Shown here one piece after another: positions 1 to 37,821 of a stretch of 37,821 nucleotides of DNA. The number at the start of each line of letters is the position of its first letter. Within the stretch, counting starts at the first letter, position 1. Source of the DNA: Micropruina sp. Lineage in GTDB: Bacteria > Actinomycetota > Actinomycetes > Propionibacteriales > Propionibacteriaceae. The stretch lies in assembly GCF_027492755.1 (NCBI RefSeq), contig NZ_JAPUED010000207.1, positions 1-37,821 of the forward strand, written 5' to 3'. A model generated the notes under the pieces. It saw nothing but the letters and a program-made list of their open reading frames with translations, did not search any database and was not told the origin of the DNA. Position numbers and translations under genes: made by a program.

Positions 1-208
1 TGACGGCGTCGCGCATCGCGATCACCGAACCGACGGTCGCGCCCTTGCCGAGGTGTACGTCCGGCATCACCCGGACGCGGTCCACCCACGGCAGCCGCGA
101 GATGTTCCGCAACTGGTCGAGCGCGGCCGGCTCGATGTCGTGCGGATGTGCCCACATCAAGGTGTTGTCGTTCGCCGCGCCGGGCAACGCGACGGGGAAC
201 TCGTTCAT
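1..208 (-). CDS. rtcB: RNA-splicing ligase RtcB (5' part only)
   Basis: This is the first 69 codons of a gene that runs off the left edge of the window. RtcB joins 2',3'-cyclic-phosphate or 3'-phosphate RNA ends to 5'-OH ends using GTP and Mn2+. The visible N-terminus contains MPDVHLGKGATVGSVIAM, the highly conserved early block of the family, which includes a metal-binding Asp. The start ATG at 208 gives the usual RtcB N-terminal length and has only a weak purine stretch upstream. An intrinsic terminator lies between it and the upstream minus-strand genes, so it probably has its own promoter. Identification is firm; nothing can be said about the catalytic His or the rest of the enzyme. Confidence 0.9.
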   Translation of the reverse strand, partial: MNEFPVALPGAANDNTLMWAHPHDIEPAALDQLRNISRLPWVDRVRVMPDVHLGKGATVGSVIAMRDAV

Positions 209-256
209 GGCATTTCTACTTTCTGATCTGGAGATTGATGGTCGTGCGCGGGCACG

Positions 257-293
257 AAAAAGCCGCCCGACCCGGCAGGCGAGTGGGCGGCTT
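257..293 (-). terminator. Rho-independent terminator upstream of rtcB
   Basis: Read on the minus strand, the perfect 9-bp stem AAGCCGCCC/GGGCGGCTT is followed by TTTTT. It would end transcription of the arsR-type/small-ORF unit before rtcB. Two further hairpins sit just upstream (a CGCGGAG/CTCCGCG stem and a GTCCG/CGGAC stem), so the whole spacer between the small ORF and rtcB is structured. Confidence 0.8.
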
Positions 294-332
294 GACGTCC
301 GATCCGGACGCGCGGAGCAAACTTCTCCGCGG

Positions 333-464
333 TCAGATCGGGGGCCCACTTCTGCCTGGCCGGCTGCCTTCGAAACCGAAATCGCGGCGGCCATAGGCAT
401 GCCGCGATCCGGCGATCGGCAGCGTGCGCTGCAGTCGCTTGATCGCGTTGTCCAGGCCGAACAT
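333..464 (-). CDS. Small basic protein, 43 aa, function unknown
   Basis: A 43-codon ORF starts at ATG 464 behind a good ribosome-binding site (AGAGGGA, about 6 nt before the ATG) and lies 35 bp downstream of the ArsR-type regulator on the same strand. The product begins MFGLDNAIKRLQRTLP and is rich in Arg and Gly, with a YGRRDFGFEG stretch in the middle. There is no signal peptide or membrane segment. It ends just before the hairpins and terminator that precede rtcB. No family is recognised. The ribosome-binding site and operon position argue for translation; the short length and lack of a known homologue argue for caution. Confidence 0.45.
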   Translation of the reverse strand: MFGLDNAIKRLQRTLPIAGSRHAYGRRDFGFEGSRPGRSGPPI

Positions 465-499
465 GTGAGTCCCTCTCGTCGTGAGGCCAGCCTTGCAGG

Positions 500-1105
500 C
501 TATCGGGGAGTGTTGTCCTCACGCAAATCGACGGTGAGCGGAATGACGTCCAGATAAACCCGGTAGCGCCGTGCCTCCGAGGGCCGTTCGCGGTTCTTGG
601 CGGACGCGGAATAGCGCTCGATCAACTCCAGCAACTCGGTGGTGAGGGCGTCGGCCTCTTCGGTGGTCAGCTCCATCGTCGAGGTGGAGAGCTGGCCGGT
701 GCCGTCGCCGAGTTCTGCATCGAGGTGCTCGAACCAGGCGGTCAGGGTCGCCGTGCGTTCGGCGATCACCTGGCCGATCACCGCACCCACCATCGGTTCG
801 GTGGCGGGATCGTGCAACAGTTCCGGATCGGTCAACCGGAAACCAACCGGACGCCACCAGCGCTCGCGGCCACCGGCGTGACCCGGGTCGTCCTCGACGA
901 AGCCGTGCCGCTCCAGCTGGCGCAGGTGATAGCTGGTCTGTCCGCTGCTCTCACCGAGCGCGCGGGCGAGCTGACTGGCCGTGGCGGGACCGCGTCGCTG
1001 CAGCTCGGCGTACAGGCTCATCCGCAGCGGGTGGGCGAATGCCTTGAGCGCCTCGGAGCCGAGGATGCGATCCTCCGATGCAGCTGAGTCCTTGCCTTCT
1101 GACAT
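500..1105 (-). CDS. ArsR-type helix-turn-helix repressor
   Basis: This 201-aa regulator has an N-terminal winged helix at residues about 15-85: LKAFAHPLRMSLYAEL, then ATASQLARALGESSGQTSYHLRQLERHGFV. This is the HTH_20/ArsR layout, which recognises DNA as a dimer. The C-terminal half is alpha-helical and has no Cys pair of the classic arsenic or metal sensors, so the ligand is unknown. The gene diverges from an MFS exporter, and two tandem palindromes fill the gap (1107-1152), the first abutting its own start codon. It is therefore very likely an autoregulated repressor of the exporter. The start ATG at 1105 fits the family N-terminus. Confidence 0.85.
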   Translation of the reverse strand: MSEGKDSAASEDRILGSEALKAFAHPLRMSLYAELQRRGPATASQLARALGESSGQTSYHLRQLERHGFVEDDPGHAGGRERWWRPVGFRLTDPELLHDPATEPMVGAVIGQVIAERTATLTAWFEHLDAELGDGTGQLSTSTMELTTEEADALTTELLELIERYSASAKNRERPSEARRYRVYLDVIPLTVDLREDNTPR

Positions 1106-1106
1106 A

Positions 1107-1152
1107 TGCAGAGATACCTTTGCATAGAATCCTTTGCAGAGTTACCTCTGCA
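1107..1152. promoter_or_regulatory. Two tandem operators between regulator and exporter
   Basis: Two 18-bp imperfect palindromes occupy 1107-1124 (TGCAGAGATACCTTTGCA) and 1135-1152 (TGCAGAGTTACCTCTGCA), with centres 28 bp apart. They share TGCAGAG-N-TACCT-N-TGCA. Their place in the divergent promoter region makes them the likely binding sites of the ArsR-type protein. The spacing is close to three helical turns, so two dimers would sit on roughly the same face. Confidence 0.75.
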
Positions 1153-1185
1153 TCGATTGTCATCGTAGTAGAAGGAGATCGAGCG

Positions 1186-2508
1186 ATGGCTGAGCATGAG
1201 TCGGGGCGTCGCACCTCGGGGCTGGGGGCTGGCTTCCGGGCGCAGCTGGCCTCCACCGGCCTGGCGAATCTGGGCGACGGCATCCTGGGCATGCTGGCTC
1301 CCTTGGTAGCGCTCACGTTGACCGCCTCGCCTGCCCAGATCTCGCTGTTGACGGCGGCCACGTGGGCGCCGTGGCTGCTGTTCGGGCTGGCCGCCGGGGT
1401 GGTGATCGATCGGGTCGATCGACGACGGGCCCAGGTGCTCGCATTGGTCACGCGTGCGGTCGTACTGGCGGCGGCCGCGTTGCTCAGCCTGTCCGGACGA
1501 CTCACCATGCCGTTGCTGCTCGCCGCCGTGCTGCTCTACGGCGTGACCGAGGTCTTCGCCGACCTCGGCGCCAACTCGATCCTGCCCGACCTGGTGCCGT
1601 CCGATCGCCTGCCCGCGGCGAACGGACGGGTGCTGGGGGTCCAGCAGGTCGCCAACGCCTTTCTCGGCTCGCCCCTGGCCGGAGTGCTGATCGTTCTGGG
1701 CGCCGGGGTGGGCTTCGGGGCGTCGGCTGCGCTCGCCGCCCTGGCCGCCATCGTCCTGGCGGTCGGGCTTCGGGGGCGGTTCCGTCCCGCCACTCAGACC
1801 GCCTCCCGGCCGCTCGCGGACGTGCGCGAGGGCCTGGCGTTCCTGGTCCGGCACCCGGTGATCCGACCGCTGGTGATCACCTCGAGCGTGATGAATCTGG
1901 CCAACACCGCCTACTTCGCCGTCTTCGTGCTCTGGGCGGTGGGGCCAGACTCAGCGATCGGGTTGACCGCGGCGCAGTATCCGTTGCTGACCCTCGGGCT
2001 CGCCCTCGGTGCGGTGGCCGGCTCGCTGCTCGCCGACCGACTGCAGCGGCGCTTCGGCGAGACGCGCACCATCATCGCCGCGTTGCTGGCCGACGGCCTG
2101 CTGATGCTGGTGCCTGTGCTGTGGCCCAACGGCTGGGCGGTCGCCGCAGCCTTCGCCCTGGTCGGGCTCGCCAACACCGCCGGCAATGTGCTCACCCAGT
2201 CGCTGCGCCAGCGACTGGTGCCGAGCGCACTGCTCGGACGGGTGGGCGGCGCCGGCCGCACGCTCGCCTACGGGCTGATGCCGCTCGGCGCGGTGCTGGG
2301 CGGGCTGATCGCCGAGCGGTTCGGCCTGGCCGTCACCTTCTATGCCTCGGTGGGGCTGTTCCTGGCGGCCTGCGGGTACCTGGCGGTGTCGCTGCGGACG
2401 GCGCCCGTTCAACCGGCGGGGGGCCCGCCACCGTTCGGGTCAGCACCTCGGCGTAGCCCTCGACGCTCTGCGCGCCGGCGGTGGCGAAGCGTCGTCCGTA
2501 CACGGTGA
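1186..2508 (+). CDS. MFS exporter (EntS/MFS_3-like)
   Basis: This is a 440-aa membrane transporter of the major facilitator superfamily, drug/siderophore exporter branch. About twelve hydrophobic segments run from residue 20 (ASTGLANLGDGILGML) to about residue 405. The loop between the second and third segments reads GVVIDRVDRRR, the family's conserved basic loop, and a second copy follows as LLADRLQRRFGE. The ATG at 1186 was chosen for its AGGAG site (1173-1177). The gene is divergent from the ArsR-type regulator and probably repressed by it. After the last membrane segment the reading frame continues about 35 codons as a Pro/Arg-rich tail that overlaps the convergent gene by 176 bp. The substrate cannot be told from sequence. 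Confidence 0.85.
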   Translation: MAEHESGRRTSGLGAGFRAQLASTGLANLGDGILGMLAPLVALTLTASPAQISLLTAATWAPWLLFGLAAGVVIDRVDRRRAQVLALVTRAVVLAAAALLSLSGRLTMPLLLAAVLLYGVTEVFADLGANSILPDLVPSDRLPAANGRVLGVQQVANAFLGSPLAGVLIVLGAGVGFGASAALAALAAIVLAVGLRGRFRPATQTASRPLADVREGLAFLVRHPVIRPLVITSSVMNLANTAYFAVFVLWAVGPDSAIGLTAAQYPLLTLGLALGAVAGSLLADRLQRRFGETRTIIAALLADGLLMLVPVLWPNGWAVAAAFALVGLANTAGNVLTQSLRQRLVPSALLGRVGGAGRTLAYGLMPLGAVLGGLIAERFGLAVTFYASVGLFLAACGYLAVSLRTAPVQPAGGPPPFGSAPRRSPRRSARRRWRSVVRTR

Positions 2509-3067
2509 ACGGGACGCCGGTGGCACCCAGCGCGCGTCCCTCGTCCTCATCGGCCCGGACGGCGTCGGCGTGGGCATCACCCTCCAGCACCGCCCGGACG
2601 CCGTCGGCGTCCAGGCCGAGCGCCACCGCCGTCGCCGTCAACTGCTCGGTGTCGAACGGGTTCAGCGTGCCGGCGAAGTAGCCGTCCTGGACGGCGCCGA
2701 ACAGCGCGGTGCCCAGGCCCTGCTCGGCGGCGTAGTGCTGCAACCGGTGCACGTCGAAGGTGTTGGCGGTGTCCCGGTCGGTGGAATAGGGCAGGCCGTC
2801 CGCGGCGGCCAGGGCCTGCACCCGGGCTTCCATGGCCTGCACCTGCGGCGGTGCCCCACCGTACTTTCGAGCGAGATGGTCGAGGATCGGCTCCGGTTCG
2901 CCGGCCGCGTGCGGATCGAGTTCGTAGGAGCGCAGCCGCACCTCGAAGCGATCTGCGTCCGGCCGCTGGGCGATCGCGGTCTCCAGCCGATGCTTGCCGA
3001 GGTAGCACCAGGGGCAGCCCAGATCGCTCCACAACTCGATGACCACCGGTTCGTTCTCGCCTGTCAT
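2333..3067 (-). CDS. FrnE/DsbA-like thiol oxidoreductase
   Basis: This 244-aa cytoplasmic thioredoxin-fold protein opens with VVIELWSDLGCPWCYLGKHRLE, the CPWC active site of the FrnE/2-hydroxychromene-isomerase-like DsbA group. It then has a helical insert (residues about 60-170) and the cis-Pro strand GATGVPFTVYGRRF near residue 185. Such proteins oxidise or isomerise disulfides, sometimes in antibiotic or stress pathways. ATG 3067 is preferred over the longer frame because GAGGAAGG lies just upstream. The last 30 or so residues are Pro/Arg/Ala-rich and fall inside the overlap with the MFS gene, so they may be a read-on tail without a fold. Confidence 0.85.
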   Translation of the reverse strand: MTGENEPVVIELWSDLGCPWCYLGKHRLETAIAQRPDADRFEVRLRSYELDPHAAGEPEPILDHLARKYGGAPPQVQAMEARVQALAAADGLPYSTDRDTANTFDVHRLQHYAAEQGLGTALFGAVQDGYFAGTLNPFDTEQLTATAVALGLDADGVRAVLEGDAHADAVRADEDEGRALGATGVPFTVYGRRFATAGAQSVEGYAEVLTRTVAGPPPVERAPSAATPPGTRRPPGTAPPRHRR

Positions 3068-3197
3068 GCCTACCCCTTCCTCGCGCGGTCGGCCGTCGAC
3101 CGCCCTCTCACTGGGCACAACCCGCCGATCGGCCGGAACATTTCCTCGCCGGCCAGTAACGTTCGGCGAGGACGGAAAGATGCGAGGAGGTGGGGCG

Positions 3198-4088
3198 GTG
3201 ATTCAGGAGCAGGTGCCGGTCTGGGTGGTCGGCGTCGCACTGGTGCTGAGCGTCGTGGTGGCGTGGCTGTTCAGCGCGGTCGCGCACTGGCTGTTGCGCG
3301 GACGGGCGCGGCTCGGCCGGTCCACCTCGATCGTGATCTCGATGCTCGGCACCGGCATCGGACTGCTGCTGGTCGGCGCTGTGCTGCCGAACTCCCCGTT
3401 GTGGGGGCCGCTGACGATCGCGGTGGCGCTCGGCGTGTCGGTGGCCGGCATCGCCGGCTATGCCGCGGTCGCCGCACATTTCCAGCGTGTCGAGCGCGAG
3501 GGCTTGGCCGAACTGGTCCGGTCGGGGGAGTCGTCCCGGGTCGAGTTCAAGTCGACCGCCCGGGTCAACCTGCACACCGGTAAGCGCGACGACCGGATGG
3601 AACTGGTCGTCGCCAAGACCGTGTGTGCCTTCCTCAACGCTGATGGCGGCACCCTGGTGATCGGTGTGGACGACTTCGGCAAACCGCTCGGACTTGACGC
3701 CGACTTCGCGACCCTGAAAGCCCCGGACGCCGACCGCTTCGAGTTGTGGCTGCGCGACCACCTGACCGTCAGCCTGGGCCAGAACGCGGCGGCCCTGGTC
3801 GAGGTCGACTTCGCCACGCTGGGGTCCACTGAAGAGCCGACAGCCGAAAGCGACACCGGGAGTGAGCTGCTGGCGTGCCGGCTCAGCTGCCGCCCGTCGC
3901 CGCGTCCGGTCTACCTGCGTCCGGGGCGCAACGCCGCGCCGGAACTGTGGGTGCGGACGGGCAACTCGACCCGCCAACTCGGCGTCGACGAAGCCACCGA
4001 GTATGTGATGCACCGCTGGCCGCTAAACCTGGGCTCCACGATCGCGGCGCAGTTCCGCGCCGCCGTCCGATTCTCCGAGGAGCGCTGA
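3198..4088 (+). CDS. Membrane-anchored AlbA_2/Schlafen-like protein
   Basis: The 296-aa product starts at GTG 3198 behind AGGAGG (3185-3190). Two or three hydrophobic helices lie at residues about 6-30, 45-65 and 70-92. After a short linker comes an AlbA_2 (Schlafen-AlbA_2, divergent AAA_4) domain with SGESSRVEFKST, then VAKTVCAFLNADGGTLVIGVDDFG and an RTGNSTRQL stretch near the end. This domain binds nucleic acid or nucleotide in several families, but its role in membrane-anchored forms is unknown. It has no obvious operon partner, being divergent from the DsbA-like gene and convergent with the SHOCT gene. Confidence 0.75.
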   Translation: MIQEQVPVWVVGVALVLSVVVAWLFSAVAHWLLRGRARLGRSTSIVISMLGTGIGLLLVGAVLPNSPLWGPLTIAVALGVSVAGIAGYAAVAAHFQRVEREGLAELVRSGESSRVEFKSTARVNLHTGKRDDRMELVVAKTVCAFLNADGGTLVIGVDDFGKPLGLDADFATLKAPDADRFELWLRDHLTVSLGQNAAALVEVDFATLGSTEEPTAESDTGSELLACRLSCRPSPRPVYLRPGRNAAPELWVRTGNSTRQLGVDEATEYVMHRWPLNLGSTIAAQFRAAVRFSEER

Positions 4089-4116
4089 CCTCTCGCACCC
4101 TGTGACTTCGCACTCC

Positions 4117-4166
4117 GGGGGACGGTTCTTCCGCGTTCGAAAATCGCACGCGAAAGAACCGTCCCC
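4117..4166. repeat. Dispersed palindrome, family A, copy 1
   Basis: Arms GGGGACGGTTCTT and AAGAACCGTCCCC are perfect inverted repeats. They enclose CGCGTTCGAAAATCGCACGCG, which is itself partly palindromic. The same arms recur at 12644-12730 and 30460-30517. It lies between two convergent genes. No T-tract follows, so it is a REP-like element rather than a textbook terminator. Confidence 0.8.
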
Positions 4167-4225
4167 ACGCATGCGTCGGCCCCGCCCGAGCGGATCGGAC
4201 GGGGCCTGGCGTGATGAGCAGAAGA

Positions 4226-4612
4226 TCAGCTGAGCGCCTTGGCCTTCAGCTTGTCGTACTCGGGCTGGCTGATCGTGCCGGCGTCGAGCAGGGCCTTGGC
4301 CCGGGCGATCTCGTCGGACGGGCTACCGGCCACCGAGCGGATGTAATCGTCGGCGGCGGCCTTGTTCTGCTGGGCCTGGGCGGCGGCCCGCTCAGCCATT
4401 CCGCCACCGCGGACGATCAGGTAGACCAGCGCGGTGAGCAGCGGGAAGAAGACCAGGCAGATGACCCAGACCGCTTTGAGGCCGCCGCTCAGCGATCGGT
4501 CGCGCAGCACGTCACCGATGATCGAGAACAGTGCGAACAGGTAGGAGATGAAGATGATGAGGGTCAGCACATACCAGACGGTGCTGCCCAGGTTGGACCA
4601 AAATTCAGGCAT
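4226..4612 (-). CDS. SHOCT-domain membrane protein
   Basis: A 128-aa protein with two transmembrane helices (residues about 10-35, VWYVLTLIIFISYLFALF, and about 46-68, AVWVICLVFFPLLTALVYLIV), a short cytoplasmic coiled stretch rich in Ala/Gln, and a C-terminal SHOCT domain (DEIARAKALLDAGTISQPEYDKLKAKAL). The helices resemble the PLDc_N-type membrane anchor often paired with SHOCT. Function is unknown; SHOCT is thought to mediate oligomerisation. The ATG at 4612 gives the typical length for this arrangement; a GTG at 4654 would add 14 residues. The gene is convergent with the AlbA_2 gene, and a family A palindrome lies between them. Confidence 0.75.
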   Translation of the reverse strand: MPEFWSNLGSTVWYVLTLIIFISYLFALFSIIGDVLRDRSLSGGLKAVWVICLVFFPLLTALVYLIVRGGGMAERAAAQAQQNKAAADDYIRSVAGSPSDEIARAKALLDAGTISQPEYDKLKAKALS

Positions 4613-4729
4613 TTTTGTATCTTTCGACGGGGTTTCGCCGAGGTTGGCGAACACTCTGGACAGCCTAGCCAGGCGGCATGGTAAAACGTGGTCGAATCAT
4701 GCCGAAACGCGGCGTGGAACGGAGTGGAC

Positions 4730-5734
4730 ATGGCGGCTCAGCACAAGCAGGTGCGCGCAGCCTGGTATCGCCGGCGCCTCTCCGTCACGGCACCCACGGC
4801 GCCCACGGTCGATCCCGCCGCCGACAGGCCGACGGCACTGGCCCGGTTGGCCGAACTGACCGGGCTCGACGCCGGCATTCCTCAGGCGACACGCACCCGG
4901 CTGCTCGAACCGAGCGTGGAAGCACCGGTCACCATCGTCGTCTGGCACGGATTCACCAACGCGCCCTCCCAGTTCATCGCGGTGGCCGAACGGCTGCGCG
5001 ACGCGGGCTACCGCGTCCTGCTGCCGCGGATGCCCCACCACGGCCTGCCCGACCTGCTCAACCGTGAGTTGGCGAGCCTCACCGAAGCCGAACTCGTCGG
5101 CCACGTCGACACCTGCATCGACATCGCCGCCGGATTGGGCGACGAGGTGTGGGTGGCGGGCCTGTCGGCCGGCGGCATCATGGCGGCCTGGGCGGCAGCG
5201 ACCCGACCCGAGGTGAGCCGCGCACTGTTGGCGGCTCCGCTGGTGGCCCCGAAAGGGTTCCCGATGCCCGCGGTGCGGCTGTGCGTGAAGTACCCGCGGA
5301 TCGTGCCGAGCTATTACATGTGGTGGGATCCACGGGTCAAGGACGCGATGCCGGACAACAGCCCCTACGCCTACCCCGGGTTTCCGCTGCCCGGCGTGAT
5401 GCCGTTCCTGCACCTGTCGGAATCACTGTTCGACGGCTCGGTCCCGGTCGGCCACCAGCTCGAGCGGGTGGTGCTGGTCACCAACCCCAGCGATCTCGCC
5501 GTCCGGCAGGACGCCGCGGTCGCCTTCGCCGACCGGGTCTTCGGTGCCGCGGCGGACTACCTCGGTCACGCCACCATCGACCCCGAACTGCACTGGACGC
5601 ATGACTTCGTCGATCCGTGGTCGCCGGCCGGCGGCAGCACCGATCAGGTGGTCGCGCTGCTGCTGGCAGGGCTGGGTGTCGGCGAGGCGACTGCGGGCGG
5701 CGTGCTGGTGCCGCCGCTGGTCACCCCTGGTTGA
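4730..5734 (+). CDS. Alpha/beta hydrolase
   Basis: A 334-aa alpha/beta-hydrolase fold protein of the serine aminopeptidase/monoacylglycerol-lipase-like type. The oxyanion strand VVWHGFTNAPSQF is near residue 65. The nucleophile elbow GLSAGG (Ser near residue 144) follows VWVAG. The late His sits in LHWTHDFVDPW near residue 300, matching the catalytic His position. There is no signal peptide, so it is probably cytoplasmic. The ATG at 4730 has GGAG just upstream; a GTG at 4688 lengthens it by 14 residues without support. Its stop overlaps the 3' end of the convergent helicase gene by 14 bp. The natural ester or amide substrate is unknown. Confidence 0.75.
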   Translation: MAAQHKQVRAAWYRRRLSVTAPTAPTVDPAADRPTALARLAELTGLDAGIPQATRTRLLEPSVEAPVTIVVWHGFTNAPSQFIAVAERLRDAGYRVLLPRMPHHGLPDLLNRELASLTEAELVGHVDTCIDIAAGLGDEVWVAGLSAGGIMAAWAAATRPEVSRALLAAPLVAPKGFPMPAVRLCVKYPRIVPSYYMWWDPRVKDAMPDNSPYAYPGFPLPGVMPFLHLSESLFDGSVPVGHQLERVVLVTNPSDLAVRQDAAVAFADRVFGAAADYLGHATIDPELHWTHDFVDPWSPAGGSTDQVVALLLAGLGVGEATAGGVLVPPLVTPG

Positions 5735-7463
5735 ACCGGCGGAACTTCTTCTCGCCCTTGCCCTGGCCCTTGCGGGGCTTCCAGCCGGAGTCACGATCCC
5801 GGTCGCGCGAGCGCGGGGACGCCGGTGCCAGTTCGATCAGCTTGCCGGAGATCCGGGTGTCGCGCAGTGCCTCCCAGGTCTCGCGGGGCAGCGAGGCCGG
5901 CAGTTCGACCAACGAATGGTCGGCGCGGATGTCGATGTGTCCGAAGTCGGAGCGCCGCAAACCACCCTCGTTGGCCAGCGCGCCGACGATGTGCCGCGGC
6001 GTGATCCGCTGCCGCTTGCCGACCGCGATCCGGTAGGTGGCCAGCGGCGGGCCTTCACGACGCGGACGGGGGCCGCCGTCAGAGAGCTCGCGGGGCCGGC
6101 GGTCGGGTCGCACCTCGGGGTCAGGCTCCAGCAGCAGCGGCGACTCACCCTGAGCCTGCAACGCGAGTGCGGCGGCCACGTCCAGCTCGGGGACGTCGTA
6201 CTCATTGACGTAGTGCGCCACCACCTGCCGGAACAGGTCCAGCCGGTCCGAGCCGAGTGCGGCTGTGATCGCGTCGTCGAACCGGCTCAGCCGGGTGGCG
6301 TTGACGTCGTCGGCGCTGGGAATCGGCATCGGCTCCAGGGTCTGCCCGGTGGCCCGCTGGATGCTGGAGAGCAGATGTCGTTCCCGCGGGGTGACGAACG
6401 AGATGGCCTCGCCGCTGCGGCCGGCGCGTCCGGTCCGTCCGATCCGGTGCACGTAGGACTCGGTGTCGGTGGGAATGTCGAAGTTGACCACGTGGCTGAT
6501 CCGGTCGACGTCCAGGCCACGGGCGGCGACGTCGGTGGCCACCAGGATGTCGAGCTTGCCCGACTTCAACTGCCCGATCGTCCGCTCCCGCTGCGGCTGC
6601 GCCATGTCGCCGTTGATCGCGGACGCCGAGAAGCCGCGCGCCTGCAGCTTCTCGGCCAGGGTCTCGGTCTCGTTCTTGGTGCGGACGAAGACGATCATGC
6701 CTTCGAAGTTCTCGGTCTCCAGGATGCGGGTGAGCGCGTCCACCTTCTGCGGGTAGGAGACCATCAGGTGCCGGTGCCGGACGTTGGTCGCGGTGCTGGT
6801 GCGGCCGCGCAGGATGATCTCTTCCGGGTCGCGCAGGTAGGTGCCGGAGAGCCGCCTGATCGCCGGGGGCATGGTGGCCGAGAACAGGGCCACCTGCTTC
6901 TCCGCCGGCGCGGCGGACAGGATCGTCTCGACATCCTCGGCGAAGCCCATGCTGAGCATCTCGTCGGCCTCGTCGAGCACCAGCAGCCGCAGCTCGGAAA
7001 GATCGAGGGTGCCCTTGTCGAGGTGGTCCATGATCCGGCCCGGGGTGCCGACCACCACCTGGACGCCGCGCGCGAGCGCGCTCAGCTGGACGCCGTAGCC
7101 CTGGCCGCCGTAGACCGGCAGGACGTGCATGCCGGGCATTCCGGCGGCGTAGGCCTGGAACGCCTCACAGACCTGGACGGCCAACTCGCGGGTCGGTGCC
7201 AGCACCAGCGCCTGCGGTGCCCGGCCGCGCTTGGGGTCGACCAACTGAAGGGCCGGCAGCGCGAACGCCGCGGTCTTGCCGGTGCCGGTCTGAGCCAGGC
7301 CGACGACGTCCTTGCCGCTCAGCAGCACCGGGATGGTCGCCGCCTGGATCGGAGTGGGGCTCTCGTAGCCGAGTTGGCGCAGCGTGCGGAGCAGCCGGTC
7401 GTCGAGACCGAGGTCGGCGAAGTCGGGTGCGGACTCGTCGGAGGTTGATTCTGTGGTGGCCAC
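5721..7463 (-). CDS. deaD: DEAD-box RNA helicase, DeaD/CsdA type
   Basis: The 580-aa protein carries the full DEAD-box core: the Q motif ([14 protein letters not shown]), Walker A AQTGTGKT near residue 60, [17 protein letters not shown], and [10 protein letters not shown] near residue 325. A C-terminal DbpA-type RNA-binding domain follows (residues about 465-550, [20 protein letters not shown]), then a basic tail ending in RRFNQG. It remodels structured RNA in cold adaptation, ribosome assembly or mRNA decay. I prefer GTG 7463 because TACGGT lies six bases upstream, the leaderless pattern repeated in this window. An ATG at 7529 would add 22 unconserved residues and overlap the start of the divergent lipoprotein gene. 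Confidence 0.9.
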
Positions 7464-7527
7464 CCCCTGACCGTAGTGGGTCGGGCCCCGAACCTCCGAC
7501 TTTCGGGACCCTTCTACACTGATCGAC

Positions 7528-7857
7528 ATGCTCGCTCGTTCCCTGCTGACCGGTGCCGCCGTCGGCCTCGTGGCGCTGTCCGGCTGCAGTCAGGCCGGAC
7601 TCAGCGTCGACGATGCCTACAAGGTCGGCTGTCCCGCACTGGACGCCGCGGCCGCGTCCGGGTCAGCGGTAGGGAAGGTCGTATTGAGCAGCCTGGAGCA
7701 ATTGCGTGACTCGGGCTCGGTGACGGGGGAGAGCAGGCAGTGGCTCGACGTCACCGTCGACTTCCTGGCCAACCCCGAGAAGGTTAGCGACGAGAACAAG
7801 AAGATGATCCGCGACGGTTGCGCCGCGCACGGTTACAAGCTGCAGAACTTCGGCTGA
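7528..7857 (+). CDS. Small lipoprotein, 109 aa
   Basis: The product starts MLARSLLTGAAVGLVALSGCSQ, a signal peptide with lipobox LSGC (Cys at residue 20), so the mature protein is a lipid-anchored polypeptide of about 90 residues. The mature part is mildly acidic and helical, with two further cysteines (GCPALD and DGCAAHGYK) that could form a disulfide. No known domain is seen. A -10-like TACACT (7515-7520) lies seven bases before the ATG, suggesting a leaderless transcript divergent from the helicase. It is one of several lipoproteins in this window that would be substrates of the Lnt encoded downstream. Confidence 0.75.
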   Translation: MLARSLLTGAAVGLVALSGCSQAGLSVDDAYKVGCPALDAAAASGSAVGKVVLSSLEQLRDSGSVTGESRQWLDVTVDFLANPEKVSDENKKMIRDGCAAHGYKLQNFG

Positions 7858-7890
7858 GCCCGTCGTCGAAACCGTTCCGTCGGTCGAGCC

Positions 7891-8691
7891 TCAGGCCTTC
7901 CAGAAACCCGAGAAGGTGATCCGCTCCTTGGCCAGCCCGGCGCGCTGCAGCCGCCGGCGTCCCTCGGTGGCCAGGGTCGATTCGCCCACTACGAACGCGT
8001 AGGACGCCGGACAGGCCACCTCGACCGCTTCGAGTGCGCGCAGGGCGGCGACGCCGGCGTGGGTGCCGGGCTCGTCGCGGGGCATCCACCGGATGTTCAC
8101 GCCTTCGGGTGCTTCCACCGGCAGCACGTCCTCGTGCGCGGGCACTTCGATGATCGCGGTGCCTACAGCGTCAGCGGGCAGATCGCGCAGGATGCCCCGC
8201 AGCGCGGGCAGGCCGCTCTCGTCCGCGACCAGCAGGTAGTTCGTGGTGTCGCCGGGCGGGTCGAACAGCACGCCCTGGTCGAGCAGGGCCACCGGGCTGC
8301 CGGGCACCGCCGACACCGCCCAGGACGCCACTCGGGCCAGCTTTCCCTGGTGCCAGTGCAGCACCACGTCGATGTCCAGCTCGGCCCGACCGTCGAATCG
8401 GCGGTAGCCGGCGACGGTGTAGTTGCTGCAGTGCGGTCGCTGCTCCTCGGGGATCGCGAGATACGACTTCCACCAGAGCCGTCCGCGGACCTCCGGCAGG
8501 CGGAGCCCACCGTCGCTGGCCACCGGGAAGAAGAGCCGGAACCAGTGGTCGAGCCCGCGCCAGTCGAACTCGGCGAGGTCGGCCGATTCGAGGGTGATCC
8601 GCTGGAACGACGGAGACACCCGTCGAGTCCCTGCGACGCGGGCATGGAACATGCGCGGATTGGCGGGCATCAGCCGCGGAAAGTCGCTCAC
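7891..8691 (-). CDS. Siderophore-interacting protein (ferric-siderophore reductase)
   Basis: A 266-aa flavoprotein of the SIP/ViuB family, which reduces ferric siderophores in the cytoplasm to release iron. The FAD-binding barrel covers residues about 15-140 (VAGTRRVSPSFQRITLE, then a divergent flavin-binding segment HCSNYTVAGYRRF). The C-terminal SIP domain follows with LLVADESGLPALRGIL, which contacts NAD(P)H, and ends in the family's ERITFSGFWKA-type tail. GTG 8691 follows an AGGGG purine stretch, rather close to the start. An IdeR/DtxR-type iron box lies 18 bp upstream, so it should be repressed by iron-loaded IdeR. No siderophore biosynthesis or uptake gene is adjacent. Confidence 0.9.
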   Translation of the reverse strand: MSDFPRLMPANPRMFHARVAGTRRVSPSFQRITLESADLAEFDWRGLDHWFRLFFPVASDGGLRLPEVRGRLWWKSYLAIPEEQRPHCSNYTVAGYRRFDGRAELDIDVVLHWHQGKLARVASWAVSAVPGSPVALLDQGVLFDPPGDTTNYLLVADESGLPALRGILRDLPADAVGTAIIEVPAHEDVLPVEAPEGVNIRWMPRDEPGTHAGVAALRALEAVEVACPASYAFVVGESTLATEGRRRLQRAGLAKERITFSGFWKA

Positions 8692-8708
8692 AACCCCTCG
8701 CTCAAAAG

Positions 8709-8727
8709 TTAGGTTAGCCTCACCATA
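8709..8727 (-). promoter_or_regulatory. IdeR/DtxR iron box
   Basis: TTAGGTTAGCCTCACCATA matches the 19-bp DtxR/IdeR consensus TTAGGTTAGCCTAACCTAA at 16 of 19 positions. It sits immediately upstream of the siderophore-interacting protein gene, where a bound repressor would block the promoter. Confidence 0.8.
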
Positions 8728-8757
8728 CTTGGCGGTCCGAAGTGTCGTCGACGCCGT

Positions 8758-9660
8758 TCACCACGCGGTGCCCTGGCAGGCGTCCGAACCGGACGGCTCC
8801 ACCTGCAGAGTGGCGTGGTCGATGCCGAAACCCTCGCGCAGCACGGTGCTCGCCGCGACCAGAACCTCCGCGGCGTCGGCGTCCTCGGCGCTGACCAGGT
8901 GCGCGGTGGCGACGTTCATGCCCGAGGTCAGCGTCCAGAGGTGCAGGTCATGGACCTCGATGACGCCCGGGACGCCGGCCAGCCGGAGCTTGGCGTCGTC
9001 CGGATCGATTCCGGGCGGCGCGGACTGGCCGAGCACCCCGATCACCTCGCGTCCCAGTCGCACGGCCCGGACGCCGACGAACACGGCCAGCGCGAGCGCC
9101 AGGATCGGGTCCCACAGCGGCGACCCGGTCAACCAGGTGCCCAGCCCGGCCAGCAGCACACCGACCGAGCCGAGTGCGTCGGCCAGCACCTCCAGATAGG
9201 CGCCCTTCACGTTGAGGTTCTCGGTCGAGCCGCCGCGCAGCAGTGTCAGCGCGATCAGGTTGACCACCAGCCCGACGACGCCCACCACCGCCAGCACGCC
9301 GGCGGGCACGCTCACCGGGCTGCCGATCCGCTCCACCGCATTGATCAGCACATAGCCGCAGACGACCAGCATCAACAGAACGCTCAAGCCGGCAGCGAAG
9401 ATCTCGGCCCGGTAGCGGCCGTAGGTGCGGCGTCCGGTGCGGTCGGGCCTGGTCGCCCAATGGGAGGCGGTCAGCGCGACGGTCAGCCCCACCGTGTCGG
9501 CGGCCATATGGCCGGCGTCGGAGAGGACGCTCAGCGCGCCCGACCAGATGCCGACGGCCAGTTCCAGCACGAAGAAGGCACCGGTGAGTGCCAGCGCCAC
9601 CTGGAGTCGCCAGCGATGCACGGCACCGGTGTGGCCGTGCTGATGAGTGTGTCCGGACAT
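8758..9660 (-). CDS. CDF-family divalent metal exporter
   Basis: A 300-aa cation diffusion facilitator (CzcD/ZitB type) that exchanges cytoplasmic Zn2+, Co2+ or related ions for protons. A His-rich start (HTHQHGHTGAVH) is followed by six membrane helices. The first metal-site helix reads LSDAGHMAADTVGL and contains HxxxD. The paired helix reads YLEVLADALGSVG, with Glu where zinc-type CDFs usually have His. The C-terminal cytoplasmic domain includes GVIEVHDLHLWTLTSG, the conserved metal-binding dimerisation strand. ATG 9660 was chosen for its AGGAGG, five bases away. It stands alone, divergent from a small membrane ORF. Confidence 0.9.
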   Translation of the reverse strand: MSGHTHQHGHTGAVHRWRLQVALALTGAFFVLELAVGIWSGALSVLSDAGHMAADTVGLTVALTASHWATRPDRTGRRTYGRYRAEIFAAGLSVLLMLVVCGYVLINAVERIGSPVSVPAGVLAVVGVVGLVVNLIALTLLRGGSTENLNVKGAYLEVLADALGSVGVLLAGLGTWLTGSPLWDPILALALAVFVGVRAVRLGREVIGVLGQSAPPGIDPDDAKLRLAGVPGVIEVHDLHLWTLTSGMNVATAHLVSAEDADAAEVLVAASTVLREGFGIDHATLQVEPSGSDACQGTAW

Positions 9661-9807
9661 GCACACCTCCTGTCGGGGATCAGCTTAAGCCCGTCCGCAT
9701 ATTGTGCGCGCTGAGCCTTGCGTAAATACCGGCGGAGGTGTGGATGTATCAGCCGCGGCGGTGGCCGCTCATGGCAAGGGAACAGCCTCTCTCCAGGAGT
9801 GATCTCA

Positions 9808-9906
9808 ATGACGTTACCGATGCACTCATCCGTCCTGCTGCGTGGCGGCATCCTGCTCGGGGCGCTGCTTTCGCTGGCGATTCTGCTGTTCGGCCTACCC
9901 TCCTGA
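9808..9906 (+). CDS. Possible small membrane protein, 32 aa
   Basis: A 32-codon ORF starts at ATG 9808 with AGGAG (9795-9799) upstream. Its sequence MTLPMHSSVLLRGG leads into one hydrophobic helix, ILLGALLSLAILLFGLP, filling the rest of the peptide. It lies in the 487-bp gap between the divergent CDF exporter and dhaK, with no other convincing gene there. Small single-pass proteins of this kind often modulate a transporter, but no family is recognised and the neighbour it would serve is unclear. A frame-shifted longer ORF over the same bases has a less protein-like composition. Confidence 0.4.
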   Translation: MTLPMHSSVLLRGGILLGALLSLAILLFGLPS

Positions 9907-10007
9907 TCCCCGTTGCCGCCCAAGCGGCCCACTGTGGGATTGTGAGGTTTTGGTGTGGATTTGTAGGCACACCCCTCGTCGGTTGCGTGAGCCCATGCGA
10001 TACTGAA

Positions 10008-10052
10008 GGTATGCACCGCACGGCGCAGAAGCCGTTGTCAGCGGGGCATACC
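10008..10052 (+). promoter_or_regulatory. Long bulged hairpin upstream of dhaK
   Basis: GGTATGCACCGC (10008-10019) pairs with GCGGGGCATACC (10041-10052) with one mismatch. Inside it ACGGC (10020-10024) pairs with GCCGT (10031-10035) around the loop GCAGAA. Together this makes a near-continuous 17-bp stem with one 5-nt bulge. It starts next to a GATACT -10-like box (9999-10004) and ends about 95 bp before the dhaK ATG. It could act as a DNA operator at the transcription start or as a 5'-UTR structure. Confidence 0.55.
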
Positions 10053-10147
10053 AGGTTCACCGGCCCGATGCAGTGCCTCATCCACGGGAACGCTGCGTCG
10101 ACCGACATCGGTGCGCACGCGCACCCCCGAGTGAGAGGGACCAATCG

Positions 10148-11137
10148 ATGAAACGCCTACTCAACGACGGCTACGACGCTGTCGAGGAGCTGCTCGACGG
10201 CTACGTGAAAGCCCACGGCGACGTGGTGAAACTGGCCGACAATGAGCGCGTCGTCGTCCGCACCGAGCTGAGCGCCGAGCCCAAGGTCGGCATCATCTTC
10301 GGCGGCGGCAGCGGGCACGAGCCGCTGTTCCTCGGCTACGTCGGCCCCGGCTTGGCGGACGCCGCGGTGATCGGCAACGTGAACACCTCGCCCGATCCGA
10401 TGGCCTGCTACGACGCGGTGACCGCGGTCGATCAGGGCAAGGGCTGCCTGTACCTGTACGGCAACTACCAGGGCGACGTGCTGAACTTCGACATGGGTGC
10501 CGAGATGGCCGCCGAGGACGGCGTCCGGGTCGAGACGGTGCTGGTCACCGACGACGTCTACTCGGCCAAGGACAAGGCCGACCGACGCGGCGTCGCCGGC
10601 GACGTGATCGTGCTGATGGCCGCCTGTGCGGTGGCCAACACCGGCGCTGATCTGGACGCTGTGAAGGCCGCGGCCGAGAAGGCCAACGACAACACCTACT
10701 CGATGGGTGTCGCGCTGTCGTCGTCCACGCTGCCGGTCACCGGCAAACCGATCTTCGACATCGGCGCCGACGAGATGGAGGTCGGCATGGGCATCCACGG
10801 CGAGCCGGGCATCGAACGCAAGAAGATCGCATCCGCCGACTCGGTGATGGACGAGATCCTCGACATCGTGCTGCCCGACATGGACCTGAAGGCCGGCGAA
10901 GAGGTGGCGGTGCTGATCAACGGCCTCGGCGGCCTGCCCCTGATGGACCAGTACATCTGCTACCGCCGGGTGCACGACGTGCTCAGCTCAAAGGGTGTTT
11001 CGATCGCGAAGTCGATGGTGGGCAACTACGCCACCAGCATGGACATGATCGGGATGGGCGTGACCCTGGTCCGGCTGGACGACGAGCTCAAGGGCTGGCT
11101 GAACGGCTCCTTCGACACCCCCTACCTGAAGCAGTGA
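10148..11137 (+). CDS. dhaK: Dihydroxyacetone kinase subunit DhaK
   Basis: A 329-aa protein of the Dak1 fold, which binds dihydroxyacetone covalently through a histidine and, with DhaL, phosphorylates it to dihydroxyacetone phosphate for glycolysis. Family signs are VGIIFGGGSGHEPLFLGYVG near residue 45, GNYQGDVLNFDMG near residue 115, and VGMGIHGEPGIERKK near residue 216, whose His would carry the hemiaminal-bound substrate. ATG 10148 has an AGAGGGA site. dhaL follows after 12 bp. A strong hairpin lies in the upstream region. Related kinases act on other short ketoses or tetroses, so the exact sugar is an inference. Confidence 0.92.
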   Translation: MKRLLNDGYDAVEELLDGYVKAHGDVVKLADNERVVVRTELSAEPKVGIIFGGGSGHEPLFLGYVGPGLADAAVIGNVNTSPDPMACYDAVTAVDQGKGCLYLYGNYQGDVLNFDMGAEMAAEDGVRVETVLVTDDVYSAKDKADRRGVAGDVIVLMAACAVANTGADLDAVKAAAEKANDNTYSMGVALSSSTLPVTGKPIFDIGADEMEVGMGIHGEPGIERKKIASADSVMDEILDIVLPDMDLKAGEEVAVLINGLGGLPLMDQYICYRRVHDVLSSKGVSIAKSMVGNYATSMDMIGMGVTLVRLDDELKGWLNGSFDTPYLKQ

Positions 11138-11149
11138 GGGCGGTCGTCA

Positions 11150-11785
11150 ATGGCTGACTTCGATCGCGACTACTTCGTCGCCGCCTTCCGCCGGATGGCG
11201 GAGACCGCCGAGATCAACCGCGACGAGTGGACGAAGCTCGACGGCGACATCGGCGACGGCGACCACGGCATCAACATGAGCATCGGCTTCCGGGAGGTGG
11301 TCAAGCAGCTCGACGCGTTGCCCGACGACACCGACGTGGCGGGACTGTTCAAGCTGGTCGGCATGACCCTGCTGCGCAAGGTGGGCGGGGCGTCCGGGCC
11401 GTTGTACGGCAGCTTCTTCATGAAGGCCGGAGCCGAGGTGGCGGGCCAGTCGGAGGTGTCCTTCGACGACGTCCGTCGCATGCTGCGGGCCGGGGTGACC
11501 TCGATCCAGCAGCGCGGCAAGGCCCAGCTGGGCGACAAGACGATGCTGGACAGCTACCTGCCCGGCCTCGACGTGCTGGAGGCCGCGGACGCCGGCGATC
11601 CCGGTGCGGCGCTCGACGCCTTCGTGGCACGGATGCGGCAGGGTTCTGACGACACCATTCCGCTGGTCGCCAAGAAGGGCCGGGCGATGCGGCTGGGCGA
11701 GCGCTCCGTCGGCCATCGCGACCCCGGTTCGCAGTCGTCCTGGCAGCTGATGAACTGTCTGCTCGAGGAATACAACGCCCGCTGA
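11150..11785 (+). CDS. dhaL: Dihydroxyacetone kinase subunit DhaL
   Basis: A 211-aa Dak2-fold nucleotide-binding subunit. The Mg-ADP motif KLDGDIGDGDHGINM is near residues 28-42, and GGASGPLYGSFF near residue 80 is the second conserved loop. In PTS-type systems DhaL keeps ADP bound and is recharged by DhaM, a phosphoryl carrier. Here no dhaM follows: the next bases are a palindromic repeat and then a convergent lipoprotein gene. DhaM may be encoded elsewhere, or the pair may use ATP directly like some sugar-specific DhaKL relatives. The gene is co-transcribed with dhaK, and the ATG follows a GAGGGCGG stretch. Confidence 0.92.
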   Translation: MADFDRDYFVAAFRRMAETAEINRDEWTKLDGDIGDGDHGINMSIGFREVVKQLDALPDDTDVAGLFKLVGMTLLRKVGGASGPLYGSFFMKAGAEVAGQSEVSFDDVRRMLRAGVTSIQQRGKAQLGDKTMLDSYLPGLDVLEAADAGDPGAALDAFVARMRQGSDDTIPLVAKKGRAMRLGERSVGHRDPGSQSSWQLMNCLLEEYNAR

Positions 11786-11790
11786 CCACC

Positions 11791-11848
11791 CGTTGATCGA
11801 GCTGGTCGAGATCCCGGCGCTCGCCACCCCGGCGGACGCCGGGATCTC
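11791..11848. repeat. Dispersed palindrome, family B variant
   Basis: GTTGATCGAGCTGGTCGAG leads into a perfect 12-bp inverted repeat, GAGATCCCGGCG (11808-11819) and CGCCGGGATCTC (11837-11848). It is related to the GTTGAGCTTGTCGA elements at 19648 and 26470. It fills the gap between convergent dhaL and a lipoprotein gene and could end transcription from both sides. Confidence 0.65.
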
Positions 11849-11860
11849 GTTGTCAACGGC

Positions 11861-12541
11861 TCAGACGTTTGCGTTCAGCCGCCACTGGCCGGAGTCGCCG
11901 CCGCTGTTCATGTACCGGACGCCGGAGAGCTTGGCGCCGCTGGGAACGTCGAACACGATCCAGCCCTTGGCGCACTGGCCCGGCTTGTACAGCCGTCCGC
12001 TGCCGTTGGGATAGACGGGTGCCGGCTCGGCTGTGCCGTGGGTGGTGCTGGCCGGGTATTCCTCGCTGTCGGGTCCGAGCAGCACCCAGGTGTCCCAGCT
12101 GAGCTCGATCCCTGCGGCGGCCGCAACGTTGCAGCTCTTGACCATCACCAGCACCTGATTGCCGCGATGGCCGGAGACCTTCGCCCGCTTGCTGTCGAGG
12201 ACGGTGAGGGTCACCTCGCCACCGAGGTCGAGCACCTCGCCCGGAGCACGGAAGGCACCCGCGGAACCGGCGGCCGAAGTGCTGGGCGAGGGTGTGGCAT
12301 TGGGGTCCGGCTCTGGGGGTGCCGACTCGCTCGGTTGTGGAGTACCGGACTGTCCGCTGGGTTCGGGGGAGGGTGAGGACGAATCATCAGGATCGGGCGA
12401 CTCAGCACTGCTGGGGGAGGGGGACACCGACTCGCTGACGCTGGGTGTTTCCGCCGGTGTGGCTGCCGTCGTGGCATTGGGCTGCCCGATCGTGCAGGCA
12501 CTCAGAACCAGCAAGGACAGCAGCGTCAGCAGGCGTTTCAT
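11861..12541 (-). CDS. Secreted lipoprotein with Pro/Ser-rich linker
   Basis: A 226-aa protein that starts MKRLLTLLSLLVLSACTIG, a signal peptide with lipobox LSAC (Cys at 16). A low-complexity linker of Ser, Pro, Glu and Asp covers residues about 22-95, a typical wall-spanning spacer. The globular C-terminal part (about 96-226) begins GEVLDLGGEVTLTVLDSKRAKVSGHRG and contains VMVKSCNVAAAAG; this beta-rich pattern resembles the telokin-like DUF4352 domain of cell-surface lipoproteins, and two cysteines could pair. The role is unknown; an extracellular binding or sensing function is plausible. It stands alone on the minus strand. Confidence 0.75.
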   Translation of the reverse strand: MKRLLTLLSLLVLSACTIGQPNATTAATPAETPSVSESVSPSPSSAESPDPDDSSSPSPEPSGQSGTPQPSESAPPEPDPNATPSPSTSAAGSAGAFRAPGEVLDLGGEVTLTVLDSKRAKVSGHRGNQVLVMVKSCNVAAAAGIELSWDTWVLLGPDSEEYPASTTHGTAEPAPVYPNGSGRLYKPGQCAKGWIVFDVPSGAKLSGVRYMNSGGDSGQWRLNANV

Positions 12542-12592
12542 GGCCGCACCCTACTTGCGTCCGTTGTCGAGGTGCCAGGGTGCTCCGTCGAG

Positions 12593-12740
12593 CGTTTGGA
12601 GAGATCCCGGCGCTAAGGCTGTGACAGCGCCGGCTCAAACGTTGGGGGACGGTTCTCCCGCGTGCGATTCTCGAACGCGCAGGGACGGTTCTTCGCCGTG
12701 CGAATTTCGCATGCGGAAGAACCGTCCCCCGACGTTCGAG
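12593..12740. repeat. Composite nested palindrome cluster (family A copies 2-3)
   Basis: Three inverted-repeat units are packed together. A hairpin with outer stem CGTTTG/CAAACG and inner stem CCGGCGCT/AGCGCCGG spans 12593-12641. A half-element GGGGGACGGTTCT followed by CGCGTGCGATTCTCGAACGCG spans 12644-12680. A full family A palindrome spans 12682-12730, with arms GGGACGGTTCTTC and GAAGAACCGTCCC. The flanks AACGT and ACGTT are also inverted, so a larger palindrome encloses the last two. The 232-bp gap holds no credible gene. Confidence 0.75.
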
Positions 12741-12773
12741 ATCCTGGCTATCGCCGGGACGACGAGGGCTGCC

Positions 12774-13649
12774 TCAGCAGCGGACCTTCCAGGAGCGGAC
12801 CGGGGTCGGCTCACCATAGTTGCGGCAGGGCTCCAAGCCGCGCTTGGCGAGGCCCGCCTGTATCTTGCGCAGGGCGTCCACCGAGAAGCCGTGCCACTGC
12901 ATGTGCATCAGCACGGTGTCGCCGGCCCGCGCAGTCCTGGTCACGTACTTCACCAGGTAGGCCTCCGAGTAGCCGTGCCAGTCATTGGTGTCCACCGTCC
13001 ACAGCCAGATCTTCATGCCCTTGGCCGCGTAGGCCCGGGCCACAGTGTTGTTCCAACCGCCGAACGGGGGCCGGCCGTAGCGGGACTGCACGCCGGGCAG
13101 GCCCAACTGGCTCAGCACGCCCGAGTAGCTCAGCCTGGTGAGCAGCGGATGAGTGTTCGAATGGTTGAAGACGTAGTGGCCCTGGCTGCGGGCGAACTTC
13201 GCGTCGAACCGCTTGCTGTGAATACACGAACCGGTGGGGAAGAGCATCAGGCCGATGCCCAGCTGGGCTGCGCCGGTCAGCACCGTGCGCTCCTCGGCGA
13301 GAGTCCGTGGGCAGTCGTCGAAGGTCAACGCGACGCGGGCTGTGAGGTTGGGCCCGTAACGATACGAGTAGCCCTTCCGGTGCGGAGGCTTCGCCACCTT
13401 GGGCGGCTTGTTCGTGCCTTGGCCACTCGGCGGCTTGGCAGGGTTGCCGGGGCCGGACTCGCCTTTACCCGGGCCGCCGGGAGGCGTCACCTGGGTGGTA
13501 CCAGTGCTGCCCGGAGCGCCGCCGCGAACCGTCGGGGCCGTGGCAGTGGTGGGATTGCCGGCGTACTGACACCCGGCAAGCGCCATGCCGGCGGCAACCA
13601 TCAGGCAGGCGAGGCGGACGGGCCATGTACCCGAAGTCTTCCGGCTCAA
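12774..13649 (-). CDS. Polysaccharide deacetylase lipoprotein (NodB family, CE4)
   Basis: The 291-aa product has a signal peptide with lipobox LAGC (Cys near residue 27), a Gly/Pro/Lys linker to about residue 90, and a NodB homology domain. Its motifs are VALTFDDCPRT (catalytic and metal Asp), FNHSNTHP (HxxxH metal site), RPPFGGWN, DTNDW and VLMHMQWHG. Such enzymes remove acetyl groups from peptidoglycan or other wall glycans. The first motif has Cys where TFDDGP is usual. The frame begins at TTG 13649, which overlaps the stop of yqeY (TTGA), so translation is probably coupled; no in-frame ATG precedes the signal helix. Confidence 0.85.
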   Translation of the reverse strand: MSRKTSGTWPVRLACLMVAAGMALAGCQYAGNPTTATAPTVRGGAPGSTGTTQVTPPGGPGKGESGPGNPAKPPSGQGTNKPPKVAKPPHRKGYSYRYGPNLTARVALTFDDCPRTLAEERTVLTGAAQLGIGLMLFPTGSCIHSKRFDAKFARSQGHYVFNHSNTHPLLTRLSYSGVLSQLGLPGVQSRYGRPPFGGWNNTVARAYAAKGMKIWLWTVDTNDWHGYSEAYLVKYVTRTARAGDTVLMHMQWHGFSVDALRKIQAGLAKRGLEPCRNYGEPTPVRSWKVRC

Positions 13650-14113
13650 GACAGTGCCGCCTTCACCAGTGCGGCGGCGGTCTTACCGTCACCCCGGCCG
13701 GCGATCCGGGGCGTCACGCCCTTCATCACCTGGCCCATCTGGCGCATGGTCGGCGCCGCACCGAGTGCGGATGCCACCGCGGCGACCTCCTCGTCGACGA
13801 TCGCCGCCAGTTCGTCGTCGGTGAGCTGTTGCGGCAGGAAGTCGGCCAGGATGGCCGCCTCGGCGAGTTCCTTCTCGGCCAGTTCGGGACGGCCGCCACC
13901 GGTGTAGGCCTCCGCAGAGTCCTTGCGCTTGGACACCTCGCGGGCCAACACGGCCTGCTCCTCGGCCTCGCTGAGTTCGCGGGCGGACTTGCCGGCCACC
14001 TCCTCGTTCGCGATCGCGGCGAGGGCCATCCGGACGGTCGACTTGCGAAGTTCGTCGTGGGCCTTCATTGCCGCCACCAATTCCTGCTTGAGGCGGTCCT
14101 TGCTCGCTGCCAT
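13646..14113 (-). CDS. yqeY: GatB/YqeY domain protein
   Basis: A 155-aa YqeY-type protein, all helical and related to the tRNA-binding tail of GatB amidotransferase. It begins MAASKDRLKQELVAAMKAHDELRKSTVRMALAAIANEEV and has the AYTGGGRPELAEKELAEAAILADFLPQQL centre and the MRQMGQVMKGVTPRIAGRGDG end that define the family. Its precise role is unresolved; interaction with tRNA or amidated proteins is proposed for the family. ATG 14113 is preceded by AAAGGA; the open frame extends upstream to 14608 but is antisense to thpR there. It overlaps the start of the downstream deacetylase gene. Confidence 0.9.
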   Translation of the reverse strand: MAASKDRLKQELVAAMKAHDELRKSTVRMALAAIANEEVAGKSARELSEAEEQAVLAREVSKRKDSAEAYTGGGRPELAEKELAEAAILADFLPQQLTDDELAAIVDEEVAAVASALGAAPTMRQMGQVMKGVTPRIAGRGDGKTAAALVKAALS

Positions 14114-14174
14114 CGCGATATGTCCTTTCTTGGGGGGTGCCGGGGTCATTCTGCCACTGGCATAAAATCCCCCA

Positions 14175-14741
14175 ATGACGGTGCGCCTGTTCGCGGCAGT
14201 GGTTCCGCCCGCCCCGGTGCTCGGTGCGCTGGAGGTGTTCGTGGAACCACGACGATACGCCGATCCCGACCTGCGCTGGGTGCGTGCCGACAGTTGGCAC
14301 CTCACCCTCGCCTTCTTCGGCGATGTCACCCACGACCGCCTCGAGCCGCTCACCGAAGCACTGGACGACGTCCGCGGCGCCCCGTTCCGGCTCACCCTGG
14401 ACGGCGCGGGCGCCTTCCCCGATCCGGCCGCCGGACGCGTGCTGTTCCAGGCGGTCAGTGACGGATCGGCCGAGTTCTCTGCGCTGTCCCGCCGCGTCCG
14501 GACGGCGGCGGATCGCGTCGGCGTGCCGTCCGACAACGCCAAACACCGGCCGCACCTGACGCTGGCCCGACGCCGCAGGCCCGGCGAGCTGAGCCGCTGG
14601 CTACGCATCGTCGACAGTTTCCCGCCGGCCGCCTTCGAGGTCGGCTCGTTCGCGCTGATCCAGTCGGAACTGCGCCCCTCCGGTGCGCACTACCGGGTGC
14701 TGCACAGCTTCGAACTGGACGCACGTCCGGACTCCGAGTGA
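14175..14741 (+). CDS. thpR: RNA 2',3'-cyclic phosphodiesterase
   Basis: A 188-aa 2H phosphoesterase of the LigT/ThpR type. The two HxT motifs are WHLTLAFFG (near residue 41) and RPHLTLARR (near residue 122), spaced as in the family. These histidines hydrolyse 2',3'-cyclic phosphate to 2'-phosphate in RNA. The start MTVRLFAAVVPP matches the family's MRLFVAI opening. A TAAAAT box (14163-14168) lies six bases before ATG 14175, so the mRNA is probably leaderless, diverging from yqeY. RtcB, which acts on the same kind of RNA end, is encoded 14 kb upstream but is not linked in an operon. Confidence 0.9.
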   Translation: MTVRLFAAVVPPAPVLGALEVFVEPRRYADPDLRWVRADSWHLTLAFFGDVTHDRLEPLTEALDDVRGAPFRLTLDGAGAFPDPAAGRVLFQAVSDGSAEFSALSRRVRTAADRVGVPSDNAKHRPHLTLARRRRPGELSRWLRIVDSFPPAAFEVGSFALIQSELRPSGAHYRVLHSFELDARPDSE

Positions 14742-14804
14742 AGCCGGCAACCCCGCGCCGCGTCGGTACGCTGGCCGGGTTGTCCAAAGAAGGGTGAATC
14801 CACG

Positions 14805-16085
14805 ATGGCCTATCAGCCCGAGACGCTGGCCGTGCACGCCGGTCAGGAGGACGCCGATCCGGCGACCAACTCGCGCGCGGTGCCGATCTATCAGACCACG
14901 TCGTACGTTTTCGACGACACCGAGCACGCCGCGAACCTGTTCGCGTTGAAGGTGCCGGGCAACATCTACACCCGGATCATGAATCCGACCCAGAGCGTGT
15001 TCGAGACCCGAATGACCGCGCTGGAGGGCGGCGTCGGCGCGCTGGCGACGGCGTCCGGTGCGTCGGCGATCACCTATGCGGTGCTCAACCTGACCTACGC
15101 GGGCGACAACATCGTGGCGCTGTCCACCCTGTACGGCGGCACCTACGCGCTGTTCGCCCACACCTTGCCGCAGTTCGGCATCGAGGTGCGTTTCGTCGAT
15201 CCTGAGAAGCCGGACGAGCTGGCCCAGCACGTCGACGACAAGACCAAGCTGGTGTTCGGCGAGACCGTCGGCAACCCGCAGGTCAACGTGGTCGACCTGG
15301 ACGCCTGGTCGGCTGCGGCGCACGCGCTCGGCCTGCCGTTCATCGTCGACAACACGGTGCCCACCCCGTACCTGTGCCGGGTCTTCGAACACGGCGTCGA
15401 CATCGCGGTGCATGCCGCCACCAAGTACATCGGCGGGCACGGCACCTCGATCGGCGGCGTGATCGTCGACTCCGGCAACTTCGATTGGGCGGCGCACGCC
15501 GACCGGTTCCCGGGGCTCACCCAGCCCGACCACGCCTACCACGAGGTGGTCTGGACCGAGGCGGTCGGCAACCTGGCCTACATCATCCGGGCCCGCACGG
15601 TCATGCTGCGCAACACCGGTGCCGCGATCGCGCCGTTGAACTCCTGGCTGTTCCTGCAGGGTCTGGAGACCCTGCACCTGCGGATGGAGCGGCACAGCAG
15701 CAACGCGCTGGCGGTGGCGAAGCACCTGGAGGCACACCCGGCGGTCGCCTGGGTGAACTATCCGGGCCTGGAGTCGTCGCCGTGGTACGAGACCGCCCAA
15801 CGGCTGCTGCCGCGCGGAGCGTCCGGCATCGTGTCGTTCGGGCTGAAGGCCGGACGCCAGGGCGGGTCGAAGTTCGTCGAGTCGCTGGAGCTGTTCAGCC
15901 ACCTGGCCAACATCGGTGACGCCAAGTCCCTGGTCATCCACAGTGCCTCGACGACTCATTCGCAGCTCACCGAGGACGAGTTGGTCACCGCCGGTGTGGC
16001 ACCCGAGATGGTCCGGCTGTCGATCGGCATCGAGAACGTCGACGATCTGATCGCCGACCTCGATCAAGCGCTGGCACAGTTCTGA
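14805..16085 (+). CDS. metY: O-acetylhomoserine sulfhydrylase
   Basis: A 426-aa PLP enzyme of the Cys/Met metabolism family that makes homocysteine from O-acetylhomoserine and sulfide. Recognisable segments are LAVHAGQE at the N-terminus, YQTTSYVF, YTRIMNPTQSVFE, FGETVGNPQVNVVD, and the PLP lysine in HAATKYIGGHG near residue 207. Full length for the family. An AAGGGTG site precedes ATG 14805, and a TACGCT box at 14767-14772 is a possible promoter. It heads a packed operon with metX (4-bp gap) and metW. No S-box or SAM-IV-like structure is visible in the short leader. Confidence 0.93.
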   Translation: MAYQPETLAVHAGQEDADPATNSRAVPIYQTTSYVFDDTEHAANLFALKVPGNIYTRIMNPTQSVFETRMTALEGGVGALATASGASAITYAVLNLTYAGDNIVALSTLYGGTYALFAHTLPQFGIEVRFVDPEKPDELAQHVDDKTKLVFGETVGNPQVNVVDLDAWSAAAHALGLPFIVDNTVPTPYLCRVFEHGVDIAVHAATKYIGGHGTSIGGVIVDSGNFDWAAHADRFPGLTQPDHAYHEVVWTEAVGNLAYIIRARTVMLRNTGAAIAPLNSWLFLQGLETLHLRMERHSSNALAVAKHLEAHPAVAWVNYPGLESSPWYETAQRLLPRGASGIVSFGLKAGRQGGSKFVESLELFSHLANIGDAKSLVIHSASTTHSQLTEDELVTAGVAPEMVRLSIGIENVDDLIADLDQALAQF

Positions 16086-16089
16086 CTAG

Positions 16090-17229
16090 ATGACCGACAA
16101 CGGTGCTCTCGGCCTGGTCGAGACCCACACCGTCCGGCTGTTCACCGCCGCCGACCCGCTGGTACTGGCCAGCGGGTCGACGCTGGGGCCGGTCGACGTG
16201 GCGTACGAGACCTACGGCACGCTTTCCGCGGACCGCGACAACGCGGTCTTCATCTGTCACGCCCTGACCGGGGACGCCCACGCCGCCGGTTTCCATCCGG
16301 GCGCCAAGCGACCCGGCTGGTGGGACAACCTGATCGGTCCTGGTAAGCCGCTGGACACCAACAGGTTCTTCGTCGTCTGCGCGAACCTGCTGGGTGGCTG
16401 CCAGGGCAGCACCGGGCCGTCGACCCTCGATCCGGCGACCGGACGCGTCTACGGCCTGGATTTCCCGCTGCTCGACATGGCCGACTTCGTCACCGTGCAC
16501 CGGGCATTGCTCGACCACCTCGGCATCGAGCGGCTGCTGATCGCGCTGGGCGGCTCGCTGGGCGGCATGCAGGTGCTGGAGTGGTCGCTGCGCCACCCGG
16601 AGCAGATCGCCAACGCGGCGATCATCGCGGCGTCGTCGCGACTCAACGCGCAGAACATCGCGTTCTCGGCGGTGGCTCGCCGGGCGATCATGGACGACCC
16701 CGACTTCAACGACGGCCGCTATTCCGAGTCGGGCGTGCTGCCCCGGCTCGGCCTGCGCACCGCGCGGATGATGGCGCACATCACCTATCTGAGCGAGGAC
16801 GCGTTCAGCGAGAAGTTCGGACGCACCCCCCACCCCGAGCGGGACAAGCCGGGCTTCGGCATCGACTTCGCGGTGGAGAGCTACCTCGACCACCAGGGCA
16901 AGGTGTTCATCGAGCGTTTCGACGCGCTGTCGTACCTCTACCTGTCGCGGGTGATGGACTACTTCGACCCGTTCAGCCGTCCGAACGCCACCGACGCGGT
17001 GACCGCCGAGCCGGTGAACTTCCTGGTGATGTCGTTCGACACCGACTGGCGGTTCAGCGCCGAGCACTCCCGGCGGATCGTCAAGCACCTGGAGAACGCC
17101 GGACAGCCGGTCAGCTACCGCAACATCCCCTCGCCGTGGGGGCACGACTCGTTCCTGCTGCCGGTGCAGCGGTACCACGACACGTTGCGGGCCTGGTTCG
17201 AACGGACGCTGCGGGAGGGATTGCGATGA
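16090..17229 (+). CDS. metX: Homoserine O-acetyltransferase
   Basis: A 379-aa alpha/beta-hydrolase-fold enzyme that transfers acetyl from acetyl-CoA to L-homoserine, giving the substrate of MetY. The family blocks are present: VAYETYGTLS, CHALTGDAHA, GWWDNLIGPGKPLDT, and ALGGSLGGMQVLEWS, with nucleophile Ser near residue 156. The catalytic Asp is in SFDTDWRF near residue 318 and the His in WGHDSFL near residue 351. It begins 4 bp after metY and ends in an ATGA overlap with metW, so the three are translated together. Whether the acyl donor is acetyl- or succinyl-CoA cannot be settled by eye; pairing with metY favours acetyl. Confidence 0.93.
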   Translation: MTDNGALGLVETHTVRLFTAADPLVLASGSTLGPVDVAYETYGTLSADRDNAVFICHALTGDAHAAGFHPGAKRPGWWDNLIGPGKPLDTNRFFVVCANLLGGCQGSTGPSTLDPATGRVYGLDFPLLDMADFVTVHRALLDHLGIERLLIALGGSLGGMQVLEWSLRHPEQIANAAIIAASSRLNAQNIAFSAVARRAIMDDPDFNDGRYSESGVLPRLGLRTARMMAHITYLSEDAFSEKFGRTPHPERDKPGFGIDFAVESYLDHQGKVFIERFDALSYLYLSRVMDYFDPFSRPNATDAVTAEPVNFLVMSFDTDWRFSAEHSRRIVKHLENAGQPVSYRNIPSPWGHDSFLLPVQRYHDTLRAWFERTLREGLR

Positions 17230-17822
17230 GCCTGCGTCCCGACCTCGACGTCATCGCCCACCTGGTGCCCGAGGCGTCCCGGGTCCTCGATCTGGGCTGC
17301 GGTACCGGCTCGCTGCTGCGGCACCTGATGGACGAGCACGGCTGCACCGGAACCGGAGTGGAGATCGACCCCGACAAGGTGCTCGCCGCCGTCGCCTCCG
17401 GGGTGCCGGTGATGGAGCTCGACCTGGACGCCGACCTGGGCCTGTTCGCCGCGGCGTCCTACGACACGGTGGTGCTGTCCCGCACCATTCAGACCATCCG
17501 CCGCCCGGAGGTGGTGCTGCGCGAGATGGCCCGGATCAGCAACCGGCTGATCGTCTCGGCGCCCAACTTCGGCCTGCTGGAGCATCGGCTGATGCTGCTG
17601 CGCGGCCGGATGCCCATCTCTCGCGAGCTGCCGTACTCGTGGTACGACACGCCCAACCTGCGATTCACCACGCTGGTCGACCTGGAGGACCTGTTCGCCC
17701 GGCTCGGTCTCGAGATCGAGACCCGGATCAACCTGTCGTCGACCGGCGAACCGCTCGGCAAGCACCTGCGGGCCGCGAACCTGCGGGCCGGCGCCGCCGT
17801 CTACGTGCTCGGAAGGGGCTGA
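17226..17822 (+). CDS. metW: MetW methyltransferase-like partner of MetX
   Basis: A 198-aa class I SAM-dependent-methyltransferase fold protein with motif I VLDLGCGTGSL near residue 20 and VEIDPDKV, followed by MetW-specific text: VLSRTIQTIRRPEVVLREM and APNFGLLEHRLMLLRGRMPIS. In proteobacteria MetW accompanies MetX and is reported to be required for, or to stimulate, homoserine acylation. Its own methyl-transfer reaction is unclear. The ATG at 17226 overlaps the metX stop. The next gene starts 4 bp after its end. Presence in an actinobacterium beside metX points to the same partnership. Confidence 0.9.
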   Translation: MSLRPDLDVIAHLVPEASRVLDLGCGTGSLLRHLMDEHGCTGTGVEIDPDKVLAAVASGVPVMELDLDADLGLFAAASYDTVVLSRTIQTIRRPEVVLREMARISNRLIVSAPNFGLLEHRLMLLRGRMPISRELPYSWYDTPNLRFTTLVDLEDLFARLGLEIETRINLSSTGEPLGKHLRAANLRAGAAVYVLGRG

Positions 17823-17826
17823 CCCG

Positions 17827-19635
17827 ATGGCGCTGGGCGGGCTCCGCGGGTTGTCGCTCGCCAGCCTCGGCCGGGCACCCGTGCCGGAGTGGGAAGAGGT
17901 GGCGCGGGCCGCCTGGCCGGGCCGGGTGCCGGCCGAATGGGCATCGCGGGCGGGCCGAGTGCAACTCCCGGTGATCGTGGCCAGCATCGTGATCGGGGTG
18001 CTGGCCGCCTGGTTCGGTGCACCCTGGCTCGGCTTGTTGGCCTGGGTGGCCGGTGCGTCGGTGGAGTGGCTGGCCACCCGGGCGGACACCGCCGCGGCTC
18101 GGCTGCTCGACCTGGTCGGACTGCGGGCACCGCAGCGTGCGTTGCTGCGCAGCGCCACGGCGATGGCACTGATCTTCGGCTTCGGCGCGAACCTCGCGGG
18201 GCTCGGCTACCTCACCGCGGTGCTGTTCGTGCAGCTGGCCTGGGTGCTCCAACCCGTGCTGGCCACTTGGTTGTCGCGAAGCGCGCCGCCGCTGACCTAT
18301 CTGCCGGGCGCCGCGCCACAGCCGGAACCGTTCGCCGCGCACGCCCGGGTCTACGCCCGCGCGGTCGGGACGCCGGGCGCCGCGGTCGCCGTCGAAGCCC
18401 TCGCCCTGATCGGAGCGCTTGCCGCCGCAGGCGGACCGCTCGGAGGGGTCGGGTCGGCGCCGATCGGCGCAGCCGTCCTGCTGGCCCTGGCCGCCACCGC
18501 GTTCACCGGTCTGTCCGCGCTGCGGCTGAGCCGGGCCCAGCGCGGCTGGGGTGAGCGGCTGGTGGCCGACGTGGCCGCGTCCCGTCCGGTGTTCGCGGTC
18601 TACGTGTCGCTGGCCGCGCGTCAATCGAAATACATCGTGAACCAGTGGCTGCCCGCGCTGGACGCCCTGCCCGAGGCGGGTGTGCTGCTGGTGCGCGAGG
18701 CCAGCCAGCTGACCCCGCTGGCGGCGACCCGGCATCCGGTGATCTACGCACCGAGCCAGAAGGACGTGGAACGCCTGATCGTGCCGTCGGTGCGGATCGC
18801 GTTCTACCTCGCCTACGGCGAGCGCAACGGCCAGCTGCTGCGTGATCCGCGGTTGAAGCACGTGATGCTGCTGCACGGCGATTCCGACAAGGCCACCAGC
18901 GCCAACGGCATGGCGCGTGCGTTCGACGAAATCTGGGTGGCCGGGCCGGCGGCCGTCGAACGCTACCGGACGGCCGGCGTGGCCGTCCCCGACGATCGTT
19001 TCGTCTTCATCGGACGGCCGCAGGTCGCCGGCCTGCCGATCGGGCCGACCGGTCAGCAGCCGCCGATCGTGCTGTATGCACCCACCTTCGAGGGCTACTA
19101 CGACCAGACTGCGCACACCTCACTGGACAGCATGGGCGTCGAGCTGGCCCGCCGGCTGGTGGCGAGCGGCCGGGTGCGGGTGTGGTTCCGGCCTCATCCG
19201 GCCAGCGGGGTGTCCCGTCCGTCGATGCTGGCCGCGATCGCCGAGATCGGTGCCGTGCTGCGCGAGGTGCCCGGCGATCACCTGGTGGTGGCCGACCGTG
19301 ACCTGACGTTGCCGGAATGCCTGGCGGCCGCCGATGTGCTGGTCTCGGACATCTCCAGCGTGGCCACCGATTTCCTGGCCACCGAGCGTCCGATCATCAC
19401 CTGCGACCCGGCCGGACTGCCGGCCGAGGACTTCGTCGCCGCCTACCCGACGCAGTCGGCCAGCTACCTGCTGCACCCGGGCCTGGCCGACCTCGATCAG
19501 GTGCTGGACGCAGCCCTCGGCGCCGACCCGCTGCGACCGGCGCGGCAGGTCATGCGGCGCCACGTCCTGGGGGACCCGCCCGGTGGCCCCCAGGCCGCGT
19601 TCGCCGCGAACGTGGCCCGGCTCGCGGCCTCCTGA
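17827..19635 (+). CDS. Membrane-bound glycerophosphotransferase-like protein (TagB/TagF type)
   Basis: A 602-aa protein with an N-terminal hydrophobic half (helices at residues about 40-80, 110-150 and 180-240). The C-terminal half is a GT-B-like domain of the CDP-glycerol:poly(glycerophosphate) glycerophosphotransferase family: HVMLLHGDSDK near residue 345, FRPHPASG near residue 457, and LVSDISSVATDFLATERPII near residue 508, all typical of TagB/TagF. Such enzymes build teichoic-acid-like phosphopolyol chains at the inner membrane face. The membrane part replaces the amphipathic anchor of classic TagF. It is the fourth gene of the metYXW operon, which has no evident functional link. Substrate unknown. 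Confidence 0.75.
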   Translation: MALGGLRGLSLASLGRAPVPEWEEVARAAWPGRVPAEWASRAGRVQLPVIVASIVIGVLAAWFGAPWLGLLAWVAGASVEWLATRADTAAARLLDLVGLRAPQRALLRSATAMALIFGFGANLAGLGYLTAVLFVQLAWVLQPVLATWLSRSAPPLTYLPGAAPQPEPFAAHARVYARAVGTPGAAVAVEALALIGALAAAGGPLGGVGSAPIGAAVLLALAATAFTGLSALRLSRAQRGWGERLVADVAASRPVFAVYVSLAARQSKYIVNQWLPALDALPEAGVLLVREASQLTPLAATRHPVIYAPSQKDVERLIVPSVRIAFYLAYGERNGQLLRDPRLKHVMLLHGDSDKATSANGMARAFDEIWVAGPAAVERYRTAGVAVPDDRFVFIGRPQVAGLPIGPTGQQPPIVLYAPTFEGYYDQTAHTSLDSMGVELARRLVASGRVRVWFRPHPASGVSRPSMLAAIAEIGAVLREVPGDHLVVADRDLTLPECLAAADVLVSDISSVATDFLATERPIITCDPAGLPAEDFVAAYPTQSASYLLHPGLADLDQVLDAALGADPLRPARQVMRRHVLGDPPGGPQAAFAANVARLAAS

Positions 19636-19647
19636 CGCCCACCGTCG

Positions 19648-19704
19648 GTTGAGCTTGTCCAAACCCCTCTTTGCCGGCGGCTCAGGGTGTCGACGAGCTG
19701 GACC
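19648..19704. repeat. Dispersed palindrome, family B, copy 2 (degenerate)
   Basis: GGTTGAGCTTGTCCAAACCC on the left faces GTGTCGACGAGCTGGACC on the right as an imperfect inverted repeat around a short spacer. It is the same family as 26470-26551. It lies between the convergent ends of the TagB-like gene and the sugar porter. Confidence 0.65.
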
Positions 19705-19719
19705 GGCAGATCGGCGCTT

Positions 19720-21333
19720 TCAGCTGAACCGGGCCTGCAGGTCCTGCTCCAGCTGCTCCAGGCTGACGAACTTCGTCTCGGGCACGATCCGCAGGTAGAA
19801 CAGCAGCGCGAAAACGTTGAACAGGCCGAAGCAGGCGAAGGTCCAGGCCGGGCCCAGATAGGCGATCATCAGCGGGAACGCGAAGGTCACCACGGCGTTC
19901 ATGATCCAGCCGGCAGCGACCGCGACGCCCTGCGCGGTGCCGCGGATCCGGGCCGGGAAGATCTCCGAGACCAGCACCCAGTTGACCGTGCCGGACTGCT
20001 TGAAGAACACGAACAGGGTCACCAGAGCCAGCACCAGCCACGGCAGGTAGGCCGGCACGGTGGCCGCGATCGCGCCGGACGCGTCGATGTGCGGCGCGAT
20101 GCCGAAGCCGAAGACCAGTGCCAGCGAGAACAGCGCCAGCACGATGCCGGTCTCCTGGTAGATGCCGACATGGCGCCGGGCGAGCCGTCCGACCAGGTAG
20201 ATGCCGATGCCGGCGCCGATGGTCGAGGCGATGCCGGTGACCACGTTCAGGGTGATCGCGTCGGCCGACGAGAACCCGGCCGCGACCAGAACCTTCGGCA
20301 GGTAGTACATCGCGGTGTTGATGCCGGTGAGCTGGTCGAAGATGCCCAGGAAGCAGCCGATCACCAGCACCCGCCTGGTCCACCGGGTCGACCAGGCCTG
20401 CCGCAGCGTCCAGCGGGCCTGCCGGCCCTCGACCCGCTGCACCTCGACCATGCCCTGGATCTCGGCCCCGACGCCGTCGCGCCGTTCGTCACGGATCCGC
20501 TTCAGCGCACCGATCGCTTCGTAGTAGCGGTGCTTGGCGGCGTACCAGCGGCTCGATTCGGGCATCAGCCGCATGCCGATCCACAACGCGATGGCCGGCA
20601 GGGTGCCGAGCACCAGCATGTACCGCCAGACCCCGCCGTTGCCGGCGGCGACCACCAGCCCTTCGATGTGGCCGGCCAGATCCCACGGAATCCACGACCC
20701 GGCGGCGAACTGCCCGGTGGGGTCGGACGCGACCTGCACCTGGGGCCCGCCGCGGGAGGCCGACAGCATGGCGTTGGTGGAGTAGGCCAGCAGCTGGCCG
20801 AACACGATCATGAACTGATCGACGGCGACCAGCGGACCGCGGATGCGTTGCGGCGCCGACTCGGACAGGTACATCGGCACGCTGGACGAGGCCCCGCCCA
20901 CCGCGAAGCCGAGGACGACGCGGAACAGCGACAGGATCAGCACGTTGCCGGCCAGGGCCGAGCCGACCGTGCCGACGATGAAGATCAGCGCGAGCAGCAG
21001 GATGTTGTGCCGGCGTCCGTGGCGGTCGGCGAGCCGTCCGCCGACGATGGCGCCGATCGCCGCGCCCACGGCGAGGCAGCCGCCGACCAGGCCCTCGTCG
21101 AGCGGGGTGAGCGCCAGTCCGCCGCCCGCGGTCGGAAGGTAGAGGTAGGGCAGCGCGCCCGCGATGACGCCGGTGTCATAGCCGAACAGCAGCGAGCCCA
21201 AGGTCGCGACGGCCACCAGCAGCCCGATCGGACGCCGCTTGCCCGACGGTGGTGTGGACGCCACCAGGTCGGCCAGCTCCTCGGCGCTGGGGTCCGGGGG
21301 CAGCGTCACGCTCCGGGATTCTGGACGGCTCAT
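19720..21333 (-). CDS. MFS sugar porter
   Basis: A 537-aa sugar/polyol:H+ symporter of the MFS sugar-porter family (XylE/IolT-like). Diagnostic motifs are GSLLFGYDTGVIAGAL (helix 1), GGRLADRHGRRHNIL (loop 2-3), PMYLSESAPQRIRGPLV, PESSRWYAAKHR, the substrate-site stretch DQLTGINTAMYYLPK in helix 7, and RIVPETKF at the end. Twelve helices are evident. A longer insert before helix 6 (SRGGPQVQVASDPTGQF) may be a periplasmic loop. ATG 21333 is preceded by AGGGGA. It stands alone, so the sugar is not indicated by context; myo-inositol or a pentose are reasonable candidates. Confidence 0.88.
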   Translation of the reverse strand: MSRPESRSVTLPPDPSAEELADLVASTPPSGKRRPIGLLVAVATLGSLLFGYDTGVIAGALPYLYLPTAGGGLALTPLDEGLVGGCLAVGAAIGAIVGGRLADRHGRRHNILLLALIFIVGTVGSALAGNVLILSLFRVVLGFAVGGASSSVPMYLSESAPQRIRGPLVAVDQFMIVFGQLLAYSTNAMLSASRGGPQVQVASDPTGQFAAGSWIPWDLAGHIEGLVVAAGNGGVWRYMLVLGTLPAIALWIGMRLMPESSRWYAAKHRYYEAIGALKRIRDERRDGVGAEIQGMVEVQRVEGRQARWTLRQAWSTRWTRRVLVIGCFLGIFDQLTGINTAMYYLPKVLVAAGFSSADAITLNVVTGIASTIGAGIGIYLVGRLARRHVGIYQETGIVLALFSLALVFGFGIAPHIDASGAIAATVPAYLPWLVLALVTLFVFFKQSGTVNWVLVSEIFPARIRGTAQGVAVAAGWIMNAVVTFAFPLMIAYLGPAWTFACFGLFNVFALLFYLRIVPETKFVSLEQLEQDLQARFS

Positions 21334-21396
21334 GCTTCCCCTCGAGACAATGTGGAATTTCCGGGGTCAGCATAGGGGCGATGACAGGCCCCGACG

Positions 21397-21837
21397 TCAG
21401 GCGGCCATCAGCTGCAGCCGGGTGGGCGCGTACGCCTTCGTCTTCAGCGGCATTCCGGCCTCGGCCGGCGTCCGGTTCGCCTTCCGGGCATTGCAGGTGT
21501 GACAAGCCGCGACGGTGTTCGTCCAGGTGTTCCGGCCGCCCTTGGACTGGGGCAGGATGTGGTCGACGGTGGTGGCCCGGTCGCCGCAGTAGCCACAGGT
21601 GTGCGAGTCCCGCTTCAGCACCCCGCGCTTGGTCCAGCCGGGCGCGCGCCCGTAGAGAAATGTGGTCTTCACGTAGCGGACCAGCCGGAGCACCTCCGGC
21701 TGCGGATAGCTACCGAACACCAGGTCGGGATGCGCGGATTCGATCACCGCCACCTTGCGCAGCAGCATGCCGATCGCGTGCTGCAGGGAGACGGTGTGCA
21801 GCGCGGTGTTGTCGGTGTTCAGGACGAGCACGGCCAT
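21397..21837 (-). CDS. HNH nuclease-domain protein
   Basis: A 146-aa protein with a small helical N-terminus (LHTVSLQHAIGMLLRKVAVIE) and a C-terminal HNH fold at residues about 78-120. The first zinc ribbon pair is CGYCG, then TVDHILPQSKGG (His metal ligand and Asp), TWTNTVAACHTCNARK and the second CxxC pair, all intact. It is the common stand-alone actinobacterial HNH protein, presumed to cut or nick DNA; no partner or homing context is seen. ATG 21837 has GGAAGGAG eight bases upstream. A structured leader RNA with an intrinsic terminator lies directly upstream, so expression may be controlled by termination. Confidence 0.88.
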   Translation of the reverse strand: MAVLVLNTDNTALHTVSLQHAIGMLLRKVAVIESAHPDLVFGSYPQPEVLRLVRYVKTTFLYGRAPGWTKRGVLKRDSHTCGYCGDRATTVDHILPQSKGGRNTWTNTVAACHTCNARKANRTPAEAGMPLKTKAYAPTRLQLMAA

Positions 21838-21865
21838 TCAGACACTCCTTCCCGCTGGCTGCGGG

Positions 21866-22024
21866 CAAAAAGAAACCGTTCCGCATAAGCGCGGAACGGT
21901 GGCAGCACCAGGAACTGGTAGAGGCGTCTCAGTCATGCTGGCTATCCGCACGCCGACGAGCCGCGGCGTGGGAACACTCAGGCTGATCATCGATACTCCA
22001 TCGACTGAGAACGGGACCAGAGTA
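21866..22024 (-). ncRNA. Structured leader or sRNA with own promoter and terminator
   Basis: Read on the minus strand: a TACTCT -10-like box (22019-22024); then GACTGAG (22003-22009) pairing over 68 bases with CTCAGTC (21928-21934) and enclosing the hairpin CGGCGTG/CACGCCG (21949-21970); then an ACCAG/CTGGT hairpin (21907-21919); then a perfect 10-bp stem ACCGTTCCGC/GCGGAACGGT (21875-21900) followed by TTTCTTTTT. This has the layout of a complete RNA of about 147 nt or a riboswitch-like attenuator 29 bp before the HNH start. I cannot match it to a known class. A 32-codon ORF (21936 to 21838) also runs through the terminator and stops right at the HNH ATG. Confidence 0.55.
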
Positions 22025-22060
22025 ACCCCGGAGGCCGCGATGTCGCGACGACACGACCGC

Positions 22061-22114
22061 TCGCCTGGCCACTTTGGGCTCGCCGAGTTCAGCGAGTCCA
22101 AAGTAGTGAGGCGA
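22061..22114. repeat. Hairpin downstream of the exonuclease gene
   Basis: Inverted arms ACTTTGGGCTCGC and GCGAGTCCAAAGT (one mismatch) surround an 8-base loop. Outer arms TCGCCT and AGGCGA extend the structure. It begins 8 bp after the exonuclease stop and probably ends that transcript, although no T-tract follows. Confidence 0.6.
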
Positions 22115-22122
22115 GCGCCGGT

Positions 22123-23037
22123 TCAGGCGTTGACCGCGAGCGCGGCGACGATGCGGTCGGCGGCACCACCCAGGTTGAGCAGTTCGGCGAGCTCGGCGAA
22201 CACCTCCGGCTGGGCGGGCGCGCCGGGCAGACGCAGGTCGTCAAGGCTGACGCCCAGCGGCAGGTCGCGCTTGACCCGGACGACCTCGCGGGCACCGGCC
22301 AGGTAGTCGATGCCGGCGGTGAGCCGGTTGGTGAGGGCGGGGGAGAGTCGTTTCGCGGACGCCGCGGCCAGCACCCCCTCCAGGTCGCCGTGGTCGGCGA
22401 TCAGCCGGGCGGCGGTCTTCTCGCCGATCCCGGCGACGCCCGGCAGGCCGTCCGAGGCGTCGCCGCGCAACGTGGCGAAATCGGCGTAGCCGGCGCCGTC
22501 GATGCCGTAGCGCTGGCGCAGCACCTCGTCGGTGACCCGCTCGTGGTTGCGGACCCCCTTCACCACCGACAGCACCCGCACCTGGCGGTCGTCGTCGATG
22601 AGTTGGAACAGGTCCCGGTCGCCGGTGATCACGTCCACCGGCACGGAGGCCGTCGACGCCAAGGTGCCGATCACGTCGTCCGCCTCGTGATCGTCGGCAC
22701 CGACGACGGCGATGCCGAGGGCGTCCAGGGCGGCACGGATGTAGGGCACCTGCCGGCTCAGCTCGTCGGGAACGACCTCGACGTCACCGGCCAGCACCCG
22801 GTGCGCCTTGTAGCTGGGCACCAGCTCGACCCGCCACGCCGGACGCCAGGCGTTGTCCCAGCAGGCGGCCGCGTGGGTAGGCCGATACTCGGTGATGAAT
22901 CGGGCCAGGAAGTCCAGCAGACCCCGGACGGCGTTGACCGGTTGACCATCGAGGGCTCGCAGGGAACTCGGCAGACCGAAAAAAGCCCGGAAGTACAGCG
23001 ATGCGGTGTCATAAAGCTGCAAAGATTCCGGTTTCAC
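22123..23037 (-). CDS. 5'-3' exonuclease (FEN/Pol I N-domain type)
   Basis: A 304-aa stand-alone flap/5'-3' exonuclease resembling the N-terminal domain of DNA polymerase I. It removes RNA primers or flaps. The PIN-like fold contains YDTASLYFRAFFG, AACWDNAWRPAWR, LGIAVVGADDHEADDVIGTLA and VITGDRDLFQLI, which supply the acidic metal ligands. The helix-hairpin-helix follows as GDASDGLPGVAGIGEKTAARLI. The start is uncertain: GTG 23037 is six bases after CACTAT on the minus strand, fitting a leaderless transcript; GTG 23043 or ATG 23064 are alternatives. It diverges from the Lrp-type gene, with promoters sharing about 25 bp. Confidence 0.88.
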   Translation of the reverse strand: MKPESLQLYDTASLYFRAFFGLPSSLRALDGQPVNAVRGLLDFLARFITEYRPTHAAACWDNAWRPAWRVELVPSYKAHRVLAGDVEVVPDELSRQVPYIRAALDALGIAVVGADDHEADDVIGTLASTASVPVDVITGDRDLFQLIDDDRQVRVLSVVKGVRNHERVTDEVLRQRYGIDGAGYADFATLRGDASDGLPGVAGIGEKTAARLIADHGDLEGVLAAASAKRLSPALTNRLTAGIDYLAGAREVVRVKRDLPLGVSLDDLRLPGAPAQPEVFAELAELLNLGGAADRIVAALAVNA

Positions 23038-23062
23038 GCGCACATAGTGACACGATTGGGGC

Positions 23063-23500
23063 ATGGAGAGCACGGACCGCCAGATTCTCGCGCTGCTGTC
23101 ACGGGACGGTCGCATGTCGTACACCGACATCGGCAGGGAGACCGGACTGTCGACGTCCGCGGCACAGCAGCGGGTCCGCCGGCTGGAGCAACGCGGCCTG
23201 ATCACCGGCTACCGCGCCGAACTCAGCGCGGAAGCACTCGGTCTGGCGCTGACCGCCTTCATCGCGCTCAACGGCACCGACCCGACCGCCGACGACCAGA
23301 TCCCCGAGCGGCTCTCCCACCTGCCGAACATCGTGTCCTGCTATTCGGTCGCCGGCGACGCCAGCTACATCCTGATCGTCCAGGTGGCGACTCCGGCCGC
23401 GCTGGAGACGCTGCTGACTCAGATCCGGCTGGCGGCGGGTGCCTCCACCCACACCACGCTGGTGTTGTCCGTCCCGTTCCGGGGGCGCGCCGTTCTCTGA
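23063..23500 (+). CDS. Lrp/AsnC-family regulator
   Basis: A 145-aa feast/famine regulator. The N-terminal winged helix (residues 1-60) reads ESTDRQILALLSRDGRMSYTDIGRETGLSTSAAQQRVRRLEQRGLITGY, and the C-terminal RAM domain (about 65-140), with NIVSCYSVAGDASYILIVQV, binds an amino acid and drives oligomerisation. Typical full length. It is divergent from the exonuclease and 33 bp upstream of lnt. Lrp genes commonly act on themselves and neighbours, but no operator is obvious here. The ATG at 23063 has only GGGG close by. Confidence 0.9.
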   Translation: MESTDRQILALLSRDGRMSYTDIGRETGLSTSAAQQRVRRLEQRGLITGYRAELSAEALGLALTAFIALNGTDPTADDQIPERLSHLPNIVSCYSVAGDASYILIVQVATPAALETLLTQIRLAAGASTHTTLVLSVPFRGRAVL

Positions 23501-23533
23501 TCGGGCTTCCCAGCCCTGGGTAGCATGCCCTCC

Positions 23534-25105
23534 GTGACCGACCGCCTGCGCGCCCTGCCGTGGTGGCTGCGTAGTTCGTTGGCGGCATTGGCGGGTGCCG
23601 CCGCCACCCTCGGTTTCGCGCCCACCGGGTGGTGGCCGGTGCTGATTCTCGCCATGAGTTGCCTCACTCTGCTGGCGCTGCCCGCACCGAGCTGGTGGCA
23701 GGCCGCATTGACCGGCTTCTGTTTCGGACTCGCCTGGTATCTCACCGGCGTCACCTGGATGAGCGTCGTCTTCGTCGAAGCCATGATCGCGTTGTCGGCG
23801 TTGGAGGCCTGCTATCTGGCGCTGTTCAGCGTGCTGTTGCGGCTGGCCGGACGGTCGCGGTTCTGGCCGCTGCTGGCAGCGGGTAGCTGGCTGCTCGTCG
23901 AGTACCTGATCGGCAATGTGCCCTTCGGAGGCTTCCCCTGGCTGCGGCTCGGGTACACCACCGTCGATTCCCCGCTGGCCGGTCTGCTGCCACTGGTCGG
24001 CGTTCCCGGAGCCGGGTTCGCCATGGCCCTGATAGCCCAGCTGCTCGCCTGGATCGTGATGACCGCGGGCGGACGCCGCCGGCTGATCGGCGCCGTGGCG
24101 GCACTCGCCGTCCTGCTCGGCGGGCTGCTGGGGCTCCTGGTGCCTGCGGGTGTCGAGCAGGGCAGCGTCAGCGTCGGGTACGTGCAGGGCAACGCGCCGG
24201 GCGGCGGCATCTACGGCCTCGGCGCGCCCCGCACCATCACCTACAACCATCTGGCCGAGACCCAGCGGCTGGCCGCCAAGGTGAACGCCGGTGAACTGCC
24301 GAAACCCGACTTCGTGGTGTGGCCGGAGAACGGCACCGACCTCGACCCGTTCCGCGACGTCCGGACCGGCGCCGCGGTGGGTGCGGCGGTGAGCGCGGTC
24401 GGCGTCCCGATCCTGGTCGGCACCATCACCGAGAACCCGGCGGCCTACGAACGGCAGACCGCCGCCATCATGTGGTACCCGAACACCGGACCGGGCGCCC
24501 GCTACGACAAACGCAACCTGGTGCCGTTCGGCGAGTGGGTTCCGCTGCGGTCGATCCTTGAGCCGTTGTTCCCGGTGGTGCGCTACGTGGGTGCGCAGTC
24601 GATCCCCGGCACCGGACCCGGTGTACTGCCGGTCAACCTGCCGGGGCGGACGATCCAGGTCGGCGATCTGATCTGCTACGAGGTGGCCTTCGACAGCACC
24701 GTCCACGACACCGTGCAGGGTGGCGCCCAGGTGAACGTGGTCCAGAGCAGCAACGCCATGTACGTGGGCACCCGACAGGTGGCGCAGCAGTTCGCCATCA
24801 CCCGGGCCAGGGCGGCGGAACTGCGCCGCGAGATCCTGGTGGTCACCACCACAGGCACCTCCGGACTGATCCGTCCGGACGGCAGCGTCGCGTTCACCCT
24901 GCCCGAGTTCCAGTCGGCCTCCGGAGTCACCGAGCTGCCGTTGCGCAACGGCGCCACTCCGGCGGTGCTGTACTCGCAGTGGCTGGAGACCGCTGGTCTG
25001 GTGCTGACCGTTCTCGCCCTGGTGTGGACCGGGTGGCGGCATCGGGGTGCGACCGGACGGATGCGGCAGAATGGAAGCTCTGTATCGACCCAGGAGACGA
25101 TGTGA
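23534..25105 (+). CDS. lnt: Apolipoprotein N-acyltransferase
   Basis: A 523-aa enzyme that adds the third acyl chain to the N-terminal Cys of lipoproteins. An N-terminal bundle of about seven membrane helices (residues 10-195) is followed by a nitrilase-like extracytoplasmic domain with the catalytic triad Glu in WPENGTD (about 265), Lys in YDKRNLVPFGEW (about 326) and Cys in LICYEVAFD (about 381). GTG 23534 lies seven bases after a TAGCAT box (23521-23526), suggesting a leaderless mRNA; ATG 23525 would overlap that box. The stop overlaps the next gene (GTGA). In many mycobacteria Lnt and Ppm form one fused protein; here they are two coupled genes. Confidence 0.92.
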   Translation: MTDRLRALPWWLRSSLAALAGAAATLGFAPTGWWPVLILAMSCLTLLALPAPSWWQAALTGFCFGLAWYLTGVTWMSVVFVEAMIALSALEACYLALFSVLLRLAGRSRFWPLLAAGSWLLVEYLIGNVPFGGFPWLRLGYTTVDSPLAGLLPLVGVPGAGFAMALIAQLLAWIVMTAGGRRRLIGAVAALAVLLGGLLGLLVPAGVEQGSVSVGYVQGNAPGGGIYGLGAPRTITYNHLAETQRLAAKVNAGELPKPDFVVWPENGTDLDPFRDVRTGAAVGAAVSAVGVPILVGTITENPAAYERQTAAIMWYPNTGPGARYDKRNLVPFGEWVPLRSILEPLFPVVRYVGAQSIPGTGPGVLPVNLPGRTIQVGDLICYEVAFDSTVHDTVQGGAQVNVVQSSNAMYVGTRQVAQQFAITRARAAELRREILVVTTTGTSGLIRPDGSVAFTLPEFQSASGVTELPLRNGATPAVLYSQWLETAGLVLTVLALVWTGWRHRGATGRMRQNGSSVSTQETM

Positions 25106-25905
25106 CAGAAACCGCGAGCAACGCCACCGCCACGCCCGAGTGGGCTGAGTTGGGCAAGGTGCTCGTCATCATCCCCACCTACAACGAGGCCGAGAACGTC
25201 ATTCCGATCGTGCAGCGGTTGCGTGCCGCGGTGCCGGACGCCGACATTCTGATCGCCGATGACAACTCGCCGGACGGCACGGGGCGGATCGCCGACGACC
25301 TGGCGGCGTCCGACGAGCAGGTGCATGTGTTGCATCGGCAGGCCAAGGAGGGCCTGGGTGCCACCTACCTGGCCAGCTTCGCCTGGGGGTTGGAGCATGG
25401 CTATGGGGTGCTGGTGGAGCACGATGCCGACGGTTCGCATCAGCCGGAGCAGTTGCCGAGCATGCTGCGGGCGTTGAAGGACGCCGACATGGTGAAGGGT
25501 TCCCGGTGGGTGCCCGGCGGGTCGATCAAGAACTGGCCCTGGCATCGCAAGTTCATCTCGTTGGGCGGCTCGCTGTGGTCGCGGATCATGCTGGGCATTC
25601 CGCTGCGGGACATCACCGGCGGATTCACCGCGTTCCGGGCCGACACGCTGCGCGGCATCGACCTCGATACGGTGGAGTCGGCCGGCTACGCCTTCCAGAT
25701 CGACCTGGCCCGGCGTGCGGTGGAACGTGGTTTCCGGGTGGTCGAGGTGCCGATCGAGTTCATCGAGCGCGAACGGGGCGACTCCAAGATGAGCAGCGGG
25801 ATCGCCGTCGAAGCGGCCCTGCTGACCACCCGTTGGGGCGTCGCCAAGCGCGGCCAGCAGGTGAAGAACTACCTCGGCTTCACCAAGCGCCGGGCGAGCA
25901 AGTGA
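25102..25905 (+). CDS. ppm1: Polyprenol-phosphate mannose synthase
   Basis: A 267-aa GT2 glycosyltransferase of the Dpm1/Ppm1 type, transferring mannose from GDP-mannose to polyprenyl phosphate for extracytoplasmic mannosylation of lipoproteins and lipoglycans. The GT-A signatures are present: VIIPTYNEAENV, IADDNSPDGTG, VEHDADGSHQPEQ (metal Asp-x-Asp region) and KGSRWVPGG, then DITGGFTAFRADTLR. There are no membrane helices after the catalytic domain, so it probably relies on Lnt for membrane attachment, as reported for split mycobacterial systems. GTG 25102 has AGGAG and overlaps the lnt stop; its own stop overlaps fxsA (GTGA). Confidence 0.92.
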   Translation: MTETASNATATPEWAELGKVLVIIPTYNEAENVIPIVQRLRAAVPDADILIADDNSPDGTGRIADDLAASDEQVHVLHRQAKEGLGATYLASFAWGLEHGYGVLVEHDADGSHQPEQLPSMLRALKDADMVKGSRWVPGGSIKNWPWHRKFISLGGSLWSRIMLGIPLRDITGGFTAFRADTLRGIDLDTVESAGYAFQIDLARRAVERGFRVVEVPIEFIERERGDSKMSSGIAVEAALLTTRWGVAKRGQQVKNYLGFTKRRASK

Positions 25906-26465
25906 CCGTCCCGCAGCAGCCCGCACGCGGACGGCGTCCCTGGCTGGCACCGCTGGTGCTGCTGTTCCTCGTCCTCGTCCCGGTGGTCGAGGTGTGGCTG
26001 CTGGTCAGCGTCGCGCAGCAGATCGGCGCGCTGCCCACGCTGGCCATCCTGATCGGCCAGGCCATCCTGGGCGGCTGGCTGATGCGACGTGAAGGCGCCA
26101 AGGCATGGCGCGCACTCAACGAGTCGGTCAGTTCCGGACGGCTGCCCGGAGGCGAACTGCTCGATCCGGTGCTGATCATGGTCGGCGGGGTGCTGGTGAT
26201 GCTGCCGGGCTTCTTCACCGACGTGTTCGGGCTGATCTTCCTGCTGCCGTTCACCAGGCCGCTGGCCCGCGGGCTGCTGCAGCTGTTCATCGCGCGACGG
26301 GCTGCCCGCTCCGGCATCGACCTGAACGTGATGCGGGCGAAGATGGAGCGCGACACGGTGATCCGAGGCGAGACCGTACCCGAGGAGCCCACCCGCGACA
26401 GCGCACCGAAACCGCCCGGTCAGGCGTCCGATCCCACCGTGATCAAAGGCGAGATCGAGCCCTAA
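25902..26465 (+). CDS. fxsA: FxsA-family membrane protein
   Basis: A 187-aa FxsA (cytoplasmic membrane) protein. Four hydrophobic segments lie between residues 14 and 120, including LVLVPVVEVWLLVSVAQQIG, TLAILIGQAILGGWLMRREG and VGGVLVMLPGFFTDVFGLIFLLPFTRPL, the family's most conserved block. A polar, Pro-rich cytoplasmic tail follows. In E. coli FxsA counteracts phage exclusion by F; the general role is unknown. The GTG start overlaps the ppm stop, so lnt, ppm and fxsA form one translationally coupled operon. Confidence 0.88.
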   Translation: MTVPQQPARGRRPWLAPLVLLFLVLVPVVEVWLLVSVAQQIGALPTLAILIGQAILGGWLMRREGAKAWRALNESVSSGRLPGGELLDPVLIMVGGVLVMLPGFFTDVFGLIFLLPFTRPLARGLLQLFIARRAARSGIDLNVMRAKMERDTVIRGETVPEEPTRDSAPKPPGQASDPTVIKGEIEP

Positions 26466-26469
26466 ACCC

Positions 26470-26551
26470 GACCACCGCCGGTTGAGCTTGTCGAAACCTC
26501 TTGCAGCGCGATGTGGCGCCGGGGTCTCGACAAGCTCGACCAGCGGTGGTC
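26470..26551. repeat. Dispersed palindrome, family B, copy 3 (best preserved)
   Basis: Two 29-bp arms (26470-26498 and 26523-26551) are inverted with three mismatches, with core GGTTGAGCTTGTCGAAACC and counterpart GGTCTCGACAAGCTCGACC. The 24-base loop is itself GC-rich. It lies between the convergent ends of fxsA and rbpA. Confidence 0.85.
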
Positions 26552-26568
26552 AGTGCTTGCTTGCAGCG

Positions 26569-26898
26569 TCAGTTGCCGCGGATCTCGTCCAGCCGTTCGG
26601 CCAGCAGCTCCTCGAGCTCTTCGATGGAGCGTCGCTCCCGCAGCATGTCCCAGTGGGTACGCGGGGGCTTGACCGCTTTGGCCTCGGGCTCGACGCCGTC
26701 GGAACGTCGCGCGACAGCACCACACCGGGGGCATTCCCACTCGGTGGGCAGGTCGGCCTCTTCGGCGAAGGTGACGCTGAAGTGGTGACCCTTGGGGCAG
26801 TCGAAACCGGTCTCCTGACGTGCCGCGAATTCGACGCCGGCGCCGTCGGCGAAGCTCTTCGAGCCCAAGCCCGAGCCGCGCAGTGATCGCTCAGCCAT
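26569..26898 (-). CDS. rbpA: RNA polymerase-binding protein RbpA
   Basis: A 109-aa actinobacterial transcription factor that binds the principal sigma factor and stabilises the open promoter complex. It shows the family in order: AERSLRGSGLGSKSF at the N-terminus, the zinc-type core FDCPKGHHFSVTFA and WECPRCGAVA (two CxxxH/CxxC half-sites), then the basic linker and sigma-interaction domain KPPRTHWDMLRERRSIEELEELLAERL. ATG 26898 is preceded by GGAGGGAGAG. It is transcribed alone. This gene is the clearest taxonomic marker in the window. Confidence 0.95.
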   Translation of the reverse strand: MAERSLRGSGLGSKSFADGAGVEFAARQETGFDCPKGHHFSVTFAEEADLPTEWECPRCGAVARRSDGVEPEAKAVKPPRTHWDMLRERRSIEELEELLAERLDEIRGN

Positions 26899-26971
26899 AA
26901 TCTCTCCCTCCACCCCGGACGACCCAGCGGTCGACCGGCCGTCTCCACGCTACCGGGTGACCCCAAGCCGC

Positions 26972-28342
26972 TCACAGGACTTTGGGTAACGCATTTCCGG
27001 CCTCGGTGATTCCGCGGCGCATATCGACCCGGCTCAACAACAGGCCTCCGACTAGGAAGAAGAGCACCAAAGTGAGGATCGCCCAGCGGTAGGAGTGGCT
27101 GAACTGGAAGACCAGCGCGAAGCTCAGCGTGCCCAGCCAGCTGGTTCCGCGCTCCATCGCCTGGTAGAAGCTGAAGTACTCCGACTCGCGGCCCTTGGGC
27201 ACGAGTTGGGAGTACATCGACCGGCTCAGCGCCTGGGTGCCGCCCATCACCAGCCCGATCGCCGCGCCGAGCGCGAGCAGCGCGCCGAAGATGCCGGCGG
27301 GCAGGAAGAAGGCCACCGACACCACGCCGAACCAGATCACGATGCCGATCAGCACCGTGCGTTTCGCGCCCAGCCGGGCGGCGACGCGTCCGAACAGCAG
27401 GGCGCCGCCGAAGGCGACGAACTGGGTGAGCAGGAAGGTGATCATCACCTGCGAGGTGTTCATGCCCAGTTCGAACTGCGCGTACAGGCTGGATTGGCCG
27501 ATGACCGTCTGGATGCCGTCGTTGAAGAACAGGTAGGCGACCAGGAAGAGCAGGGTCTGCGGGTAGCGTCGCAGGTCGATGAAGGTGTCGGCGAGTTGTC
27601 GCACCGGGTTGCGCCGGGCGGCGGGGGAGTGGGTCACTTCGGCCAAGGTGCGCTGCGGCAGCGAACGCAGACCCAGCACCGGGATGATGGTGAACACGCC
27701 CCACCACAGCCCGGCGGACAACAGGCTGAGCCGGATGGCCATGCCGTAGCTGATGCCGAGCGGCTCGTAGGCGGTCATCACCACCAGATTGAGCGCCAGC
27801 AGCAGGCCGCCGCCCAGGTAACCCCAGGCCCAGCCGCGACTGGAGACCCGGTCACGGTCGTCGGGGGACGCGATCCGCACCAGAATGCCGTCGTAGATGA
27901 CCTGCGACGATCCGATGCACAGGTTGGCCACGATCATCAGCACGGCGCCGAGTTGCCAGTTGTCGCCGCTCAGGAAGAACATCGCGGACGCCGCGGACGC
28001 GCCCACCCAGGCCAGAGCCCCGAGCCACCACTGCGGATGCCGCGACCGGTCGGCGATGACCCCGACCAGCAGCAGTGCGATCGTGGTGAGGATCGTCGAG
28101 ATGGTGACCAGGAATGGATGCACCGCACCGGGCAGCACACCGAAGCCCAACAGCGACACCGGGTTCTGGCAGACCGCGCCCGGCTCGAGGTCGGGGCAGG
28201 CGGCGTTGGTGGCCAGGCTGGTCAGGTAGGGCCCGAGAATGACTGTCGCGGTCGTCGTCACGTAGGCCGAGTTCGCCCAGTCGTACCAGTACCAGGCGCG
28301 CTGCTGCGGCGTGCTGCGCTGCTTCTGCCGGCCGTCACCCAT
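26972..28342 (-). CDS. UMF1-type MFS transporter
   Basis: A 456-aa membrane protein of the UMF1/Atg22-like MFS branch. It starts with QQRAWYWYDWANSAYVTTTATVILGPYL, the hallmark WYDWANSA segment, followed by twelve helices. A cytoplasmic loop has RNPVRQLADTFIDLRRYPQT, and helix 7 begins LFLVAYLFFNDGIQTVIG, also characteristic of the group. Yeast Atg22 exports vacuolar amino acids; bacterial members are uncharacterised. ATG 28342 shares one base with the stop of the upstream GDPD gene (TGATG) and has GGAGGG seven bases upstream, so the two are coupled. The pairing suggests a shared role with the phosphodiester product, which is an inference. Confidence 0.85.
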   Translation of the reverse strand: MGDGRQKQRSTPQQRAWYWYDWANSAYVTTTATVILGPYLTSLATNAACPDLEPGAVCQNPVSLLGFGVLPGAVHPFLVTISTILTTIALLLVGVIADRSRHPQWWLGALAWVGASAASAMFFLSGDNWQLGAVLMIVANLCIGSSQVIYDGILVRIASPDDRDRVSSRGWAWGYLGGGLLLALNLVVMTAYEPLGISYGMAIRLSLLSAGLWWGVFTIIPVLGLRSLPQRTLAEVTHSPAARRNPVRQLADTFIDLRRYPQTLLFLVAYLFFNDGIQTVIGQSSLYAQFELGMNTSQVMITFLLTQFVAFGGALLFGRVAARLGAKRTVLIGIVIWFGVVSVAFFLPAGIFGALLALGAAIGLVMGGTQALSRSMYSQLVPKGRESEYFSFYQAMERGTSWLGTLSFALVFQFSHSYRWAILTLVLFFLVGGLLLSRVDMRRGITEAGNALPKVL

Positions 28343-29124
28343 CAGTTGCCCTCCCATAGGCCGCGCTCGGTCAGCACCTCGGCCAGCACGTCGATCCGGT
28401 CGCTGACCAGGCCGTCCACGCCGAGGTCGATCAGTCGCTCCATCTCGGTCCGGTCGTTGACGGTCCAGACGTGCACCGCGCGGCCGGCGGCGTGCGCCGT
28501 CCGGATCAGGCCGGGGGTGAGGACGGGCATCCGGTCGTGCCAGGCCCGCGCGGGGATCTGCAGGACGACGCCCGGAGAGCCGGCGAGGCGCCGTCCAAGT
28601 AGTGCGTAGGCCTGCCAGGCGACCCCCGCCGGGCCGGCCGCGGTCGCGACGCGTCCGTGAGTGCGGCGGCGGAAGGCCCGGATCCGGGCCGAGGAGAAGG
28701 AGCCGACGCAGACCCGGTCGTGGGCATGGTGGACGTCCAACGCCTGGATGAGAGGCTCGATGGCCTGCGGCACCTTGAGGTCGATGTTGAACCGGGCCTC
28801 GGGCAGGGCCTCGAGTAGTTCGTCGAAGCGGGGGATCGGGTCGATGCCCGCGATCCGCACCTGGCTCAGTTCGCGCCAGGGCAGCCGCTCGGGGACGCCG
28901 GTGGCGTCGGTGACCCGGTCCAGGGTGTTGTCGTGGAACGCGAACAGCACTCCGTCGACGGACACGTGCACGTCGGTTTCCAGGTAGCGATAGCCGCGCT
29001 CGGCGGCCCGGGTGAAGGCGTACAGGGTGTTCTCGCGCGGGCGGTCGGCCTCGGAAAGGAAACCGCCGCGGTGCGCCATGGCGGCGAACCGTGTGTCGAA
29101 GTAGCGGTAGTCACCGGCCTGCAC
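28342..29124 (-). CDS. Glycerophosphodiester phosphodiesterase
   Basis: A 260-aa cytoplasmic GDPD-fold enzyme that hydrolyses glycerophosphodiesters to glycerol-3-phosphate and an alcohol. The catalytic parts are AHRGG (His-Arg), the ENTLYAFTRAAERG helix, the metal site ETDVHVSVDG (Glu-x-Asp) and FHDNTLDRVT (catalytic His), then FNIDLKVP and VHVWTVND near the C-terminus. There is no signal peptide. GTG 29124 lies six bases after CATACT on the minus strand, so a leaderless start is likely; longer forms to 29193 would overlap the divergent gene's promoter. It is followed by a coupled UMF1 transporter gene. Confidence 0.88.
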   Translation of the reverse strand: MQAGDYRYFDTRFAAMAHRGGFLSEADRPRENTLYAFTRAAERGYRYLETDVHVSVDGVLFAFHDNTLDRVTDATGVPERLPWRELSQVRIAGIDPIPRFDELLEALPEARFNIDLKVPQAIEPLIQALDVHHAHDRVCVGSFSSARIRAFRRRTHGRVATAAGPAGVAWQAYALLGRRLAGSPGVVLQIPARAWHDRMPVLTPGLIRTAHAAGRAVHVWTVNDRTEMERLIDLGVDGLVSDRIDVLAEVLTERGLWEGN

Positions 29125-29170
29125 GCGTTCAGTATGGGTGAGGTATGGACATGGGGGCCATAATCGGGGC

Positions 29171-29542
29171 ATGTCGGAGACTTCTGCACCCATTCGTCAG
29201 GCCCTGCGGGACGCCCTGCCGGGCGCAATGAAGGCGCGGGACACCCCTGCGCGCAATGCGATCCGTTCGGCGCTGGCCGCCATCGAGAACGCCGAGGCGG
29301 TCGTGCCCGAGGCCACCAGCGGCACATCCATGACGAGCGAGCATGTGGCCGGGACTGCGGTCGGCGTCGGGGTGGCCGAGGCCGATCGCCGCGAGCTGGA
29401 CGAGGACCACACCCTGGAGATCGTCAGTGCGGAACGCGACGAGCGACTCGCCGCGGCGGCCGACTACCGCGCCCGCGGTGAGGAACAGCGGGCTGCCGAG
29501 TTGGAGGCTGAGGCGGCCGCGCTGGACGCCTTCCTGTGCTGA
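29171..29542 (+). CDS. Second, divergent YqeY-like protein
   Basis: A 123-aa helical protein. Its first 40 residues, IRQALRDALPGAMKARDTPARNAIRSALAAIENAEAV, match the opening of the GatB/YqeY family, including the KARD and RSALAAIENAE segments shared with the yqeY at 13646-14113. The rest is shorter and acidic (ERDERLAAAADYRARGEEQRAAELEAEAAALDAFL) and lacks the C-terminal MRQMGQVMKG block. It looks like a shortened paralogue; function unknown. CATAAT lies six bases before ATG 29171, fitting a leaderless mRNA that diverges from the GDPD gene. Confidence 0.75.
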   Translation: MSETSAPIRQALRDALPGAMKARDTPARNAIRSALAAIENAEAVVPEATSGTSMTSEHVAGTAVGVGVAEADRRELDEDHTLEIVSAERDERLAAAADYRARGEEQRAAELEAEAAALDAFLC

Positions 29543-29592
29543 TCGTCGATAGCGTTTCCACCGTACGACGGTGTGCGACACAATAGGGCCTC

Positions 29593-30447
29593 GTGACAAC
29601 AATCCTGTCGATCCAGTCGTCCGTCGCGTACGGCCACGTGGGTAACAGCGCAGCCACCTTCCCGCTGATGCGTTCCGGCGTCGAGGTCTGGCCGGTGCTC
29701 ACCGTGCACTTCTCCAACCACACCGGGTACGGGGACTGGCGCGGACCGCTGCTGGCCGCCGAGGACGTGGCCGAGGTGATCCGGGGCATCGACGACCGCG
29801 GCGTGCTGCCGCGCGTGGACGCCGTCCTGTCCGGCTACCAGGGCGCCGAAGAGGTCGGTGCCGTGGTGCTCGACGCGGTCGCGTTGGTGAAGGAGCGCAG
29901 CTCGCGCGCGATCTACTGCTGCGACCCGGTGATGGGCGATGTCGGACGCGGCTTCTTCGTCCGGCCCGGCATCCCGGAGTTCATGCGCGATCAGGTGGTG
30001 CCGAAGGCGCAGATCGTCACCCCGAACCATTTCGAACTCGACTTCCTCACCGGTCGCGAGACGCACACCCTGGACGAAGTGATCGAAGCCGCCCATGCCC
30101 TGCGGGCCGTCGGCCCGGAGACGGTGCTGGTGACGTCCGTGGTGACCGACACCACCGACGACGATTCGCTGACCATGCTGGCCGTCACCGGCGAGGGCGC
30201 CTGGCAGGTGACCACTCCCCGGCTGGACCGCACCTTCACCGGTTCCGGCGACCTGACCGCCGCCATGTTCCTGGCGCACTGGCTGCGCACCCAGTCCGCC
30301 GCCGAGGCGGTCGGCGCCACCGCCGACATCGTCTACTCGGTGCTCAAGCAGACCGCGGATTCGGGCCTGTCCGAGCTTCAGTTGGTGGCCGCCCAGGACG
30401 AGATCGTCACCCCCACGTACCACTTCGACGTCCACCAGGTGCGCTGA
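29593..30447 (+). CDS. pdxY: Pyridoxal kinase
   Basis: A 284-aa ribokinase-fold enzyme that phosphorylates pyridoxal to PLP in B6 salvage. Signatures are ILSIQSSVAYGHVGNSAATFPL at the N-terminus, SGYQG, YCCDPVMGD, TPNHFELDFLTG and the anion-hole/catalytic region RTFTGSGDLTAAMFLAHW with the catalytic Asp near residue 223. GTG 29593 is the only early start; a CACAAT box lies eight bases upstream. A CACCGT/ACGGTG hairpin (29559-29573) overlaps that promoter region. The gene is convergent with the HTH-MurA fusion, with a family A palindrome between. Confidence 0.9.
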   Translation: MTTILSIQSSVAYGHVGNSAATFPLMRSGVEVWPVLTVHFSNHTGYGDWRGPLLAAEDVAEVIRGIDDRGVLPRVDAVLSGYQGAEEVGAVVLDAVALVKERSSRAIYCCDPVMGDVGRGFFVRPGIPEFMRDQVVPKAQIVTPNHFELDFLTGRETHTLDEVIEAAHALRAVGPETVLVTSVVTDTTDDDSLTMLAVTGEGAWQVTTPRLDRTFTGSGDLTAAMFLAHWLRTQSAAEAVGATADIVYSVLKQTADSGLSELQLVAAQDEIVTPTYHFDVHQVR

Positions 30448-30459
30448 CCCCGGCACGAA

Positions 30460-30517
30460 GGGACGGTTCTTTTCGTTCCACCCACAGCAATTCGGTGGAA
30501 CGAAAAGAACCGTCCCC
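30460..30517. repeat. Dispersed palindrome, family A, copy 4
   Basis: Perfect 23-bp arms (30460-30482 and 30494-30516), beginning GGGACGGTTCTTTTCG and ending CGAAAAGAACCGTCCC, surround an 11-base loop. The outer 11 bp are identical to the copies at 4117 and 12682; the inner part differs. It lies between convergent pdxY and the HTH-MurA gene. Confidence 0.85.
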
Positions 30518-30538
30518 GTCGGTCCGGTTGCGGTGTGG

Positions 30539-32059
30539 TCAGTCGCGGAAGACCTCGATCTTGGCGCCCAGGGCGTTGAGCCGGTTCGGCAGGTCCTCGT
30601 AGCCGCGGTTGATCACATAGACGTCGCGCAGCACGCTGGTGCCGCGGGCCGCGAGGGCCGCGAGCAGCAGGCAGACGGCGGGACGTAGGGCCGGGGGAGA
30701 GATGACCTCCTGGCCGCGCCAGCGGGTCGGGCCGGTGACGATGATCCGGTGCGGGTCGAGCAGTTGGACGTTGGCGCCCAGCTTGGTCAGCTCCACCAGG
30801 TGGATGGCCCGGTTCTCGTACACCCAGTCGTGGATCATCGTCCGGCCCTGCGCGACCGCCGCGATCACCGCGAAGAACGGCAGGTTGTCGATGTTCAGGC
30901 CGGGGAACGGCATCGGGTGGATCTTGTCCGAGCTGGCGTGCAACTCCGAGGGGTACACGGTGATGTCGACCAGCCGGGTGTTGCCGTTCTCGGCCGGGTA
31001 CTCCGGTGACAGGTCGAACGACTGACCCATCTCGGCCAGAATCTCCAGTTCGATCTCCAGGAACTCGATCGGGCAGCGCCGGACGGTGAGCTCCGACCCC
31101 GTCACGATGGCCGCGGTGAGCAGGCTCATCGCCTCGATCGGATCCTCGGACGGCGCGAAGGCGATGTCGGTGTCGATCAGCGGCAGTCCGCGCACCCTCA
31201 GGGTGGTCGAGCCGATGCCGTCGACGTGGACGCCGAGCTGCTGCAGGAAGAAGCACAGGTCCTGCACCATGTAGTTGCTGCTGGCGTTGCGGATGACGGT
31301 CTCACCCGGGTGCCGCGCGGCGGCCATCAGGACGTTCTCGGTCACCGTGTCGCCGCGTTCGGTGAGGGTGATCGAGCGGTGCGCGAACGGGTCGATCGGA
31401 GTCACCCGGGCGTGATACGAGCCCTCGGTGGCCTTGATGTCGAGGCCGAAGTGGCGCAACGCCTGCAGATGCGGCGTGACGGTGCGGGTGCCCAGGTTGC
31501 AGCCGCCGGCGTAGGGCAGTTCGAAGGCCTGCTCGTCGTGCAGCAGCGGGCCGAGGAACATGATGATCGAGCGGGTCCTGCGGGCGGCCTCGACGTCCAT
31601 CTTGGAGAGCTCCAACCGGTCCGGGCGGATCAGTTCGAGCTCGGTGCGGTCGTCCGACCAGGTCGCCCTCACCCCGATGCTGGTGAGCACCTCCAGGATC
31701 CGGTTGACCTCCTCGATCTGAGCGATGCCGCGCAGCACCGTGCGACCGCGGTTCAGCAGCGAGGCGCACAACAGTGCGACCGCCGCGTTCTTGGACGACC
31801 GGACCTTGATCGAGCCGCTGAGCGTCGTCTCGCCCTGAATCCGGAGGTGCAGGGCGCCGCTCGTCGTCTGCGGCTGCTCCAGCGCCTCGGCGATCCTGTT
31901 CATCAGGTCGACAGAGAGTTCCCGTTGACCTGCCTCCAGGTCATTGACGGTCTCACGTGAAGTGCCCAGCTCGTCGGCCAACTCCTGTTGAGAGAGCCCG
32001 CGCTGCCTGCGGGCGTCCCGGATCAGGTACCCGACGCTGGTGGGGGAGAGTTCTGTCAC
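30539..32059 (-). CDS. murA: XRE-type HTH fused to a MurA-like enolpyruvyl transferase
   Basis: A 506-aa two-part protein. Residues about 9-60 are an XRE/Cro helix-turn-helix (IRDARRQRGLSQQELADELGTSRETVNDLEAGQREL). Residues about 70-506 are an EPSP-synthase/MurA fold, the first enzyme of peptidoglycan precursor synthesis (enolpyruvate transfer from PEP to UDP-GlcNAc). MurA key positions appear kept: Lys-Asn in VRSSKNAAVALL, the fosfomycin-target Cys in YAGGCNLGTRTV, Asp in FPGLNIDNLPF and Arg in PPALRPAVCLL. GTG 32059 lies six bases after TAAGCT, a leaderless pattern. It diverges from lpdA. A canonical MurA lacks the HTH, so this may be a second MurA with a regulatory role; whether it is catalytic is unproven. 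Confidence 0.85.
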   Translation of the reverse strand: MTELSPTSVGYLIRDARRQRGLSQQELADELGTSRETVNDLEAGQRELSVDLMNRIAEALEQPQTTSGALHLRIQGETTLSGSIKVRSSKNAAVALLCASLLNRGRTVLRGIAQIEEVNRILEVLTSIGVRATWSDDRTELELIRPDRLELSKMDVEAARRTRSIIMFLGPLLHDEQAFELPYAGGCNLGTRTVTPHLQALRHFGLDIKATEGSYHARVTPIDPFAHRSITLTERGDTVTENVLMAAARHPGETVIRNASSNYMVQDLCFFLQQLGVHVDGIGSTTLRVRGLPLIDTDIAFAPSEDPIEAMSLLTAAIVTGSELTVRRCPIEFLEIELEILAEMGQSFDLSPEYPAENGNTRLVDITVYPSELHASSDKIHPMPFPGLNIDNLPFFAVIAAVAQGRTMIHDWVYENRAIHLVELTKLGANVQLLDPHRIIVTGPTRWRGQEVISPPALRPAVCLLLAALAARGTSVLRDVYVINRGYEDLPNRLNALGAKIEVFRD

Positions 32060-32174
32060 CCGGGAAGCTTAAGCCATCAGATCCAGCCTCGACGGCGACT
32101 GTCGTGCGGCAAGGGTGATCACGGGTCGTCCAGCGGGCTGAAAACTGGGGAGGCGGTCCACTAGGGTGCTGCTC

Positions 32175-33572
32175 ATGAGCGCACACTTCGACGTCGTTGT
32201 CCTGGGAGCGGGCCCGGGTGGTTATGTGGCCGCCATTCGCGCCGCGCAGCTTGGCAAGAAAGTAGCCATCATCGAGAAGCAGTGGTGGGGCGGCGTCTGC
32301 CTCAACGTGGGCTGTATTCCGACCAAGTCGCTCCTCCGCAACGCGGAACTGGCGCATATCTTCACCCACGAGAAGGACTCCTTCGGCATCGAGGGCGAGG
32401 TGACTTTCAACTTCGGCAAGGCGTTCTCGCGCAGCCGTGAGGTGTCGAACCGAATGGTCGGCGGCATCCACTACCTGATGAAGAAGAACAAGATCACCGA
32501 ACTCAACGGCTGGGGCACCTTCGTCGACGCGAAGACCATCGAGGTGGCCACCGACTCCGGCACCGAGACGGTCACCTTCGACAACTGCATCATCGCCACC
32601 GGCTCGACCACCCGGATGATCCCCGGCACCTCGCGCAGCGCTCGCGTCTTCACCTATGAGGAGCAGATCCTGGCCGACAACCTGCCGGGTTCGATCATCA
32701 TCTGCGGCTCGGGGGCGATCGGCACCGAGTTCGCCTACGTGCTCGCCAACTACGGCGTGAAGGTGACGATCGTCGAGTTCCTCGACCGGATGGTGCCGCT
32801 GGAAGATCCCGAGATCTCGCGTGAACTGGCCAAGGCTTACAAGAAGCTCGGCGTCGAGGTGCTCACCTCCACCAAGGTGGAGGCGATCCAGGAAACCGAT
32901 TCCGGCGTCCGGGTCACCGTCAGCCCGGCCAAGGGCGGCGAGCAGAAGGTGCTCGAGGCCGACCGGGTGCTGCAGTCCATCGGCTTCGCACCGCGCACCC
33001 AGGGCTACGGCCTGGAGAAGCTCGGCGTCGAACTCACCGAGCGTGGCGCGATCAAGATCGACGACTACATGCGCACCAACGTTCCCGGCATCTACGCGAT
33101 CGGCGACGTCACCATGAAGCTGGCCCTGGCGCACACCGCCGAGGCACAGGGCGTGGTGGCGTCCGAGACCATCGCCGGCGCCGAGACCATGCCGATCAAC
33201 TACGACATGATCCCGCGGGCCACCTACTGCCAGCCGCAGATCGGCTCGTTCGGCTACACCGAAGAACAGGCCAAGGAGCGCGGTTACAACGTCAAGGTCG
33301 CCAAGTTCCCGTTCTCGGCCAACGGCAAGGCGCACGGACTGGGCGACGCGACCGGCTTCGTCAAGCTCGTCGCGGACGCCGAGCACAACGAGATCCTGGG
33401 CGCCCACATGATCGGACCCGACGTCACCGAGCTGCTGCCCGAGCTGACCCTGGCCCAGCAGTGGGATCTGACCGCCGACGAGGTGGGCCGCAACATCCAC
33501 GCCCACCCGACGCTTTCCGAGGCGCTCAAGGAAGCCGTCGAGGGCATCGCCGGACACATGATCAACTTCTGA
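32175..33572 (+). CDS. lpdA: Dihydrolipoyl dehydrogenase
   Basis: A 465-aa flavoprotein disulfide reductase, the E3 of 2-oxoacid dehydrogenase complexes and the glycine cleavage system. FAD-binding [17 protein letters not shown] is followed by the redox disulfide [17 protein letters not shown]-binding [13 protein letters not shown], the second FAD contact GIYAIGDVT and the C-terminal catalytic HAHPTLSEA. Full length. TAGGGT lies seven bases before ATG 32175, pointing to a leaderless transcript. It is divergent from the HTH-MurA gene, with a small GTGATCAC palindrome in the gap (32115-32122). A terminator hairpin follows the stop. Confidence 0.95.
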
Positions 33573-33592
33573 GCAGCCCCACCTACCTGTCT

Positions 33593-33631
33593 CTGACCGG
33601 GTCCGCGTTGCGGGCCCGGTCAGTTGCGTTT
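33593..33631 (+). terminator. Terminator of lpdA
   Basis: CTGACCGGGTCCGC pairs with GCGGGCCCGGTCAG around a GTT loop with one mismatch, and TTGCGTTTCT follows. It begins 20 bp after the lpdA stop. Confidence 0.75.
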
Positions 33632-33767
33632 CTGGTGCCGAGGGGCACGTGGGGAGCTGCACGGAGGGCCAAGCCGGCGCCCGGCGGCGTCCGAGAAACC
33701 CACGGCGATCGGCCGAACCGCCGGACGACCTGCGTGCCGGAGAGCGACCCGTTGTAAGAATGGGGTA

Positions 33768-34745
33768 ATGCCCTCGAATCGTCTTGCCGCTCTTGCCATG
33801 GTCGTGCTGCTGGCCGGCTGCAGCGTCGCCCCACCCGCCGGCCAGACGGCGCCGCCTGGGTCACAAGGGAGTGCACCCGCCCCGTCCGAGCCAGCCTCGC
33901 CGGGCGGCGCTCCGTCGACACCGCAAACCACCGAGCCCCCCGCGGCGCTCGAACTACCGCGTGGCGGCCGGGAGGTTTTCCCGCGCTATCGGCTGTTCGG
34001 CTACTCCGGTTACCCGGGGGCGCCCGGACAGGGCCGACTCGGTATCGGTGACCTGGAAACCCGGGTGAAAGAGATCGAGCAGCGCGGCAAAGCCTGGCGC
34101 GGCGGCCGCGAGCTGATGCCCGTGATGGAGTTGATCGCCGTCACCGTGCACGGTTCACCGGGCAAGGACGGCATGTACCGCACGCGGGCGCCGGAGGCCC
34201 TGATCAAGCGCTGGCACGACATGGCGACCAAACACAAGGCATTGCTGCTGCTCAACATCCAGCCCGGCCGCGCCGACTTCATCGACGAGGTGAAGTACTT
34301 CGAGAAGTGGCTGAAGTACCCCAACGTCGGCGTCGCACTGGACCCGGAATGGGCGGTCGGCAAGGGACAGCTGCCCGGCCGGGTCTTCGGCAGCACCACC
34401 GGCAAAGAGCTGAACGACGTCGCGACGTACCTGTCCGAGCTGACCGCCGCCAACAACCTGCCCGAGAAGGTGATGCTGTTCCACCAGCTGCACGTCACCA
34501 TCGTGAAGCAGCCCAAGGCACTCAAGGAGCACCCGGGCGTCGTCTACATCAACTCGGTGGACGGCATCGGCGCCCCGGCCGCCAAGATCGGCACCTACCA
34601 GCGGGTGATGAAGACCCGGCCGTCGTACGTGCATCCGGGTTTCAAGCTGTTCTACCAGGAGGACGTGCAGACCGGGAAACGACTGATGACCGCCAAGGAA
34701 GTGCTGAAGCTGAAGCCCCAGCCGGAGTACATCCTGTTCGAGTGA
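33768..34745 (+). CDS. Lipoprotein of unknown family, 325 aa
   Basis: The signal peptide MPSNRLAALAMVVLLAGCSV has lipobox LAGC (Cys at 18), followed by a Pro/Ala/Ser-rich spacer to about residue 65. The globular part starts REVFPRYRLFGYSGYPGAPGQGRLG and contains alternating strand-helix units: MPVMELIAVTVHG, KALLLLNIQPGRADFIDEV, NVGVALDPEW, EKVMLFHQLHVTIV and GVVYINSVDG. This pattern suggests a TIM-barrel-like fold with acidic and His residues at strand ends, as in glycoside hydrolases, but no family is recognised. AAGAAT lies six bases before ATG 33768. It would be anchored outside the membrane and acylated by Lnt. Confidence 0.7.
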   Translation: MPSNRLAALAMVVLLAGCSVAPPAGQTAPPGSQGSAPAPSEPASPGGAPSTPQTTEPPAALELPRGGREVFPRYRLFGYSGYPGAPGQGRLGIGDLETRVKEIEQRGKAWRGGRELMPVMELIAVTVHGSPGKDGMYRTRAPEALIKRWHDMATKHKALLLLNIQPGRADFIDEVKYFEKWLKYPNVGVALDPEWAVGKGQLPGRVFGSTTGKELNDVATYLSELTAANNLPEKVMLFHQLHVTIVKQPKALKEHPGVVYINSVDGIGAPAAKIGTYQRVMKTRPSYVHPGFKLFYQEDVQTGKRLMTAKEVLKLKPQPEYILFE

Positions 34746-34800
34746 GGTCGATCTCTGCAACGGGGTTCCATTAATCGAATATGTGTTCTAGTCTCGCTCC

Positions 34801-35262
34801 ATGAGCCTCGAGTTCCAGGTCACCTTCGACTGTCACGACCCACGGGCGTTGTCGATCTTCTGGCGCGATGTCCTCGGTTACGTCCATCCGGGCCCGCCAG
34901 GGGTGGAGGTCCCCGAGGGCGTCGACCCACTGGACGCCTGGGAGGCGTTCCTGGAGCGCGCCCAGGTGCCGCTCGAGCAGCGGAACTCGAGTTCGGCGCT
35001 GATCGATCCCGAGGGGCGCGGTCCGCGGATCTTCTTCCAGCAGGTGCCGGAGGACAAGCGGGCCAAGAACCGGGTGCACCTGGACGTCCGTTCCGCGCCG
35101 GGACTGACCGGCGAGGAACGGATGACGGCCCTGGAGGCGTCGTGTGAGCGATTGACAGGCCTCGGCGCCGTCCGCGTGCAACGCTTCGAGCCCGAGCCGC
35201 CGTTGAGCAGTGGCTTCATCGTGATGCGCGACCCGGAGGGCAACGAGTTCTGCCTCGACTGA
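34801..35262 (+). CDS. VOC-superfamily (glyoxalase-like) protein
   Basis: A 153-aa protein with two beta-alpha-beta-beta-beta modules of the vicinal oxygen chelate fold: FQVTFDCHDPRALSIFWRDVLGY at the start, RIFFQQVPEDKRAKNRVHLDVR in the middle, and VMRDPEGNEFCLD at the end. This is the Glyoxalase_6 pattern, often annotated as glyoxalase or dioxygenase-like; the substrate is unknown. TAGTCT (34789-34794) lies six bases before ATG 34801, a leaderless arrangement. It stands alone between a lipoprotein gene and the riboswitch of terC. Confidence 0.85.
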   Translation: MSLEFQVTFDCHDPRALSIFWRDVLGYVHPGPPGVEVPEGVDPLDAWEAFLERAQVPLEQRNSSSALIDPEGRGPRIFFQQVPEDKRAKNRVHLDVRSAPGLTGEERMTALEASCERLTGLGAVRVQRFEPEPPLSSGFIVMRDPEGNEFCLD

Positions 35263-35284
35263 CACCCCGGGCGAGGCCGCCCAT

Positions 35285-35314
35285 TTGAGCGAATCTCCGG
35301 TGTTGCCGTACGCT
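35285..35314 (+). promoter_or_regulatory. Promoter of the riboswitch-terC transcript
   Basis: TTGAGC (35285-35290) and TACGCT (35309-35314) are separated by 18 bp. A start about seven bases after the -10 box would place the 5' end of the mRNA right at the first base pair of the riboswitch (35322), which supports both calls. Confidence 0.65.
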
Positions 35315-35321
35315 GGGTGGT

Positions 35322-35417
35322 CCAAGGGGAGTACTCCACCACGGTCGGCTCGTCATTACGGATGCCCTGCATCCCGGGCCACCGGTTCCTGATTCTCGGG
35401 AATGGAAGAGACCTTGG
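35322..35417 (+). ncRNA. yybP-ykoY manganese riboswitch
   Basis: The closing stem CCAAGG (35322-35327) pairs with CCTTGG (35412-35417). Conserved loop segments of the class are present: GGGGAGTA near the 5' end, GCTCGTCA, a GGATGC/GCATCC hairpin, and GAGACC just before the closing strand. The class binds Mn2+ across two helical arms and often precedes terC-like or Mn-export genes, as here. Downstream, CCTTGGTGT can instead pair with ACACCAAGG (35430-35438), giving a switch next to the terC ribosome-binding site. Confidence 0.9.
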
Positions 35418-35439
35418 TGTCGATCCGTCACACCAAGGT
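35411..35439 (+). promoter_or_regulatory. Alternative hairpin (expression platform) before terC
   Basis: ACCTTGGTGT and ACACCAAGGT form a perfect 10-bp stem with a 9-base loop. The left arm is the 3' strand of the riboswitch closing stem, so the two structures exclude each other. The right arm ends two bases before GGAG, the terC ribosome-binding site, which suggests control of translation start. Confidence 0.75.
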
Positions 35440-35451
35440 TGGAGCATTCCT

Positions 35452-36432
35452 TTGCAGATCACGCCGCTCGTCTGGGCCGTGACCATTGCCGTCACGATCG
35501 CCCTGTTCGTCTACGAGTTCCTCGCCCACGTCCGGAAACCACACGCGCCGTCGATGGGGGAGTCCGCCCGCTGGTCGGCCTTCTACATCGGGCTGGCATT
35601 GCTGTTCGGCGTGGGCGTCGGCCTCGTCTCGGGTTGGACCTACGGTGGCGAGTACTTCGCCGGCTATCTCACCGAAAAGGCGTTGTCGATCGACAACCTG
35701 TTCGTCTTCCTGATCATGATGAGCGGCTTCGCCGTGCCGAAGATCTACCAGCAGAAGGTGCTGATGATCGGCATCGTGATCGCCCTGATCCTGCGTGGAG
35801 GCTTCATCGCGGTCGGCGCCGCACTGATCGAGAACTTCTCCTGGGTCTTCTACCTCTTCGGAGCCTTCCTGCTCGTGCTGGCCTACCAGCAGGCTCGCGG
35901 CGGCCACGAGGGCAATCCGACCGACAGTCGATTCATGCGACTCGTCCGGCGGGTGCTTCCGGTCACCGAGGACTACCACGGCGACAAGCTGACCGTGTAC
36001 AAGGACGGCCGGCGCTGGGTGACCCCGATGCTGTTGACGATCGTCGCGATCGGCTTCGTCGACCTGGTGTTCGCTCTGGACTCGATCCCGGCCATCTACG
36101 GACTGACCGAGGAGCCCTACATCGTGTTCACCGCGAACGCGTTCGCCCTGATGGGGCTGCGGCAGCTCTACTTCCTGGTGGGCGACCTGCTGCAGCGTCT
36201 GGTCTATCTCGCACAGGGCCTCGCCGTCATCCTGGCGTTCATCGGCGTGAAGCTGGTGCTGCATGCGCTGCACGTGAACGAGCTCGGTTTCGTCAACGGC
36301 GGGCAGCCGGTCGCCTGGGCGCCGGAGATCCCGATCTGGTTCTCGCTGACGTTCATCGGAGCGACGATCGCAGTGGCGACAGTTGCGAGCCTGGTCAAGA
36401 CCCGTGAGAAGACACCCGCGACCATCGACTGA
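35452..36432 (+). CDS. terC: TerC-family membrane protein (probable Mn2+ exporter)
   Basis: A 326-aa TerC/Alx-type protein with about nine membrane helices. Family blocks are YEFLAHVRKPHAPSMGES, YLTEKALSIDNLFVFLIMM (with conserved acidic residues of the ion path), FGAFLLVLAYQQAR, FVDLVFALDSIPAIYGLT (second acidic site) and LRQLYFLVGDLLQRLVYL. Members export manganese, some linked to supplying Mn to exoenzymes. TTG 35452 is chosen: GGAG lies eight bases upstream, and the longer frame from GTG 35317 would run through the riboswitch. Mn2+ binding to that riboswitch should raise expression. Confidence 0.9.
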   Translation: MQITPLVWAVTIAVTIALFVYEFLAHVRKPHAPSMGESARWSAFYIGLALLFGVGVGLVSGWTYGGEYFAGYLTEKALSIDNLFVFLIMMSGFAVPKIYQQKVLMIGIVIALILRGGFIAVGAALIENFSWVFYLFGAFLLVLAYQQARGGHEGNPTDSRFMRLVRRVLPVTEDYHGDKLTVYKDGRRWVTPMLLTIVAIGFVDLVFALDSIPAIYGLTEEPYIVFTANAFALMGLRQLYFLVGDLLQRLVYLAQGLAVILAFIGVKLVLHALHVNELGFVNGGQPVAWAPEIPIWFSLTFIGATIAVATVASLVKTREKTPATID

Positions 36433-36576
36433 CCCCTTGGGGGCGGACGGAACAACTGTCCGATAAGCAACATTATGTCAGAACGGGCTGGGCGGGTAGA
36501 CCTGGCCCTCCTCTCTTCCGTACGGGTCAAGTGACACCATGGTGATTCCGCATAGTCATGAAGGGTTGTGAATCGG

Positions 36577-37497
36577 ATGCAGACCGTGCTCGGTGCCAAT
36601 GGGCAGATCGCCGAAGAGCTGACTCGCGAGTTGTACCGGAACTTCACCCGCGACCTCCGGCTGGTCAGCCGCAGTCCGAAAAAGGTCCACGACACCGATG
36701 AACTGGTGAGCGCCGACCTGACCGACCCCGCGGCCACGAGCCGGGCTGTCGAGGGAAGCCAGATCGCCTACCTGACCGTGGGACTGCCGATGAACTCAGA
36801 GCTGTGGGAGAGGCAGTTTCCGGTGATGATGCGCAACGTCATCGACGCCTGTGCCAGGCACGACACGAAGCTCGTCTTCTTCGACAACACCTACATGTAT
36901 CCCGGCACCACGACGCCGCAGACCGAGACGACCGCGTTCCAGCCGAACGGACGCAAGGGCCGGGTCCGCGCGCAGCTCGCCACCATGCTGCTGGACGCGA
37001 TGGCGTCCGGATCAGTGGACGCAGCGATCTGCCGCGCACCTGAGTTCTACGGGCCGGCCAAAACGAAGAGCCTGACCAACTCGCTGGTCTTCGACCGGAT
37101 CAAAGCCGGCAAACGGCCCTTCGTGCCGCTGAACGCCAAGGCCCACCGTTCGCTGATCTGGACGCCGGACGCGAGCCGCGCCATGGCGCTGATCGGCAAC
37201 TCCCCCGACGCCTACGGCCAAACCTGGCACCTGCCCGTCGACACCGCCCGTCCGACCTATGCCGAGATGATCCGGTTCGCCGAGCAGGTGACCGGCCGTC
37301 GGATCCGGTACACGGTATTGCCCGGGTTCCTCTTCGGCCTCGGCCGGCGGATCGCCCAACCGCTGCAGGAGGTGTACGAACTGCTCCCCCGCTACCGCGG
37401 CGACAACACCTTCGACTGCTCGAAGTTCACCGGACGCTTTCCCGACTTCGCAGTCACCGGGTACCGCGAGGGAATCAGCCAGATCCTCCAAGGGTGA
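36577..37497 (+). CDS. NAD(P)-binding epimerase/NmrA-like protein
   Basis: A 306-aa extended short-chain dehydrogenase-like protein. The nucleotide-binding start MQTVLGANGQIAEELTREL has a GxNGxI form in place of GxxGxxG. It continues with VSADLTDPAATSRAVEG, the YLTVGL strand and a VFFDNTYMYPG segment where the catalytic Tyr-Lys region would be, then AICRAPEFYGP as in epimerases. The substrate is unknown; such proteins are often induced under stress. ATG 36577 gives the standard N-terminus; GTG 36568 sits closer to the AAGGG site and adds three residues. A CACCATGGTG palindrome lies at 36535-36544 in the promoter region. Confidence 0.78.
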   Translation: MQTVLGANGQIAEELTRELYRNFTRDLRLVSRSPKKVHDTDELVSADLTDPAATSRAVEGSQIAYLTVGLPMNSELWERQFPVMMRNVIDACARHDTKLVFFDNTYMYPGTTTPQTETTAFQPNGRKGRVRAQLATMLLDAMASGSVDAAICRAPEFYGPAKTKSLTNSLVFDRIKAGKRPFVPLNAKAHRSLIWTPDASRAMALIGNSPDAYGQTWHLPVDTARPTYAEMIRFAEQVTGRRIRYTVLPGFLFGLGRRIAQPLQEVYELLPRYRGDNTFDCSKFTGRFPDFAVTGYREGISQILQG

Positions 37498-37520
37498 CGA
37501 CCCTCGAGGCTGAGCATTCA

Positions 37521-37586
37521 CGTCATCCCGGGCTCCGATCCGGGATCTCGAGGCGGGAGACATCCCGGATCAAGTCCGGGATGACG
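37521..37586. repeat. Dispersed palindrome, family C
   Basis: CGTCATCCCGG ... GATCCGGGAT on the left is mirrored by ATCCCGGATC ... CCGGGATGACG on the right, giving arms of about 26 bp with few mismatches. The motif (CATCCCGGACTTGATCCGGGAT type) is a dispersed repeat seen in many bacterial genomes. It lies between convergent genes. Confidence 0.75.
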
Positions 37587-37612
37587 ATGGAGGGGCTTTG
37601 ATCAGCGCTTCC

Positions 37613-37821
37613 CTAAGTGGATGGCGTCGAAAGCGCGTCGACCAACCTGGTGGCGAGCGCCGTCGCGGACTGCGGATTCTGACCCGTGTACAGGCTGCCG
37701 TCGACGACCACGTGCGGCCGCAGCGGTAGCCGGGCCTTGTCGTAGCGGACACCGACCTCGACGAGTCGGTCCTCCAGCAGCCATTTCGCCTTGCGGGCGA
37801 AGCTGTTGAGGCGCTCCTCCG
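37613..37821 (-). CDS. DJ-1/PfpI-family protein (3' part only)
   Basis: The last 69 codons of a gene that enters from the right edge. The fragment reads ERLNSFARKAKWLLEDRLVEVG, then PHVVVDGSLYTGQNPQSATALATRLVDAL and a short tail. The VVVDG-LxTGQNPxS stretch is the C-terminal signature of type 1 glutamine amidotransferase-like DJ-1/PfpI (Hsp31/ThiJ) proteins, reported as chaperones, glyoxalases or stress proteins. The catalytic Cys region lies outside the window, so the subfamily cannot be given. Confidence 0.8.
   Translation of the reverse strand, partial: EERLNSFARKAKWLLEDRLVEVGVRYDKARLPLRPHVVVDGSLYTGQNPQSATALATRLVDALSTPST

Follow-up and report, generated by a model that had tools for sequence, protein, structure and literature searches.

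Enzymes that share one chain with a DNA-binding domain and control the genes of their own pathway are known as trigger enzymes, among them BirA (biotin ligase and repressor), NadR and PutA. MurA, the fosfomycin target, is the enzyme that commits carbon to cell-wall synthesis. Enzyme/repressor fusions are known already; searches of the open-access literature for a MurA with a helix-turn-helix (HTH), for its autoregulation or operator and for the repeated co-loss of operator and recognition helix gave no description of such a MurA. In Streptomyces coelicolor, SCO5998 (MurA2) is described as one of two UDP-GlcNAc transferases, adjoins the aconitase SCO5999 and is a predicted DmdR1 target (PMC12161575). 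The same gene was reported to be SigB-dependent (PMC8346170). The retrieved portions of these two papers contain no mention of an HTH or of autoregulation of SCO5998.

The analysed DNA, a stretch of 37,821 nucleotides of Micropruina sp. (contig NZ_JAPUED010000207.1 of assembly GCF_027492755.1; hereafter the window), encodes an XRE-HTH/MurA fusion of 506 amino acids at positions 30539–32059 of the minus strand. The nearest named relatives were an uncultured Micropruina MAG (91%) and M. glycogenica NZ_LT985188.1 (88%), and by sequence the window genome belongs to a Micropruina species of the Propionibacteriaceae. The reading frame starts with GTG and has an in-frame stop three codons 5' of it. 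The XRE/Cro-type HTH domain comprises residues 9–60 (31880–32035, minus strand), with the Pfam HTH_3 match at residues 13–60 (4e-14), and the MurA (enolpyruvyl transferase) domain comprises residues 71–506 (30542–31849, minus strand), with the EPSP_synthase match at residues 75–494 (7e-50). The AF2 model built from 55 homologues (pLDDT 88.6, pTM 0.82) contained four HTH helices at residues 6–19, 24–31, 35–42 and 50–61 in addition to the MurA fold. The nearest solved structures were MurAs, and E. coli MurA 1uae was superimposed on the model with a TM-score of 0.93 on the target and an rmsd of 2.7. The first-pass annotation, in which a DNA-binding domain was described as fused to a full MurA domain with its catalytic residues kept, was thus borne out by Pfam, the AF2 model and the residue alignment. 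It had also named an untranslated HTH region as one finding that would speak against the fusion. Full-length homologues aligned starting at residue 1–9, and the HTH codons in Micropruina had dN/dS values of 0.06–0.14, similar to the enzyme domain; the codon statistics rule out an untranslated HTH and indicate that the domain is not simply decaying.

The alignment with E. coli MurA, which the first-pass annotation had proposed as a check, confirmed the catalytic residues. K22, N23, R91, C115, R120, D305, R331, L370, R371 and R397 (E. coli numbering) were identical in 57/57 fusion proteins; at E329, 55 of them had Glu and 2 had Asp. In the window protein the conserved positions are K90-N91, R163, C187, R192, D391, E415, R417, R459 and R485. 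The Arg-Pro pair after the catalytic Cys had been described as altered; this was incorrect for the Arg, since R120 is kept as R192, and correct for the Pro, since P121 is Thr in all 57 proteins. Further replacements, invariant or almost so among the fusions, were L124 to Pro, R232 to Pro and D369 to Pro or Gln. According to the alignment, residues 234–238 of the window protein (31346–31360, minus strand) read ERGDT in place of KVSVG, the E. coli K160–G164 loop, which belongs to the UDP-sugar site; ERGDT was invariant across the fusion family. As judged from these residues, the PEP/catalytic side of the family is conserved and the UDP (nucleotide) side is remodelled. The window protein accordingly has an EPSP-synthase fold nearest to MurA with K22, N23, C115, R120, D305 and R397 conserved, and does not have the UDP-GlcNAc loop. 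The cut-off of the NCBIfam PRK09369 MurA subfamily was exceeded (327 vs 297 bits), and the TIGR01072 murA equivalog cut-off was not reached (310 vs 392.7 bits). On these scores the protein appears to work like MurA, yet it is no equivalog member by TIGR01072. Due to the remodelled loop, the substrate and kinetics could differ from those of standard MurA.

The same alignment included canonical MurAs of Kribbellaceae-like and Actinopolymorphaceae-like genomes (loci L062–L091). Position 115 was Asp in 29/29 of these, as in fosfomycin-resistant MurAs, and Cys in the HTH fusions. In the Actinopolymorphaceae-like loci L062–L069, a third MurA-like gene adjoins the canonical murA in divergent orientation. 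Its score against E. coli MurA was about 200 bits, compared with about 370 for the canonical copy; its residue 115 is Cys, and its catalytic Asp is followed by Trp.

To count the murA genes, TIGR01072 was searched in 117 genomes of the order, all of which were at least 95% complete except the window's own (85%); family names other than that of the window were assigned from named relatives. In the window genome a single EPSP-synthase-fold gene, the fusion, was detected, and it was the only MurA found there. Canonical MurA was not found in 36/36 Propionibacteriaceae and in 33/36 Nocardioidaceae genomes, and it was present beside the fusion in 45/45 genomes of two other families of the order. A second PF00275 protein in the relatives had been considered as a canonical MurA; this was ruled out, as it was AroA at every Propionibacteriaceae and Nocardioidaceae locus checked. 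A murB match was obtained in 33/33 relatives searched. As the only MurA in the Propionibacteriaceae and in most Nocardioidaceae, the fusion should carry the essential activity. The proposed search for the HTH plus EPSP_synthase architecture showed that the fusion, at 60–90% identity with the HTH included, occurs across the class in at least 12 actinobacterial families, either throughout a family or in some of its members; Streptomycetaceae, Streptosporangiaceae and Dermatophilaceae are among them. Other families had canonical MurA alone, with about 31–34% identity, and at E≤1e-70 no match to the fusion was obtained outside the class in a 296-genome sample of the phylum. The HTH-MurA match was split across two reading frames, indicating a frameshift or pseudogene, in one Streptomyces-like (G467:C1:2095149-2096650) and one Dermatophilaceae-like genome (G291:C1:1261861-1263362).

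A candidate operator was found from the upstream sequences of 75 relatives. The palindrome TATCTCAnnnnTGAGATA, usually located 9–16 nt upstream of the fusion start codon, extends over the spacer and two bases into the -10 element in the leaderless-type murA promoter of fusion genes with an intact recognition helix. It was scored over the 14 positions of TATCTCA-n4 (or n2)-TGAGATA, and in the first set of genes it was regarded as present at ≥11/14 (p≤0.01 in shuffles). All 63 genes of this set whose recognition helix matched the family motif had an operator of ≥11/14, and all 13 genes with a diverged helix, the window included, scored ≤9/14. In a second set of 80 named loci, whose genomes partly overlap the first, the operator was present in 70/70 intact-helix genes and absent in 8 diverged ones; two conservative helix variants missed by the first motif (SQSVIGRIE and AQSAVHRIE) both had it. 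Among 40 further Propionibacteriaceae loci, two new losers were detected (L247 and L248) and the operator was clear in nearly all others; in L222, L223, L224, L234 and L258 the best match was weaker or lay farther from the gene. These counts are to be read with the helix motif and the score cut-off chosen after the first data set was seen. In 93/98 genes the final TA of the operator begins a TANNNT hexamer, mostly 6–8 nt before the start codon. A TANNNT hexamer was located 6–8 nt upstream of the start in 15/15 operator-less genes too, which indicates that the promoter was retained and the operator lost. The window gene follows this pattern with a -10 element TAAGCT 6 nt before its start (32066–32071, minus strand). 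In the intergenic region between the fusion and lpdA (32060–32174, minus strand), the expected place of the operator, the palindrome was absent, with the best match of 7/14. When the rest of the window genome was searched for a relocated operator, the best site had 2 mismatches, and this site fronts aconitase.

The loss of the operator was accompanied by changes in the recognition helix. In the window protein the helix region (residues 33–45, TSRETVNDLEAGQ; 31925–31963, minus strand) is acidic and diverged from the consensus TSQSA(V/I)xRIExG. A basic recognition helix in an intact XRE HTH was present in 101/116 family genes and not in the window protein. The net charge of the recognition helix was +1.1 in the 101 intact vs -1.5 in the 15 diverged genes, and that of the HTH domain +0.3 vs -3.8; as these comparisons were made among related genes, their P values serve as a guide only. 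In the tree of the enzyme domain (94 genes), for which conservative variants were allowed in the helix motif and 10/14 was accepted as the lower cut-off for added loci, five helix changes and five operator changes fell on the same five branches with no discordant genes. The loss clades were Micropruina with the window, Propioniciclava, Propionicicella (L061), genus code g28 (L247/L248) and the Dermatophilaceae gene L126. Both features were kept in Micropruina sp. SSC1 (L144), and the loss is therefore recent in the window's genus. The sign test on the loss contrasts gave p=0.25; just three of the five lie on well-supported, independent paths, and with this number the test is underpowered and unable to reach significance. 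The HTH/enzyme ratio of amino-acid divergence was 2.3–2.7-fold in the two larger loser clades (2.3-fold in Micropruina), compared with mostly 0.5–1.3-fold in intact groups and 1.8-fold in intact Dermatophilaceae. The HTH as dead weight in Micropruina was unsupported, because its dN/dS is low despite the 2.3-fold divergence relative to the enzyme domain.

The operator was confined to the fusion gene. In 40 whole genomes, 11 perfect palindromes were detected, one per genome and all at the fusion gene, and 18 of the 20 sites with ≤1 mismatch were located there; the remainder were few scattered 2-mismatch matches. This distribution argues for autoregulation and not for a regulon. Two targets named in the first-pass annotation were dropped. 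Control of other wall genes is unlikely, as the perfect sites all belong to the fusion gene, and the one further 1-mismatch site that was inspected (G021) is within an ORF. The divergent lpdA (dihydrolipoyl dehydrogenase-like by Pfam; 32175–33572, plus strand) is outside the system: it is the neighbour of the fusion in part of one family only, and the operator stays at the murA start where the neighbour gene differs. The broader suggestion that this MurA also controls transcription is well supported for the family, in which the recognition helix and the operator at the fusion's promoter covary, and probably does not apply to the window copy, from which the operator is gone.

Three further elements were observed. 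The divergent lpdA is seemingly leaderless too, with TAGGGT 7 nt before its ATG (window positions 32162–32174). A palindrome that resembles the fusion's operator but is a different one, TATCTCGAyrTCGAGATA, is located directly upstream of or near aconitase genes in Micropruina and Streptomyces-group genomes (L271:1988-2005, in the window's own genome G000:C114:5187-5204; near aconitase also in L272 and L274). An inverted repeat (GGGACGGTTCTTTTCGTTCCACC ... GGTGGAACGAAAAGAACCGTCCCC; 30460–30525) that separates the fusion from the convergent kinase gene is possibly a bidirectional terminator.

Taken from sequence, the likely explanation is a MurA that represses its own gene across its family and whose repressor half has been disarmed in the window's lineage. 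The covariation suggests that the HTH of the fusion binds specifically to the operator at the fusion's promoter, a site private to this gene. An intact-helix protein, e.g. Streptomyces MurA2, would bind the palindrome TATCTCATATCTGAGATA and the Micropruina protein would not. A dimer on the palindrome would block RNA polymerase, resulting in negative feedback on the MurA level. More tentatively, occupancy of the MurA site by UDP-GlcNAc, PEP or UDP-MurNAc may gate DNA binding, which would tie murA transcription to precursor supply. With no operator and an acidic recognition helix in the window's Micropruina clade, the HTH has probably lost this DNA target there, and in the window copy a working enzyme is probably joined to a DNA-binding domain that has been disarmed. 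The HTH might be kept for folding, oligomerisation or a further partner. In the window's lineage the fusion is most plausibly the one MurA, and an essential one.

The position of the palindrome bears on how the bound HTH would act. It could activate, or bind constitutively without sensing, as the operator ends within the -10 element and some spacer-bound regulators activate; however, a palindrome over the spacer and the first two -10 bases is in the usual position of a repressor, and the operator-less lineages keep the same type of -10 and depend, evidently, on their single murA, which fits the loss of a repressor rather than of an activator. We regard activation or ungated binding as rather unlikely. 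That another XRE regulator binds the palindrome while the fused HTH serves something else appears highly improbable: XRE proteins are numerous in such genomes, with several short extra HTH matches per genome, and binding by the fusion is a prediction from sequence, but the site is private to the fusion gene and was lost on the branches where the recognition helix of the fusion diverges. For the window lineage, the HTH may have been rewired to a new, unrelated operator instead of being disarmed. The constraint on the HTH (dN/dS 0.06–0.14 in Micropruina) is in accordance with rewiring, while the acidic helix, the net charge of the HTH (-5 to -6 in those Micropruina proteins for which it was calculated) and four Micropruina upstream regions in which no common palindrome was found by eye are against it, and we consider rewiring unlikely.

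The enzyme half could be an enolpyruvyl transferase for another acceptor, like AroA or NikO, whose acceptor is UMP, or a catalytically idle sensor. The nearly fixed replacements at the UDP-sugar loop (160–164), P121, L124, R232 and D369 and the score under the equivalog cut-off would fit such an enzyme. Against this, the sequence and fold are closest to MurA rather than NikO or AroA, the catalytic residues are conserved, and the fusion is the sole MurA homologue in most genomes of two families that keep murB; a non-MurA function is therefore very unlikely. An enzyme-dead sensor is unlikely because the catalytic residues are invariant and most genomes of these families have no other MurA. Enolpyruvyl transfer to UDP-GlcNAc is inferred from the sole-homologue status of the fusion.

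In the Streptomyces fusion genes fetched, both the helix and the operator were kept. One Streptomyces-group fusion gene was close to aconitase in the neighbourhood examined (L274), as SCO5998 is in the available description, and by this gene neighbourhood SCO5998 is probably a member of the HTH-MurA family. The SigB and DmdR1 reports would then mean that other regulators act on a probable orthologue of the fusion. Propionibacteria were reported to be intrinsically fosfomycin-resistant (PMC3838805, PMC10425813). This is puzzling, as the Cys targeted by fosfomycin is present in the fusion MurA; the reason may be poor uptake or the remodelled site. The sole MurA of the Propionibacteriaceae and most Nocardioidaceae is of a divergent type. 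If true, self-controlled MurA transcription would mean that wall synthesis is wired in a way new to this pathway, and would add a trigger enzyme from the cell wall.

In comparison with MurA as defined by TIGR01072 and PRK09369, the fusion shares the fold and the catalytic K22, N23, R91, C115, R120, D305, R331, R371 and R397, with about 26% identity to E. coli MurA, and differs in the added N-terminal XRE HTH, in ERGDT for KVSVG and in a score below the equivalog cut-off. Streptomyces has a second, canonical MurA besides the fusion, whereas Micropruina does not. With the XRE/Cro-cI autorepressors the family shares the HTH type and a palindromic operator over its own promoter, which was found in the intact-helix relatives and not in the window; in contrast to them, its HTH is joined to an essential enzyme of metabolism. 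As in BirA, NadR and PutA, an enzyme and an HTH are combined on one chain, and the architecture and the predicted operator of the family fit the trigger-enzyme type. The fold and pathway are different from those of BirA, NadR and PutA, and the fusion family has repeatedly lost its repressor half.
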